Origin: Chlorobiota bacterium
GTDB taxonomy: Bacteria; Bacteroidota; Ignavibacteria; OLB7
DNA: 64,000 bases
Direction: 5' to 3'
NCBI GenBank assembly: GCA_028287785.1
Contig: JAQBOZ010000028.1
Span: 372,001-436,000, forward strand
Positions 1 to 64,000 of the stretch are shown one piece after another. The notes beneath the pieces are model-generated. The model did not search any database. It was not told the DNA's origin and saw nothing but the letters and a program-made list of their open reading frames with translations. The position numbers and the translations under genes are program-made. Every line of letters begins with the position of its first letter. The stretch's first letter is position 1.

Positions 1-379
1 CCTTCAGCACCGCGGCGTCGACCACCGGAAGCTTGGTGGCGATCAGGTTCGTCTGAACCATCTTGCGGCTTCCGCCGTCATCGACCGCCACATCGCTCCG
101 CTCCGCCAGCTCGCCGCGGAATTCGAAATCGTTGAGCTGCGATTTGTAGACGATGGCTTTCTTGATGGCGCCGCTGTTGAGCAGGCGCTGATATTCGTTG
201 TACGTGACCGGCGAGGGCTGCTGGCCGCCGTTCCGCACGATCACGAAGACGACGAACGCGCAGAGAAGAATCACCATCCACACCAGCACGCTCCGCACGA
301 TGCGGTTTACATTCCCCTCATCATCCCCGTTGGGTCCACGGCGAGGCGGCACCGGCCGCAGCGGCTTACGTGAATTCAT
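1..379 (-). CDS. ftsH: ATP-dependent zinc metalloprotease FtsH, N-terminal part (cut by window edge)
   Basis: Reading the minus strand from the ATG at 379 gives 126 residues that run off the left edge. A basic, proline-rich cytoplasmic start is followed by one hydrophobic segment at about residues 30-49 (VRSVLVWMVILLCAFVVFVI) and then the FtsH periplasmic domain start (TYNEYQRLLNSGAIKKAIVY). The AAA ATPase and the HExxH protease domain lie outside the window. FtsH is a membrane-anchored protease that degrades misfolded membrane proteins and short-lived cytoplasmic proteins. The identification is supported by position: it follows tilS and hpt on the same strand, the tilS-hpt-ftsH order found in many bacteria. 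The gap to hpt is 94 bp. Confidence 0.9.
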   Translation of the reverse strand, partial: MNSRKPLRPVPPRRGPNGDDEGNVNRIVRSVLVWMVILLCAFVVFVIVRNGGQQPSPVTYNEYQRLLNSGAIKKAIVYKSQLNDFEFRGELAERSDVAVDDGGSRKMVQTNLIATKLPVVDAAVLK

Positions 380-473
380 ATCATCCTTCATCGGAAGTCT
401 CGATTATCTGTGTAAATGTTCCTCGAATTACCGGAGCGCCGCGCCCGGCCACGCGCGCGGCGTGGTATCCGGT

Positions 474-1049
474 TCAACCTTCGGCGGGAAGAATATCATC
501 AAGGAGATACACGGCCGGAAGATTTCTCCCCTGCTGCCGGTAGTCCAGACCGAACCCGACCACAAATCGGTTCGGGATCTCGAAGGCGGCATACTCGGGG
601 GGATTTCCCATCATATGCGCCTCGCGCTTGTAGAGAAGCGAGGCAACCTCCACCGACGCCGCCCCCCGTTCCATGAAATATCCTCTCAACCAATCGACCG
701 TGCGCCCCGTATCGACGATATCTTCGACCACTATGACGTTCCGTCCCGTCAACTGAGTGCTGGCCGATGCTGTAAAAATTATCGTGCCGGAGGAGGAAAG
801 CCCTCCATCGTAGCTCGAAACCCTGACATAATCCACTTCCAGCGCGATCGGCATCAACCGGATCAGGTCGGCGTGGAAGATGGCGGCACCGTTCAGCACG
901 CAGATCATCAGCGGATTGCGATCGCGATATCGCTCGACCAGCGCGCCGGCAACCGCGGCAATTCCCCGGCTGATCTCCCCCGAGCCGATCATCGGCACAA
1001 AACGCAGGCCGTCGATCATCACCGGAGCGCCGATTGCCGGCTCATCCAT
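474..1049 (-). CDS. hpt: Hypoxanthine phosphoribosyltransferase
   Basis: A 191-residue purine-salvage phosphoribosyltransferase that converts hypoxanthine or guanine plus PRPP to IMP or GMP in the cytoplasm. The PRPP-binding signature VIVVEDIVDTGRT is at residues 105-117, and the LNGAAIFHADL segment near 52-62 matches the family's conserved early loop. The frame is open further upstream, but that extension lies inside tilS and is basic and Trp/Arg-rich. The ATG at 1049 begins 4 bp after the tilS stop and gives the family's usual length. tilS and hpt are therefore almost certainly co-transcribed and perhaps translationally coupled. Confidence 0.93.
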   Translation of the reverse strand: MDEPAIGAPVMIDGLRFVPMIGSGEISRGIAAVAGALVERYRDRNPLMICVLNGAAIFHADLIRLMPIALEVDYVRVSSYDGGLSSSGTIIFTASASTQLTGRNVIVVEDIVDTGRTVDWLRGYFMERGAASVEVASLLYKREAHMMGNPPEYAAFEIPNRFVVGFGLDYRQQGRNLPAVYLLDDILPAEG

Positions 1050-1053
1050 CGGC

Positions 1054-2478
1054 CTAGTCCCCATTCCGGGACAGCCCGCGAATCTCCAGCCTGATGACGT
1101 TCTTCGTCTGCTGTTCCACTCGGTATCGGTCGTCCATCCGCATGCCACAGACCCAGACGATATTCTCCCCATCGGCCACGACCATGATGTCCTTCTTCCG
1201 GTCCAGCGGCACCTTGGAATCGACAAGGAAATCGCTCACCTTCTTCTCCCCCCCCAGCCCGATCGGGCGAAACCGGTCGCCATCGCGCCAGGAACGGAGG
1301 GTCAGGGTATCGGAGATCTTATCGGCATCGACGAACTCGACGTTGGTGTTCCGGGTGAAGCGGACATTTGCGCGCTCCAGCCGTTCGCTCGCCAGCGTCA
1401 CCCGTTCGGTCTTGATCGTCTCCCCCGGCTTGAACTTCTTATCCACCACGATTGGCGTGGGGGGATCGCACCGCACGGTAAGCGTATCGCGGTCGCGCAC
1501 GACGCTCAGGCCGCCTCCCAGCTCAACCCTGGACCCGGTTTCCCGGTAGACCAGCGAGAGGGTGCGCTCCACGGCGCTGTAGGAGATCGGCGGGATATCG
1601 AATGTCTTCGACACCGTCCGCTGCACGATCTCCGCCTGGATTGCCGGGAGATAGTGTTTGAGATGCGTCAGCGTCATCTCCACATGTTCGGTGTCCCTGT
1701 CGGTCACCACCCGCTTGATCGCCAGCTCCACCGCGTGGCTCAGATACTGCTCCAGCCCGCGCATGATCTCCGCCGTGGAGTTGAGCGTGTTGATGATGCC
1801 GGGGTTGTACTGCGCCAGCAGCGGCAGCAGCTCATGACGGACACGATTTCTCGTGAACTGGAGCGATGCGTTCGTGGCGTCCTCCCGCCACTGCAACTCC
1901 ACCTCCGCCGCATATGCCTCGATCGTGCTCCGATCCGTCCCGAGGAGGGGCCGGGCCAGCAGAACGCCCGGCGCCACCGTCCGCACCGGCGGGATTGCCG
2001 CCAGCCCGGTGACGCCGCTGCCGCGCATCATGTTCAGCAGCAGTGTTTCCGCGTTATCGTTGGAGTTGTGAGCGGTCGCAATCACGGCGTACTCGTGTTT
2101 GCGCGCCACGCGGGCAAGGAATTGATAGCGGGCTTTGCGGGAGGCCTCCTCCACCGAGAGCTTCTGCGCCGTGGCGAGCTTTTTGACATCGCCACGCCCC
2201 ACATACGACTTCAGGCCGCGGAGTTTCGCCTGTTCGACAACAAAGGCGGAATCCTCCTGCGACGCTTCGGCGCGGAGACCGTGATCGAAGTGGGCAACGG
2301 CAAGTTCCAGCCGGAGCGTGGGCGCAAGGCGCACCATCATATCCAGGAGCGCCATTGAGTCTATGCCGCCGCTGACGGCCAGCAGGACCTTTTCACCGCC
2401 GAGCAGCATCTCGTGCTGGCGGATGAAGCGACGTATTTTTTGCAGGTACGCGTTGCACGTACGAGAGGATGATACCAT
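1054..2478 (-). CDS. tilS: tRNA(Ile)-lysidine synthase
   Basis: A 474-residue PP-loop ATPase that ligates lysine to C34 of the CAU anticodon of tRNA-Ile2, so that the tRNA reads AUA as isoleucine. The ATP-binding SGGIDS motif is at residues 36-41. The segment ATAHNSNDNAETLLLNMMRG further on is typical of TilS, and the C-terminal substrate-binding domain (RSWRDGDRFRPIGLGGEKKV) is intact. Length is normal for the family. It is the first gene of the tilS-hpt-ftsH set. I see no clear Shine-Dalgarno before the ATG. Confidence 0.95.
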   Translation of the reverse strand: MVSSSRTCNAYLQKIRRFIRQHEMLLGGEKVLLAVSGGIDSMALLDMMVRLAPTLRLELAVAHFDHGLRAEASQEDSAFVVEQAKLRGLKSYVGRGDVKKLATAQKLSVEEASRKARYQFLARVARKHEYAVIATAHNSNDNAETLLLNMMRGSGVTGLAAIPPVRTVAPGVLLARPLLGTDRSTIEAYAAEVELQWREDATNASLQFTRNRVRHELLPLLAQYNPGIINTLNSTAEIMRGLEQYLSHAVELAIKRVVTDRDTEHVEMTLTHLKHYLPAIQAEIVQRTVSKTFDIPPISYSAVERTLSLVYRETGSRVELGGGLSVVRDRDTLTVRCDPPTPIVVDKKFKPGETIKTERVTLASERLERANVRFTRNTNVEFVDADKISDTLTLRSWRDGDRFRPIGLGGEKKVSDFLVDSKVPLDRKKDIMVVADGENIVWVCGMRMDDRYRVEQQTKNVIRLEIRGLSRNGD

Positions 2479-2722
2479 AATGTAGGGCCGAAATTACGTA
2501 ATGCGCGGCACGTGGGAGAAGTGTATTCCACCGAAGAGAGGCCCTCCCAGCTACTTCATTCCCACCGTCAGGCCTCGATCTCCCGGTCATCATGGGCCGC
2601 GCAGCCTGACACGGATCGCCGCTAAGATAGGTATTGTCGGGTTGTGAACGGGCTTTACTTCGCCGGAAAACGGTCGCCGGGCGCGCCCGATCTCACGAAT
2701 AGTGAAAAGGATCGATGCAGAA

Positions 2723-2761
2723 ATGCCCGGCCGATCGGGATAAAACCGTTCAGCCGGGCAT
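2723..2761 (-). terminator. Hairpin downstream of the OmpA-like gene
   Basis: Perfect 9-bp inverted repeat atgcccggc / gccgggcat with a 21-nt loop. Read on the minus strand, the second arm is followed by a short T-rich stretch (tttctg). It lies about 70 bp past the stop of the OmpA-like gene and probably ends its transcript. Confidence 0.5.
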
Positions 2762-2804
2762 GTCGGTTCATTTCATGGAATGATTCTGCCGATTCACACG
2801 AGCA

Positions 2805-2826
2805 GGGTCATTTCATACGATGACCC
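2805..2826 (-). terminator. Small hairpin immediately after the OmpA-like stop codon
   Basis: Inverted repeat gggtcat / atgaccc (7 bp, 8-nt loop), 6 bp beyond the stop codon on the minus strand. No T-run follows, so it may protect the mRNA 3' end rather than terminate transcription. Confidence 0.35.
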
Positions 2827-2832
2827 CGCAGG

Positions 2833-4998
2833 CTAACGCGAACGCGGCTGGCTGCTGGTGTCGTTGCTCTCGCCGGGTATCGGCGTTTCGACAATCACCG
2901 TCACTGTACGGCTGTAATAGCGACCCTCCGGGTTGCTGTTATCGTACACAAGCCCCTTCTCTCCCATCCCCACGACTTCCTTCGACTGCACGTTGAGAAG
3001 GTTCGCCGCGAACTCGGCGCGTCGCTTCGAGAGCGCCAGGTTGTAATACGGAAGGCCGATGCGATCGGTATGGCCGATGATCCGCACGGTGGAATTCGGG
3101 AAGATCTTATGCCTGATGATATCGGCGGACTGCCCGGAGAAGCCGGTCGCCTGCGAGCTGTCGAAGCTGAAGAGGAGCAGATTATAGGTGTCGACGTATT
3201 TCCCGCCGACCACCGTCCGGTCCTCCTGGAAATCCCCCTCCTGCCGCACCACCACTTTCGTGCTCTTGATCCGGGCAAGATCCTGATAGAGCGTATCGCG
3301 GATCACAAGCGTCGAGGATACGGTGACAGGCCCGCGCAGATCAAGATCGGGACGATTCTCGATCTGATAATCGATCTGCTTCGGCGGGGAACCGCTGCCG
3401 GTGACGGCGTGCTTGATCAGCGAGTCGCCGATCATCACGTCGAGCGACCATCCATCGACCGCGCCGGAGGTATCCTCCTTGGTGACCGGTGGAAGGAACC
3501 GGACGGTGCCGACCGGCTCCAGGAAGGTGGAATCGGGAAGCTCCAGCGGGCGCTCGAACACATATCCCTCCGACGCGAACTCCACCCGCTGATTCTCGCG
3601 CGATCCCTCCGCCACATCAACTTCGCTCAGCGATGGATTTGCCGGCAGGCCGCGCGCCACCACCTTGATCCGCTTGGTGGAGATCTTCCAGACGTTCACG
3701 AGATAATCGCGCACAACCTCGGCCCTGCGGTTGGCAAGCGTGCTGTCCCCCAGTTCGTCCCGGCTCAGACATCCGGTGATCGTAAGATCGCCGCGACGCG
3801 TATCGCGCATCCTGGCGCCGATGATATTGAGGATCTGATAATAGTTGCCGAGCGTGTTCCCACGCTGGAGTCGCTCCACCTGAAAGTTCTTCCGGTTCTT
3901 GGCGTCCAGGCGGATATACCGCTCGGGAATCGCCGCGGAGTCCCGCGGGAAGAAGACATACGGCAGCAGTGCCTCCACCTCGGTCGCCTTCACCTTCCGG
4001 TTGGAAATCGTGATCGTATCGGAAAGCCCCCCCACGGTAAGCCCCTTCGCGGAGAACGATGAATCGATCACCTTGGGAACCGTGCGGACAGTATCGTTCG
4101 CGGCAACGATCTTCGGTGGCGGCGGCGGCGCGCTCCCCTCGTCGCGAAGCCCGTAGCGGAAGCCGAGCACCAGCGCCGTCTGCGACATCTGCCAGCTTTC
4201 CCCGGTTTTCAGGGGGCTGAGAAGATCGTTCAGCATCGGCTGGATCTGGGCCTCCAGAAAAAGCCCGATGTTCGGGCCAAGCTGCCACTCGTAGCCGGCG
4301 CCGCCGGAAACCGCGAACGCGGTGGATGCCTTGTCGAACGCCTTCGAGCCCAGCGCGCGCGATGTCTTCCTGCCGGTCTTGTAGACCACCCCGGCGGGTC
4401 CGTCGATCTGCTCGTTATAGGTAAAGCTCGCCTGCGACGGGAAGAGGATCGTGGGGCCGGCATAGAAATAAAACGGGAAGGAGAACGGGGCGATCCTGGC
4501 GTACGGCGTGATGCTGATCTGCCCGAACTTCGTCGTCACCGTCCCCAGCACGCTTGCATCGGCGGGGCCGCCGGTGTTCTGCTGAACATCGCTCCTGTTG
4601 GTGTAGCGCTGCTGGAGCTGCCCGCTGTGAAGCTGGTAGCCGGCGCGGAGCCCCACATTGAAATTGTCGCTCAACGGTATCTCCGCCAGGAACCCGGCCA
4701 GCGCACCAAATCCATCCCCCTGCGTGAAGGTCGCCGTCGCCGGAAGCTGAAGCGTGCTGTTGAAGACCGTTGGAGGGAGAAATGCGTTGTACTGGACCGA
4801 GGCTATCCCGCCGTAAATGCCGAGATAGAGCCACGGAGTGTCGGAGTGGGCGGTATCCTCCGTCATGACGACGGAGGTGGTATCCCCCCCCTGCGCGGCG
4901 GCCGTGTGCGCGGCGAACAACGCCAGCAGCAGAGCAAGCCCCGCGATCCGCGCGCCGAGGCGCCGGTACGACGAAATCGGCCCCGATGGGGAGGTCAT
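2833..4998 (-). CDS. Outer-membrane beta-barrel protein with two OmpA-like domains
   Basis: A 721-residue envelope protein. A signal peptide (hydrophobic LALLLALFAAHTAAAQ, cleavage near residue 36) is followed by a barrel-type region at about 50-295, then a PPPPP linker, an OmpA-like domain at about 340-480 (VFFPRDSAAIPERY ... NQRVEF) and a second OmpA-like domain at about 605-705 (LLLFSFDSSQATGF, IIGHTDRIG, LSKRRAEFAANLL). OmpA-like domains bind peptidoglycan, so this protein probably anchors the outer membrane to the wall. In T9SS organisms such proteins can also belong to the secretion machinery, but nothing here proves that. The frame stays open upstream to 5160; ATG 5031 is possible, but 4998 gives a normal signal peptide. 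Confidence 0.85.
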   Translation of the reverse strand: MTSPSGPISSYRRLGARIAGLALLLALFAAHTAAAQGGDTTSVVMTEDTAHSDTPWLYLGIYGGIASVQYNAFLPPTVFNSTLQLPATATFTQGDGFGALAGFLAEIPLSDNFNVGLRAGYQLHSGQLQQRYTNRSDVQQNTGGPADASVLGTVTTKFGQISITPYARIAPFSFPFYFYAGPTILFPSQASFTYNEQIDGPAGVVYKTGRKTSRALGSKAFDKASTAFAVSGGAGYEWQLGPNIGLFLEAQIQPMLNDLLSPLKTGESWQMSQTALVLGFRYGLRDEGSAPPPPPKIVAANDTVRTVPKVIDSSFSAKGLTVGGLSDTITISNRKVKATEVEALLPYVFFPRDSAAIPERYIRLDAKNRKNFQVERLQRGNTLGNYYQILNIIGARMRDTRRGDLTITGCLSRDELGDSTLANRRAEVVRDYLVNVWKISTKRIKVVARGLPANPSLSEVDVAEGSRENQRVEFASEGYVFERPLELPDSTFLEPVGTVRFLPPVTKEDTSGAVDGWSLDVMIGDSLIKHAVTGSGSPPKQIDYQIENRPDLDLRGPVTVSSTLVIRDTLYQDLARIKSTKVVVRQEGDFQEDRTVVGGKYVDTYNLLLFSFDSSQATGFSGQSADIIRHKIFPNSTVRIIGHTDRIGLPYYNLALSKRRAEFAANLLNVQSKEVVGMGEKGLVYDNSNPEGRYYSRTVTVIVETPIPGESNDTSSQPRSR

Positions 4999-5228
4999 AG
5001 GAAGCGAGGTTGGTAGACAGGTCGGGTTCATAGATAAATCGCTTGGTTGTGCTTCCCCCTGCAAACATCCGGCCAAATGGCCGGGACGAGTGATCACCGG
5101 AGGGGGATATCCAGCACGGTCCCGATCCTGATAAGGGGATCGGGAGATCGATGAGATCATGACGATATCACCACACCGACATAACGTCCGGAAATACGGT
5201 CCGTTAGATCGTTATACAATTCACTCTG

Positions 5229-5236
5229 CAAATATA
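5229..5236 (-). promoter_or_regulatory. Bacteroidota-type -7 element (TATATTTG)
   Basis: Read on the minus strand this is TATATTTG, matching the TAnnTTTG -7 consensus of Bacteroidota. About 20 bp upstream the -33 position reads TTA rather than TTG. It lies roughly 200-230 bp upstream of the OmpA-like gene start, leaving a long leader. Confidence 0.35.
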
Positions 5237-5297
5237 GAATTCCCGGCCGTAGTGCATAATTCCAGACGCCCGCCGCCGCCGATTGCAAACCGTAAGA

Positions 5298-6086
5298 TCA
5301 CATCCTCACACCGATCAGATTTCCGCTCTCGTACAGCCGCATCCCCCGCCGGAACAGGGCCACCGCCATCAACGGCGCCGCCACCGCCAGCGCCGCCAGC
5401 CCCAGAAGCACCGGCGCGCTCGGTTGGAACACCTGCCCCGCCTGCACCGTCCCGATGTAGGCGGCCGGGATAACCGTGTAGAGGATGAAACGCACAGCGA
5501 ACGAGAAGATGTTCGCCGGCTTCTTGGCGAAGTGGAGGATCACCGACAGGAGCTTGTAGACGATCACGGAATTGCCGAGACGGAACGTGAGCGCGTGGAT
5601 CATCACCACCCACGCCGTGAAGATGCTTGTCCCGGTCACAAACCCGAAGATGAACAGAATGATGGTCCCCGGCGTCGCCGGGACAACGTAGAAGTAGACC
5701 GCCGTCCCCACCACGATCTGGATGGCGTTCATCGGCTGGGCGCCGGAGAAGAAGATCTGGTAGATGGCCGATTTCGGCTGCACCAGGAATGTATCGAGCT
5801 GACCCTTTACGATCAGATCCCCGGTGTCCCAGACGTGCTTTCCCATCAGCGTGTCGGCCCCGGCATAGATAATGTGGTTGAACGCAACCAGCGTCACAAG
5901 CTGGGCGTAGGTGGCCCCCGGCGAACCGATCGTGAAGAATATCTTCCAGTAGAAAAGGTACATCCCAACCTCCGCCATCGAGAGGAGGATCTCGAAGATG
6001 AAGTTGGTGCGATATTCCAGCGAGCTTCGCCAGTTGACCCGCATGTAGGCCCCCAGCAGCCCGAGATGTGCCCGAAGCGCTCCCAT
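5298..6086 (-). CDS. ABC-2 family transporter permease (DUF990/ABC2_membrane_6 type)
   Basis: A 262-residue integral membrane protein with about six hydrophobic segments. The N-terminus (YMRVNWRSSLEYRTNFIFEI) and the motif DTGDLIVKGQLDTFLVQP match ABC-2 permeases of the DUF990 family, which normally work as a heteromeric pair with a second permease and an ATPase. Neither partner gene is adjacent: the upstream neighbour is a tiny plus-strand ORF and the downstream neighbour is the OmpA-like gene. The substrate is unknown. The start (ATG 6086) fits the family, whose members begin shortly before the first Arg-rich amphipathic segment. Confidence 0.85.
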   Translation of the reverse strand: MGALRAHLGLLGAYMRVNWRSSLEYRTNFIFEILLSMAEVGMYLFYWKIFFTIGSPGATYAQLVTLVAFNHIIYAGADTLMGKHVWDTGDLIVKGQLDTFLVQPKSAIYQIFFSGAQPMNAIQIVVGTAVYFYVVPATPGTIILFIFGFVTGTSIFTAWVVMIHALTFRLGNSVIVYKLLSVILHFAKKPANIFSFAVRFILYTVIPAAYIGTVQAGQVFQPSAPVLLGLAALAVAAPLMAVALFRRGMRLYESGNLIGVRM

Positions 6087-6193
6087 TTCTCGTATGTTTG
6101 TCTGCTTCCGAAGATCACCGGCGGGAAGGGCGCAGGGCCCATCGACCGAATCCCGGCCGGGGTTGCCAGGGAAGTTTAAACTCTATCTGACCG

Positions 6194-6433
6194 ATGACCA
6201 TTACCATCCCGTTATCCATCGAAGGCTCCGCGAAGGAATGCCTGATACAGTTACGCGATCTGGCCGATCGCGTCGTGGTCCCCACCATCTTTCATGGCGA
6301 TTGCGGGCCCGGCATCCACACCGTGGAGTTCGATACCGACGCCGTGCCGGGGGGCCTGGAAGCGGGCGTCTATATGCTTCATGTGGTGATCGGCGGGGAG
6401 ATATCCACCTACCCGTTACAGTATATGCCGTGA
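6194..6433 (+). CDS. Small stand-alone sorting-domain-like (FlgD/CTD fold) protein
   Basis: A 79-residue ORF starting MTITIPLSIEG, with no signal peptide or membrane segment. Its second half, GIHTVEFDTDAV followed by LEAGVYMLHVVIGGEIS, closely follows the pattern of T9SS type-A sorting domains and FlgD Ig-like domains (GxHTVxFD ... LxxGVYxxxxxxGG). In those proteins this unit is the C-terminal end of a large secreted protein, whereas here it stands alone. It could be a real small protein, or the 3' remnant of a lost surface-protein gene. It is flanked by genes on the opposite strand (ABC-2 permease and lipoprotein), and no clear ribosome-binding site is visible. Confidence 0.5.
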   Translation: MTITIPLSIEGSAKECLIQLRDLADRVVVPTIFHGDCGPGIHTVEFDTDAVPGGLEAGVYMLHVVIGGEISTYPLQYMP

Positions 6434-6476
6434 TATGATACCCCCGCAGAGGGCCCCGCGATGGGGCTTGGAGGGG

Positions 6477-7085
6477 TTACATGCCGACTGATTTCAGCGC
6501 TTCCTGCTCCGATTTGCCGAGCGCGAGCTGAAGCCGCAACTGCTGGAGCTGCTGGGCGTTCCCCCCCTTTCTCGCAAACATCAGAAGGCCGGCATCGGAA
6601 AGGCCGTTGCTGTGAAGCAGGCCGTACTCGGGGCCGGAGAGAAGCTCCTTCTTCTCCTGAAAACGGATCTTCGCCATCTCCAGAATCGTCACCTCGCCAA
6701 CGTTGGCATCCTTCAGGCCACGGATATCATCCACCCAGCGCGGAATGGCCCCCATGTCCACAAGCTGCGTCAGCGCCGTGGCCCCCAGCCCGTCCCGCAC
6801 AAGGATCTGAAGCTGGCTGCCGATATCGAACTTCAGGTTCTGCTTGTGAAGGCTCTTGACCATCGAGAGGATGGAGGAATCGTCAAGGCCGCTCTTCTTG
6901 GCGTCGCCCACCGATGCCACCTCCTCCGGCGTCAGCCCCATCCCCGCAAGCTCGGTGGCGGCGGCATCGGAGAAGCCGGATTTCGTGGCGGCGGCCTTCG
7001 TCTGCTCGTCGGTCCCCCTGCAGCCGGCCAGCGCCAGCATCGCGGCAAGCATCACGGCTCCGTATCGGAAATAATTGCGCTCCAT
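6477..7085 (-). CDS. Predicted lipoprotein with four helical GL-type repeats
   Basis: A 202-residue protein with a lipoprotein signal (lipobox LAGC, cysteine at residue 22: AAMLALAGCRGT), so probably anchored in the outer or inner membrane. I recognise no enzyme family. The mature part contains at least four copies of a helical unit that starts with Gly-Phe/Leu: SGFSDAAATELAGMG, SGLDDSSILSMVKSL, DGLGATALTQLVDMG, NGLSDAGLLMFARKG. This suggests an alpha-solenoid or pairs of helical hairpins. The reading frame extends upstream to 7427 through an Arg/Trp-rich stretch antisense to the scpB tail; ATG 7085 is chosen because the signal peptide follows at once. It lies downstream of scpB on the same strand. 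Confidence 0.75.
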   Translation of the reverse strand: MERNYFRYGAVMLAAMLALAGCRGTDEQTKAAATKSGFSDAAATELAGMGLTPEEVASVGDAKKSGLDDSSILSMVKSLHKQNLKFDIGSQLQILVRDGLGATALTQLVDMGAIPRWVDDIRGLKDANVGEVTILEMAKIRFQEKKELLSGPEYGLLHSNGLSDAGLLMFARKGGNAQQLQQLRLQLALGKSEQEALKSVGM

Positions 7086-7170
7086 TCCAGTTCCACTCCA
7101 GATAATAAATGTTCTGATCCATCCCACGCCCCATGCGAGCACGATCGAGCCTCGCCGGGAGAGCATGGTC

Positions 7171-8484
7171 CTAGCGATGCGCCATGATCCCGGCCCTCGC
7201 GTCATCATCCCCCATCGGCTCACGATCGTCGGGCTCCGGCGCTTCCGGCGTATCGGCGGTCTCGACGGCGTCCACGGCCTCCATCGACTCAGGGGCGTCC
7301 ACGGCTTCCGGCGCTTCCATGCCATCCACGGGCTCCGGCGTTTCGGCGACTTCCTCGGGTTCCATCGCCTCGACGCCATCCACGGGCTCCGGCGCTTCGG
7401 CGGACTCCGCTGATTCCACGGCATCATTCATGCCCGGCTCATCGGATATGGCCGATGGATCGTTTACCGGCCCATCATCGATCGCATCATCACCCGCCAT
7501 CTCCCCGTCCGGCCCATCGTCATCGTCGGCAAGCTCGATGGCGTTGCGATGTTCCTCCGCGAACAGCCCGGCCTGGACGGCGGCCGCGTCCACCACTGTT
7601 CCATCCTCGCCATCCACATGATGCCCGGCCGCGCCGACGCGCGCTTCAATCTCCTCGGCATCGGTATCGGCGTCCACGGTGATCACCTCCACGCGGTCGG
7701 GGGAGAAGGCATCCTCCTCCATCAGCTCCTCGATCTCGCGGAGCTTCGGAAGGTCGCCGATCCCCTTCAGGCCGAAGCTGCGGAGGAAGTCATCGGTGGT
7801 GCTGTAGAGAAGCGGCCGGCCGACGCCCTCGGAGCGACCGGAGATGGCGATCAGATTTTTCTCCATCAGGTTCACCAGCACCTGATCGCAGTTGACGCCG
7901 CGGATCGATTCGATCTCCGGCTTGGATGCGGGCTGCCGGTAGGCGATGATCGCCAGGGTTTCCAGCGCGGCTGGGGAGAGACGGCGGCGCGATTTCTCCT
8001 TGGAGAGAAGCGCCACCCACTCGCCGTAATCGCGGACGGTGGCGAACTGGAATCCGCCGGCCACCTCGATGATACGGAACGCGCGACCGGTTTCGAGATA
8101 CTCCCCGTTCAGCTCGTCGATCAGCGCGCGGAGATAGGCCTGATCCACGCTCCCCGGCTTGGTCGGATAGCCGGAGAACCGAAGCTCGGCGCTCTCCATC
8201 GCGCCGGTCAGATCATGGACGGTGCCGTCAGCGGCCGGGGATTTCGTCGCGCCTTCCTCGTCCTCCCCGACGGCGGTATCCAGCATCACCACGGCATCGG
8301 CAATCCCGGTCGCGGCATCATCGACCGCGGGCCCCTCATCCTGCTTCTCATCGCGATCGCCGGCGAGGAGGCGAATCAGGCCGCGCGCGGAGAGCGGCTC
8401 CTCGCTGGCGAAGATCAGTGCTTCGATAACCGGCTTGAGAAATTCCGGATCGGTCGGGACGCGAAGTTGTTTGGAGACTGCCAT
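7171..8484 (-). CDS. scpB: Segregation and condensation protein B with long acidic tail
   Basis: ScpB is the dimeric kite subunit of the SMC-ScpAB condensin, acting in chromosome segregation. The winged-helix core is recognisable (LSPAALETLAIIAYRQPASK, IESIRGVNCDQVLVNLMEKN, GRPLLYSTTDDFLRSFGLK) at about residues 155-245. The protein is 437 residues, roughly twice the family's usual 180-200. An acidic insert (about residues 40-85, DEKQDEGPAVDDAATG) lies between the first helices and the core. A tail of more than 150 residues rich in E, D, A, P and V contains repeats such as EPVDG(V/M)EA. It lies 100 bp downstream of scpA, and the pair is presumably an operon. The partner smc is not in the window. 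Confidence 0.92.
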   Translation of the reverse strand: MAVSKQLRVPTDPEFLKPVIEALIFASEEPLSARGLIRLLAGDRDEKQDEGPAVDDAATGIADAVVMLDTAVGEDEEGATKSPAADGTVHDLTGAMESAELRFSGYPTKPGSVDQAYLRALIDELNGEYLETGRAFRIIEVAGGFQFATVRDYGEWVALLSKEKSRRRLSPAALETLAIIAYRQPASKPEIESIRGVNCDQVLVNLMEKNLIAISGRSEGVGRPLLYSTTDDFLRSFGLKGIGDLPKLREIEELMEEDAFSPDRVEVITVDADTDAEEIEARVGAAGHHVDGEDGTVVDAAAVQAGLFAEEHRNAIELADDDDGPDGEMAGDDAIDDGPVNDPSAISDEPGMNDAVESAESAEAPEPVDGVEAMEPEEVAETPEPVDGMEAPEAVDAPESMEAVDAVETADTPEAPEPDDREPMGDDDARAGIMAHR

Positions 8485-8584
8485 GTATATGAACTTGCGG
8501 ATGCGAAATCGTAGTCTGGGAACGCCGGGAGGGGGACCACGGATGAAGGCGGATCATCCATCACCCGGCCATAGATGCTGTAGC

Positions 8585-9313
8585 TCAGAGCTTGTAGAGA
8601 AGGAGATCGTCGAAACTCTCCTCCTGATGAAAGGCAACGAACCGGTTCCTGATCAGCTCCAGGAGCGCCAGGAAGGTTACGATGATGCCGACGCGGTCCA
8701 GCTTGGATGTCAGCTCGAAAAATGTGGCCTGCGAGCGGTGGAGAAACACCGAGAGGATGTAATCGGTCTGCTCCTCGATCGTATAGTTGATCCGCTCCAC
8801 GACGTGCACATTTTTCCTTGGAGCACGGTCGAGAGCCCGCTTGAACGCGGTCAGCAGATCGAACAGCGTAACGTTGCGGAGAAGCTCCTCGGCGGTCTCC
8901 TCCGGAATGATCTTTTCATCGGCCTTGAAGAACTGCCGGAAGTACGCGTAGCGATTCTCGTCCTCCCGCGACTTCAGCTCCTCCGCCACCTCCTTGTACT
9001 GCTTGTACTCCAGCAGGCGGCGCACCAGCTCGGCGCGCGGGTCCTCCTCTTCCTCCTCCGATGGCCCCCGCTCCGTCTTGGGAAGGAGCATCTTCACCTT
9101 GATCTGCATCAGGGTGGCGGCCATCACGATAAAATCCCCCGCCTGCTCAAGATCGAGCAACTTGAGGGCATGCGTGTATTCAAGGAACTCCCCGGTGATC
9201 CTGGCGATTGGAATATCGTAGATATCCAGCTCATCCCTCTTGATGAAGAAGAGGAGGAGATCGAGCGGGCCCTCGAAATTCGATAGTGATACAACGTACG
9301 AACTGGCAATCAT
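8585..9313 (-). CDS. scpA: Segregation and condensation protein A
   Basis: A 242-residue kleisin subunit of the SMC-ScpAB complex. The N-terminal kleisin segment is typical (LSNFEGPLDLLLFFIKRDEL, YDIPIARITGEFLEY), followed by MAATLMQIKVKMLLP, an acidic EEEEED linker and a C-terminal winged helix (VTFLALLELIRNRFVAF). The frame is open upstream for another 470 codons, but that part is antisense to the AttH-like gene. ATG 9313 gives the normal family start. A TATCTTCG element sits 7 nt before the ATG, so the message could be almost leaderless. scpB follows on the same strand. Confidence 0.93.
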   Translation of the reverse strand: MIASSYVVSLSNFEGPLDLLLFFIKRDELDIYDIPIARITGEFLEYTHALKLLDLEQAGDFIVMAATLMQIKVKMLLPKTERGPSEEEEEDPRAELVRRLLEYKQYKEVAEELKSREDENRYAYFRQFFKADEKIIPEETAEELLRNVTLFDLLTAFKRALDRAPRKNVHVVERINYTIEEQTDYILSVFLHRSQATFFELTSKLDRVGIIVTFLALLELIRNRFVAFHQEESFDDLLLYKL

Positions 9314-9365
9314 AGCGGGCGAAGATACGAAAATGAGGGCCGTTCCACGGCGGGCGGAAGAGATT

Positions 9366-9394
9366 GTCGGGGCAGGTTTGAAACCCGCCCCGAC
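9366..9394. repeat. Dispersed 29-bp palindromic repeat, family A (copy 1)
   Basis: Arms gtcggggcaggttt and aaacccgccccgac around a central g, with a single mismatch between arms. It sits between the divergent scpA and AttH-like genes. Further copies are at 10562, 16715, 16750 and 60437. Confidence 0.85.
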
Positions 9395-9436
9395 TCCGAC
9401 GATTCCAAACCGATCACTCTCCGTAAGTTCCATCCC

Positions 9437-10546
9437 ATGAAGATCATCAAGCTCCTTATCCCCGCGTTCGCGATGACGACGCTCCTTGTCTACATCGCCT
9501 GTTCCGACCAGACCGACTCGTTCACGTTTGCCGCCCCGGATCGCGGCCTCGCCTTCCCGGCCGATCACGCCTCCCATCCCGACTACCAGAACGAATGGTG
9601 GTACTACACCGGGCATCTCCGCGCCAGGGATGGCCGCCGCTTCGGGTTCCAGCTTACCTGGTTCCGCGTCGGGCTGGCGAAGGAGGAGAGCGCCGGATCG
9701 AAGTTCAAGACAAGGACATTCTATTTCGCCCACTTCACCCTGACCGACAAGGACAAGGGGACGTTCCGGCATACCGAACGGAGCGCCCGCGGCGGCGAGT
9801 ACGATGATGCCGGCGCCGACAGCCGCGTCCTCCGCACCTGGATCGGCGACTGGCGGCTGGAGGGGCTTGGGGGGATGTTCTACATGTCCGGAAGGAATGA
9901 TTCGGCGGGGATGGCCCTTTCGCTGATCGCGACGCCGAAAAAGCAGCCGGTGCTCCAGGGGGTCAACGGCTACTCGCAGAAGGGGGATTCCCCCGGCAAC
10001 GCGTCGATGTACTACTCGATCCCCCGGCTCGGCGTGGCGGGGATGCTGACGGTGGACGGGACGCCGGTCGAGGTGGAGGGGGAGGCGTGGATGGATCACG
10101 AGTTCGGCACATCGCAGCTCGGGAAGGAGCAGATCGGCTGGGACTGGTTCTCGCTCCAGCTCGGGAACAACGAGGAGGTGATGCTCTACGGCATCCGCCG
10201 CCCCGACGGCGGCTACGATCCCCACGCGACCGGCGCGTATATCACGGCCGATGGGAAGCGCACCCCGCTTGCGCTGAAGGATTACACCATCCAGGTGCTG
10301 GACCACTGGACAAGCCCGGCCAGCAAGGGAAGCTATCCGGCGAAATGGAAGATCACGATCCCATCGCAGAACTTCGAGGCCACCGTTACGCCCTATGCCG
10401 CCGATCAGGAGCTTCGAACCGATAACTCCGCCCGCGTCACCTACTGGGAGGGGGCTGTCAAGGTGGACGCCACCCGCAACGGCGCGCCGGTGGCCGGAGA
10501 AGGATATGTGGAGCTGACGGGATACGCCGGAGCGCTGAAGATGTAG
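9437..10546 (+). CDS. AttH/CrtC-like secreted protein with lipocalin-type domains (COG5621)
   Basis: A 369-residue protein exported through a hydrophobic N-terminus (LLIPAFAMTTLLVYIACSDQ). The cysteine at about residue 22 could be lipidated, although the box YIAC is atypical. Sequence marks of the AttH/hydroxyneurosporene-synthase-like family are HPDYQNEWWYYTGHL, FGFQLTWFRVGL, EGEAWMDHEFGTSQLG and GWDWFSLQLGN. The family has two lipocalin-like beta-barrel halves and occurs as predicted secreted hydrolases or lipid-handling proteins; true CrtC adds water to carotenoids. No carotenoid genes are nearby, so I would not call it CrtC. It is convergent with the VOC gene across a palindromic repeat. 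Confidence 0.82.
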   Translation: MKIIKLLIPAFAMTTLLVYIACSDQTDSFTFAAPDRGLAFPADHASHPDYQNEWWYYTGHLRARDGRRFGFQLTWFRVGLAKEESAGSKFKTRTFYFAHFTLTDKDKGTFRHTERSARGGEYDDAGADSRVLRTWIGDWRLEGLGGMFYMSGRNDSAGMALSLIATPKKQPVLQGVNGYSQKGDSPGNASMYYSIPRLGVAGMLTVDGTPVEVEGEAWMDHEFGTSQLGKEQIGWDWFSLQLGNNEEVMLYGIRRPDGGYDPHATGAYITADGKRTPLALKDYTIQVLDHWTSPASKGSYPAKWKITIPSQNFEATVTPYAADQELRTDNSARVTYWEGAVKVDATRNGAPVAGEGYVELTGYAGALKM

Positions 10547-10561
10547 CAGCTGCATGTCGGG

Positions 10562-10590
10562 GTCGGGGCAGGTTTGAAACCTGCCCCGAC
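10562..10590. repeat. Dispersed 29-bp palindromic repeat, family A (copy 2, perfect)
   Basis: Perfect palindrome with 14-nt arms gtcggggcaggttt / aaacctgccccgac around one central g. It lies between the convergent AttH-like and VOC genes, 16 bp after one stop and 25 bp before the other, so it could serve as a bidirectional terminator. Confidence 0.9.
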
Positions 10591-10614
10591 GCCCCGACGC
10601 GCTCCGACGCCGAC

Positions 10615-10998
10615 TCACATCCCGAAGGCCGGCTCCCAAAGCTCCAGACGATTTCCCTCGGGGTCCATGACCCACGCAAAGCGGCCGTACTCGTATTCCT
10701 CTACCCGTCCATCCCACGCGACTCCCTCCTTCTGAAGCTGCTCCAGAAGCCAGTCGAGATTTTCGACACGGTAGTTGATCATGAACGGCCGCGTGCTCGG
10801 GTTGAAATATTCCGTGCTGGCGGGAAACGGGCTCCAGGCGGTGGAGCCGGCCTTCATCGGGTTATCGGGATAGCGCCACTCGAACGTGGCGCCGAACTCG
10901 TCGGCATCGATCCCCAGATGCTGCTGATACCAGCTTCTGAGCTTCTCCGGATCGTCCGATTTAAAAAAGACACCGCCGATTCCTGTCACTCGCTTCAT
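10615..10998 (-). CDS. VOC-family (glyoxalase/bleomycin-resistance-like) protein
   Basis: A 127-residue vicinal-oxygen-chelate fold protein: GIGGVFFKSDDPEKLRSWYQ at the start, MINYRVENLDWLLEQLQKEG in the second half and the closing strand AWVMDPEGNRLELWEP. The final Glu (LELWEP) is the usual metal ligand of the second half-site. Family members isomerise, cleave or bind diverse small molecules, so the substrate cannot be told. An ATG at 11013 would add five residues; 10998 (MKRVTGIGG) fits family starts better. Confidence 0.85.
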   Translation of the reverse strand: MKRVTGIGGVFFKSDDPEKLRSWYQQHLGIDADEFGATFEWRYPDNPMKAGSTAWSPFPASTEYFNPSTRPFMINYRVENLDWLLEQLQKEGVAWDGRVEEYEYGRFAWVMDPEGNRLELWEPAFGM

Positions 10999-11367
10999 TG
11001 TGTGTTCCCGCATCCGTTGATAAATAGTTCCAGATCTGCGCCGGCAAAGATATTATTCCGGGGTGGTTTGGTGAACACCATTAGCAGACTGTTGAAGGAC
11101 GTCATCTGCGGCGTTGTCCTCCACCGTTTGCTCATTGCGGCCGCCTTGCATCTGATCGTTGTTGAAGGGCCCGCGTTTCTCGAAGTAATGCTGAGCAATG
11201 CCATCCGCCGCGTTCGCAGAATCCTCTCCTCAAGCCCCGGAGGGGCGCAATCCCTTCTGCGCGGGGCGATGCCCCGCGCACGCGTGACAATTGACTACAG
11301 GAGGCAAGCGGCACCGCCGCGATCGTTAAATTGAGAGATTGACTTTCCATCATCAGGAGATTATACC
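10999..11367. other. Intergenic region with a repeat and the aldehyde dehydrogenase leader
   Basis: No supported gene; the short frames here have no family features. The right half holds a family-B GC-rich repeat (11232-11281). Immediately before the aldehyde dehydrogenase start is a good Shine-Dalgarno (aggaga, 11355-11360). Confidence 0.6.
11232..11281 (+). repeat. Dispersed GC-rich repeat, family B (copy 1)
   Basis: Composed of two hairpin-forming parts: ccccggaggggcg and then gcgcggggc-gat-gccccgcgc. The same arrangement occurs at 51128-51178 and, inverted and tandem, at 19379-19616. It contains no ORF. Confidence 0.8.
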
Positions 11368-12858
11368 GTGGCCGAGACGTTCAAGAATTATATCAACGGA
11401 GCTTGGGTGGATTCGCGAAGCGGAGCCAGCTTCGAGAACCGCAATCCCGCCGATCGTGACGACGTGATCGGCACCTTCCCGCAGAGCGACGCGACCGATG
11501 TGGAGGCGGCGGCACGGGCGGCGGCCGAGGCGTACAAGACGTGGCGGCTGATCCCGGCGCCGAAGCGCGGCGACATGCTCCGCGCGGCGGGGGATATCCT
11601 GGTACGCAGGAAGGATGAGCTTGCGCGGGCGATGACGCGGGAGATGGGCAAGCCGGTCTTCGAGACGAAGGGGGATGTTCAGGAGGCGATCGACACGGCC
11701 TACTACGCCGCCACCGAGACCCGGCGCCTGTTCGGCTACAACGCGCCAAGCGAGCTTGCCAACAAGGTCAACCTCTCCTTCCGCGTGCCGATCGGCGTCT
11801 GCGGGATCATCACCGCCTGGAACTTCCCGATGGCGGTCCCGAGCTGGAAGATCCTCCCGGCGCTCGCCTGCGGCAACACCATCGTCTACAAGCCGTCCGA
11901 GGACGCGCCGCATTCCGGCAATCTGATGGCCGAGGTGCTGGAGGAGGCGGGCATCCCGGCGGGGGTTTTCAACGTGGTGCATGGCGCGTCGGAGTGCGGA
12001 GCGGCCATCGTGGAACACCCGGAGATCCGCGTGATCGGCTTTACGGGATCGACTGTCGTGGGGAACGAGATCGCCTCGCGCGCCGGGGCGATGAACAAGA
12101 AGGTGTCGCTGGAGATGGGGGGAAAGAACGCGCAGATCGTGATGCCCGACGCCGATCTGAACCTGGCGCTGGAAGGGGCGCTCTGGGGAGCGTTCGGGAC
12201 CACCGGCCAGCGCTGCACCGCCACCAGCCGGCTGATCATCCACGAGGCGATCTACGATGATTTCATCAACCGACTGATCACCAAAGCCGGCAAGATCAAG
12301 ATAGGGCCGGGGCTGGAAGAGGGAACGGAGATGGGGCCGGTGATCAACGAGAAGCAGTTGAAGCGCGTGGAGGAATATGTGCGGATAGGCCGCGAAGAGG
12401 ACAAGGCGGTCTGCATCCTTGGCGGTGACCGCGCAACCGGAAGCCAGGATACGGCCAACGGATGGTTCTTCCTCCCCACCATCTTCATCGATGTCACGCG
12501 CGACATGCGGATAGCGCGCGAGGAGATCTTCGGGCCGGTCCTCTCCATCCTCAAGGCACGCGATCTGAGCGACGCCATCGATATACTCAACGATACTCCG
12601 TACGGGCTCTCCTCCAGCCTCTACACCGCCAACGTGAACGACGCGTTCCGCGCCATCCGCGATATCGAGGCGGGCATCACCTACATCAACGTCCCGACGA
12701 TCGGTGCGGAAGCGCATATGCCGTTCGGCGGCGTGAAGGGGACGGGAAACGGCCATCGCGAGGGAGGATGGACGGCGTTCGATATCTTCACCGAGTGGAA
12801 GACGGTCTATATCGATTACTCCGGCTCGCTCCAGCGGGCGCAGATCGATAATTATTAA
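11368..12858 (+). CDS. Aldehyde dehydrogenase, NAD(P)-dependent
   Basis: A 496-residue ALDH-superfamily enzyme that oxidises an aldehyde to a carboxylic acid. The oxyanion Asn is at 152 (TAWNFPM), the general-base Glu at 249 (SLEMGGKN), the nucleophile Cys at 283 (GQRCTAT) and the NAD-site motif is GFTGSTVVG. The C-terminal GAEAHMPFGGVKGTGNGHRE is the usual oligomerisation/substrate segment. The start is GTG at 11368, chosen because the Shine-Dalgarno aggaga ends 7 nt before it. The exact substrate is unknown; overall pattern is closest to the aminoadipate-/dioxovalerate-type aldehyde dehydrogenases. The Nudix gene follows after one base and is co-transcribed. Confidence 0.93.
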   Translation: MAETFKNYINGAWVDSRSGASFENRNPADRDDVIGTFPQSDATDVEAAARAAAEAYKTWRLIPAPKRGDMLRAAGDILVRRKDELARAMTREMGKPVFETKGDVQEAIDTAYYAATETRRLFGYNAPSELANKVNLSFRVPIGVCGIITAWNFPMAVPSWKILPALACGNTIVYKPSEDAPHSGNLMAEVLEEAGIPAGVFNVVHGASECGAAIVEHPEIRVIGFTGSTVVGNEIASRAGAMNKKVSLEMGGKNAQIVMPDADLNLALEGALWGAFGTTGQRCTATSRLIIHEAIYDDFINRLITKAGKIKIGPGLEEGTEMGPVINEKQLKRVEEYVRIGREEDKAVCILGGDRATGSQDTANGWFFLPTIFIDVTRDMRIAREEIFGPVLSILKARDLSDAIDILNDTPYGLSSSLYTANVNDAFRAIRDIEAGITYINVPTIGAEAHMPFGGVKGTGNGHREGGWTAFDIFTEWKTVYIDYSGSLQRAQIDNY

Positions 12859-12859
12859 G

Positions 12860-13327
12860 ATGATGACCGGCGATATGGATAAACCCATCCCGGAGTTCGG
12901 CGATGCCGTGCCGGACGCCGACTATCTGCCGCGCCCCGGGGGCTACGGCATCATCCGCGACGATGACGGCCTGGTAGCGGTGGTCGGCACTCCCATCGGC
13001 ATCTATCTCCCCGGCGGCGGCACGGACCCTGGGGAGAGCGCCGAGGATACGGTGATCCGCGAAACGCGCGAGGAGTGCGGCCTGACGGTGCGACCGCTGG
13101 AGATCGTCGGCGTTGCGAACGAGCTGGTGTATACGGTGGAGGGGATCTATTTTCGAAAGCGCTGCACATTCTTCGTCTGCGAGGTGACGGATGACGCGGC
13201 GGTCCCGATCGCGGAGCCGGATCACGAGCTTCTCTGGCTCTCTCCCGGCGATGCGTTGCAGCGGCTCAGTCACGGAAGCCAGCGGTGGGCGGTACATCGC
13301 GTCTACGGCGGCACACAGGAAGCCTGA
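12860..13327 (+). CDS. Nudix hydrolase
   Basis: A 155-residue cytoplasmic hydrolase of nucleoside diphosphates linked to another moiety. The Nudix box runs from residue 53 to 75 (GGTDPGESAEDTVI, RETREECGL) and keeps the metal-binding REXXEE glutamates. Substrate cannot be assigned from sequence. It starts one base after the aldehyde dehydrogenase stop codon, so the two are translationally linked. A terminator hairpin follows 22 bp after its stop. Confidence 0.9.
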   Translation: MMTGDMDKPIPEFGDAVPDADYLPRPGGYGIIRDDDGLVAVVGTPIGIYLPGGGTDPGESAEDTVIRETREECGLTVRPLEIVGVANELVYTVEGIYFRKRCTFFVCEVTDDAAVPIAEPDHELLWLSPGDALQRLSHGSQRWAVHRVYGGTQEA

Positions 13328-13349
13328 ACGCCGGAAGCCCGAACATGGG

Positions 13350-13382
13350 AATGCCGGAGCGGATCATCATCCCTCCGGCATT
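13350..13382 (+). terminator. Rho-independent terminator after the Nudix gene
   Basis: 9-bp inverted repeat aatgccgga / tccggcatt followed on the plus strand by a T-rich tail (tgttattt). It ends the aldehyde dehydrogenase-Nudix operon and separates it from the convergent gene at 13417. Confidence 0.75.
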
Positions 13383-13416
13383 GTTATTTCATGCCCGGCG
13401 TATCGGGTGTATCGGA

Positions 13417-14379
13417 TCATCGCCCCAGCAGCTCGCCGCGCAACGTCGTTACCCTGCTCCGCCACTCCGCGTACTGAATCGATGTCCTGTCATTCCAGAC
13501 ATGGTTGATATCCCGCAGCTCGCCATCGATCACCGGCATGGCGTTGAACGAGGCGAACGGCTCAAGATGGAGCGTATAGGTATCATCCCCCTGAATCAGG
13601 ATATGATCGCTATGCTTCAGAAACACCACGGCTTCCTGCCCCGGACGCATCATAAAGCGACCATGCGGGCTGGTGAACTCGGGGTCGGTGAGTTTGTAGG
13701 GAAACTCCATCTCATCGCGATCGATCGAGCCGGCCGCGGTATCGGGGTAATTGCCCGGAACGTACTGGAACTGGATGCGGGAGGCGCCGCCGGCCCGGAA
13801 CGTATGCCCCTTGACGGTATCCAGCACCTCCGCCGTAACCCGGTACTGGTTGTACTCGGCATCGCGTGGATCGACGATCGAGTCGATGGAGATCACGCGG
13901 ACATGGAGGATATAATCGGAGTAGAGCAGGGAATAGAGGGCGTTCCCATGATGCGCCGAGGCATCGCGCCGGAGATCGGAAAGGGTGCGCGTGAGGTAAT
14001 GAAGGCTGGTGACATATCGCGCGCCGCGCTGAAGCTCGACGCCATCCGCGTACTGGATGAAAAGCCCCGGATTGTAATCGACAACCGTGTAGAGATCGTG
14101 CGTCAGATGGTTGATCACTGAAGCATCGGCGCTGCCGGAGGCCATCTTCCTCATCATATCGGCGGAGACGGCGGAACGGAGGAACGAGTCGATGCCGAGA
14201 TAGGCTTCACGGATATCGGCCGGCATGCCGGAGGCAACCGGGGGCATCGCGACAAGCGCGGGATAATGAACCCGGAATGACTGCGGCCCGGCATCGACGG
14301 GAGGAATCCCGCCGCTGGTCCCGAGGGAGAAGCACGCCAGCATCAGGGCCGGCAGTATGATCCATCGTATCGTCTTCAT
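13417..14379 (-). CDS. Secreted protein of unknown function
   Basis: A 320-residue protein with a signal peptide (MKTIRWIILPALMLACFSLG). I do not recognise the family. The mature part begins with an extended region and an alpha-helical stretch (DIREAYLGIDSFLRSAVSAD). It continues with a beta-rich part including YILHVRVISIDSIVDPRD and YNQYRVTAEVLDTVKG, a pattern seen in small OB- or NTF2-like extracellular domains. It ends with SSIQYAEWRSRVTTLRGEL-like helix residues. It is a single minus-strand gene between the convergent Nudix gene and the divergent nth. Confidence 0.7.
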   Translation of the reverse strand: MKTIRWIILPALMLACFSLGTSGGIPPVDAGPQSFRVHYPALVAMPPVASGMPADIREAYLGIDSFLRSAVSADMMRKMASGSADASVINHLTHDLYTVVDYNPGLFIQYADGVELQRGARYVTSLHYLTRTLSDLRRDASAHHGNALYSLLYSDYILHVRVISIDSIVDPRDAEYNQYRVTAEVLDTVKGHTFRAGGASRIQFQYVPGNYPDTAAGSIDRDEMEFPYKLTDPEFTSPHGRFMMRPGQEAVVFLKHSDHILIQGDDTYTLHLEPFASFNAMPVIDGELRDINHVWNDRTSIQYAEWRSRVTTLRGELLGR

Positions 14380-14639
14380 GCTCTCGTGATTATCACGTCA
14401 GGGGGAAGATCCCGTCGGAGATTGGATTTCGCTACATTGTGCCCCCGCCGTCATCGATTACCAGAGGCAGTTCCGGGCTCTCAACGGGGGGGAGCGGCCC
14501 GGAATATTCGATCATCGAAACTGATATGCCGACCCGAAGATCGGGAGGATAACCGGCGTCCGCCGTTGGAGAAGGCTGATCGAATTGCGTTCCATCATCC
14601 CGCGTTATCCGTCCCATTCCTTGCGGTCAACCAGACATC

Positions 14640-15308
14640 ATGCAGAAGAACACCGAAACGAAACAGGCCCGCCGCGCGCGCGCCATCGCCATCTACAACA
14701 TCCTCGCGGAGACGTATCCGGGGTCGGGAATCGCGCTTCATTTCCGGAGCCCGTTCGAGCTGCTGGTCGCCACGATTCTGGCGGCGCAGTGTACAGACGC
14801 GCGAGTCAACACGATCACGCCCGGCCTCTTCAAGAGTTATCCAACATCGGAGGCATTTCTCGCCGCGCCGGTGGAGGAGCTGGAGCGGGCGATCTTTTCA
14901 AGCGGCTTCTACCGGAACAAGGCGAAATCGATCAGGAACGCCTCGGCTGCAATCATCGAGCGTTTCGGCGGAGCGGTCCCCGGCACCATGGAGGAGCTGC
15001 TGACGCTCCCCGGCGTGGGACGGAAGACCGCGAATGTGATTCTCGGCCACTGCTTCGGGAAGCCGGGAATGGTCGTCGATACGCATGTAAAGCGGATCAG
15101 CAACCTGCTGGGGCTGGCCCGATCCAGCGATCCGGACAAGATAGAGACCGAGCTGACAGAGGTGCTTCCCGAGGAAACGTGGATGCACTTCAGCCATCTG
15201 CTGGCGAATCACGGCCGGGCCATCTGCATCGCCCGCAGGCCGAAATGCGAGTCCTGTCCGGTGGCGGATCTCTGCCCCTCGGCCTTTATCGCGCAGGCCC
15301 GCCGATAG
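14640..15308 (+). CDS. nth: Endonuclease III
   Basis: A 222-residue bifunctional DNA glycosylase/AP lyase that removes oxidised pyrimidines in base-excision repair. The helix-hairpin-helix LPGVGRKTA is at 123-131 with the catalytic lysine at 129, and the catalytic aspartate is at 147 (VVDTHV). The C-terminal [4Fe-4S] cluster has C196, C203, C206 and C212 in the standard C-x6-C-x2-C-x5-C spacing. Length and all key residues are normal. It is a single plus-strand gene among minus-strand genes, and no promoter is obvious. Confidence 0.96.
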   Translation: MQKNTETKQARRARAIAIYNILAETYPGSGIALHFRSPFELLVATILAAQCTDARVNTITPGLFKSYPTSEAFLAAPVEELERAIFSSGFYRNKAKSIRNASAAIIERFGGAVPGTMEELLTLPGVGRKTANVILGHCFGKPGMVVDTHVKRISNLLGLARSSDPDKIETELTEVLPEETWMHFSHLLANHGRAICIARRPKCESCPVADLCPSAFIAQARR

Positions 15309-15471
15309 CCGATGGATCATTGTTCCCGGAGCTTCAGATCGCGGAACGGCCGCCAGCCGGTGGATCGCAATTTCACGCCGTCGGGAAACCGATAACATCA
15401 CAAAATAGGGAAAATTTGGTCGCGATAATTCATCTTCCACGACGAGACGGAGGGGCTCCGCATCAACGAAA

Positions 15472-15503
15472 AAGCGCGAAGGAGCATCAGCTCCCCCGCG
15501 CTT
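15472..15503 (-). terminator. Rho-independent terminator after the Omp28-like gene
   Basis: Outer stem aagcgcg / cgcgctt with inner ggag / ctcc. On the minus strand the second arm runs into ctttttcgtt, a good T-tail. It lies 32 bp past the stop of the Omp28-like gene. Confidence 0.8.
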
Positions 15504-15534
15504 CCGGCATATGGATGCAAGAATAATCCGATGA

Positions 15535-16596
15535 TCAGCGGACGATCGCCATGGTCCGCGCCGCGTGATAGGCACCGGCGCTGATCGTGTAGGTATAGGC
15601 CCCGGCGGGAAGCCCGGCGATATCGAGCACCGCCTGGTGTTCTCCCGCCGACTGCGCCCCCTGATCGAAGCTGCGAAGAAGCTGCCCCGCGGCGTTGTAA
15701 AGGTCGAACCGCACATGAGCGCCGGCCCCGAGCCTGTAGGATGCGATCGCGTTATCGGCCGAGACGGGGTTTGGAACCGACTGACCGAGGGCGTTGGAGA
15801 GGAGATTGTTCTGACCGGCCCCCGGAACGCCGGATACCGGCTTCGGCGTGTAGGCGGTCTGAAGAACCTCCGCGGTGCTGGAGTTCTGCACGAATGCCAC
15901 CGCATACATCTGGTCCGGCTGCCAGCCCGCGCCCAGCGTGTAGGTGAACGTGTAGGTCTTGGTCTGGTTGCTCCCGACCGTCAGATCCATCCCGTCGGTG
16001 GTCGGAAGCAGCGTCCGCATCACATCGCTGAAGTTGGTTTCGCCGTTGTTGTTGGTGATCTTCTTGACCGTTTCATCGTGGATATGCGCTTCGAGCGCGG
16101 CCACATGGAGCTTGTAGCTTCCGCCGGTCAGATCGATATCACCAGTGGTCACCGTCACCTGCACGGTATACTTGTCCTCGGCCCGCGCCTGCGTCACTTC
16201 CACCTTCACCGGCGACTGCGTAGTCAACCGCTCGGTGATCCGATCGTTGATATCCTCCTTGTCCAGCACCGACACCGCCCCGCCATCCAGCTTTCCATAG
16301 GGAAGGGCGATAACGCTGTAGAATTCCTTGCGCGCCTGATTCTGCGGCACATTGGCGGCATACCAGGGGTCCCCCGCGGTCGGGATGTTCTCGTGATACC
16401 GGATCGAAACCACCCTGCCGGCCTGTGCCTTGATGGTGGCATCGATCGCCTCGGTCGCCTGCGGACAGTTGACACAGGTGACGCTCGTGAACTCCTCGAT
16501 CAGGATGGTGCGGGGATATTGCGCCCACGCCCCCTTCGAACCAATCATCATTGCGATCATGATCATCGCCGCATGGCACATACTGGCACGTTTCAT
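15535..16596 (-). CDS. Omp28-like thioredoxin-fold secreted protein with T9SS sorting domain
   Basis: A 353-residue exported protein. The signal peptide (MIMIAMMIGSKGAWAQ) is followed directly by ILIEEFTSVTCVNCPQATEA, the Omp28-type thioredoxin-like start with a CxxC pair at C41 and C44. A beta-rich middle region follows. The C-terminal 75 residues (SVPNPVSADNAI, FDLYNAAGQLLRSF, LPAGAYTYTISAG) form a type-A sorting domain, which predicts export by T9SS and surface attachment. The frame extends upstream to 16731; ATG 16596 is chosen for the signal peptide. Omp28 proteins are outer-membrane-associated, and a redox role is inferred only from the CxxC. Confidence 0.85.
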   Translation of the reverse strand: MKRASMCHAAMIMIAMMIGSKGAWAQYPRTILIEEFTSVTCVNCPQATEAIDATIKAQAGRVVSIRYHENIPTAGDPWYAANVPQNQARKEFYSVIALPYGKLDGGAVSVLDKEDINDRITERLTTQSPVKVEVTQARAEDKYTVQVTVTTGDIDLTGGSYKLHVAALEAHIHDETVKKITNNNGETNFSDVMRTLLPTTDGMDLTVGSNQTKTYTFTYTLGAGWQPDQMYAVAFVQNSSTAEVLQTAYTPKPVSGVPGAGQNNLLSNALGQSVPNPVSADNAIASYRLGAGAHVRFDLYNAAGQLLRSFDQGAQSAGEHQAVLDIAGLPAGAYTYTISAGAYHAARTMAIVR

Positions 16597-16714
16597 ATCT
16601 GCTCTCTCGAAGGTTGGGATAAGAGGTTCTGGAAATGCCCCGCGAAGGGGACGATGCGAAGGCATCCGGTCAAGCGCCATAAGGTAGCCATCAAGACAGT
16701 TCCCCGCAAGGATG

Positions 16715-16743
16715 GTAGGGGGACGTTTCAAACGTCCCCCTAC
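16715..16743. repeat. Dispersed 29-bp palindromic repeat, family A variant (copy 3)
   Basis: Perfect palindrome, arms gtagggggacgttt / aaacgtccccctac around a central c. It has the same length and the same TTT-n-AAA centre as the 9366/10562/60437 copies but different outer bases, so it is a sub-family. Confidence 0.85.
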
Positions 16744-16749
16744 AGATCA

Positions 16750-16776
16750 TAGGGGACGTTTCAAACATCCGCCTAC
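16750..16776. repeat. Degenerate family A repeat overlapping a stop codon (copy 4)
   Basis: An imperfect copy of the 16715 variant, 6 bp further on. Its right arm includes the TAG stop codon (16773-16775, minus strand) of the DUF6029-like gene, so the repeat supplies the end of that reading frame. Confidence 0.7.
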
Positions 16777-18482
16777 AGTTTGCTGACGATCGTCAGGCGG
16801 AATCCGTCGAACGGGTTGATCAGCCGGCAGACGCCGCCGGTGCAGACCACGCCGCCACGCTCGGCTCCGTACTGCACGCCGATCGTGTGCGCGTCACCGA
16901 TTCTGTAGGTGGCGCCCAGCACCGGCCAGATACGGCGTCCTCCCTGCTCCTGATCGGTCGTCGTCCACTCGATGCGGGTGTTCACCGCCCATTTCGGAGA
17001 GTGGGCATATTCCAGCGTGAGAAGGACGTTGTTGAATTTTCCGTCGGAGGCGGTCACCGAATCATTCCCCTCCCGCTCCTTCTGCGAATCGTAGACGTGC
17101 TGGAGTTCCAGAATCGCGTGGAGATTATCCCGCTCTCCCACGTTCATGATCGACTCCAGCATCGCGGTGGATGCCTTGTAGACCTCGGCGATCGGCCGGC
17201 TGGAGGAATCGCCGCGCCCTTCGAGATATGTGGTGTTGTCGCGACGTTGCAGGCCGAGCGCGAAGCTCAGATCGTCGTTGACATGATATTCACCGTGGGC
17301 GTAGGCCTCCCAGTATGGGGAGAATTTCGGATCGCTCATGTTGGCGAAGGAAAGCGGCTTGTCGTTCAGGCGCTGATAATATCTCCCGACCACCGCCCCG
17401 CTGGTATCGAGAAGCTGCCGTGCCTCCCAGCTATTATGGCGGCTTGCTCCGGCGCCGAGCAGCGTTACCGTCAGATTCTCCGTCGGATAGATCAATGTCT
17501 CCAATTGAAACCCGAGCTCATCGCTGAAATCGATCGCGTGCGGGTTGCGCGCCAGCAGCGTCTTGTCGTACTCCGGCACCAGGTTGGGCGGGTTCTGGAA
17601 CGGCAGGGCGCGCGTCGGGCGGGAGTTGATGCCGAGGACATCCGGCGTCACCAGATTGTAGCGATAGTCCTTGATCTCCGCCGTGACGCCGACATCCTCA
17701 TTGCTGTAGCCCACCATCCCGTACATCCCGTAGCCGTAGCCGGAGTGCCCGAACCGCGCCTGGATGGTGCTGTCCGGGGTCCGCTTGTCGGAGTAATTGA
17801 AGAACCCGCGGAAGCCGCCGGAGTTCGCCCCGACGTATGCCTCGCGCAGATAGGAGTCGAACGCGCGGGTGAACGAGTAGAGCTTCCTGCCGCTCGCCGA
17901 AAGGAAGGAGCCGCCAAGGGCGATCTCCTTGATCGGGCGGACTTCGCCGGAGGCGCCGCGCACCAGATACGGCTCGATCCGCGACGGGTCGAGGATATCG
18001 ACATAATCCAGCAACCCGCCGTACGCGCCCGCCGAAAACTCCTGGCTCTCGTAGTTGATCTTCACCCCCTCGGTCTGCGTGTCGAAGCCGATCGGGCGGC
18101 TCTCGAAGGTGTTGAAAACCAGGCCGCGCCCCACCAGATTGTAGAACGTCCCGCCGCGCACCCGCAGGCCATCGCGCTGGAACTCCGCGTAATATTCCTT
18201 GATGCCCACGGTATCGCGCCCGTACTCGCGGGGCTTGTCCACCTGCAACCGGAACCCGACGGTGAAATCGCCGACGTAGAGTCGGGTGTTCAGGAGGTTC
18301 TCCAGATATTCCTTGGTGAACTCCTGATCCTGCTCGAACCGCTGGCCGATGCCGTAGCGGAATTCATTGGAGATCGAGTATTGCAGCGGCTGTCCCCGCA
18401 GGCTGTTGTGCGATGCCAGCCCGATGATGACCGCCGCGATTGCGACAAGCGGCGTTGCCGCGGATAAAGTAGATCGGCGCAC
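16773..18482 (-). CDS. DUF6029-like outer-membrane beta-barrel protein
   Basis: A 569-residue predicted barrel. From a GTG start at 18482 the product begins VRRSTLSAATPLVAIAAVIIGL, a normal signal peptide. The open frame continues to an ATG at 18620, but that ATG lies inside the terminator hairpin of the upstream gene and would bury the signal peptide, so GTG is preferred. The mature protein is full of alternating beta-strand patterns with aromatic residues (EFRYGIGQRFEQDQEF, KEYYAEFQRDGLRVRGGTFY). It matches my recollection of DUF6029 proteins of Bacteroidota, function unknown. Its 3' end is formed by a family A repeat. Confidence 0.78.
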   Translation of the reverse strand: MRRSTLSAATPLVAIAAVIIGLASHNSLRGQPLQYSISNEFRYGIGQRFEQDQEFTKEYLENLLNTRLYVGDFTVGFRLQVDKPREYGRDTVGIKEYYAEFQRDGLRVRGGTFYNLVGRGLVFNTFESRPIGFDTQTEGVKINYESQEFSAGAYGGLLDYVDILDPSRIEPYLVRGASGEVRPIKEIALGGSFLSASGRKLYSFTRAFDSYLREAYVGANSGGFRGFFNYSDKRTPDSTIQARFGHSGYGYGMYGMVGYSNEDVGVTAEIKDYRYNLVTPDVLGINSRPTRALPFQNPPNLVPEYDKTLLARNPHAIDFSDELGFQLETLIYPTENLTVTLLGAGASRHNSWEARQLLDTSGAVVGRYYQRLNDKPLSFANMSDPKFSPYWEAYAHGEYHVNDDLSFALGLQRRDNTTYLEGRGDSSSRPIAEVYKASTAMLESIMNVGERDNLHAILELQHVYDSQKEREGNDSVTASDGKFNNVLLTLEYAHSPKWAVNTRIEWTTTDQEQGGRRIWPVLGATYRIGDAHTIGVQYGAERGGVVCTGGVCRLINPFDGFRLTIVSKL

Positions 18483-18605
18483 GTGGTACTTCGGATTCGG
18501 TGAACGTAATGGAACTGGGTTTCGGGGGCGAAGATAAGAACAAGCGGGAAAGTAGCGGAGAGTTTCCGGCGGAGACGCGCCCGGTGTGCGACCGGCATAA
18601 AAAAA

Positions 18606-18632
18606 CCGGAAGGGAATCATCTCCCCTTCCGG
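18606..18632 (-). terminator. Rho-independent terminator after the TlpA-like gene
   Basis: Perfect 9-bp stem ccggaaggg / cccttccgg. On the minus strand it is followed by eight T residues. It ends the thioredoxin gene transcript and argues against the ATG at 18620 as a start for the next gene. Confidence 0.88.
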
Positions 18633-18700
18633 CCGGATTCGTTCAGGCGCCGCCCGGCAGGTCAGTTCGATATCGACCCGTGACCGGCGGCGGAAAAAGT

Positions 18701-19225
18701 TCAGTTCGTCCCCGTGGAGGTGGTCCCGCCGGCGCCGAGCATCGACTCAAGCTCCTTCTCCAGCTTGGTCTGATCCCCTTCCAGATAGCCATCGTGACGG
18801 GAGTGGAGGGTGCCGTCGGCGTTGAAGACCAGCGTGTACGGGACATTGCTGCCGTTGAGCGCGCGGAACACATCGCTGTTGGGATCGAGAAGCACGGGGA
18901 ACTCATATCCCTGCGATTTGATGAACGGGGCCACGCGCGCCATCGTCTTGGTGTTGTCGATCGAGATGGCGACATACTGGAGCTTGTCCTTCATCTTCTG
19001 GTAGATCGGCGACATCGCCTTCATCTCCTCCTTGCATGGCTTGCACCATGTTGCCCAGAAGCTGACCACGGTCACTTTGCCGGTGCCGAGCTTCGCCACG
19101 GTGGTCTGCTCTCCGCTGGTGGTGGCAAGCTGCGTCGTAAGCGACGAAATGGACTGGGAGGTTGCCGAAAGGGTCAGGCCAAGACAGAGAGCCGGGATTG
19201 CCAGCAGAAGAAAACGTGTGCGCAT
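18701..19225 (-). CDS. TlpA-type periplasmic thioredoxin
   Basis: A 174-residue exported thioredoxin-fold protein. A signal peptide (FLLLAIPALCLGLTLSATSQ) is followed by the strand VTVVSFWATWCKPC, with the redox pair C61/C64 (WCKPC), and the cis-proline loop NVPYT. TlpA/ResA-type proteins reduce disulfides in the periplasm, for example in cytochrome maturation or envelope protein repair. No cytochrome genes are nearby, so the specific client is unknown. It is a single gene with its own terminator, and a TATCTTTG element lies about 150 bp upstream (19371). Confidence 0.9.
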   Translation of the reverse strand: MRTRFLLLAIPALCLGLTLSATSQSISSLTTQLATTSGEQTTVAKLGTGKVTVVSFWATWCKPCKEEMKAMSPIYQKMKDKLQYVAISIDNTKTMARVAPFIKSQGYEFPVLLDPNSDVFRALNGSNVPYTLVFNADGTLHSRHDGYLEGDQTKLEKELESMLGAGGTTSTGTN

Positions 19226-19370
19226 GGGTTCCTCGGGAATTTATCGGTTGAAAGTCATACGGAAGCGAGCGCCAGGAGCGACGATCGTGCAGGGAGTATT
19301 AGTTTCCCGAACCCGCCGGATGTTTAACCGGCGAGGAAATTTTTCCGGGATGATATCCCCACGACAGCGG

Positions 19371-19378
19371 CAAAGATA
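19371..19378 (-). promoter_or_regulatory. Possible -7 element (TATCTTTG) upstream of the TlpA-like gene
   Basis: On the minus strand this reads TATCTTTG, matching TAnnTTTG. No TTG is found 19-21 bp upstream because the family B repeat begins there. Weak support. Confidence 0.25.
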
Positions 19379-19616
19379 GTGCGCTGGGCGATGCCCAGCG
19401 CACCAGGGATTGCGCCCCTCCGGGGCTTGGAGAAGAGAAGGTGAGATTTCTCAGCCAGGCCCCGGAGGGGCGCCATAGCTCCCGCATGGGGTATAGCCCC
19501 ATGCACCATGCCCAGCGCACCAGGGATTGCGCCTTTCCGGGGCTTGGAGAAGAAGAAGGCGAGATTCCTCAGCCAGGCCCTTAGCTCCTGCATGGGGTAT
19601 AACCACATGCAGGAGC
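19379..19616. repeat. Tandem array of family B repeats
   Basis: Two units of about 70 bp, starting at 19394 and 19511 (period 117 bp), share cccagcgcaccagggattg, cggggcttggagaag and the end ctcagccaggccc. The unit separating them carries ccccggaggggcg and a catgggg-tata-gccccatg hairpin. The array fills the space between the TlpA-like gene and the TonB receptor and has no credible ORF. Confidence 0.85.
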
Positions 19617-19620
19617 TGTG

Positions 19621-22236
19621 TCAAAATTTCACGCTGACGCCAAGCGTCGGCAGAATCGGAAGCATCGTCACCTCACGCATCTTCAGCGTAGCCGTTTCCT
19701 TGTTGACGCTGTAGCTGCGCGAGAGGATGTTTCGGTGGTTGTAGACGTTGATCACATCGAGATAGAGCGCCCAATCCAGGTTCCACCAGTGCCTGTAGAA
19801 GGTGGCGCGCACATCCAGACGGTGATAGATGGGGAGTCGCGCGGAGTTGATATCGGCCACGCCGCCGCGATCGATGGTAAAGAGCGTCTCGCCGAAGATG
19901 TTCGTGCCGATCCCCGGCCTCTTCACCCCGGCAGAATCGGTGTTCATCACCACCACCGGGCCAAATCCCTTGGGCGGCGTATAAGGAAATCCGCTCCCGA
20001 ACTGAAAACTGCTCCCCAGCTCCAGCCACTCGTTCGCCTTGTAGTTCAGCACAATGTTCACCGTATGCCGCTGATCGAAATTGAAGGGGAACGTCACCCC
20101 GTCGCGATAACGATTTGCCCACGCCAGCGTGTAGCCGAACCAGCCACTCCATTTCGAGTCGGGGGTTGTCCCGATCTTCTGCAGCAGCAACTCCACGCCG
20201 TACGCCGCTCCTGTGGCATCGTTGACGGGAATCGGCGTCAGGGAATCGCCCGTGATCGCCACCGGATCGGTCCAGCCGGTTCCGTAGATCGGGCTCTCCC
20301 CCGGCTTCTGCGTGCTGGTGTACCTGGTTCCGGTCAGCTTCTGCTGCACAATCAGATCGGAGAAGCTCTTGTAATATCCCTCCACCCGCACCTGCCACTC
20401 CTGATCCAGCAGATGCTCGATCCCCAGCACGTAATGCGTTGACTGCTCCGCCTTCAGATCGGCGACGGCGGCGGAGGTGAGATCGAAATAGGTCTGCCGG
20501 TCGAACAGCTTCTCATATCCGGGCGATTGATAATAGAGGCCGAAGGCCCCCCGTATCGTCGTAAGCGGATCGAGCGCGAATGATGCGCTGATTCTGGGAG
20601 AGAGATAGGCCCGATCGATGATCTTGTAATAGTCGAACCGGAGCCCCGGCTGGATATAGAGCCCATCCCCCAGGGAAATCCGGTCCTGCACAAATGCGTT
20701 GGCGCGATAGTAGTCAACAGTGGAGAGCACGCTGTCGGGCAATGGGGAGCGACCCTGCCCGCGCCGCAACGCGATCAGCAGCGAATCGGGCTTCACGGAG
20801 AAGGCGACGCTGGTGTGAATCAGATCGCCGCCGATCCCGAACTCCACCAGATTGTGATCGAGTTGCAGGCTTGTCTCGTTCCTGAGCGTGTACTTGCTGA
20901 AGTTGAAGCTGGCATTTCCATCGCTCAGCCCGAGCGCCGGCGGATTTTCCGCGGTGATCCCCCGCCGCCTCAACGAATCCTGCACCGATTGCGGCAGCGC
21001 GCGGATCAGCTTCGAAACGCTGTCGCGCGGGATATCGCCATACAGAAGCTGGCTCCCTCCCTCTCCGCCGAACTCGGTTTCGCCGGTGTTCTTGTACCAG
21101 CTTCCGATCGTTTTCGACAGGAGGTTTTCCGATGGCGCCCACCGCCACGCCACCCCCACCAGCGAGTTGTAGGATTGGTCGTTGATGCTGATGGAATCTA
21201 TCCTGTCGCGATCGGCGCTCGATACCAGCTCGGTTGCATCCCGGCTTGTCAGCGCGTTGATCACGAAACTGTGATTCCGCCACGGGCTGATGATCGCCTT
21301 GAACTGGAGATCGCGGAAATTCGGGAAGGCCACATCGCCGTCCACCAGCTTCTGCGCCTTGGCGATCGGCCCCAGAATCAGATCGTAGTAGGTGCGCCGG
21401 CCGGAGAGAAGCCAGCCGCCGCCGAGCGCGTCGGGGAACTTCCCTTCCAGCACCAGGTTCGCGTTGGTGACGGAGATATTCGCCTTCCCGCTCACCAGAC
21501 GTTTGCTCTCCCCCTCGCGATTTACCACATCGAGCACCGCGGAAAGGCGGTCGCCGTATTTGGCCGGAAAGCCGCCGGAGATCAGCGTGATATCGGAGAT
21601 CGTCTCGGGATTGAACATCGAGACGAAGCCGTAGAGTCGGTAGGGGTTGAAGACCTCGATATCGTCCAGGATGATCAGGTTCTGATCCGGCCCGGAGCCA
21701 CGGACGACAAGCTGCGCGCTGAAATCATTCGGCGCAACGACGCCGGGAAGCGAGCGGAGGGATCGCATCACATCCTCGGCCGCGCCCGGAAGATATTTGG
21801 CATCGCGCGGCTCGATCTTGGTGACGCTTGCGCGCGTATCGCTCTGCTCCTGACGCTTCCGTTTTGTGCGGACTTCCACTTCATCGAGCTGAACGCTGCT
21901 CTCCTTCATGGAGATGGCGATGCTGGTTCTTTCCCCGGCCTTCGCCGTAAGCGGCACGCGACGGGTCTGGTACCCGATCGATTTCACGATAAGCGTCACG
22001 GACCCCGGAGGGACATTCTCGATGGAGAAACTCCCGTTTGCCCTGGCTATCGCCCCCCGCTGTGTCCCCTCGATCTGAACGGACGACCCCACAAGCCCCT
22101 CTCCCCCCTCGCCGCGGACGGTCCCGTCGATCGCGCCCGTCTGCGCGCGCGCAATGGTCACCGTAAGGAAAAGGATCACCATCGTGATCCAGACATTGTA
22201 GTTCAAGCTCATCCAGGTTGCTCGTTTCAGCCACAT
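19621..22236 (-). CDS. TonB-dependent receptor with carboxypeptidase-like N-terminal domain
   Basis: An 871-residue outer-membrane receptor. The signal peptide (NYNVWITMVILFLTVTIARA) is followed by a carboxypeptidase-D-like regulatory domain (GAIDGTVRGEGGEGLVGSSV, GSFSIENVPPGSVTLIVKSI) at about residues 33-115. The plug follows (SLPGVVAPNDFSAQLVVRGS, LIILDDIEVFNPYRLYGF), then the beta-barrel, ending in Phe (LGVSVKF) as outer-membrane barrels do. It imports an unknown large nutrient or metal complex using TonB energy. No SusD partner or transport genes flank it. ATG 22236 is chosen over the further upstream 22398 because the longer version would run through a stem-loop. Confidence 0.9.
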   Translation of the reverse strand: MWLKRATWMSLNYNVWITMVILFLTVTIARAQTGAIDGTVRGEGGEGLVGSSVQIEGTQRGAIARANGSFSIENVPPGSVTLIVKSIGYQTRRVPLTAKAGERTSIAISMKESSVQLDEVEVRTKRKRQEQSDTRASVTKIEPRDAKYLPGAAEDVMRSLRSLPGVVAPNDFSAQLVVRGSGPDQNLIILDDIEVFNPYRLYGFVSMFNPETISDITLISGGFPAKYGDRLSAVLDVVNREGESKRLVSGKANISVTNANLVLEGKFPDALGGGWLLSGRRTYYDLILGPIAKAQKLVDGDVAFPNFRDLQFKAIISPWRNHSFVINALTSRDATELVSSADRDRIDSISINDQSYNSLVGVAWRWAPSENLLSKTIGSWYKNTGETEFGGEGGSQLLYGDIPRDSVSKLIRALPQSVQDSLRRRGITAENPPALGLSDGNASFNFSKYTLRNETSLQLDHNLVEFGIGGDLIHTSVAFSVKPDSLLIALRRGQGRSPLPDSVLSTVDYYRANAFVQDRISLGDGLYIQPGLRFDYYKIIDRAYLSPRISASFALDPLTTIRGAFGLYYQSPGYEKLFDRQTYFDLTSAAVADLKAEQSTHYVLGIEHLLDQEWQVRVEGYYKSFSDLIVQQKLTGTRYTSTQKPGESPIYGTGWTDPVAITGDSLTPIPVNDATGAAYGVELLLQKIGTTPDSKWSGWFGYTLAWANRYRDGVTFPFNFDQRHTVNIVLNYKANEWLELGSSFQFGSGFPYTPPKGFGPVVVMNTDSAGVKRPGIGTNIFGETLFTIDRGGVADINSARLPIYHRLDVRATFYRHWWNLDWALYLDVINVYNHRNILSRSYSVNKETATLKMREVTMLPILPTLGVSVKF

Positions 22237-22421
22237 CAGCCCGGCCGTCCCGGACTCCTCATCATGACATCCCACCAACGCTCGATGGGACTCCATCGAT
22301 ACATGCTCGCGCTGTCGTTGCGCGATGGTGTCATCCGCGCCCCGCCGCGCCGTTTCCGTTCGACGCTTCCGGAGGCAACAGATTTTCTTTCCGTCCACGC
22401 CGGCGGGATTTGTTGCATATG

Positions 22422-22462
22422 CAACGGGCGATCACCCGGCATTCCGCGATGATCGCCCGTTG
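22422..22462 (-). terminator. Strong hairpin between the TonB receptor and the sorting-domain protein
   Basis: A 13-bp perfect inverted repeat, caacgggcgatca / tgatcgcccgttg, with a 15-nt loop, lies 28 bp past the stop of the gene at 22490. No clear T-run follows on the minus strand. Next to it is a second small palindrome (tgttgcatatgcaaca, 22411-22426). Confidence 0.6.
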
Positions 22463-22489
22463 AAACGCGCGTGGAAATCGATTCGTTCC

Positions 22490-23329
22490 CTATTCCATCA
22501 CCACGAAGCTCCCTCCGCTGGAGGCCACGCCATCCGCTCCGATGATCCGCACGCCGTAAAGACCGGCCGGAAGCGCCGGAAGCGCGAGCGAGACATCATC
22601 GGCGGCGGCGTTCATCCGCAGCGAGTGGACCACCGTTCCGCTCATATCGTACACCATGACCCGCGATCCGGCCGGCATCCGGCCGCGAAGATCGATCCGC
22701 CCGTTTCCGCGAACGGGGTTCGGCGCGATCGTCATTCCTCCGCGGGTTACGTCGTTGTGCGCGATCGGAACCGCCGACGGATGGTTGTTGAAGTAGGCGG
22801 TCATCTTCAACGTCGTGATCTCCTTGTGATTCAGCTTCACCTCGCCGCCATTTCTGCCGAACGTATAAAAGAAATTGGCTCCCGGCTGGGTGCTCTGGAT
22901 GTTGACCGAATCGAGGCCGGCGGCTATCGGCTGCGATATCGAGACGATGGGGGTACCGAATCCCTGCTGGAGCTTGACGATAAACGTCAGCTCGAACCTG
23001 TCGCGGCCGGCCATAACTGAATCCGGAATGCCGCGAACGTCCTCGTAGCCGAAGCCATCATCCCCCTGAAAGTCCTTCCCCTGAAGCGTTGCGTAGAAAC
23101 CCGACGGGCTTCCGGGAAACGGGAAGAAGAACTCGCCGGCGCCGTTGGCCGTATCGACGCCATCGGAATAGGTGGCGCCGAAACCGAAGACGAGATGCCG
23201 CTGAAGAATGGGATCGCGCTGATCATCGGTGCGAATCCCAAGTGAATCTATGACCCGCATACCGGGCTGCGCCATGGCCGTGGTCGCCACGAAGGCGATC
23301 AGACCAACCGCAAGGAGTATTCTGTGCAT
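22490..23329 (-). CDS. Secreted protein with T9SS-type C-terminal domain
   Basis: A 279-residue protein. The signal peptide MHRILLAVGLIAFVATTAMA is followed by a domain with PFPGSPSGFYATL and FGFGATYSDGVDTANG, which I do not recognise. The last 75 residues (MTIAPNPVRGNGRIDL, VMVYDMSGTVVHSL, ALPAGLYGVRIIGADG) form a type-A sorting domain, so it is probably secreted through the T9SS and displayed or released. The ATG at 23374 is possible but gives a poor signal peptide; 23329 is chosen. It lies downstream of the surface-protein cluster on the same strand. Confidence 0.8.
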   Translation of the reverse strand: MHRILLAVGLIAFVATTAMAQPGMRVIDSLGIRTDDQRDPILQRHLVFGFGATYSDGVDTANGAGEFFFPFPGSPSGFYATLQGKDFQGDDGFGYEDVRGIPDSVMAGRDRFELTFIVKLQQGFGTPIVSISQPIAAGLDSVNIQSTQPGANFFYTFGRNGGEVKLNHKEITTLKMTAYFNNHPSAVPIAHNDVTRGGMTIAPNPVRGNGRIDLRGRMPAGSRVMVYDMSGTVVHSLRMNAAADDVSLALPALPAGLYGVRIIGADGVASSGGSFVVME

Positions 23330-23403
23330 GCTGTTCTCTCCGAAATAACTGAGCGATGACATATCCATCAACACATTCTTCCGTTCACCACCATCATTAA
23401 CGT

Positions 23404-23440
23404 GTGATGGGCGAACCCTTCTTCAGGATCCGCCCATCAC
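23404..23440 (-). terminator. Hairpin downstream of the 1,016-residue surface protein gene
   Basis: Perfect 10-bp inverted repeat gtgatgggcg / cgcccatcac with a 17-nt loop, 38 bp past the stop codon. No clear T-run follows on the minus strand. Confidence 0.55.
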
Positions 23441-23478
23441 TATATACAAAGAGCGTCTCGGAGCAGGCCGTTACCGAC

Positions 23479-26400
23479 TTACTTCGCGATCACAACCTGG
23501 CGAACCTGCGAGAACTCACCAGCCTGCATCTTGTAGTAGTAGACGCCTGCCGGGATTCCCTCGGTCGTGAACTCGATCGTCTGCTTGCCGCTGGCGATGC
23601 CATCGAACAGGCGGGCGACTTCGGAACCGATCGTGTTATAAAGCACAACCGATACCTTCTGCTCTGCCGGGACACTGAAGCTGAAGTCGAACTTGCCGGA
23701 AGCCGGGTTCGGGAAAGCGGAGCTGAGCCCCATCTCGCTCGAAGCGACGCCGGTGATCTTCACTGCCTTCGTGGCCGGGTTATGAATCGTGACCGTGCCG
23801 AACTGACCCTGCTTGTAGCTGCCGAGGTACTCGCCCGTGGCAGCGTCCGTCAGGACGTAATCGGCATCAGCCTTGGCAACCGAGAGGACAACCGGATAGT
23901 TGACGCCCTGGATCTTGACAACGCGATCGACCGCCACATCCTTGGATGCGCTGACGAACCCGTTGTTATCGAAGCGGACATCGAACATATCCGAAGCCGG
24001 GACCGGCGGCAGCTCGTAACGGCTGTTGTTGAGAGCCGAGGAGAGCTGACCGAAGTAGAGCTTGCCGGCCTTCTGGCCGTTGTCGCTCACGACGAGCTGA
24101 TTGAGTGCCATGTAGGCCTGAGTCCTCACCGTCGCCTTCGGCTCGAGGGCGGTCGGGGAAGCGCTCAGACGATAATAGCCATCCTTGTCAACCTTGATCC
24201 AGTAACCGTAGCCCGGAACGATCAGCGATGCCTGCTCGTAGCCGCTATCGGTCTTGTAGCGATAAACCTCGGCAGCAAGCTGCGGGATGTTACCGTTGTA
24301 CTGACCGAAGCTCATGCCGAAGCCGCTCGTGAAGTCCACAGTGGTCATCACCGTGAGACCACCGACGGTGTTCCAGCCCGGATAGACACGGACCGCGAAC
24401 GGCGTCTTGACCTCGTTGATCTCGGAGACGCGGGTACCAGCAACCGTGCGGTCGATGATATCACCGTACTTCACGAAGTAGCCAACGCCCACGCGCACGG
24501 TATCATCCGCAACGTAGAGGTTGTTCGCAAAGCGGATCGGCTTGCCGGAGATCATGTTCGGGAACACGACGTTGGAGCGGGCATCCGACGGAGCAACCGG
24601 GAGGGAAACCAGGTTCCAGCCCTTGTTGATCTCCGGGAACTGCTGCACCGCGGGAACCGTGTACTCGATGCAGAAGCCGGTGATGTTCGGATCCTGGATC
24701 GTGAAGTAGCGCCGCGTGCCGCCGAGCGAGGTCGCCTGACGGAGGTTGGTGCTGAAGAAACGACCGTTGATGTTGTCACGCACGAAGAGCTGCGATCCGT
24801 TCGGGAAATCGCGGGTATCATACTCGACAACAATCGGGTAGTTCTGCGGAGCGCCGGCGCCGAAGCGGACGCAGTAGACCAGCGTAGTGTTGGTCTTGTA
24901 GTTACGGATATCGATGCTCGACTCGCCGTTGGTCGGGGTTGGCGTGACACCACGCGTATCGATGAGGCCGTTGAACGGCGGCTGCACCGTATCCTGCGAC
25001 GGCGGGAAGAAGCGAGCGAAGAAGGAACCCGGAACCGGAGGCGTCGGAGCCTGAAGCTCGCCGAAGAGCGTATCGCCAACCGTCGTATCGGTTGCGCCAA
25101 CGCCCGTGCCGAAGGTCAGATAGGTCGTATCAGGCTTCGGTCCGGAGTTGCGGAACAGAAGCTGGATGCCGCGTGGCTGGGTGGCTTCCTGTCCGGGATT
25201 GAGTCCGCTCTCGAGCGGGTTGCGATTGACGATGAGGTCAACCTTCAGACGCACGGCGCTGTTAAGAGCCTCGCTTGAACGGATCGTGACGTAACCGATG
25301 TAGCGGCCCGGAGCCGGATAGCCATTGCCATCCGAGGTCGGCAGGAGCGAAGGGTTGGCAACGATGTTCAGGTTGATCTGCGAGTTCGGAACGTCGCGGA
25401 TGAAGACACCACGCTCGAACGGAGTACCAGGGGTACCGCCGGGGCTGACGCCCGGAGCGCCGATCGGGCTGTTGAGATCGATGCGAAGCCACGGCTGATC
25501 CGTCTCTATCGTCACATTCCGAAGGAAAGTTCCGGGAACGTTGTTACGGATAAGGAGGTTGCGGAAGATGTAGTTCGAGTTACCGAACTGCGTCTGCAGC
25601 GGAGCAGTCAGCTCATAGATCGATGGATCGGTCGGGTCCGGCTGCGTAACCTGTCCCGGTGGGAAGAGGTTGATGCTTGGACGCTGAGTGATCACGATAA
25701 CCGCCGAACCGTAGTTGTTCGGATAGGTGACCGGAAGAATCGGGGTCGGATAGATGCCGGCCTGCGCGCGCGGGTTCGGGTTGAACCCACGATCGATCAT
25801 GAACTGCGGCACGAAAGGCTGCAGGCGACCGGTTGCAGGATAGTTGTTCCACCGGAGCGAATCGCCCGGAATGATGATCTGATCGCGGTTACCAATACCA
25901 CCGCCACCAAGCTGCGACTGTCCGATAACCTCGAACAGCACATAGCAGAGGGGCACCGTGTCACGATCGTTCTGTCCGTTTGCTCCGGGAGGTGCGCTTG
26001 CCTTCAGGGGAAGGGGAAGCGGAATCGAGGAGCTGCCGGTGATCATGATACGCTCGCCAACCGGCGAACCGAGGCCAACCGTCGTGATCCTGAAGGAGGT
26101 GTCGGCATCGACATCCCAGCTCAGGTTGAAGTTCTTCGCGGCGACATTGGTGTCGTTCGGAAGGACACCCCGCTTCTGAACGCCGAGGGCGTGGAGAAGG
26201 GTGCCGTTGTACTGAACCTTGAAGCGGAAGCTGTAGATCGGCTCGCCAGTCAGACCCGTGTTCGGGTTGGTGATCGAGTCGAGGATGTTCTTCATGAACA
26301 CAGGCATGACAAAGTACCGGTGCTCGCCTGGTCCGGCTTCCGCAACGTATACCGTATCCTGTGCAGTGACATCATTGGGATTGTTAGGCCCGTTTTCCGC

Positions 26401-26529
26401 AATCGTCTTTACCAACGAAAGGGTGGGGAGATACTTATACTGCTGTGCATTGCTGCTGCTGGTGCACAACACCAGCATCGCCAGCACGGCGAGCATTTTC
26501 AGTCCCCCAAACCAATACCATTTACGCAT
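23479..26529 (-). CDS. Large T9SS-secreted surface protein (1,016 residues)
   Basis: Signal peptide (MLAVLAMLVLCTSSSNA) followed by beta-rich domains. Recognisable parts are GWNLVSLPV, GWNTVGG and GYGYWIKV, which recur in many secreted proteins of this group. The module YELPPVPASDMFDVRF near residue 840 is shared with the giant protein at 30146. The C-terminal type-A sorting domain (SSAFPNPASGKFDFSFSVPA, VVLYNTIGSEVARLFDG, IPAGVYYYKMQAGEFSQVRQ) predicts T9SS export. A strong ribosome-binding site (aaggag, 9 nt before the ATG) and codon bias suggest high expression. It is the last gene of a likely operon 29975-23479; the gap to the preceding gene is 27 bp. Confidence 0.88.
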   Translation of the reverse strand: MRKWYWFGGLKMLAVLAMLVLCTSSSNAQQYKYLPTLSLVKTIAENGPNNPNDVTAQDTVYVAEAGPGEHRYFVMPVFMKNILDSITNPNTGLTGEPIYSFRFKVQYNGTLLHALGVQKRGVLPNDTNVAAKNFNLSWDVDADTSFRITTVGLGSPVGERIMITGSSSIPLPLPLKASAPPGANGQNDRDTVPLCYVLFEVIGQSQLGGGGIGNRDQIIIPGDSLRWNNYPATGRLQPFVPQFMIDRGFNPNPRAQAGIYPTPILPVTYPNNYGSAVIVITQRPSINLFPPGQVTQPDPTDPSIYELTAPLQTQFGNSNYIFRNLLIRNNVPGTFLRNVTIETDQPWLRIDLNSPIGAPGVSPGGTPGTPFERGVFIRDVPNSQINLNIVANPSLLPTSDGNGYPAPGRYIGYVTIRSSEALNSAVRLKVDLIVNRNPLESGLNPGQEATQPRGIQLLFRNSGPKPDTTYLTFGTGVGATDTTVGDTLFGELQAPTPPVPGSFFARFFPPSQDTVQPPFNGLIDTRGVTPTPTNGESSIDIRNYKTNTTLVYCVRFGAGAPQNYPIVVEYDTRDFPNGSQLFVRDNINGRFFSTNLRQATSLGGTRRYFTIQDPNITGFCIEYTVPAVQQFPEINKGWNLVSLPVAPSDARSNVVFPNMISGKPIRFANNLYVADDTVRVGVGYFVKYGDIIDRTVAGTRVSEINEVKTPFAVRVYPGWNTVGGLTVMTTVDFTSGFGMSFGQYNGNIPQLAAEVYRYKTDSGYEQASLIVPGYGYWIKVDKDGYYRLSASPTALEPKATVRTQAYMALNQLVVSDNGQKAGKLYFGQLSSALNNSRYELPPVPASDMFDVRFDNNGFVSASKDVAVDRVVKIQGVNYPVVLSVAKADADYVLTDAATGEYLGSYKQGQFGTVTIHNPATKAVKITGVASSEMGLSSAFPNPASGKFDFSFSVPAEQKVSVVLYNTIGSEVARLFDGIASGKQTIEFTTEGIPAGVYYYKMQAGEFSQVRQVVIAK

Positions 26530-26556
26530 GGATTGTATCTCCTTTTTTAAGAGATG

Positions 26557-27825
26557 TTACTTTATAAAAGTGAATTGCTTGTAGACAATTTCATTACGGC
26601 CGCGAAGGATCACGAAATATGTTCCGTTCGACGGCTGCCCTGCTAACCGTACCCTCAGGCTTGAGGCGTCGATTCTATCCATCTGCCGTATCGGCAGCAT
26701 CTGCCCCATCGCATCATAGATGATCACTTCCTCGATCTCCATTCCCCCCGCTCTCACAGTAATCGATCCACGCTGATCGTCCGGCCATATCGACACCGCG
26801 CGTTCCCCTCTCCGCTCCTCCTCCACTCCCACGGTCCCTGAATCCACCGGGATGGGATCTGCCATGATCTGCCCGTTCTGGAATGTGAGTTTCCCAAGAC
26901 AGGACTGTGCGTTCACGGCGAATCGACTGACTCTAAGCTCGCTGGTGAACCCCTTCTCATTCTTTCGTCGGATGACGATGTTCAGGAGAGGGCCATCAAC
27001 CGTAAGGCTCGACTGGGCAACGAATCTCCCTCCTATCGAGTCGGGAGTCACCACCAGGTTCTTCGTCGTCCAGCCACTACTATCCGCGATCGTCCCACGC
27101 TGAATAGTATCAACAAAGTAATAGTTACTGGTATCTGCCTTCAAGGCGAACGTTACTTCGTTGACGCGGTGTCCTTTCAGATTCGTTGTCGTCAACGTCA
27201 CTGTATCGACCCGCATCGTATCGAACGATCCTCCCATCACACTCAGCATTCCGGTATAATCGGGCGTCGTATCACGATGCACCCTCACATATCCCGGCTG
27301 GTAATCGATCGGTTCGAAATTGGTTTTCCCGTATGGATCGATGCTTGTCACATCGACCCATCCATCCGGGCTTTTCACGGTGTCGGGAGCAATAACCGAT
27401 CCCTTGATATAGAAGAGCGGTTTTCCCGAACCGTACACCGGACGGAGACTCAGGTTGCCAAGCTGCACATGGAGCCCCCCTTCCGGGAGCTTGTCCACCG
27501 ATTTGCTATCGAACTGACTGCCAATCGTTCCACTGCTTGTCACCGCAAGCGATTCAAAATCGAGCTTGCTGATATCCCATGCAAGATAGATATCCATGCT
27601 GACAAGACTGTCCTGAACCGAAATCGGACTGGTCCAGACGCCCAGCAGAAAGACCTTGCTACCATCGCAGACATTGAACGAGGCCGAATCGACCCAGACG
27701 GTCAAGGGCTTCGAAACCCGCGATTGCTGAGCAGTAGCTTCCGGGGAGCCCAGGAGGCTCATCACCACCATACAGGCTATTGCGAAGCAATATTGTTGTA
27801 TGACTCCCCGGAAATCCACTTTCAC
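26557..27825 (-). CDS. T9SS-secreted surface protein (422 residues)
   Basis: A signal peptide (CFAIACMVVMSLLGSPEATA) precedes a beta-rich region with no recognised domain, beginning VWVDSASFNVCDGSKV; the paired LAWDISKLDFESL segment resembles a cohesin-type beta-sandwich. The C-terminus (WPDDQRGSITVRAGG, VIIYDAMGQMLPIRQM, SNGTYFVILRGRNEIVYKQF) is a sorting-domain variant, although it lacks the usual PNP. The GTG at 27825 opens the frame; GTG at 27819 is equally possible and has gagg 5 nt upstream. The gap to the upstream gene is 41 bp and to the downstream gene 27 bp, so all three are probably one transcript. Confidence 0.82.
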   Translation of the reverse strand: MKVDFRGVIQQYCFAIACMVVMSLLGSPEATAQQSRVSKPLTVWVDSASFNVCDGSKVFLLGVWTSPISVQDSLVSMDIYLAWDISKLDFESLAVTSSGTIGSQFDSKSVDKLPEGGLHVQLGNLSLRPVYGSGKPLFYIKGSVIAPDTVKSPDGWVDVTSIDPYGKTNFEPIDYQPGYVRVHRDTTPDYTGMLSVMGGSFDTMRVDTVTLTTTNLKGHRVNEVTFALKADTSNYYFVDTIQRGTIADSSGWTTKNLVVTPDSIGGRFVAQSSLTVDGPLLNIVIRRKNEKGFTSELRVSRFAVNAQSCLGKLTFQNGQIMADPIPVDSGTVGVEEERRGERAVSIWPDDQRGSITVRAGGMEIEEVIIYDAMGQMLPIRQMDRIDASSLRVRLAGQPSNGTYFVILRGRNEIVYKQFTFIK

Positions 27826-27866
27826 CTCATTAGCCTTTCAAGGTACGATTTGCACATCAGCCGGTG

Positions 27867-29975
27867 TTACTTGCTGACCTGCATGGAGATCGTGCGGCTC
27901 TGGCCGTTCGACTCGATGCGGCAGTAGTAAACGCCCGACGTGACAGGCTTACCGAAGCTATCGATACCGTTCCAGGTTCCCAGGTAGCTGCCGGTCATCA
28001 ACGTGCTGTTGACAACCGTGGCGACCTCGTGACCGAGAACATCGTAGACTCGGATGGTAACGGGACCATCCGTCGGGACCGTATAACCGAACGACGTGGT
28101 CGTGTTCGGGGCGAACGGATTCGGCATGTTCGACGTAAGGCCAAGCGTGCTCGCATCGCCAGTCACAGGACTGAAGATGTTGAACTTGCGCGCGGACTTG
28201 ACGTCGGAACCAACCTTCACCGTCCCGAAGGAGACTTCACCCTGATTGTTTGCTTCAACAACCAGCGTGGCGACGACATCATTCGGATTGAAATTGCCCG
28301 CTGCCGCAAGTGCCAGATGGCTCTGCGAGGCAACGGCCTCCACCCATGCGTTGTCGGTCTTCGGCATTGTGCGTACCTCAACGATACGCGTGCCATTGGC
28401 AGCGTCCATCCCGACGCCGAGAGCTCCGTGGAGATACCCGTTGAACGTGATCGGAATCTCAACCCTGTTGCCAATCACCGATCCGCCACGCGCCAGCTGG
28501 ACATCGTTCGCCGTAGTTCCGGCGACCATCTTACCAGTGAACGAGGGGAGGGTGTCGGGAAGCCACGGAAGAACCGGAAGCTTGGCCGAGAGATAGAGCA
28601 TGATCAGCGAGGCATCGAACTCGTCAGCGTCATACAGGAAGCCGTTGAACGAGTTGTCGGCCGGGAACGGCGTCTGATAGTTGTCGCTCTTGATCGGGAA
28701 CTTCACTTCATACGTAACCAGACGATTATTGAAGCCAAGCGAGTCGGCCGTGTTATTGTAGTTACGCGTCGAGAAGTAGAAGCGACCATCGTGATTGACA
28801 TCGCCATGGAAGCCGTGACGTCCGAAGGTATAATCGAAGCGGAGATGTGAAGAATCCACACCATTCGTGTCGATAATGCCCGGGATTATGTCCGTGCGGG
28901 TAGCCTGGTGACGGAGGATGCGGATAACATCCAGGAACGTCACGAAGCGACGCTGATCCTCGCGGATATACTGCGGAACGGTCAGGTTCAGCTGGGTAAG
29001 ATCGGCATCGCCATCACCCCAGGTCTGAATACGACGGACACCATTTCCCTCGAAGATGAAGATACGGGCCGGGAAGCCTGTCGGAGGCCACACGCGGGTC
29101 AGACGACGGCTCTGAGTCGTGCTGTCGAAGCGACCATTCGACTCGCGGTACGCCACCGCGTTGAGGAACGACGTCTGTCCACCCGGCACTGCCGGCTCGT
29201 CCTCGATGCCCACCGAAGCGCTGCTCACCTTCACGATGACGCCAACGCTATCCGGGAACGGAACGCGCGGTCCGATAGGACCATAATGGAACTCGATACG
29301 ACCCTGCTGCGACGGGTTTCCGGGCTGAGCCTGAATCAGCCATGCCTGGAAGGAGCCCACCGAGCTTGCCTGCGGCTTCACATTCGCAACCGGTGCGAAC
29401 GGATCGTTCGGGCGAGTCGGATCGAAACGATAGTTGATGTTCAGATCCTCCCACTCCACGACAGTGGTGTCGCGGCGGGGCTGGATGGTGCCGGTCTTCC
29501 GCACGATGCGGATGGTGCTCGGCGTGTACTGACGGAACTGCGGATCAAGGTCGTCGTTGATCGGCGTACGGAGATAGTGATCACCGAAGAACGGGGCAAT
29601 CGTCAGGTTGGGACGCGCACCGTTGAACAGCGAATAGGGATCATCCGTGATATAGCCGCCCGGATTCTGGAAGCTTATCCAGCCGTTGACGCAGACGTAG
29701 ATCTGAGTGTATATCTGATTGTTGAACTCGAATGCAAAACCGAGTGGAAACGGACCTGCAACGCCATTGTCGGGATCGACAACGGTTGGAGCAAAAAGGT
29801 CCCGAAACATGTCGCGAGTGATCGTGGTACCCTGATTAGTCTGGGGTTGATAGATCTTCGACCCGATACTAATCGTGTACTCATCCGATATCTGCGCAAC
29901 AGCTCCTTGGGTCATTGCCAGGGCCAGCAAGGCTGCCCCCGCAACGGCTCCGAAGATAGTACGACGCAGCTTCAT
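27867..29975 (-). CDS. T9SS-secreted surface protein with dockerin-like calcium motif (702 residues)
   Basis: Signal peptide (TIFGAVAGAALLALAMTQGAVA). The N-terminal part (PLGFAFEFNNQIYTQIYV followed by CVNGWISF) resembles the nidogen-like/galactose-binding start found in secreted adhesive proteins. The stretch HGDVNHDGRFYFSTRNYN has a DxNxDG loop like a dockerin or EF-hand calcium site. The C-terminus has a FlgD-like sorting domain (SNMPNPFAPNTTTSFGYTVP, VRVYDVLGHEVATVV-type, GVYYCRIESNGQSRTISMQ). A strong Shine-Dalgarno (agaggaga) lies 7 nt upstream of the ATG. It is the first gene of the likely three-gene operon ending at 23479. Confidence 0.87.
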   Translation of the reverse strand: MKLRRTIFGAVAGAALLALAMTQGAVAQISDEYTISIGSKIYQPQTNQGTTITRDMFRDLFAPTVVDPDNGVAGPFPLGFAFEFNNQIYTQIYVCVNGWISFQNPGGYITDDPYSLFNGARPNLTIAPFFGDHYLRTPINDDLDPQFRQYTPSTIRIVRKTGTIQPRRDTTVVEWEDLNINYRFDPTRPNDPFAPVANVKPQASSVGSFQAWLIQAQPGNPSQQGRIEFHYGPIGPRVPFPDSVGVIVKVSSASVGIEDEPAVPGGQTSFLNAVAYRESNGRFDSTTQSRRLTRVWPPTGFPARIFIFEGNGVRRIQTWGDGDADLTQLNLTVPQYIREDQRRFVTFLDVIRILRHQATRTDIIPGIIDTNGVDSSHLRFDYTFGRHGFHGDVNHDGRFYFSTRNYNNTADSLGFNNRLVTYEVKFPIKSDNYQTPFPADNSFNGFLYDADEFDASLIMLYLSAKLPVLPWLPDTLPSFTGKMVAGTTANDVQLARGGSVIGNRVEIPITFNGYLHGALGVGMDAANGTRIVEVRTMPKTDNAWVEAVASQSHLALAAAGNFNPNDVVATLVVEANNQGEVSFGTVKVGSDVKSARKFNIFSPVTGDASTLGLTSNMPNPFAPNTTTSFGYTVPTDGPVTIRVYDVLGHEVATVVNSTLMTGSYLGTWNGIDSFGKPVTSGVYYCRIESNGQSRTISMQVSK

Positions 29976-30064
29976 ACTTTGTCTCCTCTTGTTTATATCT
30001 CGACTTTATTGTTTGCTTTCACATATGAACGTCATCTCACCACTCCCCTTCCTCATTCCCCACT

Positions 30065-30103
30065 CTTCCCGCCGGCCCCGGCCTGAACCAGGGCCGGCGG
30101 AAG
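30065..30103 (-). terminator. Hairpin downstream of the giant surface protein gene
   Basis: Stem cttcc + gccggccc / gggccggc + ggaag with one bulged base. It lies 43 bp past the stop of the giant gene and upstream of the next gene. No T-run follows; it may be a terminator or an mRNA-stabilising hairpin. Confidence 0.45.
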
Positions 30104-30145
30104 CATGGTGATAAAATCCAGGGAGTCAGGCCTGGGCCTGCATCC

Positions 30146-33100
30146 TTACTTCGTCAACACCATCTTGTTGGAGAGCATCGTCGAACCGGCGGTCAGGCGA
30201 TAGGTATAAGTACCGCTCGCAACCGACCGACCCTGCTCATCGGTGCCATTCCAAACAACAGTGTGCTGACCAGCATCAACGTTTCCAGTTACAAGAGTCT
30301 TCACCAGCTCACCGTTGAGCGTGTACACTTCCAGCCTCATGTCGCCACGAGTCGGAGCGTAGTAGCTGATCTCGGTGAGTCTGCTGAATGGATTCGGAAC
30401 GTTGGTCGACAGCGTGTAGCCGCCTGCAACGACCGGATCCGCGGAGACACCAGACGTCTGATCATAGATGATCTTGAAGCCCTCAACGTTGGTCAGGTTG
30501 ATCCTCACGATAACCTTGTTCGGATCGGTCGGATCCGGGGCCACAATGATACCGGAGCCGGCCGTAGCCACTCCCGTCTTCATGTTGACACGGAAGAGAC
30601 CTGAATTCTGGTTGTCGTCCCAGAACTGATCCTCGAAGTAGATGTCGTGCGGGCAACGCTGTGCGTCGACCTTCGACCACGTCGCCACAATCGGGTAATT
30701 GGCGCTCGTGTTGACAAGATTGCCAGCCTGGAAGGTTCCCTTCCATGCGACCTTCTTGCCCTGATCCGGGCTCGGCGTCTCCGGGAAGATATTCCGGAGG
30801 ATACCGTTGGTCTGGACGATCGTCCAGCGGGCATCGAACACGTCCCTCGGCGGAACCGGGGGCAGCTCGTACTCGCAGTAGTTGGCATCCAGATTACCCG
30901 GCCTCGAGAGCTCCTCGCCCGTCGTTGCCTTTCCTGTCGTACCGATACCGAACACCAGCGTCTGAGCGGCGTTGTTGTCGGTATTGCTGTTACGGACCTG
31001 GATCGGCATGCTGAAGATGGTCGGATCACTGATCGTGATATCGTAGCTCAACACATCGACGCGACCAGCCGCATCCTTCACTTCGATCTCAATCCGGAAC
31101 TTTCCAGCAGGAGTGTTCGCGGGGATGTGACCGGAGATCGTGAGCACCAGCGTGTCATTGCCACCAGTCTGCGACGGCGGAGTAACCGTGAAGCCGCTGG
31201 ACGGGTTGATGACCCGGAAGGTCAGAGTCTCAGTGTTCTTGATCCGCTCGAGATCGGCGTCGAAGACAGCGATCTGATCGGTGTAGTTGCTGTCAGCCGA
31301 GACGCAGCGGAGCGCCGGACGACCGAACAGGTGCGGACGATGGTTGGTCGAATCGACCTCCATGGTGTAGGTGCGAACGTCGGTCAGACCGAATTCGTCC
31401 TCAACCACCACCGTGATCGTCTCAGGTCCGTTCAGCGCGTTGGTGCGCGGAGCATCGTTCAGGCCCGGCGTACCGTAGAGCATTCCGGAGAACGGATTGA
31501 TCTTCAGCCAGCTCGGGGTCGTCTTCGGAGCGTTGAACAGACCAGCCTCGAAGTAGCAACCGTCACGCGGCACGAAGGCCGTGGTAGCGGTGTTTGCCAC
31601 GAGAGCACCGGTAGCGTCCTTCACCTGGGTGCCGGTCTGGAAACGAGGATCGTTGTTTCCGTCGTTCGCATAGACCAGGTAGTAACGCAGACGCTGGTTG
31701 TAGTTCAGATCCACCGCGGTGACACGACGGGTAAGGTCGAGAAGCTGCGGGTTGTAATCCAGATCCTCTTTCGCCCTCGGAAGAACCGCAGGCGTCGGCG
31801 GAACCGGCTGGAGCTGCGGAGCAACGTTGACCGTTACGCGCAGATCACGCTTGTTCTGTCCCATGTGCCCATCGTGAGCGACGATCGTGAAGATCGAGTC
31901 CAGGTTGTACACATTGTTGAACTGCGCCGGGTTGCGGAGCATCCTGATCGCCTGGCTGGAATCAATACGGACACGAAGCGCGCCGCTATGAGCGAAGTAG
32001 GCGCCCTGATCGGCCACGTTGCCGGAATCACGGAGGAGGCTGTCATCAAGCCACGTTGGACGGATGTCGTAGACGTCGTCCGTCGAGTGGGTGGTATCAC
32101 CCGCGTCGATGAAGTCACGGTTCGTGAAGACGAAGCCATAGGTCGTGCGACCGTACGGGAACGTCCAGTTCTCCTTGACAGCGTTGTTATCCTCGTTCTC
32201 GTCGTCCGTCGTCACATCGTAGTCGAAACGGAGCTTGTTGGTCAGGTTGGCGACCGCAAGACCCTGACGACCGCACGGATTGACATCGGCAAGGAACACC
32301 GGAGGCGTATCCTGAACGAAGATCCGGAGACGATAGGTCGAGGTGGAAGCACCACCAACGTCGACGGTATCCTGCTGGAGGTAACGAGCGTTGACCGGAT
32401 CGTATACCTGGCAGTTGTAATACGGCGGATAGAGGAAGATATAGCGTGCGATAATGCTGTCCGCCGGACGATCCTGATTCGACAGCGCCTTCAGCGAGTC
32501 GATCGTGCGGATGCCGGGAGGATAGTTCGACACGCTCAACTGAAGAAGCTCACCACCCGGAACAACGTCCGGATTGTGCGGCGTTCCGAAGAACCGGAGA
32601 TAGCCCGGTGCTCCCGTCTTGCCGATCGCGCCCAACTGGTTCGGGAACACGGTGTCGGCCTTCAGCCACGAGCCAAGGCGAACCAGGGCCGGGCTGCGCT
32701 CGGGAACCGTGGTTCCGTTGGCGAACTCGCGGAGCGGGGTCCACTCCATGCGGAGCGACGTGTAGCGATCCGGGAAGAAGAGCGAACGGGGATCGTAGAA
32801 TCCGTTGGGATCATCAGCCGTGACCTCGAAGATCTTCGAGATGAGCAGGCCGGTGGAGTCCTTCGGATAAACGACATCCTCGGTCAGGAACCGCGTGTTG
32901 CGGAGCTGCGTCGGCGTCTTTGCCTCAAGCTGGTTGCGCTGTCCATTGATGATCGGAGCGGCAACGCTGTTGCCAATCGTATCGATGGAGAACTCAAGAC
33001 CAGTGAACCGCGCATCATTGAGAACCTTGATGAGCGAATCCTGCGTGTTCCAGAGAACCGTACGCGAGATGACCCAGATACGATCGCCGGTCTTCACCGG

Positions 33101-36100
33101 AAGCGCATGATAGCGCTCGCCAGCATAGAAGTCGGCGAAGTTGATCGGATGAGCCGCATCACGATTCGTGTACGAGAAGCCATTGCCACCAACTTCGAGC
33201 GTCGGATGGATGAAGCCACCGTAGCGACGTCCCGAGATCGCAACCGAATCCTCGAACTCGGCGGCGCGACGACGAGCAGCCTTGAGGCTGTCGAGGGCGG
33301 TCGGGAAGGCCGGAATAGCACCCGGCTGCTGCAGGTAGTAGCGCGGCGAGAGGCGATACAGCTCGTTGATCGAGAACTGTGCGCGTCCCTCACGCGTCCT
33401 GCGCTGCAGCGGATCGCGGTTGATCGAGTCGGCCACGAACTCCACGCGGGAGCGGAAGATCGAGCTGCCCTCTGCGATCTGCTTCGAAGTAGAGCGGATG
33501 AACTCACCCGTCTCCACGTTGATCACGAAGAACACCGTGTTGTTCAGCGCGTACGGATCATCGTTGACCGTGTCGCGGTTGCCAATGTAGTTGGCGTTCG
33601 ACTCGAGGAAGAGCGGGTAGCCGATCGGGTGATTGCCGATGAACTCACGCTGCAACTTGTTATACGTGGTATCGATGTCGGCAATGAACGGATCGCGCGT
33701 CATGCGACGAACGACCTTACCCTGATATACGCCGTTCGCATAGGTGCGGAGACGCTTCGGGATACCAACCGAGAAATCCTCGATCGGAGCAAGACGCGGG
33801 TTGGAGTAATCAACAGCCTTGATATCGACGCCCTTGTCGAAGATGTCGTACACACGACCTTCCAGCAACAACGTGTCGAGACCGGGGACGGAACCGACCG
33901 GGATCGGCTTGTAGTTGTAGTAACGGGTCTCACCAACGCGGTTCGGCGACTCAAACGGTCCCTGCTGGTTGGCGATAGCCGCGTTCTTCAACGGAAGCGT
34001 GCAACCATTCCCCTGAATGTAGAAGGTATTCTGGAGGGTGCCGCTCGGCAGAATCGTGGTGACAGGCGCTTCGGTCTGTCCCCAGTAGTTGCCACGAAGA
34101 GTATCGACGCCGCTCTGACCGCTTCCGACCGCGCCCGGAGGAGCATCGGGAAGACGAACCAGGAAACGACCATCGTTGTCGTAGATCGAGTTGGCGTTGG
34201 TATGATAGAACTCCATCGGCGACGGACCCTGGACATCACCGAAGAAGAGAGCTCCCGCGGTGCTGTCGGCGGCGGCCGACGTACGATAGTTGGTAATGGT
34301 ATCGACGCTGCGGCCGACATCGGAGTATGCGAGGTTGCCGGCAACCAGATCCTTGTTGAGAAGGATGCGGAGCTCGAAGTTCGGCGAGTAGACTGCCGAA
34401 CCGGACCATGCGCGGTTCTGCTCGATGCGGACGCGGTGAGTGATCACCGAGTCAACACGCGGCGTGCCTGGGTTCGGTCCCGGCGGCTGACGGTCGTTGA
34501 TGTAGATCGCACCACCGAGGCCGGTGAAGTTACGATTCGGATCGAGGAGCGTGCCACCCTGTGCGCGCGGGTTCGGGTTGAAGTTCACCACCGGCGATGT
34601 GCCGTTGGCGGAATCCCTGTCGGCACTGTTGCGGATGAAACGGGTCATCTCGCGCTGATCGACCGGCTCGGGGCCGCCGCTGAACGGAACCGGAGCCCCC
34701 GCGACGAAGTCGTAAGCGACATCGCCAGCCGAGAGGAAGTAGCGGTTCGTGCGAACCGGCGTCACCATCGCGATGGCACCACCGTTACCGCCACGAGTCC
34801 TGTTGCTGAGGAACTCGACCGAGCGATAGAAGTTGGTGTTGCCATTGTACGAGAAGATTGCGCCACCACCCAGGATCTCCGTGGAGAGGGTGCCGATCGG
34901 CATGTGGAACGCATCCGGAACGCTGAACGTACCGAACTCGTTACCCGAACGAATCGGGCTTGCAAGCGGGTTGAACAGCTTGATCTGGCGGATGACATCG
35001 ATACGGGCCGAGTCGCCGACGATGTTGTTGCTGAACAACACGCGATCGATACGCGCAAGGCTGTTCGTCGTGTTCGTGCGGTTATCAATGACGATTGCGC
35101 CGCCCGAGAGGCCAGCAGAGTTGCTGTCCAGCTTGATACGACGATCGACAAGCCTTACCGCACCGGTATCCGGCGTCGTCAGGAAACGAGCCTCGATACG
35201 GGTGTTGCGCTGCGTATAGATGGCGCCACCGTCATACTCTGCCTTGTTCTTGATGAAGTAGACACTGTCACCAAGCAGGTTCGGCGAAAGGAACGGATCC
35301 GATGCCGGGGCCGTGACGGCCGAGACATAGATACCACCACCCTGACCCGACTTGTTATTGCGGAAGAGGATGTTGTCGCGAACCGTCAGCTCAGGCGACG
35401 TGGAAGACATATAGATACCACCACCCTGCGACCACCTGCCACGATCGGCGTAGTTGACGTCGGTGATGTACGGAGTAGCAGTGAAGTTGTCCTCGAAGCG
35501 CGAGCGCTCGAACACCATCGAGCTGCTGTCGCCGATGTAGAAGGCACCGCCGCGCGCACCGTTCGTGCGGTACGACGAAGGAGGATTTGCAACGAAGAGC
35601 GTCGTCGTGTCCTGGAAGTTCACGGCGTAGTTACGCTCGCAGACGATCGAGTCGGTCGGGTCCGGCGTAAGGCCGAGATTGCGAAGAGCGCTGCCACCAC
35701 CGAAGAAGACGGTGATGTAACGACGACCCGAAACGTAGACTGCACCACCATACGCCTCGTTCTTGGCGATGCTGGTGGCATTGTTCTGACCCGCGCCGGG
35801 GAAACCGGTGTTGATCGGCTTGGCAGCCGTTGCGGCATCATCACGATATCCGTTGACATCATTGAGGATATTGCCAACCACGACGCGGTTGTCACGGAAG
35901 GTCAGACGACGAACGCGGCCCTTGTTGACCGCCATACGACCATCGTCATATCCCTGACGATACTGAACCGTGGCCCCCGAAGGAGTCGTGTTGGTAAGCG
36001 CCGCAACCGAGCCGAACGGAGTCGCCACGGAACCGGCATAAAGATCATAGGTCTCAGGATCAACCGGCGGATACGCCGTCGGCGCGATCGGAACACCCGG

Positions 36101-36991
36101 AGCGGGAGCGTAGAAGCTGCCGCTGGCATCATACGGAGCCTGCAGGAACTGCACGGCGCCACCATGATAACGGGCGAAGTTGCTGTCGAACTGGCAATCG
36201 AGAAGCCAGGTCTTGGAGGAGAAAACGGTCATCGCGCCGCCACCACCGCTGGTGAGACGCTGCAACTGCTGGTTGAGGGCAAATCCGGCGAGTACCTGGG
36301 TCGGGTTGTAGCCGACGGCAACCGAAGGATTGTAGAACGCGGTGCTCTGCACAACCGTGGTGTCCTTGCGGAAGTTCACGAAGTGGCAGTTACGGAAGAT
36401 CGCCGAGTCAGCGCCTGGGAGGATCACGATGTGACCCCACTCCGGCGAGTTCTGGTTGATCGGCCGGCCGCGGAAGATGATCGGCTCGTTGCGAACATCG
36501 CGCAGATACGGCGTGGTGCTGCGGGCAGCGTTCGTTGCGCACTCGTCAAGACGGTTCGCATAATAGAAGAGCACCCGCGGCACGTAGCTGATCCAGTTCA
36601 CGCCGGGAGAAGTGATCTCCGGCTTGCTGTTGAACGAGCTCACGTGAGCCGAGAGGTAGCTGGTATTGCAGTAGCCGCCGACGAAGCCGGAGACCGCTGC
36701 CGTGTTACGATCCCAAACGGCGCTAAGCTCGCCATCGGCGATGATCTTACCACCGATCGAATCGATCAGGCGGCCGTTGGGAAGGAACTCTACTGTCGTT
36801 CCGGGCTCGATCAGGAGCTCGCCCGAGACGACGAAGTAGCCAGACACCTGATATAACGTGTCCTTTGTAAACACTCGGAGTGTACCCTGCGGTAGTCGTC
36901 CGCTGACCTTAACGATAGGCTGCGCAAGCGCGCTCCCACCAATAAGTACGAACGCCACCAACAGGAGTAACGCCTTCAACAAACGTTGCAT
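30146..36991 (-). CDS. Giant T9SS-secreted protein with Pmp-like beta-helix (2,281 residues)
   Basis: A signal peptide (MQRLLKALLLLVAFVLIGGS) follows a very strong Shine-Dalgarno (aggagg, 36996-37001), which fixes the start; the frame is open upstream to 37153. Residues about 150-850 carry many FxxN and GGA(I/V) motifs (FDSNFARYHGGAV, FRNNKSGQGGGIY, FIKNKAEYDGGAIYT, LDSNSAGLSGGAIVI). This is the signature of chlamydial polymorphic outer-membrane proteins and other right-handed beta-helices. Towards the C-terminus are cadherin-like sandwiches (ETITVVVEDEFGLTDVRTYT, RIEIEVKDAAGRVDVLSYDI), the shared YELPPVPPRDVFDARW module and a FlgD-like sorting domain (NVPNPFSRLTEISYY, TYRLTAGSTMLSNKMVLTK). 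It is probably an adhesin or surface-layer-like protein. Confidence 0.9.
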   Translation of the reverse strand: MQRLLKALLLLVAFVLIGGSALAQPIVKVSGRLPQGTLRVFTKDTLYQVSGYFVVSGELLIEPGTTVEFLPNGRLIDSIGGKIIADGELSAVWDRNTAAVSGFVGGYCNTSYLSAHVSSFNSKPEITSPGVNWISYVPRVLFYYANRLDECATNAARSTTPYLRDVRNEPIIFRGRPINQNSPEWGHIVILPGADSAIFRNCHFVNFRKDTTVVQSTAFYNPSVAVGYNPTQVLAGFALNQQLQRLTSGGGGAMTVFSSKTWLLDCQFDSNFARYHGGAVQFLQAPYDASGSFYAPAPGVPIAPTAYPPVDPETYDLYAGSVATPFGSVAALTNTTPSGATVQYRQGYDDGRMAVNKGRVRRLTFRDNRVVVGNILNDVNGYRDDAATAAKPINTGFPGAGQNNATSIAKNEAYGGAVYVSGRRYITVFFGGGSALRNLGLTPDPTDSIVCERNYAVNFQDTTTLFVANPPSSYRTNGARGGAFYIGDSSSMVFERSRFEDNFTATPYITDVNYADRGRWSQGGGIYMSSTSPELTVRDNILFRNNKSGQGGGIYVSAVTAPASDPFLSPNLLGDSVYFIKNKAEYDGGAIYTQRNTRIEARFLTTPDTGAVRLVDRRIKLDSNSAGLSGGAIVIDNRTNTTNSLARIDRVLFSNNIVGDSARIDVIRQIKLFNPLASPIRSGNEFGTFSVPDAFHMPIGTLSTEILGGGAIFSYNGNTNFYRSVEFLSNRTRGGNGGAIAMVTPVRTNRYFLSAGDVAYDFVAGAPVPFSGGPEPVDQREMTRFIRNSADRDSANGTSPVVNFNPNPRAQGGTLLDPNRNFTGLGGAIYINDRQPPGPNPGTPRVDSVITHRVRIEQNRAWSGSAVYSPNFELRILLNKDLVAGNLAYSDVGRSVDTITNYRTSAAADSTAGALFFGDVQGPSPMEFYHTNANSIYDNDGRFLVRLPDAPPGAVGSGQSGVDTLRGNYWGQTEAPVTTILPSGTLQNTFYIQGNGCTLPLKNAAIANQQGPFESPNRVGETRYYNYKPIPVGSVPGLDTLLLEGRVYDIFDKGVDIKAVDYSNPRLAPIEDFSVGIPKRLRTYANGVYQGKVVRRMTRDPFIADIDTTYNKLQREFIGNHPIGYPLFLESNANYIGNRDTVNDDPYALNNTVFFVINVETGEFIRSTSKQIAEGSSIFRSRVEFVADSINRDPLQRRTREGRAQFSINELYRLSPRYYLQQPGAIPAFPTALDSLKAARRRAAEFEDSVAISGRRYGGFIHPTLEVGGNGFSYTNRDAAHPINFADFYAGERYHALPVKTGDRIWVISRTVLWNTQDSLIKVLNDARFTGLEFSIDTIGNSVAAPIINGQRNQLEAKTPTQLRNTRFLTEDVVYPKDSTGLLISKIFEVTADDPNGFYDPRSLFFPDRYTSLRMEWTPLREFANGTTVPERSPALVRLGSWLKADTVFPNQLGAIGKTGAPGYLRFFGTPHNPDVVPGGELLQLSVSNYPPGIRTIDSLKALSNQDRPADSIIARYIFLYPPYYNCQVYDPVNARYLQQDTVDVGGASTSTYRLRIFVQDTPPVFLADVNPCGRQGLAVANLTNKLRFDYDVTTDDENEDNNAVKENWTFPYGRTTYGFVFTNRDFIDAGDTTHSTDDVYDIRPTWLDDSLLRDSGNVADQGAYFAHSGALRVRIDSSQAIRMLRNPAQFNNVYNLDSIFTIVAHDGHMGQNKRDLRVTVNVAPQLQPVPPTPAVLPRAKEDLDYNPQLLDLTRRVTAVDLNYNQRLRYYLVYANDGNNDPRFQTGTQVKDATGALVANTATTAFVPRDGCYFEAGLFNAPKTTPSWLKINPFSGMLYGTPGLNDAPRTNALNGPETITVVVEDEFGLTDVRTYTMEVDSTNHRPHLFGRPALRCVSADSNYTDQIAVFDADLERIKNTETLTFRVINPSSGFTVTPPSQTGGNDTLVLTISGHIPANTPAGKFRIEIEVKDAAGRVDVLSYDITISDPTIFSMPIQVRNSNTDNNAAQTLVFGIGTTGKATTGEELSRPGNLDANYCEYELPPVPPRDVFDARWTIVQTNGILRNIFPETPSPDQGKKVAWKGTFQAGNLVNTSANYPIVATWSKVDAQRCPHDIYFEDQFWDDNQNSGLFRVNMKTGVATAGSGIIVAPDPTDPNKVIVRINLTNVEGFKIIYDQTSGVSADPVVAGGYTLSTNVPNPFSRLTEISYYAPTRGDMRLEVYTLNGELVKTLVTGNVDAGQHTVVWNGTDEQGRSVASGTYTYRLTAGSTMLSNKMVLTK

Positions 36992-36995
36992 ATTT

Positions 36996-37001
36996 CCTCC
37001 T
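36996..37001 (-). promoter_or_regulatory. Strong Shine-Dalgarno site of the giant gene
   Basis: Reads AGGAGG on the minus strand, four bases before the ATG at 36991 (spacer aaat). It decides the start against the longer open frame and indicates high translation. Confidence 0.85.
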
Positions 37002-37197
37002 GCAATGAGAGAATCAATGAGAAAACGATCTATTTCGTTCTGTGAATTTTTTGGTGCCTTTGTCTGAGAACCGTATCGCGACGGTTCGCAAGGAGTCTCA
37101 ATATTCATATGACCTCTAAGCTTTTCTGTAATCTCTCTGCCAGCATACGACAATCGATCTTCCGCCTTTCCTTTTCCATCAACTCGTGGACCCTCTG

Positions 37198-37896
37198 CTA
37201 CAGCTCGACGTTCAACCGGGCGAGCGCAAGGCGCGCCTGCGCGTTGGCGGCGGACTGCGCATACTGCGTGGCAACCGTCCTGTAGTTCTTGACGGCCTCG
37301 TCCTTGTTCTTGGCCATCTCGTAGTTCCGGGCGGCGCTCAGGAGATACTGAGGAGTGTTAAGCTCCAGATGATCGATCGACGCCGCCTTCGCATACTCCT
37401 TGGCCGCCGCATCATAGCTGCCAGCCGATTCCGAGACGGCGGCCAGCCCGGCGTGTCCGGCGGAGCTGAGCAGCTCGTCGCTGGCTCCGGCGGCAACCTC
37501 GTACGGCTCGGACGCCTGCTTGGCCTGTCCGAGCGCCAGATAGCTGTTGCCGAGATAGAGCGCCGCAATCTTTCCGGCCGGGGTCGATTTCCAGTCCGCG
37601 ACCAGATCCTTCAGCCCCCGAATCTTCTCGCCGCTGATCTTCTTCGAGGGATCGCCGTTGACGGCAACGGAGAAATCACCACGATCGTAGTAGGGGCGAA
37701 TCCGGGCCAGCTCAAGCTGGGCACGATCATTCGACTTGCCACTGCTGATGTTGACCAGCACGATTGCGATAATTCCCACAAGGAGAACAATCCCGATAAT
37801 CCCCAGAAGACGCAGATTGCCAAGGAAAAATCCCTGGCCTTCCTTGCTAACCGGAACCGGTGTTCTAGTATCGAGATTCACTTGCCGCTTTGCCAT
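37198..37896 (-). CDS. Membrane-anchored TPR protein (YfgM/TPR_21-like)
   Basis: A 232-residue protein. A short basic cytoplasmic start is followed by one membrane segment (LLGIIGIVLLVGIIAIVLVN, about residues 30-49) and then a periplasmic helical domain of TPR-type repeats (AALYLGNSYLALGQAKQASE, YDAAAKEYAKAASIDHLEL, SAARNYEMAKNKDEAVKNYR). The layout resembles YfgM, which assists envelope protein biogenesis at the Sec translocon. It is upstream of the giant surface protein gene on the same strand (206-bp gap) and downstream of tRNA-Arg. A link to secretion is inference. Confidence 0.8.
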   Translation of the reverse strand: MAKRQVNLDTRTPVPVSKEGQGFFLGNLRLLGIIGIVLLVGIIAIVLVNISSGKSNDRAQLELARIRPYYDRGDFSVAVNGDPSKKISGEKIRGLKDLVADWKSTPAGKIAALYLGNSYLALGQAKQASEPYEVAAGASDELLSSAGHAGLAAVSESAGSYDAAAKEYAKAASIDHLELNTPQYLLSAARNYEMAKNKDEAVKNYRTVATQYAQSAANAQARLALARLNVEL

Positions 37897-37998
37897 TCAG
37901 GTATATATATCGAGGTAATTCTGTTGATTCAAGACTTGTACGGAGAACAGGATCGTGCCCTCGGAAGAGGAGGACAGCAGGTGGAGAGAGAATAGAAG

Positions 37999-38071
37999 TG
38001 CGCCCGGAGGGACTCGAACCCCCAACCCTCAGAACCGGAATCTGATGCTCTATCCATTGAGCCACGGGCGC
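37999..38071 (-). tRNA. tRNA-Arg, anticodon CCG
   Basis: A 73-nt cloverleaf on the minus strand: acceptor GCGCCCG / CGGGCGC with discriminator A, D stem GCTC/GAGC, anticodon stem TCAGA/TCTGA with loop TTCCGGT (anticodon CCG), a five-base variable loop and a T arm GGGGG-TTCGAGT-CCCTC. It reads CGG. The CCA tail is not encoded. A Bacteroidota-type promoter lies about 110 bp upstream. Confidence 0.95.
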
Positions 38072-38180
38072 GGATATGTTAAAGTAACATTTGAAGTGAT
38101 TGCCGGACAACAACTATTATCAAGCCGATTGACCTGAACGAACTCATAGTTCGCTTTCATAGTTATCCAACAACAGACGG

Positions 38181-38211
38181 CAAATATATCTCGCCCCTTC
38201 TGTTCTTGCAA
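38181..38211 (-). promoter_or_regulatory. Bacteroidota-type promoter upstream of tRNA-Arg
   Basis: On the minus strand: TTG (38211-38209), 20-bp spacer, TATATTTG (38188-38181), which matches TTG-N19-21-TAnnTTTG. It points toward the tRNA-Arg gene, whose 5' end is 110 bp downstream. Confidence 0.6.
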
Positions 38212-38418
38212 TCATTCTTCGCGCAAGTTTTTCAACTTTACTCGCCACGATCCTTTCTCTTTCCAAAGAACTGCTCTCACCATCCGGACAGGAGACACCT
38301 CGGGCTGTCACGGAACTTCCGTTGGAGGCTAGGAGCAATCAGGGTGCCACGACAAAATTTCCTTAAATTTGCGGAAAATCAGCATTTTCACTGCGCCTGC
38401 TGTGAGAATCGGCCACAC

Positions 38419-38439
38419 GCCGTGACGTTTCGTCACGGC
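38419..38439. other. Perfect short hairpin (9-bp stem, TTT loop)
   Basis: Arms gccgtgacg / cgtcacggc around ttt. No T-run follows on either strand and no gene ends beside it, so it is not a classical terminator. It could be an RNA element or a protein-binding site. Confidence 0.5.
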
Positions 38440-38478
38440 CACGATTTCCCCCCTTGCATGCTGCTCTCAACCAAACGG

Positions 38479-38510
38479 AAGCCCCCCTTCCATGGTTAGA
38501 AGAGGGGCTT
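38479..38510 (-). terminator. Probable terminator after the DUF3108 gene
   Basis: A 12-bp stem with one mismatch (aagccccccttc / gaagaggggctt), 51 bp past the DUF3108 stop. On the minus strand the tail is ccgtttggtt, only moderately T-rich. Confidence 0.5.
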
Positions 38511-38561
38511 AATTGCAACGGTGTTTTACGGTATCGATTCCCGGAACATATGATCGATTGC

Positions 38562-39419
38562 TCAGTTCTTCTTCGCGGCAATGGGTCCCCGCGTTCCCGA
38601 GTAGCTGGAGAGCTTCCCTTCAATGGAACCGATTGCCACCTTGGTGCTCACTTTCACGGGGATCTTCCGGTCATCGTCCGTCAGATATACGATGATCCGT
38701 CCCTCGCTCTTGAAAAGCCCCCCCTCCACCACAAGCGGCTCCACCACCACGCAGTCGAACGTGCCGGCCGGCACTTCCACCTGCTCGCGTCCCAGCACCC
38801 GGACCCGGAGGTCATAGGCCTGTTTGCCGTAGAAATTCTTCACCGTGAAGCTCTGTCCCTTCTTCAGGCTCCGTACATCCACCGCCCTGGTGTAGTAGAA
38901 TGCGCTAAGGATGTCGTGAACGAACGCGGGAGTCTTGAACGATCCCTCGGTCGTCTTGGCGACATTTGCCCGCTGATCGATGTTGGCGGCAAAGTCGCGA
39001 GAGTAGTTCCCCTCCCGTACCGTCTGCTCGAAACGCCACGGAAAGATGCCGTCCACGTCTATATATGTCTCATATCGGTCGCGCACCTTGAACACCTTGT
39101 CGAAGGCCGATGTGGTGCGGACATCGAATTTGACGTCATAACATGGACGGTCGCTGACAGTGACCGCCTGCGGGCCGATCTGCATCGTGGCCTGCCCGAC
39201 CGTAATGAATTTATATCCAAGATCGAAGGTCAGCTTCTCGCCGAATCCGTATGCCGTGTTCGGCTGATACCGGAGCGCGCCGCCGGCAAAGGCGTTCAAC
39301 GCCGGAGTCGATTCGGGTGACGCCGCCGTTAACCCGACGACCGTGATGGCAGTAACGGCAGCCAGCCCGAGACAGCAGGCAACGCGAAGCGCGTTCGATC
39401 GAATGGCCGGAAGCATCAT
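38562..39419 (-). CDS. DUF3108 domain-containing exported protein
   Basis: A 285-residue envelope protein. A hydrophobic signal segment (VACCLGLAAVTAITVVGLTA) is followed by the DUF3108 pattern: FGEKLTFDLGYKFITVGQAT near the start, VRDRYETYIDVDGIFPWRFE, VPAGTFDCVVVEPLVVEGG and IIVYLTDDDRKIPVKVSTKV. DUF3108 proteins have a beta-rich lipid- or LPS-related fold and no established enzyme activity. It sits downstream of a family-9 glycosyltransferase on the same strand (127-bp gap), so an envelope-assembly role is plausible. Paired ATGs at 39419 and 39416 are equivalent starts. A TAATTTTG element at 39478-39471 may be its -7 box. Confidence 0.85.
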   Translation of the reverse strand: MMLPAIRSNALRVACCLGLAAVTAITVVGLTAASPESTPALNAFAGGALRYQPNTAYGFGEKLTFDLGYKFITVGQATMQIGPQAVTVSDRPCYDVKFDVRTTSAFDKVFKVRDRYETYIDVDGIFPWRFEQTVREGNYSRDFAANIDQRANVAKTTEGSFKTPAFVHDILSAFYYTRAVDVRSLKKGQSFTVKNFYGKQAYDLRVRVLGREQVEVPAGTFDCVVVEPLVVEGGLFKSEGRIIVYLTDDDRKIPVKVSTKVAIGSIEGKLSSYSGTRGPIAAKKN

Positions 39420-39470
39420 GATTGTTCTCACTGTTAACTGATTTCTATTCTTACTACCCGCCGAAGCGTT

Positions 39471-39478
39471 CAAAATTA
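39471..39478 (-). promoter_or_regulatory. Possible -7 element (TAATTTTG) of the DUF3108 gene
   Basis: Matches TAnnTTTG on the minus strand, 52 bp before the start codon. No TTG at the -33 position, so support is weak. Confidence 0.3.
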
Positions 39479-39546
39479 TAGCCCTTTGGTCGCTCTGGGT
39501 AGGAACAGGTTTCATGCCTCCGATAGTTTTCCGGACGCCCGAACCG

Positions 39547-40608
39547 CTACGAGATGTAATCGCCGGTCCCCAGATCCCTCCCAACGAGCATTCCCCGGCA
39601 GGCATCGATCACCCGCGCCGGGGCTATCCGGCTGACGCAGTTCTCGGGTTCATGCCCCCTCCCACAGGTCGTGCAGAGCGGCTCATCGGGATGGGGAACC
39701 AGTGTGGTGCAGTGCTCGCCGAGAGGACGCCATCGGGCCGGCCATACCGGAGGAAGGCCGGGATAGAGCCCCACGACAGGCGTTTCAACCAGCGCGGCCA
39801 GATGTGCCGGCCCGGAAGAGCTTCCAAGAAAACCCGAAGCCCCCCGCAGAAGCTCGCTCAGCCCGTCCAGCGAAAGGCCGGCAACCACAACAGCGCGACC
39901 TTGAGGCTTTATGCCGCTCAGCACTCCGGCGGCAAGGTTTTCCTCACCTGGCCCGGCGGTGACCACTATCGAGAGATCGTTGCGCTCGGAAAGAAGGGCC
40001 GTGGCAACCTCGGCGTATCCCGCGGATGTGTAGGCGGAGGCCGAGCCCCGGCTCCCCGGATGAATCACCATATACTCCCCCACCACGCCGGCCCCGGCAA
40101 GCGACCGTTTCGCCTCGGCATCCCCCTGCGGCGATATCGCCAGCTTCGGCATTCTGACCGGAAGCTCGCCGGCCAGCAACGGGCTTAACAGATTGACGCC
40201 ATACTGTGCTTCGTGCTTGGCCCCCTTTCTCCGATGTTCGTACACCCATCGGGTGAAGAGGCCGGAATAATATCGATAGCCGGTCCCGATACGAACGTCG
40301 ATCCGCGCAATGACCGATTCCAGCGCGAGCTTCGGATCGGGCCTGGCGAAGATGATGGCGTCCGGCTTGTAGATCCGCATCAGGTGGAGCCCTCGGCGCA
40401 TCGTGGTAAGCGTCAGAACCTGGTCTACCTCGGCAATGCGCCGGACGATCGGCGCCGTGTACGGCGTGACGAGAAACGCCACATCCGCCTCCGGCAATCG
40501 CTCCTTCAGGGCGACGGCAATCGGCAGCGTGACGATGACATCGCCAAGCCCATCGGTGCGGGAGATAAGGATTCGCCGAAGCTCTTCTGTTGGTGTAAGC
40601 ACTGGCAT
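39547..40608 (-). CDS. Family-9 glycosyltransferase (ADP-heptose:LPS heptosyltransferase-like)
   Basis: A 353-residue GT-B enzyme. The N-terminal domain has RILISRTDGLGDVIVTLPIA and RRIAEVDQVLTL. The C-terminal domain has YMVIHPGSRGSASAYTSAGY and GFLGSSSGPAHLAALVETPV, the nucleotide-sugar site typical of WaaC/WaaF/WaaQ heptosyltransferases. Length and motifs are normal for the family. The likely reaction is transfer of a heptose or related sugar to the LPS inner core; substrate is not certain. ATG 40608 is preferred (a TATTTTCC box precedes it by 4 nt); the frame also has an ATG at 40644. It lies upstream of the DUF3108 gene and divergent from dapB. Confidence 0.88.
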   Translation of the reverse strand: MPVLTPTEELRRILISRTDGLGDVIVTLPIAVALKERLPEADVAFLVTPYTAPIVRRIAEVDQVLTLTTMRRGLHLMRIYKPDAIIFARPDPKLALESVIARIDVRIGTGYRYYSGLFTRWVYEHRRKGAKHEAQYGVNLLSPLLAGELPVRMPKLAISPQGDAEAKRSLAGAGVVGEYMVIHPGSRGSASAYTSAGYAEVATALLSERNDLSIVVTAGPGEENLAAGVLSGIKPQGRAVVVAGLSLDGLSELLRGASGFLGSSSGPAHLAALVETPVVGLYPGLPPVWPARWRPLGEHCTTLVPHPDEPLCTTCGRGHEPENCVSRIAPARVIDACRGMLVGRDLGTGDYIS

Positions 40609-40711
40609 GCGCGGAAAATAGCGAAGAAGCGGGCGGGAAACCATCGTTTATTAACCCCGGCCGATCTTCCCGGAATATGGTGGAAAGAAGGACCGGCAAC
40701 GAAAGAAGCGC

Positions 40712-40719
40712 TATTTTTG
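40712..40719 (+). promoter_or_regulatory. Possible -7 element (TATTTTTG) just before dapB
   Basis: Matches TAnnTTTG and ends 6 nt before the dapB ATG, so the transcript would be nearly leaderless. No TTG is found at -33. Confidence 0.35.
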
Positions 40720-40725
40720 CTCTCC

Positions 40726-41478
40726 ATGATCAATCAGAAAACCGATATCGCGACAATCCGCGTGGCGCTGGCCGGCTACGGACAGATGGGAAAGGAGATC
40801 GAACGATGCGCTCCCGAACGGAATGCCGTGATCGCGGAACGGTTCGATTCGGCGAGCGGAATCCGGCCGGACTCCGGAAATAATTTCGATGTGGCGATCG
40901 AGTTTACCCGTCCCGATGCCGCCGTCGCCAACATCACGACCCTGATTGCAATGGGAAAGCCGGTCGTGGTGGGAACCACCGGCTGGCTGGACCGGCTCCC
41001 CGAGATCGAACGGCTGGTCCGGGAACGTAACGGGCGGCTTATCCATGCGAGCAACTTCTCGATCGGCGTGAACATCTTCCTGGGCATCGTGGCGGAAGCG
41101 GGGCGGCTGATGAACGATCAGGCGATGTACGACGCGGCGGTTCACGAGATCCATCACGTCCGCAAGGCCGATTCACCCAGCGGCACCGCCCTCTCCATCG
41201 CCTCGGTTCTCCTCCGGGAGCTCGACCGGAAATCCCATATTCTCGCAGAGACATCGCACGGGAGGATCGAGCCGGACGCGCTCCATCTCACCAGCCAGCG
41301 TCTTGGAGCAACTGTCGGCACCCACGCGGTCCTCTTCGATTCGGAGGCGGATACCGTCGAGCTGACGCACCGCGCCAAAAATCGTTCGGGGTTCGCTCTG
41401 GGCGCTCTCCTTGCCGCGCGGTGGATCATCGATCAGCCGTCGGGGGTCTATCGCTTCGAGGATATCTTCCGGGGGTAA
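40726..41478 (+). CDS. dapB: 4-hydroxy-tetrahydrodipicolinate reductase
   Basis: A 250-residue enzyme that reduces 4-hydroxy-tetrahydrodipicolinate to tetrahydrodipicolinate with NAD(P)H in the lysine/diaminopimelate pathway. The nucleotide fold begins VALAGYGQMGKEI; the DapB signature EIHHVRKADSPSGTA at 141-155 carries the catalytic His pair (143/144), Lys147 and the SGT motif. The open frame upstream reaches 40213 through sequence antisense to the glycosyltransferase; ATG 40726 is the family start. dapA follows after 64 bp. Confidence 0.94.
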   Translation: MINQKTDIATIRVALAGYGQMGKEIERCAPERNAVIAERFDSASGIRPDSGNNFDVAIEFTRPDAAVANITTLIAMGKPVVVGTTGWLDRLPEIERLVRERNGRLIHASNFSIGVNIFLGIVAEAGRLMNDQAMYDAAVHEIHHVRKADSPSGTALSIASVLLRELDRKSHILAETSHGRIEPDALHLTSQRLGATVGTHAVLFDSEADTVELTHRAKNRSGFALGALLAARWIIDQPSGVYRFEDIFRG

Positions 41479-41542
41479 TCTCCGGGGCTCCCGGCAGGCC
41501 CGGTAACGGCATCTCTCATCCATTATCTATCCCGATTCCTTC

Positions 41543-42445
41543 ATGAACTCTTTTCAGGGCACCGGCACCGCACTCGCCACTCCGTTCAACGCGGATGGCT
41601 CCGTCGATTTCGCCTCGCTCGGAGCGCTGATCGATCTTCAGCTCCGTGGTGGCGTGGAGGCGCTGATCCCGTGCGGTTCCACCGGCGAGAGCGCCACGAT
41701 GACCCACGATGAAAAACTGGCGGTGATCCGCTTCACCGTGGAGCGCGTGCGCGGGTTCGATGGGGGGAAACCGATGGTGATCGCCGGCACCGGATCGAAC
41801 GTCACCGACGCGACCATCGCGCTCAGCCGCGATGCGCGCGATCTTGGCGTCGACGGCATCCTGCTGGTCTCTCCCTACTACAACAAGCCGTCGCAGCGGG
41901 GGATTATCGCCCATTTCAGCGCCATCGCCCAGGCCCTCCCGGATCTTCCGATCGTCCTCTATAATGTGCCGGCGCGCACCTCCACCAACATGACCGCGGA
42001 GACCACGCTGGAGCTGGCATCGGCGCACCGGAACATCGTCGCCATCAAGGAGGCATCGGCCGATATGGATCAGTGTTCGAAGATCATCCGGGATGCTCCC
42101 GATGGATTTCTCCTCTACAGCGGCGAGGACAGCGTCACGCTTCCGCTGCTCGCCATCGGAGCCCGGGGGGTGATCGCGGTGGTGAGCAACCAGGTTCCGC
42201 AGCGCTTCGGCGATATGGTTCGCCATGCGCTTGCCGGGGACTTCGCGGCGGCGCGCGCCATTCATCTGGAGCTGTTCGATCTGATGCGCCTCAACTTCAT
42301 CGAGTCCAACCCGGTGCCGGTCAAGGAATCGCTGCATATGATGGGGATCTTCGGCTCCGTCAATTACCGGCTCCCGCTTGTCCCCCTCGCTGACGCCAAC
42401 CGGGAGATCCTCCGCGCCGGCCTTCAGCGGCTCGGCCTCTGCTGA
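41543..42445 (+). CDS. dapA: 4-hydroxy-tetrahydrodipicolinate synthase
   Basis: A 300-residue TIM-barrel lyase that condenses pyruvate with aspartate semialdehyde, the step just before DapB. The Schiff-base lysine is K169 (IVAIKEAS), the catalytic tyrosine Y140 (IVLYNVPART), and the threonine T47 is in PCGSTGES; the carboxylate-binding Arg145 is also present. Length and active site are complete. dapB and dapA form an operon for peptidoglycan precursor and lysine synthesis. rsmG starts 11 bp after the stop. Confidence 0.95.
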   Translation: MNSFQGTGTALATPFNADGSVDFASLGALIDLQLRGGVEALIPCGSTGESATMTHDEKLAVIRFTVERVRGFDGGKPMVIAGTGSNVTDATIALSRDARDLGVDGILLVSPYYNKPSQRGIIAHFSAIAQALPDLPIVLYNVPARTSTNMTAETTLELASAHRNIVAIKEASADMDQCSKIIRDAPDGFLLYSGEDSVTLPLLAIGARGVIAVVSNQVPQRFGDMVRHALAGDFAAARAIHLELFDLMRLNFIESNPVPVKESLHMMGIFGSVNYRLPLVPLADANREILRAGLQRLGLC

Positions 42446-42456
42446 TAATTCCCAGT

Positions 42457-43269
42457 GTGAATCGGAATCGCGATCGAATCGATATCCTCAACAATCATTT
42501 TTCTGACCCGGAACAACGCGTGGACGCAACTGAATTCTGGTCGATCTGCTCGGCAAACGGCATGGCTCTCTCACGGGAGCAGATGGCGCAGTTCGAACGC
42601 TATGCGGGCGACCTCATTTACTGGAACGAGAAGGTCAACCTGATCTCCCGCCGGGATATCGAGCATGTGTGGCTGCATCATATCCTTCATTCGGTGTCGA
42701 TCGCCTTCACGGGCGAACTGCCGAAATCGGGGAAGGTGCTCGATATCGGCACCGGTGGAGGGCTGCCGGGCATCCCCCTGAAGATCCTCAACCCGAAGTT
42801 CGATATCACCCTGCTGGATTCCATCGCCAAGAAAGTGCAGACGGTGGGGATGATGGCCGGGCATATCACCGTTCATGGGCTTCGCGCAATCCGCCAGCGG
42901 GCGGAGGAGCTGCCGAACGATCCCAAGTTAAAGGGACCGTATGATCTTATCGTCTCCCGCGCCACCGCCCCGCTGGTCGATCTGATGAAGTGGTCGCGCC
43001 CCGTCCTGAAGCAGACAGGAAAGATCCTGACGCTGAAGGGGGGAGCGCTTACCGAGGAGATCCGCCAGGCGCAGACGAAATTCCCCGACGCGGAGATCAC
43101 CGTGATCGATCTTCGCGTCCGCGGCGCCGACTGGTTCGAGCTGGAGGAGAAGCGACTGGTGCGCGTTCGGTGGGATTCACCGGTCGCGCCGCCGGTGACC
43201 GAGACAACGACGACCGCCGCCCCGACGGAGGATGGCGAAGCGCCAACGGCACCGGAGTTGCAGGAGTAG
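42457..43269 (+). CDS. rsmG: 16S rRNA (guanine527-N7)-methyltransferase RsmG (GidB)
   Basis: A SAM-dependent enzyme that methylates G527 of 16S rRNA. The SAM-binding motif GKVLDIGTGGGLPGIPL, the preceding NLISRRDIEHVWLHHILHS and the later IVSRATAPL segment are typical of GidB. With the GTG start at 42457 the product is 270 residues; the family usually has about 210. The extra length is an N-terminal extension of about 30 residues and a low-complexity C-terminal tail (PPVTETTTTAAPTEDGEAPT). A later start at the ATG of MALSREQ (codon 36) is also possible. The position after dapA and before the Gre factor suggests co-transcription. Confidence 0.9.
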   Translation: MNRNRDRIDILNNHFSDPEQRVDATEFWSICSANGMALSREQMAQFERYAGDLIYWNEKVNLISRRDIEHVWLHHILHSVSIAFTGELPKSGKVLDIGTGGGLPGIPLKILNPKFDITLLDSIAKKVQTVGMMAGHITVHGLRAIRQRAEELPNDPKLKGPYDLIVSRATAPLVDLMKWSRPVLKQTGKILTLKGGALTEEIRQAQTKFPDAEITVIDLRVRGADWFELEEKRLVRVRWDSPVAPPVTETTTTAAPTEDGEAPTAPELQE

Positions 43270-43291
43270 TGCTCAAACTCAGGGAGGCAGG

Positions 43292-43807
43292 ATGAGCAGG
43301 GCATTTGTCAATGAGGATAACGACCAGCCGGAGGAGCTGCCGGAGATCCCGCAATCGCCGAACCCCGGCTATATCACGGCCGCCGGGCTCGCGGGATTGA
43401 AAGCCGAGCTGGCGCGACTGGAGACGGTGGACCGGCCGCCGCTCGAAACCGCGATCGCCGGGGGAGGCGGGGAGGCAGGCCAGGCGGAGACGGAACTTGC
43501 GCGGATCAGGCAGCGGGTCAAATATCTTGAGGCCCGTATCGCCAGAGCGATCGTGACCGATCCGGCGGCCGCCGCGCCGGACCATGTTCATTTCGGCGCC
43601 ATCGTCACCGTGCGCGATCAGAGCGGCCATCAGATGCGGGTGCATATCGTGGGAGAGGATGAGACCGATCCCGAGCATAACACCGTAAGCTGTTTCTCCC
43701 CTCTCGCCAGGGCCCTGATGACAAAGCAGGTCGGCGATATCGCCCTCTGGCGAAGGCCGATCGGCGATCTTGAACTGACCGTGCTGGCAATCGAGCCCGG
43801 CATCTGA
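43292..43807 (+). CDS. GreA/GreB-family transcription factor with shortened tip
   Basis: A 171-residue Gre factor. The C-terminal FKBP-like domain is intact (HFGAIVTVRDQSGHQ, VHIVGEDETDPEHNTVSCFS, LARALMTKQVGDIALWRR). The N-terminal coiled coil (AAGLAGLKAELARLETVDRP ... IRQRVKYLEARIARAIV) is recognisable but about eight residues shorter between RP and RVKYL than in E. coli GreB. It lacks the GDxSENAEY-type loop with its acidic pair; in its place is GGGGEAGQAETE. The factor could therefore bind RNA polymerase's secondary channel without stimulating cleavage. Start ATG 43292 has gggaggcag just upstream; the frame extends to 43232. Confidence 0.87.
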   Translation: MSRAFVNEDNDQPEELPEIPQSPNPGYITAAGLAGLKAELARLETVDRPPLETAIAGGGGEAGQAETELARIRQRVKYLEARIARAIVTDPAAAAPDHVHFGAIVTVRDQSGHQMRVHIVGEDETDPEHNTVSCFSPLARALMTKQVGDIALWRRPIGDLELTVLAIEPGI

Positions 43808-43838
43808 TCTATTTGTTCTTCACGTTCCCCGGACGATC

Positions 43839-45257
43839 ATGAGCTTTTCACTATTCCGCATCGCGGGCCTTGCCGCCCTGGCAATCTTTTCCGGAAGCGT
43901 TCTGCATGCCCAGCCGGAGCCGCTTGGACACTGGGATGGGGCGATCCGAATGATGGGGCAGGAGATGACCATAGCGGTTGACATCGGCCACGCCGGGGAT
44001 TCGCTCCGCGGGACGATCGATGTGCCGCAGCAGGGAGGCTTCGGCCTGAAGCTCCAGAACGTGAGCTATCATCCCCCCACGCTTCATTTCGAGCTCCCCT
44101 CCGGCCTCGGCACCGCCACGTTCGATGGCAGACGGAAGGGGGATTCCATCTCCGGCGCGTTTACGCAGGGAGAGCACCGGGGGAGCTTCGGGCTGAAGCT
44201 GGGGCCGCCCCGAAAGGACTCGACCCCGGTTGTCGCGGTTCCGTACCGGGAGGAGGAAGTCCATTTCAGAAATGATACCATCGCGCTGGCCGGAACGCTC
44301 ACGCTTCCCCGGACCGGCGCCCCCCATCCGGCCGTGATCATGATCACCGGCAGCGGCCCGCAGAACCGCGACGAGGAGCTCTTCAACTTCCGCCCCTTCC
44401 GCATCATCGCCGATCGTCTCACGCGCGATGGCATCGCGGTGCTCCGGTATGACGACCGCGGCACCGGCGAATCGAAGGGAACGTTCGCCGGATCGACCAC
44501 GGCGGATTTCGCCACGGACGCCCGCGCCGCGCTGAATTTCCTGAAGAGCCGCCCCGATATCGATCCGAAACAGATCGGCTTCATCGGACATAGCGAGGGG
44601 GGGATTATCGCGCCGATGGTGGCGGCGGAATCGAACGACGTGGCGTTTATCGTGCTGATGGCGGGGACCGGCGTCAACGGCGGCGAACTGCTGAAAGCCC
44701 AGGTGCTGGCGATCCTGAAATCGAACGGCGCGCCGCAGACGGAGATCGATCAGGCGCTCCAGTTTCAGGAGAAGCTCCAGGCGGCAATCCGCACCGGAAA
44801 GGGGATGGACGAGGTGGCCGCATCGCTCCGATCCAACATCGCCAAGAGCCTTGGCAACCTTACCCCCGAACGTCTGAAGGCGATCGGCGATACAACGCAC
44901 TACCTCGATCAGGCGATCGCCGGACAGTTGAAATTTGCCGAGACGCCGTGGTACAGGTATTTCATCGACCTCGACCCCGCCGTCGCGCTCGAGAAGGTGA
45001 AATGCCCGGTGCTGGTCCTCTTCGGCGATCTCGATGTGCAGGTCCCGGCCGAGATGAACAAGGGGGGAATCGTCGCGGCGTTGAAGAAGGGGGGAAACAG
45101 CTCATACACCGTCAAAACGTTCCCGAAGGCCAATCATCTTTTCCTGACGGCGAAAACCGGAAGCCCGAGCGAATACGCGATGATGAAGAAGGAGTTCGTG
45201 CCGGAATTTCTCGACACGATTTCAAGCTGGATCAGCGCGCGCGTGGGGAAGAAATAA
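43839..45257 (+). CDS. Secreted alpha/beta hydrolase
   Basis: A 472-residue exported protein with signal peptide (GLAALAIFSGSVLHAQ). A beta-rich N-terminal domain at about 25-130 precedes the alpha/beta hydrolase fold, with nucleophile S252 in GHSEGG. The acid and base are probably the Asp in FGDLDVQVP and the His in KANHLFL. Strand-turn elements VIMITGSGPQNRDEE and VLRYDDRGTGES are characteristic. Likely an esterase or peptidase of the secreted serine hydrolases, substrate unknown. It lies 31 bp after the Gre gene and may belong to the same transcript. Confidence 0.87.
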   Translation: MSFSLFRIAGLAALAIFSGSVLHAQPEPLGHWDGAIRMMGQEMTIAVDIGHAGDSLRGTIDVPQQGGFGLKLQNVSYHPPTLHFELPSGLGTATFDGRRKGDSISGAFTQGEHRGSFGLKLGPPRKDSTPVVAVPYREEEVHFRNDTIALAGTLTLPRTGAPHPAVIMITGSGPQNRDEELFNFRPFRIIADRLTRDGIAVLRYDDRGTGESKGTFAGSTTADFATDARAALNFLKSRPDIDPKQIGFIGHSEGGIIAPMVAAESNDVAFIVLMAGTGVNGGELLKAQVLAILKSNGAPQTEIDQALQFQEKLQAAIRTGKGMDEVAASLRSNIAKSLGNLTPERLKAIGDTTHYLDQAIAGQLKFAETPWYRYFIDLDPAVALEKVKCPVLVLFGDLDVQVPAEMNKGGIVAALKKGGNSSYTVKTFPKANHLFLTAKTGSPSEYAMMKKEFVPEFLDTISSWISARVGKK

Positions 45258-45299
45258 GCTGGGCGATGATGAGCGTATCGCCCGCGGGGCCTTATAAAC

Positions 45300-45332
45300 C
45301 AAGGGGAAGACGGCAATGCCATCTTCCCCTTG
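45300..45332. terminator. Hairpin after the alpha/beta hydrolase gene
   Basis: Perfect 11-bp inverted repeat caaggggaaga / tcttccccttg. The tail on the plus strand is not T-rich, while on the minus strand it is gtttataa. It probably ends the dapB-hydrolase transcription unit. Confidence 0.55.
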
Positions 45333-45438
45333 TCGCGTGAGCAGGATATCGTGATGAGGTCTATCACGATGATCCCGCTCGTTGAATCGTCACCGAATCA
45401 CAGCTTCAATCCTCAGGACGATGATATACGGTGGATGC

Positions 45439-45468
45439 AACGGAGCCGGCCTCTTCACCGGCCCCGTT
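45439..45468 (-). terminator. Hairpin after the ribonucleotide reductase gene
   Basis: Imperfect stem aacgg-a-gccgg / ccggc-c-ccgtt, 31 bp past the nrdJ stop. The minus-strand tail is weak in T. Confidence 0.4.
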
Positions 45469-45498
45469 GTTGAGATCTCGCGTGCGCGCGACGGATGA

Positions 45499-48400
45499 TT
45501 ATGAGCATCCGCTCGTGGTGCCGCAATCCTCGCAGACATGGCAGGCGCCGTTCTGCTTTACGCGCATCGAGCCGCAGTTGCCGCACTGCTCGCCGGTGTA
45601 GCCCTGCGCCTTCGCCGTCTGCACCTTCTTCTGGTTTTCACCGATCGGCTTCACCGGCGGGGCCACCGTGGTATCCACCGCCTTGCCGGAGACCGGCTTG
45701 GTGTAGAGCGCCTGTCCCGGCGAGAGCTTTGCCCGCCCGTTCGCGGTCCCGTTCCCCGTTCCACTGCCGTTCGCCGGGCCGTTGCCGCTGGCCTCACCGC
45801 CGGAGAGGCTTCGCCCCTCGCTGGCCGATTCATCAACGGCGCGCACGTGGATGAAATCCTCGCGTCCCAGGTACTCGTAGCCGATCGCCCTGAACACGTA
45901 GTCGATGATCGACGTTGCGTTCTTGATCGCCTCGTGGCCGAAGACCGGGCCGGCCGGCTCGAACCGGGTGAAGGTGAACGTATCAACGATCTTCTCCAGC
46001 GGCATTCCGTACTGAAGCGCCTTGGAGGCTAGCACCGCGAAGCAGTTGAGCAGCCCCTTGAAGCTGGCCCCCTCCTTGTACATATCGATGAAGATCTCCC
46101 CGAGCGTCCCATCCTCGTACTCGCCGGTCCTGAGGAACACCTTGTGTCCTCCCACCGTTGCCTCGCGGACAAACCCGTGACGGCGCTTCGGCAGGCGACG
46201 GCGTTCCGCGCGATGATAGACCTTCTCGATGATCCGCTCGTGGACCTGGGCATGCCCCACGTTTTCATCCCACGTGTTCTCATCCCCCGCCATCTCGGCC
46301 GGGTTGACCGTCACGTCGCGAAGCGTCACCTCATCCACCAGATCCCCCTCGTTCACGGAGTTGAGCGGCTGCGAGAGCTTGGAGCCGTCCCGATAGAGGG
46401 CGATGGCCTTCAGCATCAGCTTCCACGACTCGCGGTAGACGCGGGCCACCTCCTCGACGGTGGCGTGGTTCGGCATGTTGATCGTCTTGGAGATGGCGCC
46501 GGTGATGAACGGCTGCGCGGCCGCCATCATCTGCACGTGCCCCATGTAATCGATATACCGCTGGCCGTACTTGCCGCACTTGTTGGCGCAGTCGAACACC
46601 GGCAGATGATCCTCGTTCAGCCCCGGCGCCCCCTCGATCGTCATCGTGCCGCAGATGTAGCGGTTGGCGTCCTCGATCTCCGTCGCGGTAAAGCCAAGCC
46701 CCGTCAGCAGGTCGAACGAAGGGTCGTTGAGCTGGTCATCAGTGACGCCGAGCGTCGTCAGGAAATCCTCGCCGAGCGTCCATTTGTTGAACGCGAACTT
46801 GATATCGAACACGCCATCGAGCTGCTTCTCAATCGTCGCGATCTTCTCATCGGTGAAGCCCTTCTCCTTCAGGCTGGCGCGGTTGATGTGCGGCGCCCCT
46901 TCCAGCGTCCCGTAGCCCTTGATATAACGCTCGATCTCCACGATCTCCGTATCGGAGTAGCCAAGGGCGCGGAGGGCCTTCGGCACCGACTGGTTGACGA
47001 TCTTGAAGTAGCCGCCGCCGGCCAGCTTCTTGAACTTCACAATGGCGAAGTCCGGCTCGATGCCGGTGGTGTCGCAATCCATCACCAGGCCGATTGTCCC
47101 GGTGGGGGCAAGCACCGTGGTCTGCGCGTTCCTGTAGCCGTACTGCTCGCCAAGCGCCAGCGCCCGATCCCAGCATTCCTTCGCGGAGGCGGAGAGATTT
47201 GCCGGGCAGAGCGCGTGGTTCAGCCCTACCGGTTTGATCGTGAGGTTCTCGTACTCGCCATGCGGCGCGTCGTACGCGGCGCGACGATGGTTGCGGATCA
47301 CGCGGAGCATGCTCTTCGCGTTCCGCTTATAGGCGGGGAAGGCTCCAAGCTCGCGCGCCATCTCCGCGGATGTGGCATAGCTCTCACCGGTCATGATGGC
47401 GGTGATGACTGCGCTCCAGGCGCGCCCCAGCTCGGAATCGTAGGGGATGCCGGCGGTCATCAGCACCGTTCCCAGGTTGGCGTAGCCCAGCCCGAGCGTG
47501 CGATAATCGTAGCTCCTCTGCGCGATCTCCCTGGAGGGGAACTGCGCCATCAGCACCGATACCTCCAGCACGATCGTCCAGAGGCGGCAGGCATGCCGGT
47601 ATCCATCGGCATCGAAGACGCGCGTCACCGGATTGTAGAAATGCGCCAGGTTGATGCTCGCCAGGTTGCAGGCGGTATCATCAAGGAACATGTATTCGGA
47701 ACAGGGATTGCTGGCGTTGATCTCCCCATCCTTCGGGCAGGTGTGCCACTCGTTGATCGTCGTGTGGAACTGGAGGCCGGGATCGGCGCTGCTCCAGGCG
47801 GCATAGTTGATCTTCCGCCAGAGATCGCGGGCGCGGAGGGTTTTGGTGACCACGCCATCGGTACGGCGGCGAAGCTCCCACTGCCCGTTTGCATCCACCG
47901 CATCCATGAACTGGTTGGTGACACGGACGGAGTTGTTGGAGTTCTGCCCGGAGACCGTGATATAGGCCTCCCCTTCATAATGGGTGTTGTAGATATCGAA
48001 ATCGATATGATCCACCCCCTGCTCCACCAGCGTCAGCACGCGGACGATATAGTTCATCGGCACGCCGCGATTCAGAGCCCGCTGCACCAGATCGTGCAGC
48101 TCCGTTCCCGGCTGGCTGTAATCGGTGCCGGAGGCCGCGGCCGCCACCATGATCTGGTTCAGGAAGAGGTTGCAGATCTTCGAACCGGCGACAAGCGATG
48201 CCACCTTCTGCTCCTCCACCATCTTCCAGTCGGTAAAGGTCTCGATATCCGGATGGTCGATATTGAGGATCACCATCTTCGCGGCGCGGCGCGTGGTCCC
48301 GCCGGATTTGACGGCCCCCGCCGCGCGATCGGCCACCTTCAGGAAGGACATCAGCCCGGAGGAGACGCCACCGCCGGAAAGAGGCTCGCCGCCGGCGCGA

Positions 48401-49065
48401 ATCGCCGAGAAGTTGGAGCCGGTGCCGGAGCCGTACTTGAAGATTCTGGCCTCCCGCGTGATCAGATCGAAAATCCCCCCCTCGTTCACCAGATCATCGC
48501 TCACCGACTGGATAAAGCATGCATGCGGCTGCGGATGGGTGTAGGCATCGGTGGAGCGGGTCAGCTTGCCGGTCTTCGGATCGACGTAATGATGTCCCTG
48601 CGCCGGGCCGGTGATGCCATAGGCATGCGCCAGCCCCGTGTTGAACCACTGCGGGGAGTTCGGAGCGGTCATCTGCTTCAGCAGCATGTAGGCGGTCTCA
48701 TCGTAGAACGCCGCCGCATCCTCATCGCCATCGAAATATCCGTGATTCTTCCCCCAGTCCGCCCAGCAGCCGGAAAGCCGGTTCACCACCTGCCGCACGC
48801 TCCGCTCCGGCCCAAGCACAGGCTCCCCGTTCTCCTCCAGCACAGGCTTTCCATCGGCACCGGTCTGGGGCACCCCCGCCTTGCGGAAGTATTTCTGCAC
48901 CAGGATATCCGTGGCAACCTGCGACCATGCCTTCGGCACCTCGATATCGTGCATCTCGAACACCACCGAGCCGTCCGGGTTTCGCAGCACCGATGAGCGG
49001 CGCGCGTACTCGAACTGATCGTATACATTCTGGCCTGCTTGGGTGAAGAGGCGGGTAATCTTCAT
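45499..49065 (-). CDS. nrdJ: Adenosylcobalamin-dependent ribonucleotide reductase (class II)
   Basis: A 1,188-residue class II RNR that makes deoxyribonucleotides using B12. The catalytic cysteines are in PHACFIQSVSDD, NPCSEYMFLDD and DDTACNLASINL; the SNNSVRVTNQFMDAV segment lies in the barrel. The C-terminus is a cysteine-rich ribbon (CGNCGSMRVKQNGACHVCED, CGTTSGCS) that supplies redox cysteines. About 250 residues between the barrel and the tail carry the usual helical ATP/dNTP-responsive region. A Shine-Dalgarno aggag precedes the ATG by 10 nt. It is oriented away from the DnaA-box cluster at 49.5 kb. No class I or III RNR appears in the window. I looked for a cobalamin riboswitch upstream and did not see one. 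Confidence 0.95.
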   Translation of the reverse strand: MKITRLFTQAGQNVYDQFEYARRSSVLRNPDGSVVFEMHDIEVPKAWSQVATDILVQKYFRKAGVPQTGADGKPVLEENGEPVLGPERSVRQVVNRLSGCWADWGKNHGYFDGDEDAAAFYDETAYMLLKQMTAPNSPQWFNTGLAHAYGITGPAQGHHYVDPKTGKLTRSTDAYTHPQPHACFIQSVSDDLVNEGGIFDLITREARIFKYGSGTGSNFSAIRAGGEPLSGGGVSSGLMSFLKVADRAAGAVKSGGTTRRAAKMVILNIDHPDIETFTDWKMVEEQKVASLVAGSKICNLFLNQIMVAAAASGTDYSQPGTELHDLVQRALNRGVPMNYIVRVLTLVEQGVDHIDFDIYNTHYEGEAYITVSGQNSNNSVRVTNQFMDAVDANGQWELRRRTDGVVTKTLRARDLWRKINYAAWSSADPGLQFHTTINEWHTCPKDGEINASNPCSEYMFLDDTACNLASINLAHFYNPVTRVFDADGYRHACRLWTIVLEVSVLMAQFPSREIAQRSYDYRTLGLGYANLGTVLMTAGIPYDSELGRAWSAVITAIMTGESYATSAEMARELGAFPAYKRNAKSMLRVIRNHRRAAYDAPHGEYENLTIKPVGLNHALCPANLSASAKECWDRALALGEQYGYRNAQTTVLAPTGTIGLVMDCDTTGIEPDFAIVKFKKLAGGGYFKIVNQSVPKALRALGYSDTEIVEIERYIKGYGTLEGAPHINRASLKEKGFTDEKIATIEKQLDGVFDIKFAFNKWTLGEDFLTTLGVTDDQLNDPSFDLLTGLGFTATEIEDANRYICGTMTIEGAPGLNEDHLPVFDCANKCGKYGQRYIDYMGHVQMMAAAQPFITGAISKTINMPNHATVEEVARVYRESWKLMLKAIALYRDGSKLSQPLNSVNEGDLVDEVTLRDVTVNPAEMAGDENTWDENVGHAQVHERIIEKVYHRAERRRLPKRRHGFVREATVGGHKVFLRTGEYEDGTLGEIFIDMYKEGASFKGLLNCFAVLASKALQYGMPLEKIVDTFTFTRFEPAGPVFGHEAIKNATSIIDYVFRAIGYEYLGREDFIHVRAVDESASEGRSLSGGEASGNGPANGSGTGNGTANGRAKLSPGQALYTKPVSGKAVDTTVAPPVKPIGENQKKVQTAKAQGYTGEQCGNCGSMRVKQNGACHVCEDCGTTSGCS

Positions 49066-49152
49066 AAATCGATTCTCCTGGAAACTGCCGTTTTGCAGTA
49101 CGTATAGAAGTAAAAAGGAAGGAAAAAGTGCACTCCGGCCCCCATTCCGGCC

Positions 49153-49214
49153 TTGTCACCCTGAGCGAGGCGAAGCGTCCGGAACCGGAGGCATCACTTC
49201 GCTCAGCACGACAA
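49153..49214. repeat. Imperfect inverted repeat of REP type
   Basis: Left half ttgtcaccctgagcgag-gcgaag and right half cttcgctcag-cac-gacaa are reverse complements with a few mismatches, around a loop rich in ccggaaccgg. The core ctgagcgaagcgaag is a repeat type seen in many bacterial genomes. Single copy in this window. Confidence 0.7.
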
Positions 49215-49491
49215 ACCGGGGCCGCTCGCACGGCCGATCCATCCCGAGACAGACCAATATACTGCCGCCGAAAAGGGGGGTGGAAGCACATTATTCAATA
49301 GCGATAACAGACATAGAACATTCCCGTTCTCCGTGCCGAAATGGCGGTCGAGCGCCGGGCGATACCAAAAGTCCATGCCAAAAGCGAACACTTTTCATCA
49401 CGGAAAATTTATTCCGCCCCCTCCCGCCCAGATGAGCGTCTCGCCCGCCGATCCGTCACCGCCGACCCTGCCCGACAATGCGAATAACAGG

Positions 49492-49531
49492 TTTCCCACA
49501 GCCTGGCACCGGAGTTATCCACATATGCACA
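49492..49531 (+). promoter_or_regulatory. Cluster of DnaA-box-like nonamers
   Basis: TTATCCACA at 49515-49523 is a perfect DnaA box. ATATGCACA at 49523-49531 differs at one base, and TTTCCCACA at 49492-49500 at two. All lie on the plus strand within 40 bp, upstream of the rightward gene and about 430 bp upstream of nrdJ. Confidence 0.5.
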
Positions 49532-49655
49532 CCTGCCATATGACCGGAGCCCGGCCCTGATGATTTCCTGATTGACCGCCGCTTACTTACGTTGCGTCCC
49601 CGATCGATGGAAGAGAACCGCATCGGCTACATGAAATGATCGCGACGGCAGCCAT

Positions 49656-50012
49656 ATGAATTTCGAAACGCTACGCGCCTGTTGCCTGGATAAACCCGGA
49701 ACCACGGAGGGAACTCCGTTCGGCGAGGGCGTTGTCGTATTTTCCGTCATGGGAAAGATGTTCGCCCTGACGCCACCGGAGGCCATCCCCTTATCGATCA
49801 ATCTTAAATGCGATCCCGGGCTTGCCGTGGAATTACGCGACCGATACGAGGCGGTCCGGCCCGGATATCACATGAACAAGAAACATTGGAACACGATCAT
49901 CCTCGATGGAACAATATCTCAGCGGGAGATTTTTGAAATGATCGATAATTCCTACCGCCTCGTGGTCCGCACGCTGAAAAAACCGGAGCGGACGGCGCTT
50001 GAAGGCATGTAA
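49656..50012 (+). CDS. MmcQ/YjbR-family DNA-binding-like protein
   Basis: A 118-residue cytoplasmic protein of the MmcQ/YjbR fold, which resembles a CyaY/DNA-binding domain. Conserved parts are CLDKPGTTEGTPFGEGVVVF, GKMFALTPPEAIP, SINLKCDPGLAVELRDRYEA and PGYHMNKKHWNTIILDG. The family's role is not established; DNA binding is suggested by structure in some members. It is the first plus-strand gene after the nrdJ intergenic region. Confidence 0.88.
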   Translation: MNFETLRACCLDKPGTTEGTPFGEGVVVFSVMGKMFALTPPEAIPLSINLKCDPGLAVELRDRYEAVRPGYHMNKKHWNTIILDGTISQREIFEMIDNSYRLVVRTLKKPERTALEGM

Positions 50013-50218
50013 AATTTTGCGTGGATGTTTCGAAGAATGTTACCGGACGGCACAGCCTCGCATCATCGAATTTCAGTGCTAATTACCAGCCCCGTTTTCC
50101 GACGCGGAGCCTTGAATTTCCGCGCTCATATTCCCCGGCACTCTCAACAGAATGGGCCAATAGCCCATTAACGAAGGCCCTTCCAGGCTTCCGTTCAAGC
50201 ACTCTTACGGAGATAGTA

Positions 50219-51079
50219 ATGCCAGTTGACGTCGAACGGCTTGTCGAAATCGAATTGTTCGCCCTGCTCGATCGCGAGGACCGCCAGGAGCTGGCCGATG
50301 TGGTCGATTATATCAAGCTCGACGCCGGAGAAATATGTTTCGAAACCGGCGAGCCGGGGGATTCCATCATGATGGTCCTGAGCGGCGCCGTCGAATTATC
50401 GGTGCGCGATACCGTCGGGCAGAAAATCATCCTGACCATGGCCGAACACGGCGATTTATTCGGCGAATTATCGCTCGTTGAAAGCGGCCCCCGAACGGCA
50501 ACCGCGGTTGCAACCGAGCCAAGCGAGGTTATCGTGCTGGATCGCGGCGATCTCCTCCTTTTCTTCAAGAAGAATCCCGATGCCGCGCTCCACATGCTGG
50601 CGGCAATGAGCAGCATCACCCGCAAGGCCGATGACCTCCTCCGCACGCGGGTGTCGCGGAACGTAAACGAGGAGATCGAGGTGCACCTGACGGTGATCGA
50701 GCGGATCGCCGACTGGATCGCCGTGTTCAGCGGGAGCATGGGTTTTCTGTCGCTCAACGCCCTATGGTTCATGGTATGGATCATCATCAACACCCTGCCG
50801 GTCGGCATCAGGCAGTTCGATCCTTTCCCGTTCGGGCTGCTGACAATGATCGTCTCGCTGGAGGCGATCTTTCTCTCCATCTTCGTCCTCATCAGCCAGA
50901 ACCGCCAGACAGTCAAGGACCGCGTCCGCGCCGATATCGAGTACGATATCAACGTGAAGGCGGAGATGGAGGTGGCCCATCTCCATGAAAAAACCGACAG
51001 GGTCTACGAAGCACTTCTCGAACGGATGGCGCGAATGGAAAAGCTGGTTTCCGCCCCCACACGACGGGAAAACGCCTGA
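50219..51079 (+). CDS. Cyclic-nucleotide-binding protein fused to DUF1003 membrane domain
   Basis: A 286-residue protein. Residues 15-120 are a CRP-like cyclic-nucleotide-binding domain (AGEICFETGEPGDSIMMVLS, then the phosphate-binding cassette GDLFGELSLVESGPRTATAV with Arg92). A linker helix leads to DUF1003: two membrane segments at about 168-193 and 205-226 with the signature FDPFPFGLLTMIVSLEAIFL and a C-terminal coiled coil (VAHLHEKTDRVYEALLERMA). It has no DNA-binding helix-turn-helix, so it is probably a membrane sensor rather than a transcription factor. Start ATG 50219 follows ggag by 7 nt; the frame is open from 50021. Confidence 0.88.
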   Translation: MPVDVERLVEIELFALLDREDRQELADVVDYIKLDAGEICFETGEPGDSIMMVLSGAVELSVRDTVGQKIILTMAEHGDLFGELSLVESGPRTATAVATEPSEVIVLDRGDLLLFFKKNPDAALHMLAAMSSITRKADDLLRTRVSRNVNEEIEVHLTVIERIADWIAVFSGSMGFLSLNALWFMVWIIINTLPVGIRQFDPFPFGLLTMIVSLEAIFLSIFVLISQNRQTVKDRVRADIEYDINVKAEMEVAHLHEKTDRVYEALLERMARMEKLVSAPTRRENA

Positions 51080-51437
51080 CAGACCGTTGAACACCATCAT
51101 CCGCTGCGTTGGCGGAACCATCTTCCCAGGCCCCGGAGGGACGCAATCCCTGATGCGCGGGGCACCGCCCCGCGCACCTAACAAAAGCGGGAGGGGCAAT
51201 CCCCTCCCGCTGCTCCCAACGTGTGGTGGCTTCGGTTCCATTCAGGCGTACATGCTCCCCTCGTTGTGGTGGTGAAACGGAGGCGGTCTCATTACCATCC
51301 TCTCTACGGCGACATACCAGTCGAGGACGGTGAAGTCCGGTGTGGTTGTCCGGGACTTCTGCTCCCGCTCCAGCGGGTGGTGAACGGCCGGCGTGGTACT
51401 CCGGCTGGTTTTTTCTTGTGATGTTTCCATCAACAGG
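51080..51437. other. Intergenic stretch before the XRE-S24 promoter
   Basis: No supported gene; frames here are short. Contains a family B repeat (51128-51178). The remaining sequence before 51438 shows no recognisable element. Confidence 0.5.
51128..51178 (+). repeat. Dispersed GC-rich repeat, family B
   Basis: ccccggagggacgcaatccc followed by gcgcggggc-acc-gccccgcgc, near-identical in layout to the 11232 copy. It lies about 50 bp past the DUF1003 gene. Confidence 0.8.
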
Positions 51438-51466
51438 TTGACTTACTGGATGCAATGTAATATCTT
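51438..51466 (+). promoter_or_regulatory. Sigma70-like promoter of the XRE-S24 operon
   Basis: TTGACT (51438-51443), 17-bp spacer, TATCTT (51461-51466). The -35 matches 5/6 and the -10 4/6 of the consensus at ideal spacing. The -10 box lies inside a palindrome of the operator region. Confidence 0.6.
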
Positions 51467-51525
51467 TAGTGATAGAAATCAACACTATTGTGATATTTCT
51501 TCTATCAAAATAACGCTAAAGATAT
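51460..51525 (+). promoter_or_regulatory. Nested palindromes, probable operator of the XRE repressor
   Basis: Outer inverted repeat atatctttag (51460-51469) / ctaaagatat (51516-51525), the second arm overlapping the ATG of the XRE gene. Inside it are gatagaa (51471-51477) / ttctatc (51500-51506) and two gtgata half-sites. The stretch is markedly AT-rich compared with its surroundings. Confidence 0.6.
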
Positions 51526-51919
51526 GAGCACTCTGGGAGAACGAGTGAGGCAACTGCGGTTACGGCATAGGCTGTCACAGCAGGAATTTGCCGAAAATCT
51601 CGGTATTTCACAAAGTTTCCTTTCCGATATAGAGAGGGATACGAAGATTCCCGGGGGTGATACCCTGCTATCGCTAAAGCGATCATACGGGATAAGCATC
51701 GACTGGCTGCTGGGGGGTGAGCTGGAGATTTTTGAGGAGGGAGCGCGTGTGGACAATACCGGGAAGAGCCGTATGATTGTACCGTTGACGGTCGCCTCCG
51801 GTGACGACCGCGTCATGGTCCTTGAAACGAAGGTGGCCGAGATGGAACGAGAGATATTGACGCTTCGAGGTCAGATCTCCGCATACAAGGAGATTCTCAC
51901 TACATTGAAATCCAACTGA
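51524..51919 (+). CDS. XRE-family transcriptional regulator
   Basis: A 131-residue repressor-like protein. Residues 5-65 are a Cro/CI-type helix-turn-helix (RLRHRLSQQEFAENLGISQS, FLSDIERDTKIPGGDTLLSL, SYGISIDWLLGG). Residues 92-127 form a coiled coil (VMVLETKVAEMEREILTLRG), probably for dimerisation. Its start codon lies in the second arm of the operator palindrome, so it most likely represses itself. The next gene, an S24 peptidase, starts one base after the stop. Together they have the two functions that LexA and CI carry in one chain. Confidence 0.88.
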   Translation: MSTLGERVRQLRLRHRLSQQEFAENLGISQSFLSDIERDTKIPGGDTLLSLKRSYGISIDWLLGGELEIFEEGARVDNTGKSRMIVPLTVASGDDRVMVLETKVAEMEREILTLRGQISAYKEILTTLKSN

Positions 51920-51920
51920 G

Positions 51921-52409
51921 ATGAAAAGCGACCGCGAACAGCCTTCCAACGTGTTGCCGATATCAGGGTCCAGACACCAGCCGTTGCGGATCACGGAATT
52001 CTATATGCCCGAGCTATCCGATATCATCGCCCTCCCCCTCTTTCTTGCACCGGTCTCCGCCGGCTCACCCATGTCGGCAGAGGATTATGTCGAGCGAAAA
52101 CTCGATATCAGCCGCCATCTGGTGAAAAACCCCGCCACGACCTTCCTGGTCCGCGTCACCGGCAACTCGATGACCGGCGCGGGAATACAGTCGGGCGATC
52201 TCCTCGTCGTCGATAGCTCCATCGAAGCCGAGGATGGAAAAGTTGTCATCGCCGTGGTCGATGGCGAGCTTACCGTGAAACGGCTCCGCCACGATGGCGA
52301 AGCGATCAGCCTCCTCCCCGAAAATCCCGACTACGCCCCGATCGAGCTCGCCAGCGATGCCAGCTTCCAGATCTGGGGAGTGGTCACCAGCGTGATCCAC
52401 AACCTCTGA
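51921..52409 (+). CDS. UmuD/LexA-like S24-family autopeptidase
   Basis: A 162-residue S24 peptidase. The probable self-cleavage site is A47-G48 (PVSAGSPM), the nucleophile is S83 (VTGNSMTGAG) and the base K120 (GELTVKRL). Cleavage site to Ser is 36 residues and Ser to Lys is 37, the same spacing as E. coli UmuD (24/60/97). In UmuD and LexA, RecA-ssDNA filaments stimulate this self-cleavage in the SOS response. It has no helix-turn-helix, and there is no umuC or other polymerase gene downstream. It is coupled to the XRE gene upstream, so a role as the peptidase half of a split repressor is likely but inferred. Confidence 0.86.
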   Translation: MKSDREQPSNVLPISGSRHQPLRITEFYMPELSDIIALPLFLAPVSAGSPMSAEDYVERKLDISRHLVKNPATTFLVRVTGNSMTGAGIQSGDLLVVDSSIEAEDGKVVIAVVDGELTVKRLRHDGEAISLLPENPDYAPIELASDASFQIWGVVTSVIHNL

Positions 52410-52426
52410 GCCCCCTTCGGGGGGCT
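52409..52426 (+). terminator. TTCG-loop hairpin at the end of the XRE-S24 operon
   Basis: Stem agccccc / gggggct with an ultra-stable TTCG loop, beginning at the stop codon of the peptidase gene. No T-run follows, so termination may be rho-assisted. Confidence 0.6.
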
Positions 52427-52470
52427 TCCCGCGATCGCCGACGATATCGGCCCGCATCCGCCCGTTTTCC

Positions 52471-52478
52471 TATCTTTG
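52471..52478 (+). promoter_or_regulatory. Possible -7 element (TATCTTTG) upstream of the E1 dehydrogenase gene
   Basis: Matches TAnnTTTG, 135 bp upstream of the ATG. No TTG at the -33 position. Weak support. Confidence 0.3.
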
Positions 52479-52612
52479 CCGATTCCTCTGAACGTTCCCG
52501 AGCGCGGGCATCATGCGGTGCCCCTCCGGGCGTTCCGTTGCTTGTGACGATCTCATTCCCCAACCGGTCACCGTCCCGTCAGGACCGCGACCACTATTGC
52601 GACAGCGATTCA

Positions 52613-54763
52613 ATGGCAAAGCACAGCTCGATGAAGAAAACCCAGGCCGGGGCCTCGCCGGCTCCCGCCACAACCGTGGACGCGCCGGAAAACAACGCGG
52701 TCATCATCGACTGGCTCCGCGTGGCCCGGCTGATGTTCCTCTCACGCGCGCTCGATGATATCGAAGAGGAGCGCCTGGTGCCGCAGGGGCTTGTCACCTA
52801 TCAGTTCTCATCGCGCGGACACGATCTTGCCCAGATCCTACTGGGCGTGATGATGAACAACCCGCACGATGCCGCCACGGTCTACTATCGCTCACGTCCG
52901 TTCGTGCTGGCACAGGGGCTTACCCCGGAGGAGGCGGTCCGCAGCACGATGGGACGCACCGGCGGGATCTCCGAGGGTCGCGATATCGGCGTGGTCCACA
53001 ACCTTCCGTCGCGCGGGGCGGCCACCGTGCTGCCGACCAGCGGCGACGTGGGGGCGCAGTACACGCCGGCGGCAGGCTGGGCACAGGCCATCCGCTATCG
53101 CGCCGATGTGATGAAGCAGGAGGAATGGAACGGGGCGATTGCCGCCGCGCTCGGTGGCGATGCATCGTGCGCCACCAATGGATTCTGGGCGGCGCTCAAC
53201 ATCGTGACCACGGGAAAGCTCCCCTATCTCTTCTTCATCGAGGACAACGGCTACGGCATCTCCGTTCCCGGCACCTACCAGACCCCCGGCGCCAACATCG
53301 CGGAGAACCTCCGCTCCTTCGGCGATCTCACCATCCTGGATGGCAGCGGCACCGATCCGGTGGAGACTTCCACGCTGATCGCCCAGGCGGTGGCGCAGAT
53401 CCGCGCCGGCAACGGCCCCGTCCTCCTCCGCCTTACCGTCCCCCGCCTCGCCGGCCACTCCTTCGTCGATACGCAGGCGTACAAGCCGGCCGAGCTGCTC
53501 GAACGCGAGCGCGCCGCCGATCCGCTGCCGAAGCTGCGGGACTATCTGATCGGCGAGGGGATCGTCTCCGCCGATGAATGGGAACGGCTGGAGAGCGCAA
53601 CGCGAAAAGAGGCCGAGGAAGCGGTGGAACGCGCGCTTGCATCGGATCAGCCGTCGCGCGATGTCGTGCTGGATAATGTCTACTACGAAAGCGGGCAGCC
53701 GCAGCAGGTGGGGGGAGTGATCCCGGAGATCGGCGAGCAGGAATATCGCGCGGCGTTCAGGAACGGCGCGGAGCCGAACCCCTCCGGGCCACGGATGAAC
53801 CTGATCGACGCGGTGCGGCAGACGCTGAACGGGGAGCTGGAGCGGAACAATCGACTTATCGTCTTCGGAGAGGATGTGGGGATGAAGGGGGGCGTTCACG
53901 GCGCCACGATCGACATGCAGACCCGTTTCGGCGCCGATCGCGTCTTCGATACATCGCTGAACGAGGAAGGGATTATCGGTCGCGCGGTCGGCATGGCGAT
54001 GGCCGGGCTGATGCCGGTGCCGGAGATTCAGTTCCGCAAGTACGCCGATCCTGCCCACGAGCAGATCAACGACTGCGGCACGATCCGCTGGCGGACCGCT
54101 GGAAAATTCGCGGCGCCGATGGTGGTCCGCATCCCCGTCGGCTTCGGCAAGAAGACCGGCGATCCCTGGCACTCGGTTTCCGGCGAGGCGATCTACGCGC
54201 ACCTGATCGGCTGGCGCATCGCATTTCCATCCAACGCGCAGGATGCGGTGGGGCTTCTCCGCACGGCGCTGCGGGGAAATGATCCCACGTTCTTCTTCGA
54301 ACACCGCGGGCTTCTGGATACCAGGGAGGGACGCCGTCCCTATCCGGGAGATGATTATATGATCCCGTTCGGCGTGGCGCAGGTTGTGCGGGAAGGAACG
54401 GATCTGACGATTGTGACCTGGGGGGAGATGGTCCATCGCGCAATGGAAGCAGCCTCGAACAGCAACGCGAGCGTTGAGGTGATCGATCTGCGGACGGTGA
54501 TGCCGTGGGATCGCGAGGCGGTGCTCCGCTCGGTACGGAAAACAAACCGCTGCATCGTGGTCCATGAGGATAACTGGACGTGCGGCTTCGGCGCGGAGAT
54601 CGCGGCCACCATCGCCCAGGACGCCTTTACCTGGCTCGATGCCCCGGTGGAACGGATGGCCACCGCCGATTGCCCCATCCCCTACAACCCGCTGCTGATG
54701 GAAGTCGTGGTCCCGACGGCCGGGAAGATCGCCGCGCGGATCGCAAAGGTGATGGCGTTCTGA
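52613..54763 (+). CDS. 2-oxoacid dehydrogenase E1, alpha-beta fusion
   Basis: A 716-residue thiamine-diphosphate enzyme. Residues about 30-350 are the E1 alpha chain (RGHDLAQILLGVMM, GRDIGVVHNLPSRG, GGDASCATNGFWAALN with the downstream DNGYG forming the TPP motif). Residues about 375-716 are the E1 beta chain (RMNLIDAVRQTLNGELERNN, VFGEDVGMKGGVHGAT, DTSLNEEGIIGRAVGMAMAG). The fused form is known from branched-chain and pyruvate dehydrogenase E1 of several bacteria. It decarboxylates a 2-oxoacid and loads the lipoyl arm of E2; E2 and E3 are not in the window, so the substrate is open. ATG 52613 is chosen over the frame's upstream end at 52538. Confidence 0.9.
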   Translation: MAKHSSMKKTQAGASPAPATTVDAPENNAVIIDWLRVARLMFLSRALDDIEEERLVPQGLVTYQFSSRGHDLAQILLGVMMNNPHDAATVYYRSRPFVLAQGLTPEEAVRSTMGRTGGISEGRDIGVVHNLPSRGAATVLPTSGDVGAQYTPAAGWAQAIRYRADVMKQEEWNGAIAAALGGDASCATNGFWAALNIVTTGKLPYLFFIEDNGYGISVPGTYQTPGANIAENLRSFGDLTILDGSGTDPVETSTLIAQAVAQIRAGNGPVLLRLTVPRLAGHSFVDTQAYKPAELLERERAADPLPKLRDYLIGEGIVSADEWERLESATRKEAEEAVERALASDQPSRDVVLDNVYYESGQPQQVGGVIPEIGEQEYRAAFRNGAEPNPSGPRMNLIDAVRQTLNGELERNNRLIVFGEDVGMKGGVHGATIDMQTRFGADRVFDTSLNEEGIIGRAVGMAMAGLMPVPEIQFRKYADPAHEQINDCGTIRWRTAGKFAAPMVVRIPVGFGKKTGDPWHSVSGEAIYAHLIGWRIAFPSNAQDAVGLLRTALRGNDPTFFFEHRGLLDTREGRRPYPGDDYMIPFGVAQVVREGTDLTIVTWGEMVHRAMEAASNSNASVEVIDLRTVMPWDREAVLRSVRKTNRCIVVHEDNWTCGFGAEIAATIAQDAFTWLDAPVERMATADCPIPYNPLLMEVVVPTAGKIAARIAKVMAF

Positions 54764-54816
54764 GAGCCGCGCCGGTTATCGACACGGGAAACGATCCCAC
54801 GAGTTGAAAGCCCTCA

Positions 54817-54848
54817 GCGCCCCCGATGAGATCGTTCATCGGGGGCGC
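54817..54848 (+). terminator. Rho-independent-type terminator after the E1 gene
   Basis: Perfect 13-bp stem gcgcccccgatga / tcatcgggggcgc with a 6-nt loop, followed by ccgcctttatcc. Located 54 bp past the stop codon. Confidence 0.8.
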
Positions 54849-54970
54849 CCGCCTTTATCCCCCGGCCCCTGTTGATAGATCGTATACCGTTGCGAAACCG
54901 GCCGGCATGCGTCGGTGAGGGGAGCGCGTTGAAAGCCATCGGCGCGCATCGGCAACTCACGGGGCGTTTA

Positions 54971-54978
54971 TACGTTTG
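54971..54978 (+). promoter_or_regulatory. Possible -7 element (TACGTTTG) upstream of the DUF5686 gene
   Basis: Matches TAnnTTTG, 74 bp upstream of the ATG at 55052. No TTG at -33. Confidence 0.3.
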
Positions 54979-55051
54979 CCCGCGCCACGGCGCGCGCTAC
55001 ACAGGACGCCATCGCCCCGATCCGGCAACGCAATCACGGATATATCGATAC

Positions 55052-57460
55052 ATGCGCTATCTCTCCAGCTTACTCTTCATTCTTCTGATGCTGGCGGCAA
55101 CGGCCCGCGCGCAGCAGACCATCACGGTGGATGGAACCGTGGTCGATGCCGATTCCAGGGCGCCGATCGGCGGCGCAATCGTCACCATCACGACGGCGGG
55201 AAAACGCACCTACACCAACGCATCCGGGCGGTTCCGGCTGCCGGTCCCCGCCGGAACGCACACCATCCGCGCCTCATCGATCGGCTTTCGCGACACATCG
55301 ATCACCATCTCCACCGGCTCCCCTCACATCACCATCGCGCTCCGCGCCTCATCGATTCCTCTTCAGGAAGTGCAGGTGACGGCGGAGAACAACGCCGAAA
55401 AGATCGTCCGCCACGCCATCGAACGGAAGAACGAGAACCAGGCGAAGAGCAGAACCGTGCAGGGGCTTCTCTACTCGAAAATCGTCTACACGCTTGGAGG
55501 GAACGGCATCGGGCTGACCGATATCGACCGGCAGGCGGTGCTGGAAACATTCTCCCGCGCCTATTACAGCAGCAGGGGGCCACGTCTGGAGGTGATTCAG
55601 CGTCGCCAGACCGCCAACGTTCCGGCCGGCGACAATCTGGCCGCGCTCGGCAATTTCATCAGCTTCTACCAGGACGAGCTGCCGATCCTCGGCGTCATCA
55701 TCCCATCGCCTCTCAACGAAAGCACGCTCTCCCGCTACCGATTTTCCATCCGTGACCGGACCACGCTTGGCGGAGAAACGGTGTACGTGATCGATGTGAA
55801 GCCGGCGACCAGGCTGCTGCCGGCGTTCGAGGGAACGATCCATATCGTGGCGAACAGCTACAACCTCGTCGCGGTGGATCTCCGCCCTTCGGCATCGACG
55901 GCCATCCCGTACGTGCGGGATCTTCATTTCCGCCAGAGCTTCGAGAAATTTCAGGATGATATCTGGGAGCCGACCAGCCTTGATGTTTCCGCGAAGGGAG
56001 GAGCCTCGCTCGTCAGCGGCCTGGCCGATGTCGATCTCTCCATCAGCGCCGGCAGCATCTTCACGGAGTTGAAGGTGAACGAGCCGATACCCGATTCGGT
56101 CTACGCCGGGAAGAAGATCATCTCCGCCGCCCCGGACGCCGATTCCGCCCGGCTGGAATTCTGGGAGAACAACAGGTTGAGCGAGTTGACGGCGGAGGAA
56201 AAGGAGATTTATACGAAGACCGACAGCCTGGTGGCAAACCGGGACACGAGCAACGAGACGCCGCGGGAAGGGCTTGGCATCAGCCCGGTGGTCGAGTTCA
56301 ATCGCGTCGGGAGCGCATCGCTCGGGCTGGGGCTGGACCGGGCGCTCGGGCCTGTCGATCTGGATGGACATGCGTCGTACAGCTTCGGGCTGCGGCGGAT
56401 GTTCGGCGATCTCACCGTCACCGTCCCGCTTATCGAGCGGCGGAAGCGGACAAGGGGGATTTCGATATCGAGCGGCGAGGGGGTTTCCGGGTTCGAAAGC
56501 GGCACGGATGGCTCGCTGGCAATCCACGCCGGCATCTTCTCCAATCTCTCCGCCACCACCAGCGACCGGAGCCATCCGATGGTGATCAACACCATGATGG
56601 CAGCCCTGTTTCATCGCGACTACTACGATTATTTCCGAAAGGACGGATGGCGGGCCGGGATCGACGCGCGCGCCGGAGAGCTTCGCGCCGGCGTGGAACT
56701 GGAGATGTCGCGGCAATTCAGCGCGCCGGTCACCACCAACCGATCGATCTTCGAGCACTATCTCTTCCGGCCGAACCCGGCCATCCCGGACGGAAACTAT
56801 CGCACCGCCAGCGCCACTCTTCAGTGCGGGACGCCGGAAGCATTGTCCGGCGGCACCAGCGATCCGGAACTCGGCGCTGAGCTGACGGGGCTGTACGGAG
56901 AGGAAACCCGTTCCGGGCGGAGCTTCCGGGGAGCCGAGGGAACGCTGCGGCTCCTCCTCCCCACCATCCCGACCGGCTACGCGCCGATGCTGCTGGACCT
57001 GAGCCTCCGCGGCGGCATCGGTGGCGACGATCTGCCGACGCAATATCAGTTCAGGATGCGGACATCGAACGGCTTTATCGGCGCGCCGACCGGGTTTATC
57101 GGGTCGCCCGGCCTCTTCTATTCCGCGCCGACCGGCATCTACGGCGGCACGCGCTACGCCGCTGTTGTGGCGCGGCACGATTTCACCGATATCCTCTGGC
57201 GCGCCTTGGGGCTCCCCACATATGATGGCCGGGGCATCGGGATTGCGGCGGCCGGGGCGAGCGGATATTTCGAGAACCGGGGGACGGCGGGCTACCGCTC
57301 CACGGGAGGAACATGGTACAGCGAGGCGGGATTTGATGTCGGCAACATCCCCACCTTCGTGGGTAATCTTATATTCCTCCAATTCGGCGCGCGCTGGGGC
57401 GTTGGCCCTCTCGGTGCAGGCCGGTTCGGGGGGGTGCTCGGCATCTCCCTCCGGCAATAG
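55052..57460 (+). CDS. DUF5686 and carboxypeptidase-like regulatory domain protein
   Basis: An 802-residue outer-membrane protein. Signal peptide MRYLSSLLFILLMLAATARA, then a carboxypeptidase-D-like domain (VDGTVVDADSRAPIGGAIVT, TNASGRFRLPVPAGTHTIRA) at about 24-100. The DUF5686 region follows (AEKIVRHAIERKNEN-type helix, YSKIVYTLGGNG, FISFYQDELPILGVIIPSPL, FEGTIHIVANSYNLVAVDLR), and then a C-terminal barrel. DUF5686 proteins occur in Bacteroidota outer membranes and their function is unknown; the layout resembles a receptor without a TonB plug. The frame is open from 54872, but the signal peptide fixes 55052. Confidence 0.85.
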   Translation: MRYLSSLLFILLMLAATARAQQTITVDGTVVDADSRAPIGGAIVTITTAGKRTYTNASGRFRLPVPAGTHTIRASSIGFRDTSITISTGSPHITIALRASSIPLQEVQVTAENNAEKIVRHAIERKNENQAKSRTVQGLLYSKIVYTLGGNGIGLTDIDRQAVLETFSRAYYSSRGPRLEVIQRRQTANVPAGDNLAALGNFISFYQDELPILGVIIPSPLNESTLSRYRFSIRDRTTLGGETVYVIDVKPATRLLPAFEGTIHIVANSYNLVAVDLRPSASTAIPYVRDLHFRQSFEKFQDDIWEPTSLDVSAKGGASLVSGLADVDLSISAGSIFTELKVNEPIPDSVYAGKKIISAAPDADSARLEFWENNRLSELTAEEKEIYTKTDSLVANRDTSNETPREGLGISPVVEFNRVGSASLGLGLDRALGPVDLDGHASYSFGLRRMFGDLTVTVPLIERRKRTRGISISSGEGVSGFESGTDGSLAIHAGIFSNLSATTSDRSHPMVINTMMAALFHRDYYDYFRKDGWRAGIDARAGELRAGVELEMSRQFSAPVTTNRSIFEHYLFRPNPAIPDGNYRTASATLQCGTPEALSGGTSDPELGAELTGLYGEETRSGRSFRGAEGTLRLLLPTIPTGYAPMLLDLSLRGGIGGDDLPTQYQFRMRTSNGFIGAPTGFIGSPGLFYSAPTGIYGGTRYAAVVARHDFTDILWRALGLPTYDGRGIGIAAAGASGYFENRGTAGYRSTGGTWYSEAGFDVGNIPTFVGNLIFLQFGARWGVGPLGAGRFGGVLGISLRQ

Positions 57461-57523
57461 GTTCCGGCTCCAAAGTTGTGCGTTTTTCGGCCTGGCGCCG
57501 GGTCACGATTCGCGATATCGAAC

Positions 57524-57799
57524 ATGGCGAAGGAAAAAAAAGTCGAGGACGATATCCTCTGGAAGATGCTCGCCAGCGAGCTTGGCATCCCCGAAGTGCG
57601 GGAGTTGCAGGTTTATCTGGCCGGGGAATCCGATCATTACGAGATGGGATATGGGGAGCTGGCGATCGAGCCATACGACGGGCGTGGCGGCCGGAGCGCG
57701 ATCTTCCGCGTCCGGCATGCCCGTCATGGCGAAACGCTGGTGAGTGCCAGCGCGCTGCGAAGCGCACTGCACGACCTGATCCATGAACTGCGACGATAG
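57524..57799 (+). CDS. Small cytoplasmic protein of unknown function
   Basis: A 91-residue protein, [20 protein letters not shown] at the start and [15 protein letters not shown] at the end, with no signal peptide, membrane segment or known domain. The charged N-terminus and the middle part ([20 protein letters not shown]) suggest a small alpha/beta fold. It lies 63 bp after the DUF5686 gene and 50 bp before transketolase, on the same strand, so it may belong to the transketolase operon. The frame is open from 57476; ATG 57524 is chosen as the more natural start. Confidence 0.6.
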
Positions 57800-57849
57800 C
57801 GGAACGGGCACGGAACAGAATCAGATCACTTCAACAACGAGGCAACACT

Positions 57850-59919
57850 GTGGATACCACGGTAAACCATGAGCGCAACATCAACACGATCCGCCTTCTC
57901 GCGGTCGATGCCGTCGAAGCGGCACAGTCAGGTCACCCGGGGCTTCCGCTTGGCGTATCGCCGATGGCGTATGTGCTCTGGACCCGGCATATGCGGTTCA
58001 ACCCCGCAAACCCGCAATGGGCCGGGCGCGATCGTTTCGTCCTCTCCGCGGGGCATGGTTCCGCCCTCCTCTACTCGCTTCTCTATCTGTTCGGCTATCC
58101 GGGGATGACGCTGGATCAGCTGAAGAACTTCCGGCAGTACGGGAGCCTGACGCCGGGGCATCCCGAATGGCATCTCACCGATGGCGTGGAGGTGACCACC
58201 GGCCCGCTGGGGCAGGGGATCGCCAACGCCGTCGGCATCGCCCTTGCGGAGCGCCATCTGGCCGCCACGCTGAACCGCGATGGGGCGCCGGTGGCCGATT
58301 TCCACACCTACGTCATCGTCGGCGACGGCGATCTGATGGAGGGGATCTCCTCGGAGGCATCCTCGCTGGCAGGGCATCTCAAGCTGCACCGGCTGATTGC
58401 CCTGTACGATGACAACCATATCTCGATCGATGGCTCCACCGATCTGGCGTTCACCGAGGATGTCGCCGCCCGCTATCGCGCGTACGGATGGAATGTGGAG
58501 GAAGTGGGGGATGGAAACGATATCGAGGGCATCGACGCGGCCATCACCCGCTGCAAGTCGGTGACGGACCGGCCCAGCCTGATCCGCGTCAGAACGACGA
58601 TCGGCTACGGCTCTCCGCATCGCGCGGGGACCGCGGAGGCGCATGGAACGCCGCTTGGACCGGAGGAGACGAAGCTGGTGAAACAGCGCTTCGGGTTCGA
58701 TCCCGACAAGAGCTTCGTGGTCTATGACGATGTGCGCGAGTATTTCGCCGGCTTTACCGCCAGGGGAGCGGAGCTGGAGAAGGAGTATGTCGCGATGCTC
58801 GATGAGTACCGGAAGAATTTTCCCGATATCGCGCCGCTGTATGACCAGTGGGTGGAACGCCGGCTCCCCGAGAACTGGCGCGACGCTCTCCCGAAATTCG
58901 CCGTCGGCGATGACATGGCGACCCGCGCGGCGAGCGGAAAGGTGCTGGACGCGATCGTCCCGAAAATCCCGATGATGATCGGCGGCTCGGCCGATCTGAC
59001 ACCCTCCAACAACACGAAGTTCAAGGGGAGCGAGGATCTGACGCCCGCCAACTACGGCGGCCGGTATGTCCGCTACGGCGTCCGCGAACACGGCATGGGA
59101 GGGGTCATGAACGGCATGGCAGTCACGGGGCTGATCCCGTATGGCGGCACGTTCCTCTGCTTCAGCGACTACATGCGCCCGGCGATCCGCATCGCGGCGC
59201 TCAGCCACTATCCCACCATCTTCGTCTTCACGCACGATTCGATCGGCCTGGGGGAGGATGGCCCCACGCACCAGCCGGTGGAGCATTACGCGGCGCTGCG
59301 GGCAATCCCGAACCTCTACTTCATACGCCCGGCGGACGCCAACGAGACATCGTTCGGGTGGCAGATCGCGCTGGAGAATCGCGACAACCCGATCGCCTTC
59401 GCCCTCTCCCGCCAGAAACTCCCGACGCTCGCCGGAACCGATCAGGGGGGGGCTCTCAAGGGGGCCTACGTCCTGATCGATGCCGAACAGCCGGATATCA
59501 TCATCGCCGCCACGGGCAGCGAAGTCCATGTGGCGGTGGATGCCGCGAAAATCCTTGTCAGCCATAACGTATCGCCGCGGATCGTGAGCATGCCGTGCTG
59601 GGAGATCTTCGAGGAGCAGTCGGAGGAATATCGCGAGGAGGTGTTCCCATTCGCAGTGCCGGTGATCGGCGTGGAGGCGGGCGTGGAGATGGGATGGCAG
59701 GGCTATGCCGATGGATTTGTCGGGATGAAGCGCTACGGCACATCCGCGCCGGGAGAGGTGGCGATGGATAAATTCTGCTTCACCGCGGAACACGTTGCCG
59801 ACCGGGCGATGGGGCTGCTGGCGGAGATCGTCTCCTTCCGCGAGGTCGTGCAGAACAGGCTGGAATCGGAGATGATGGAGGAGATGAACGATGAGCAGTC
59901 CGCGCCGGACGAGGCGTAA
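57850..59919 (+). CDS. tkt: Transketolase
   Basis: A 689-residue TPP enzyme that moves two-carbon units between sugar phosphates in the pentose-phosphate pathway. The TPP motif is in [20 protein letters not shown]; the conserved [18 protein letters not shown] start, HGTPLGPEE loop, [12 protein letters not shown] and [14 protein letters not shown] are present. The start is GTG 57850 with gagg 7 nt upstream. The next gene is rpiB, 47 bp on, so the two pentose-phosphate enzymes are probably co-transcribed. Confidence 0.95.
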
Positions 59920-59966
59920 CCGGAAGTGCCGGTTCCCCGATGCAACAATCGATTGATTCCACGACC

Positions 59967-60416
59967 ATGAAACTCGTCATCGCCAGCGATCACGCAGGCT
60001 TCTCAATGAAGGAGCGCCTCCGCCCCTGGCTCGCCGGGCAGGGGCATGAGGTGGAGGATCTGGGGGCGTTCAACGAACAGCCGAGCGATTATCCCGATTT
60101 CGCCGGCGCCGTGGCGCGCGCCGTGCTGGAGGGACGCGCGCACCGGGGGCTTCTTCTCTGCGGAAGCGGCGTGGGGGCATCGATCGCCGCCAACAAGTTC
60201 CGGGGCATCCGCGCCGCGCTGGCACACGATACCTTCTCCGCGCGCCAGTGCGTCTTCGACGACGACGCAAACGTGCTCTGTCTGGGTCCGCGCGTTATCG
60301 GGGAGGAGCTGGCGAAGGTGCTGGTGACGGCGTTTCTATCGGTGGAGTTCAGCGGTCTGGAGCGGCACATGCGGCGGCTGGCGAAGCTGAAGGAGATTGA
60401 AGATAGTGACAGATAA
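59967..60416 (+). CDS. rpiB: Ribose-5-phosphate isomerase B
   Basis: A 149-residue isomerase that interconverts ribulose-5-phosphate and ribose-5-phosphate, feeding transketolase. The start [16 protein letters not shown], the catalytic C65 (LLCGSGVG), and the [20 protein letters not shown] loop are typical. The ATG at 59940 would add nine residues; 59967 fits the family. A family A palindrome lies between it and the next, convergent gene. Confidence 0.94.
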
Positions 60417-60436
60417 TATTGTCGATACTGGCGCGC

Positions 60437-60465
60437 GTCGGGGCGGGTTTGAAACCCGCCCCGAC
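60437..60465. repeat. Dispersed 29-bp palindromic repeat, family A (copy 5, perfect)
   Basis: Perfect palindrome with arms gtcggggcgggttt / aaacccgccccgac around a central g. It lies between the convergent rpiB and DUF3078-like genes, 20 bp past the rpiB stop and 43 bp from the other gene, the same setting as the 10562 copy. Confidence 0.9.
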
Positions 60466-60508
60466 TGGACGACAACTGAACAACGAGACACAACATCCAC
60501 AGAACGCG

Positions 60509-61600
60509 TCAAAAATTTCTGATAACTCCGATCGTGATCGACTGCTTGAACTGCGTCCTGCGCGTCTGCACCACATCGTGAATCACATTGAATGTCCAGA
60601 TCAGGCCGATCGATTTCCAGAGCTGGAATCGCGTCTCGTTATCCCAGCGGACGCTCCAGACGGAAAGATCCTTGAAGCCGGTGGCAATGCCGAAATGGGA
60701 GGTAAACGCCAGCGTCGTATCGGCGCGCAGCGCAACATCATTCACAAACTCGATCCCCGACGTGGGCTTATATCGCTCGACGACGTTGAAGGTGGTAAAG
60801 TCATCGGTCATCAGGGTCTGATAATGCGCGCGCACCTGCTGTAGCAGAAAGCCGATACGGGTGTTGAAGATGCCATCGGCGCCCATGTGGCTGAAGCTGA
60901 ACCCCGCCGACTGTTGCGTGGTAATCGGATCGCGGAAGGAGCCCATCCGCATGTACTGCGGCCCGAAATACCTGTACGATTCGGTGATCGCGGTTCGGAC
61001 ATTCGTGGCGACATACGGATCGATCATCCATCTGACGGGATAGATCGCCATCACCTCGGTGAAAATCTCATTATCGTTCGTCTGGAAATTTCTGCCCGGA
61101 ATGGAATCATCGCGATAATTGATGCCAAGCCCGAAGTTCAGCGTCCCCCTGACCGTGAGCGGGCCTATCATCCGCTGCTGCCGCGCCTGAATGCCGAGCT
61201 TCACGGCAAGATAATTTTCATCGGACATCAACCAGTTCGATGAAATCGACTGCGCGAACGAGAAGCTGACGGTCATGCCGTTATAGAGGCTGGAAAGTGC
61301 CGCGTTCAGTTGAGCCTGAGAAGGTGTTGGCGTTGCGGGAGCCGGCGGCGGCGTGGTGCCGGGGGCCGGGGCGGTTGTCCCCGGAGTCGGGGCCGTAGTG
61401 CCGGGGGCAGTTGTCCCCGGTGCCGGCTGTGGAGCGCCCGTCGACATTGTTGTCGGCGTGCCGGAGGAAGGTGGGGGAACGGTCGTGGATGCATCGGGCG
61501 CGCGCTGGGTTGTTTCCTGCGCGACGCAAATATCTCCCAGAAGGAGGCAGAGAAGGAGCCCCTTCAGAAATCTCGATAGATATTTACCGGACGCATGCAT
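60509..61600 (-). CDS. DUF3078-like outer-membrane protein with proline-rich spacer
   Basis: A 363-residue protein. Signal peptide (FLKGLLLCLLLGDICVAQ), then a low-complexity spacer of about 60 residues rich in Pro, Thr and Ala with APGTT repeats. A beta-rich domain follows (FAQSISSNWLMSDENYLAVK, GTLNFGLGINYRDDS-type, DNEIFTEVMAIYPVRW). It ends in Phe (SITIGVIRNF), as outer-membrane barrels do. The pattern of a short helix-free barrel with SISSNW and repeated glycine turns resembles DUF3078, a family found in Bacteroidota of unknown function. The match is by eye only. Confidence 0.7.
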   Translation of the reverse strand: MHASGKYLSRFLKGLLLCLLLGDICVAQETTQRAPDASTTVPPPSSGTPTTMSTGAPQPAPGTTAPGTTAPTPGTTAPAPGTTPPPAPATPTPSQAQLNAALSSLYNGMTVSFSFAQSISSNWLMSDENYLAVKLGIQARQQRMIGPLTVRGTLNFGLGINYRDDSIPGRNFQTNDNEIFTEVMAIYPVRWMIDPYVATNVRTAITESYRYFGPQYMRMGSFRDPITTQQSAGFSFSHMGADGIFNTRIGFLLQQVRAHYQTLMTDDFTTFNVVERYKPTSGIEFVNDVALRADTTLAFTSHFGIATGFKDLSVWSVRWDNETRFQLWKSIGLIWTFNVIHDVVQTRRTQFKQSITIGVIRNF

Positions 61601-61788
61601 ACATCAATGATCGCGGCGTGGATGGTAGATAATGGGATTTGCAACCAATCCGAGCCTCCGTACGGCGAGAATGCATCTCTATGCGATCGTGTCGAAGTTG
61701 AGGAATCTCGATCTGCCGGGCGATGGCCTCCGCGGGCTTATCACTCCCGCATCTCCCGACAGTTTACGGCTGGTCCATAAATGAATCA

Positions 61789-61818
61789 AGGGAAAGGGCG
61801 CTCCCTCACCCTTTCCCT
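61789..61818 (-). terminator. Terminator-like hairpin, minus strand
   Basis: Perfect 10-bp stem agggaaaggg / ccctttccct with a 10-nt loop. On the minus strand it is followed by ttgattcattta, fairly T-rich. No gene ends here on the minus strand. Confidence 0.5.
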
Positions 61819-62205
61819 CGAAATAACGATCACGGAATGCCTGGTGATCGCTATATCGACAAGCAGGATACTTTATTCTCCGTGCCCATCGGTATTCTTC
61901 GATAATATATTTCGTGCAACTCCGATCTGCTTTTCGATCGGCTTGATCATGTTTCCGTTTTCAAGGTAGTGGGCCGCTGGCCCGTTGGTCCGATTACCCC
62001 TCTTCCTCTCTCCACCAGCCTTCCGTAACCGGATCAGCCATCCTCCACATTAGTTAAGATGATATCAGATTGGAAATCTGCACATCGGAGAGCAAGGAAA
62101 TCGATAATCGATGAATTTTCTTCCGATTCATCGCAATTGATGGCTCGGCGTCAGGCACATGCCCGACAATCTGATTTCCTGCTTCAAAGAACATCGAGTA
62201 AAAAA

Positions 62206-62227
62206 GGGCAGGCCTTTCGGCCTGCCC
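62206..62227 (-). terminator. Strong rho-independent terminator, minus strand
   Basis: Perfect 9-bp stem gggcaggcc / ggcctgccc with a 4-nt loop. On the minus strand it is followed by seven T residues. It should end a minus-strand transcript coming from the right, but no clear gene precedes it. Confidence 0.8.
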
Positions 62228-63301
62228 CCGAATGCCATATGACTATGCCGCCCCGCCTATCCCGCACTTCACCGTCATCACCATGATTCCCGATTCAACG
62301 GAGTCCGGATCATAACTCCATTGGAGGAATCGCAGCGCTGTTATTCCGGTTGAAGAGGGCGACTCCACATGGCATCAGTACGAATCGACAGCGGTACCCC
62401 CCATAGATCCCGCGCCGACGCGTTTATCAAAGACCTTCGAAAACCCCATCATCCCACAGACGCATTTACCGTTGCCTCCCAAACCATCCCGCTCCCCGGA
62501 ACGCCACCTTGGCGGCATTCTCTCCTTCAATCTCGCGAGCAAATCGTGACTTCTCTCTCTATGATGACTGATCGATTCCTCGCTCCCCCCAACCAGCCAG
62601 CGGCGACCCCGGATGACCCAACCATTTAGATACAACTCCGGAGACTCCAGGCTGGCGACCGCTCGGGCTTTCCCCGGCAGGGTCATATACGCCTTCAGAA
62701 TAATTTCACCAGCAAACTACACGATAAATCCGGCTGCCATTTCTCGTAAAACGCTTTTTTGAGGAGGGGAAGGAAGTTTTTTTGCAAAAAATGCGGGCGC
62801 CGCTTGCATCTCGTCAAATACAGGTGGCGAAAAACCGCACCGTGGCAGCTCGACGGTCGTTCCGCACACGCTGCAAACGCGGAATCGGGTCGTAATGCGT
62901 CTGGGAAACCGGCCCGGATCGCCCCAGCGCCGAAACGCCCATCATGGAACCAATCAAGGAATAAGGCGGGAGACAGTGGGGTGGATAACCAGTGAAGTGA
63001 GCAGGGATGATTGAGCAAAACGCCGCGGAAATGCGTAAACGTCACGGAGCGGGCCAGTATACCGACCCGCTCCGAGTACGTCCGCTCATTGTGTGGTTAT
63101 GAAAAGAAGGTTCCAACCGGCGTGGCTGATACAGGCGATCAGCGCCGGCATATGAGGATGGTAATCGAGAGCGCCCGAATCATCAGGCAGTATATAAGGT
63201 GGCTGGCAGCGCGGATCACCACGAACCATTCCGGGTAGACCGAATGGCGTATCTCCGCATATGGTAAGATGACACGGACCGGCAAAAGTGCACAAGAAGG
63301 A

Positions 63302-63322
63302 GGGCGGATATGAAAACCGCCC
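63302..63322 (-). terminator. Terminator after the Cys-rich secreted protein gene
   Basis: Stem gggcgg / ccgccc with a 9-nt A-rich loop; on the minus strand a pyrimidine-rich tail (tccttcttgt) follows. 18 bp past the stop codon. Confidence 0.55.
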
Positions 63323-63340
63323 CCTTCGATCGAATTTCGA

Positions 63341-63850
63341 TCAATTCACGGCGTTATCCGGGGGTGGGCAGGGTGCCGGCGTGACTGTCACCGTTGGACA
63401 GCCATTGCAATCCCAGTTCACGCAGATATTCACGCAGCAGCCCGGCGTGCAGTTGATGTTGTTGAACCGGACGCAGAATCCCGGAACATTCTGAAGGACA
63501 ACCGCCTGACCGCATGCATCCACGATGGTAAACGTCGGGAGGGCGCAACCATTATAGGGAGGCCACGGACCGGGACACTCGGTATAGTACCCGCCAAACG
63601 GGAACGGCCCCGGTAGTCCGCACATGTTGTAGAATGGCGGAGCCCACGGGCCGCACGGCGGAGCGAAGTTCGCGATGACCTGCAGCGGACAGGCGCATGG
63701 CGGGGCAGCCTGGAGATCAACCGAATAACATGGGCAACGAGGCGGCGGCTGGGATTTCGCGACATGATAATTCGTCACGAACATGATCGACATCAGCATG
63801 AGAGCGAGCGCCAGCATTGCCGGCCGTAGACAGAGACGAGATCTGTTCAT
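63341..63850 (-). CDS. Cysteine- and proline-rich secreted protein, unknown function
   Basis: A 169-residue exported protein. Signal segment PAMLALALMLMSIMFVTNYH, then a mature chain of about 136 residues with 17 cysteines and many prolines, glycines and aromatics (RCPCYSVDLQ, PPCACPLQV, FPFGGYYTECPGPWPP, CTPGCCVNICVNWDCNGCP). The spacing suggests disulfide- or metal-cross-linked turns; no known domain is recognised. The start is supported by a strong Shine-Dalgarno (aggag, 8 nt before the ATG) and a perfect TATAAT box about 50 bp upstream. Confidence 0.72.
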   Translation of the reverse strand: MNRSRLCLRPAMLALALMLMSIMFVTNYHVAKSQPPPRCPCYSVDLQAAPPCACPLQVIANFAPPCGPWAPPFYNMCGLPGPFPFGGYYTECPGPWPPYNGCALPTFTIVDACGQAVVLQNVPGFCVRFNNINCTPGCCVNICVNWDCNGCPTVTVTPAPCPPPDNAVN

Positions 63851-63898
63851 CGAACTACTCCTGATGGATAGTTGGGGCGCGATGCACTACCGGAAACA

Positions 63899-63904
63899 AT
63901 TATA
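63899..63904 (-). promoter_or_regulatory. Perfect -10 box (TATAAT) upstream of the Cys-rich protein
   Basis: Reads TATAAT on the minus strand, 49 bp upstream of the ATG at 63850. A clear -35 at 17 bp is not visible; TTGCGG lies at 21 bp. Confidence 0.4.
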
Positions 63905-64000
63905 AACCCGGCACCATCACACACCCCGCAATTGCAATCGCAAGAGGTGAGTGCGGAGACTATCAATGGGATTTTCCGCCCCATGAATCATGAGAGGAAA

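Follow-up and report, generated by a model that had tools for sequence, protein, structure and literature searches.

In ICEBs1 and in Deinococcus an XRE repressor (ImmR and DdrO, respectively) is accompanied by a separately encoded peptidase, and these partners, ImmA and IrrE/PprI, are metalloproteases that cut their repressors. The non-canonical LexA of Bacteroidetes combines a CI-type helix-turn-helix (HTH) with an S24 domain in one fused protein and has CTAA-N5-TTAG as its SOS box (PMC8565304). In Acinetobacter the UmuD homolog UmuDAb has turned repressor and is found with a small co-repressor, DdrR (PMC11332147).

The two-gene locus described here lies in a window of 64,000 nucleotides, the whole stretch analysed, from a Chlorobiota bacterium. 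It resembles non-canonical LexA in having an HTH of the CI/XRE kind and an S24 domain with the A-G, Ser and Lys residues, as well as two 7/8 matches to CTAA-N5-TTAG in its promoter, but consists of two proteins rather than one and its S24 part belongs to the UmuD family. As with UmuDAb-DdrR, a UmuD homolog would take part in gene repression and a second small protein is encoded next to it; however, DNA is bound there by UmuDAb and not by DdrR, whereas here the neighboring XRE protein is the predicted DNA binder, and LexA, absent from the Acinetobacter system, is present. With ImmR-ImmA and DdrO-IrrE/PprI the locus has in common an XRE repressor and a separately encoded peptidase, and the HTH fold is structurally closest to those of P22 C2, ImmR and DdrO, although the peptidase is in this case a self-cleaving serine S24 protein. 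That protein matches the UmuD of umuDC operons in family, length, N-terminal arm and catalytic residues, but has no umuC beside it and an XRE gene upstream.

Operon anatomy and the two proteins

The xre gene (51524..51919, forward strand) encodes a 131-aa Cro/CI-type regulator and is followed after a single base by umuD (51921..52409, forward strand), which encodes a 162-aa UmuD-family S24 autopeptidase. The reading frames are offset by +1 with the junction TGA-G-ATG, and the DNA-binding and S24 parts that LexA, non-canonical LexA and CI carry in one chain are therefore present as two ORFs in different frames. This arrangement had been claimed in a preliminary description of the locus and was confirmed, as was the assignment of the two products by matches to HTH_3 (1.9e-13; 50.7 bits against a cut-off of 23) and Peptidase_S24 (1.3e-33). 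The claim that no polymerase gene follows umuD also held; the next gene encodes an E1 dehydrogenase (PF00676/PF02779/PF02780), and the gap of only approximately 200 bp leaves no room for the umuC that directly follows umuD in umuDC operons. A G+C-rich hairpin (52408..52427, forward strand; TTCG loop) spans the umuD stop codon and represents a possible operon end, although its folding energy of -16.7 kcal/mol (z -1.5) is not significant, only a short T tract lies behind it and it was not picked up by a terminator scan. An Rfam search gave no match near the operon.

The S24 protein scored 150 bits against the NCBIfam UmuD model NF007621 (cut-off 110), remained under the cut-off of the LexA model TIGR00498, and matched both PHROG 811 (phrog_811, 'UmuD-like'; 6e-46) and the solved E. 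coli UmuD (8gmt; 5e-30). The cleavage site A47-G48 (52059..52064), the nucleophile Ser83 (52167..52169) and the general base Lys120 (52278..52280), all on the forward strand, are invariant across an alignment of 16 relatives. The UmuD-like spacing previously ascribed to these residues was verified, with Gly-Ser-Lys distances of 35 and 37 equal to those of E. coli UmuD, where the residues are G25, S60 and K97. A tree built from 88 S24 domains placed the protein among UmuD proteins, with LexA apart; the branch joining UmuD-type sequences had support of 95/94, while position within this clade was weakly supported. Its nearest tree neighbors are UmuDs, mostly cyanobacterial, that also lack an adjacent umuC, in a weak grouping (93/80). 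The nearest UmuDs from the same phylum, in family f18 (53-56% identity), likewise have no umuC next door, so that the lack of an adjacent umuC is not peculiar to this locus. In all three f18 genomes (L144-L146) the UmuD gene lies upstream of an aminotransferase gene, and in two of them a dtd-like gene is on its other side. The protein has its own start and a normal, full UmuD N-terminal arm and does not resemble the C-terminal part of a larger repressor.

The AlphaFold model of XRE (mean pLDDT 75, pTM 0.51, from six sequences) consists of an HTH bundle (helices 4-64), a disordered linker (72-91) and a single long helix (94-130), predicted to form a coiled coil. The only full-length relatives found were stand-alone XRE-coiled-coil proteins of the distant family f44, with which XRE aligns end to end, up to their C-terminus (approximately 34% identity over 129 aa for L244 and L245). 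Their genes have a divergently oriented response-regulator receiver gene, and no S24 gene, as neighbor, which suggests that two complete proteins have apparently been brought side by side rather than a fusion broken. The divergent arrangement with a single-domain receiver was seen at L244, L245 and L248. Within the linker of XRE the segment VPLTVASG (residues 86-93; 51779..51802, forward strand), located between the HTH and the putatively dimerizing coiled coil, bears a speculative resemblance to an S24 cleavage-site segment. It is missing from the XRE homologs, its P1 residue is Ser rather than Ala or Cys, and for motifs of this kind, noticed here post hoc, the frequency in unrelated proteins is approximately 0.01-0.03 per 131 residues.

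Control region and SOS setting

The xre leader is AT-rich and contains a sigma-70-like candidate promoter on the forward strand (51438..51466), with TTGACT (51438-51443) and TATCTT (51461-51466) separated by a 17-nt spacer; the call rests on a 9/12 consensus match, and such matches are not proof. A candidate operator 1, GTAATATCTTTAGTGATA (51457..51474), covers the -10 box, and its inverted copy, candidate operator 2, TAACGCTAAAGATATGAG (51511..51528), covers the xre start codon; between them lies an imperfect palindrome, ATTGTGATA-N7-TATCAAAAT (51487..51511). The 15-nt inverted repeat formed by the two operators is matched at 13/15 positions, a fit equalled in only two of 400 shuffles, and CTTTAG-N-G is present in both arms. 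Exact copies of the core CTTTAG-N-GA also lie upstream of the XRE homologs L244, L246 and L248, although this core was picked after some of the compared promoters had been viewed and L246 and L248 belong to one genus. An unbiased 12-mer comparison of XRE-family promoters was not significant. The shared core is moderate evidence and suggests autoregulation by XRE, and the layout as a whole suggests that xre and umuD form a small self-regulated operon.

Both arms of the repeat also match CTAA-N5-TTAG at 7/8 positions, and these are the only two such near-matches in the window; two were found in 12 of 5000 local shuffles. This box is, however, missing from most other XRE-S24 promoters checked, whilst the XRE-family promoters share CTTTAG-N-GA, and an operator for XRE itself is thus favored. 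Control by a non-canonical LexA through CTAA-N5-TTAG was rejected on these grounds, and the match at the xre promoter may be a coincidence.

The genome encodes RecA and a genuine canonical LexA (197 bits, cut-off 111). The sequence GGTGTTC-N4-GANGACC, recognized by eye in the lexA and recA promoters of the family, is the probable LexA box of this family. Exact copies were found at lexA in the genome under study and at both lexA and recA in two other family genomes, G003 and G004; when one mismatch was allowed, counts in the genome under study were no better than the control. No copy of this box, even with three mismatches allowed, was present within 51080-51524, which makes canonical LexA control of xre-umuD unlikely, and this candidate was rejected. 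The preliminary description had counted against a split switch a fused LexA elsewhere in the genome that clearly accounts for SOS control; a LexA is indeed found, and its deduced box is absent from the xre promoter.

No Y-family polymerase was found in the assembly of this genome, which is 95% complete, but neither was the essential DnaE, and the missing UmuC/DinB is for this reason weak evidence. Three further family genomes, each 99-100% complete, likewise gave no Y-family (PF00817) hit; G001, which belongs to the same genus, encodes two DnaE proteins and one Y-family polymerase. On contig C25 of the genome under study (L003/L004) two LexA-like paralogs were observed in tandem, one apparently without the catalytic Lys, and contig C28 carries an XRE-S24 fusion (L005, 1144-1833) in which Ser is replaced by Ala and Lys by Arg and which is probably catalytically dead.

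Counterparts of the pair and competing readings

Fused proteins with an XRE domain, a coiled linker and a UmuD-type S24 domain are present in other Bacteroidota (L247, L249, L250, L254 and L255), and their HTH-coiled linker-S24 order matches the gene order xre-umuD. In L247, L249 and L250 the XRE domain is 38-42% and the S24 domain 39-40% identical to the pair described here. In fusions of family f14 the S24 domain is 38-44% identical to UmuD, and at the two loci for which reading extended far enough (L186 and L187) the fusion gene directly precedes an ImuB-like gene and DnaE2. The f14 proteins are alike in their parts, their order and the class of bacteria, but are fused and attached to the ImuB-like gene and dnaE2, whereas the locus in the window is split. 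In L186 (3689-9064) and L187 (1068-6540) the place of LexA at the head of a mutasome cassette is taken by an XRE-S24 protein.

A set of 153 newly fetched viral loci, each matching XRE or UmuD-type sequences, contained one split pair. This metagenomic prophage contig (L397, 2536-3378) encodes a separate XRE (29% identical) and UmuD-like S24 protein (47% identical) 31 bp apart, near integrase and RecT genes and in a CI-like position in the immunity region, with the palindrome-like ATTTTAGAAATCTCTAAAAT just upstream. The two ORFs share a frame, and the split is possibly the result of a stop mutation in a fused gene.

The search for a conserved XRE-S24 pair put forward in the preliminary description gave a negative outcome for chromosomes, as none of the other UmuD loci read from the genome collections, the class and the phylum has a separate XRE gene beside umuD. 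No close XRE match was found in relatives, including the one genome of the same genus. The pair is flanked by class II RNR and E1 genes, which in G001 and G002 are divergent neighbors with no XRE-UmuD pair between them, and GC3 of the xre-umuD block is 0.60-0.75 against 0.82-0.84 in the flanks. The pair was thus either gained in this lineage or lost elsewhere. Plasmid and phage records contained abundant UmuD relatives but no close XRE relatives; no annotated XRE gene was seen beside umuD in the four plasmid loci opened, where the gene table is incomplete, and a viral scan with XRE alone gave no match. Joint retention was observed on one viral contig rather than in several genomes, and so far the pair is a rare variant of the XRE plus S24 combination, present in one genome and, in similar form, on one phage contig.

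We tentatively favor, at a little under even probability, a recently acquired, self-contained and self-regulated RecA-responsive switch of two genes in which XRE represses and UmuD senses. The operon anatomy, the intact catalytic residues and the paired sites are seen directly. In this model XRE, with its HTH and C-terminal coiled coil, would dimerize and repress its own promoter by binding at the paired operators, and the shared mRNA would also yield UmuD, probably through translational coupling across the 1-base gap. As UmuD retains every residue needed for RecA-stimulated self-cleavage, it could serve as the stress-sensing partner; an uncleaved UmuD dimer would contact XRE and stabilize repression, and cleavage after DNA damage would lift it, possibly at further targets also. 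UmuD would then do in trans the job of the S24 domain that is fused to XRE in CI, non-canonical LexA and fusions of the XRE-UmuD type. The single candidate promoter, the adjacency of the genes with no polymerase after them, the inverted repeat rare in shuffles and the recurrence of its core at distant XRE homologs are consistent with such a switch. So are the fused counterparts in the phylum, those of f14 upstream of an ImuB-like gene and DnaE2, the CI-like position of the pair in prophage L397, the likeness of the HTH to P22 C2, ImmR and DdrO, the other UmuDs close to this one that have no adjacent umuC, and the precedent of UmuDAb-DdrR (PMC11332147). The full-length XRE homologs without S24 neighbors, the absence of the pair from relatives, the one same-genus genome included, the presence of canonical LexA and the uncertain absence of UmuC in an assembly without DnaE argue against it, and with its normal N-terminal arm UmuD could be an ordinary polymerase manager. 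This last reading, in which XRE is an autorepressor over an ordinary UmuD that it never meets, is the next most probable, a realistic if doubtful possibility; UmuD would manage a translesion polymerase encoded elsewhere or act on RecA, the clamp or the replicase. It accords with a full-length, typical UmuD, with XRE-plus-coiled-coil proteins that stand alone in other Bacteroidota, and with a polymerase that could sit in the missing part of the assembly, G001 having both a Y-family polymerase and two DnaE proteins. It is less easily reconciled with the absence of PF00817 from the three other family genomes of 99-100% completeness, the lack of the usual umuD partner next door and a split pair in a prophage immunity region without obvious polymerase role.

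A relic, with UmuD a transient passenger left when umuC was lost from an inserted umuDC operon or from a mobile element with an XRE regulator, is unlikely. The lineage-specific block of lower GC3 between the RNR and E1 genes would fit, but the two ORFs are undamaged and retain every catalytic residue, nothing resembling umuC was seen in the 200 bp after umuD and no integrase or transposase in the block, UmuDs lacking an adjacent umuC recur in family f18, and no XRE gene that might be the ancestor was seen next to umuD-umuC at any of the loci read. A fused XRE-S24 repressor split by frameshift or assembly error, as ORFs one frame apart across a 1-base gap and fused homologs of the same domain order might indicate, is highly improbable and was rejected; XRE is full length against the stand-alone XRE-coiled-coil proteins, UmuD starts independently and its N-terminal arm is complete, and joining the two would place two linkers in a row.

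The split LexA-like switch of the preliminary description is accordingly plausible but unproven. Its separate proteins, self-regulated-looking operon and intact S24 residues stood, and the same two parts occur fused in the phylum and split in a prophage immunity region; conservation of the pair did not, and the genuine LexA, the absence of its deduced box from the xre promoter and the XRE homologs without S24 count against it. One form of the two-gene switch, in which damage-activated UmuD acts in trans to cut the XRE linker at VPLTVAS-GDD, is very unlikely; if true, it would present a UmuD with a repressor as its substrate, a serine-peptidase counterpart of ImmA-ImmR and IrrE-DdrO. If XRE and UmuD cooperate at all, the sensing and DNA-binding functions of an S24 repressor need not share one chain and UmuD would have been recruited as a detachable damage sensor, a role that could explain UmuD genes without polymerases. 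With the fused (f14), split (the window and prophage L397) and UmuDAb forms taken together, a simple reporter strain would suffice to test the idea.

Further UmuD-like loci

UmuDs of cyanobacteria and alphaproteobacteria that lack an adjacent umuC (L039, L044, L057, L052, L062, L068, L070 and L071) were found to carry an N-terminal extension of approximately 60 aa with the motif M(T/P)RGG.R.GAGR..G..K..E.T..VR.P.S. Pfam gave no match to this extension in the four proteins tested, and it may be a DNA-binding part. In G002, which belongs to the family, two UmuD-like copies are present (41-43% identity; L185, 27-737, and L184, around 4631-5057), one of which contains a stop codon; the other has a masked upstream stretch and possibly lies beside an IS200-like transposase gene.
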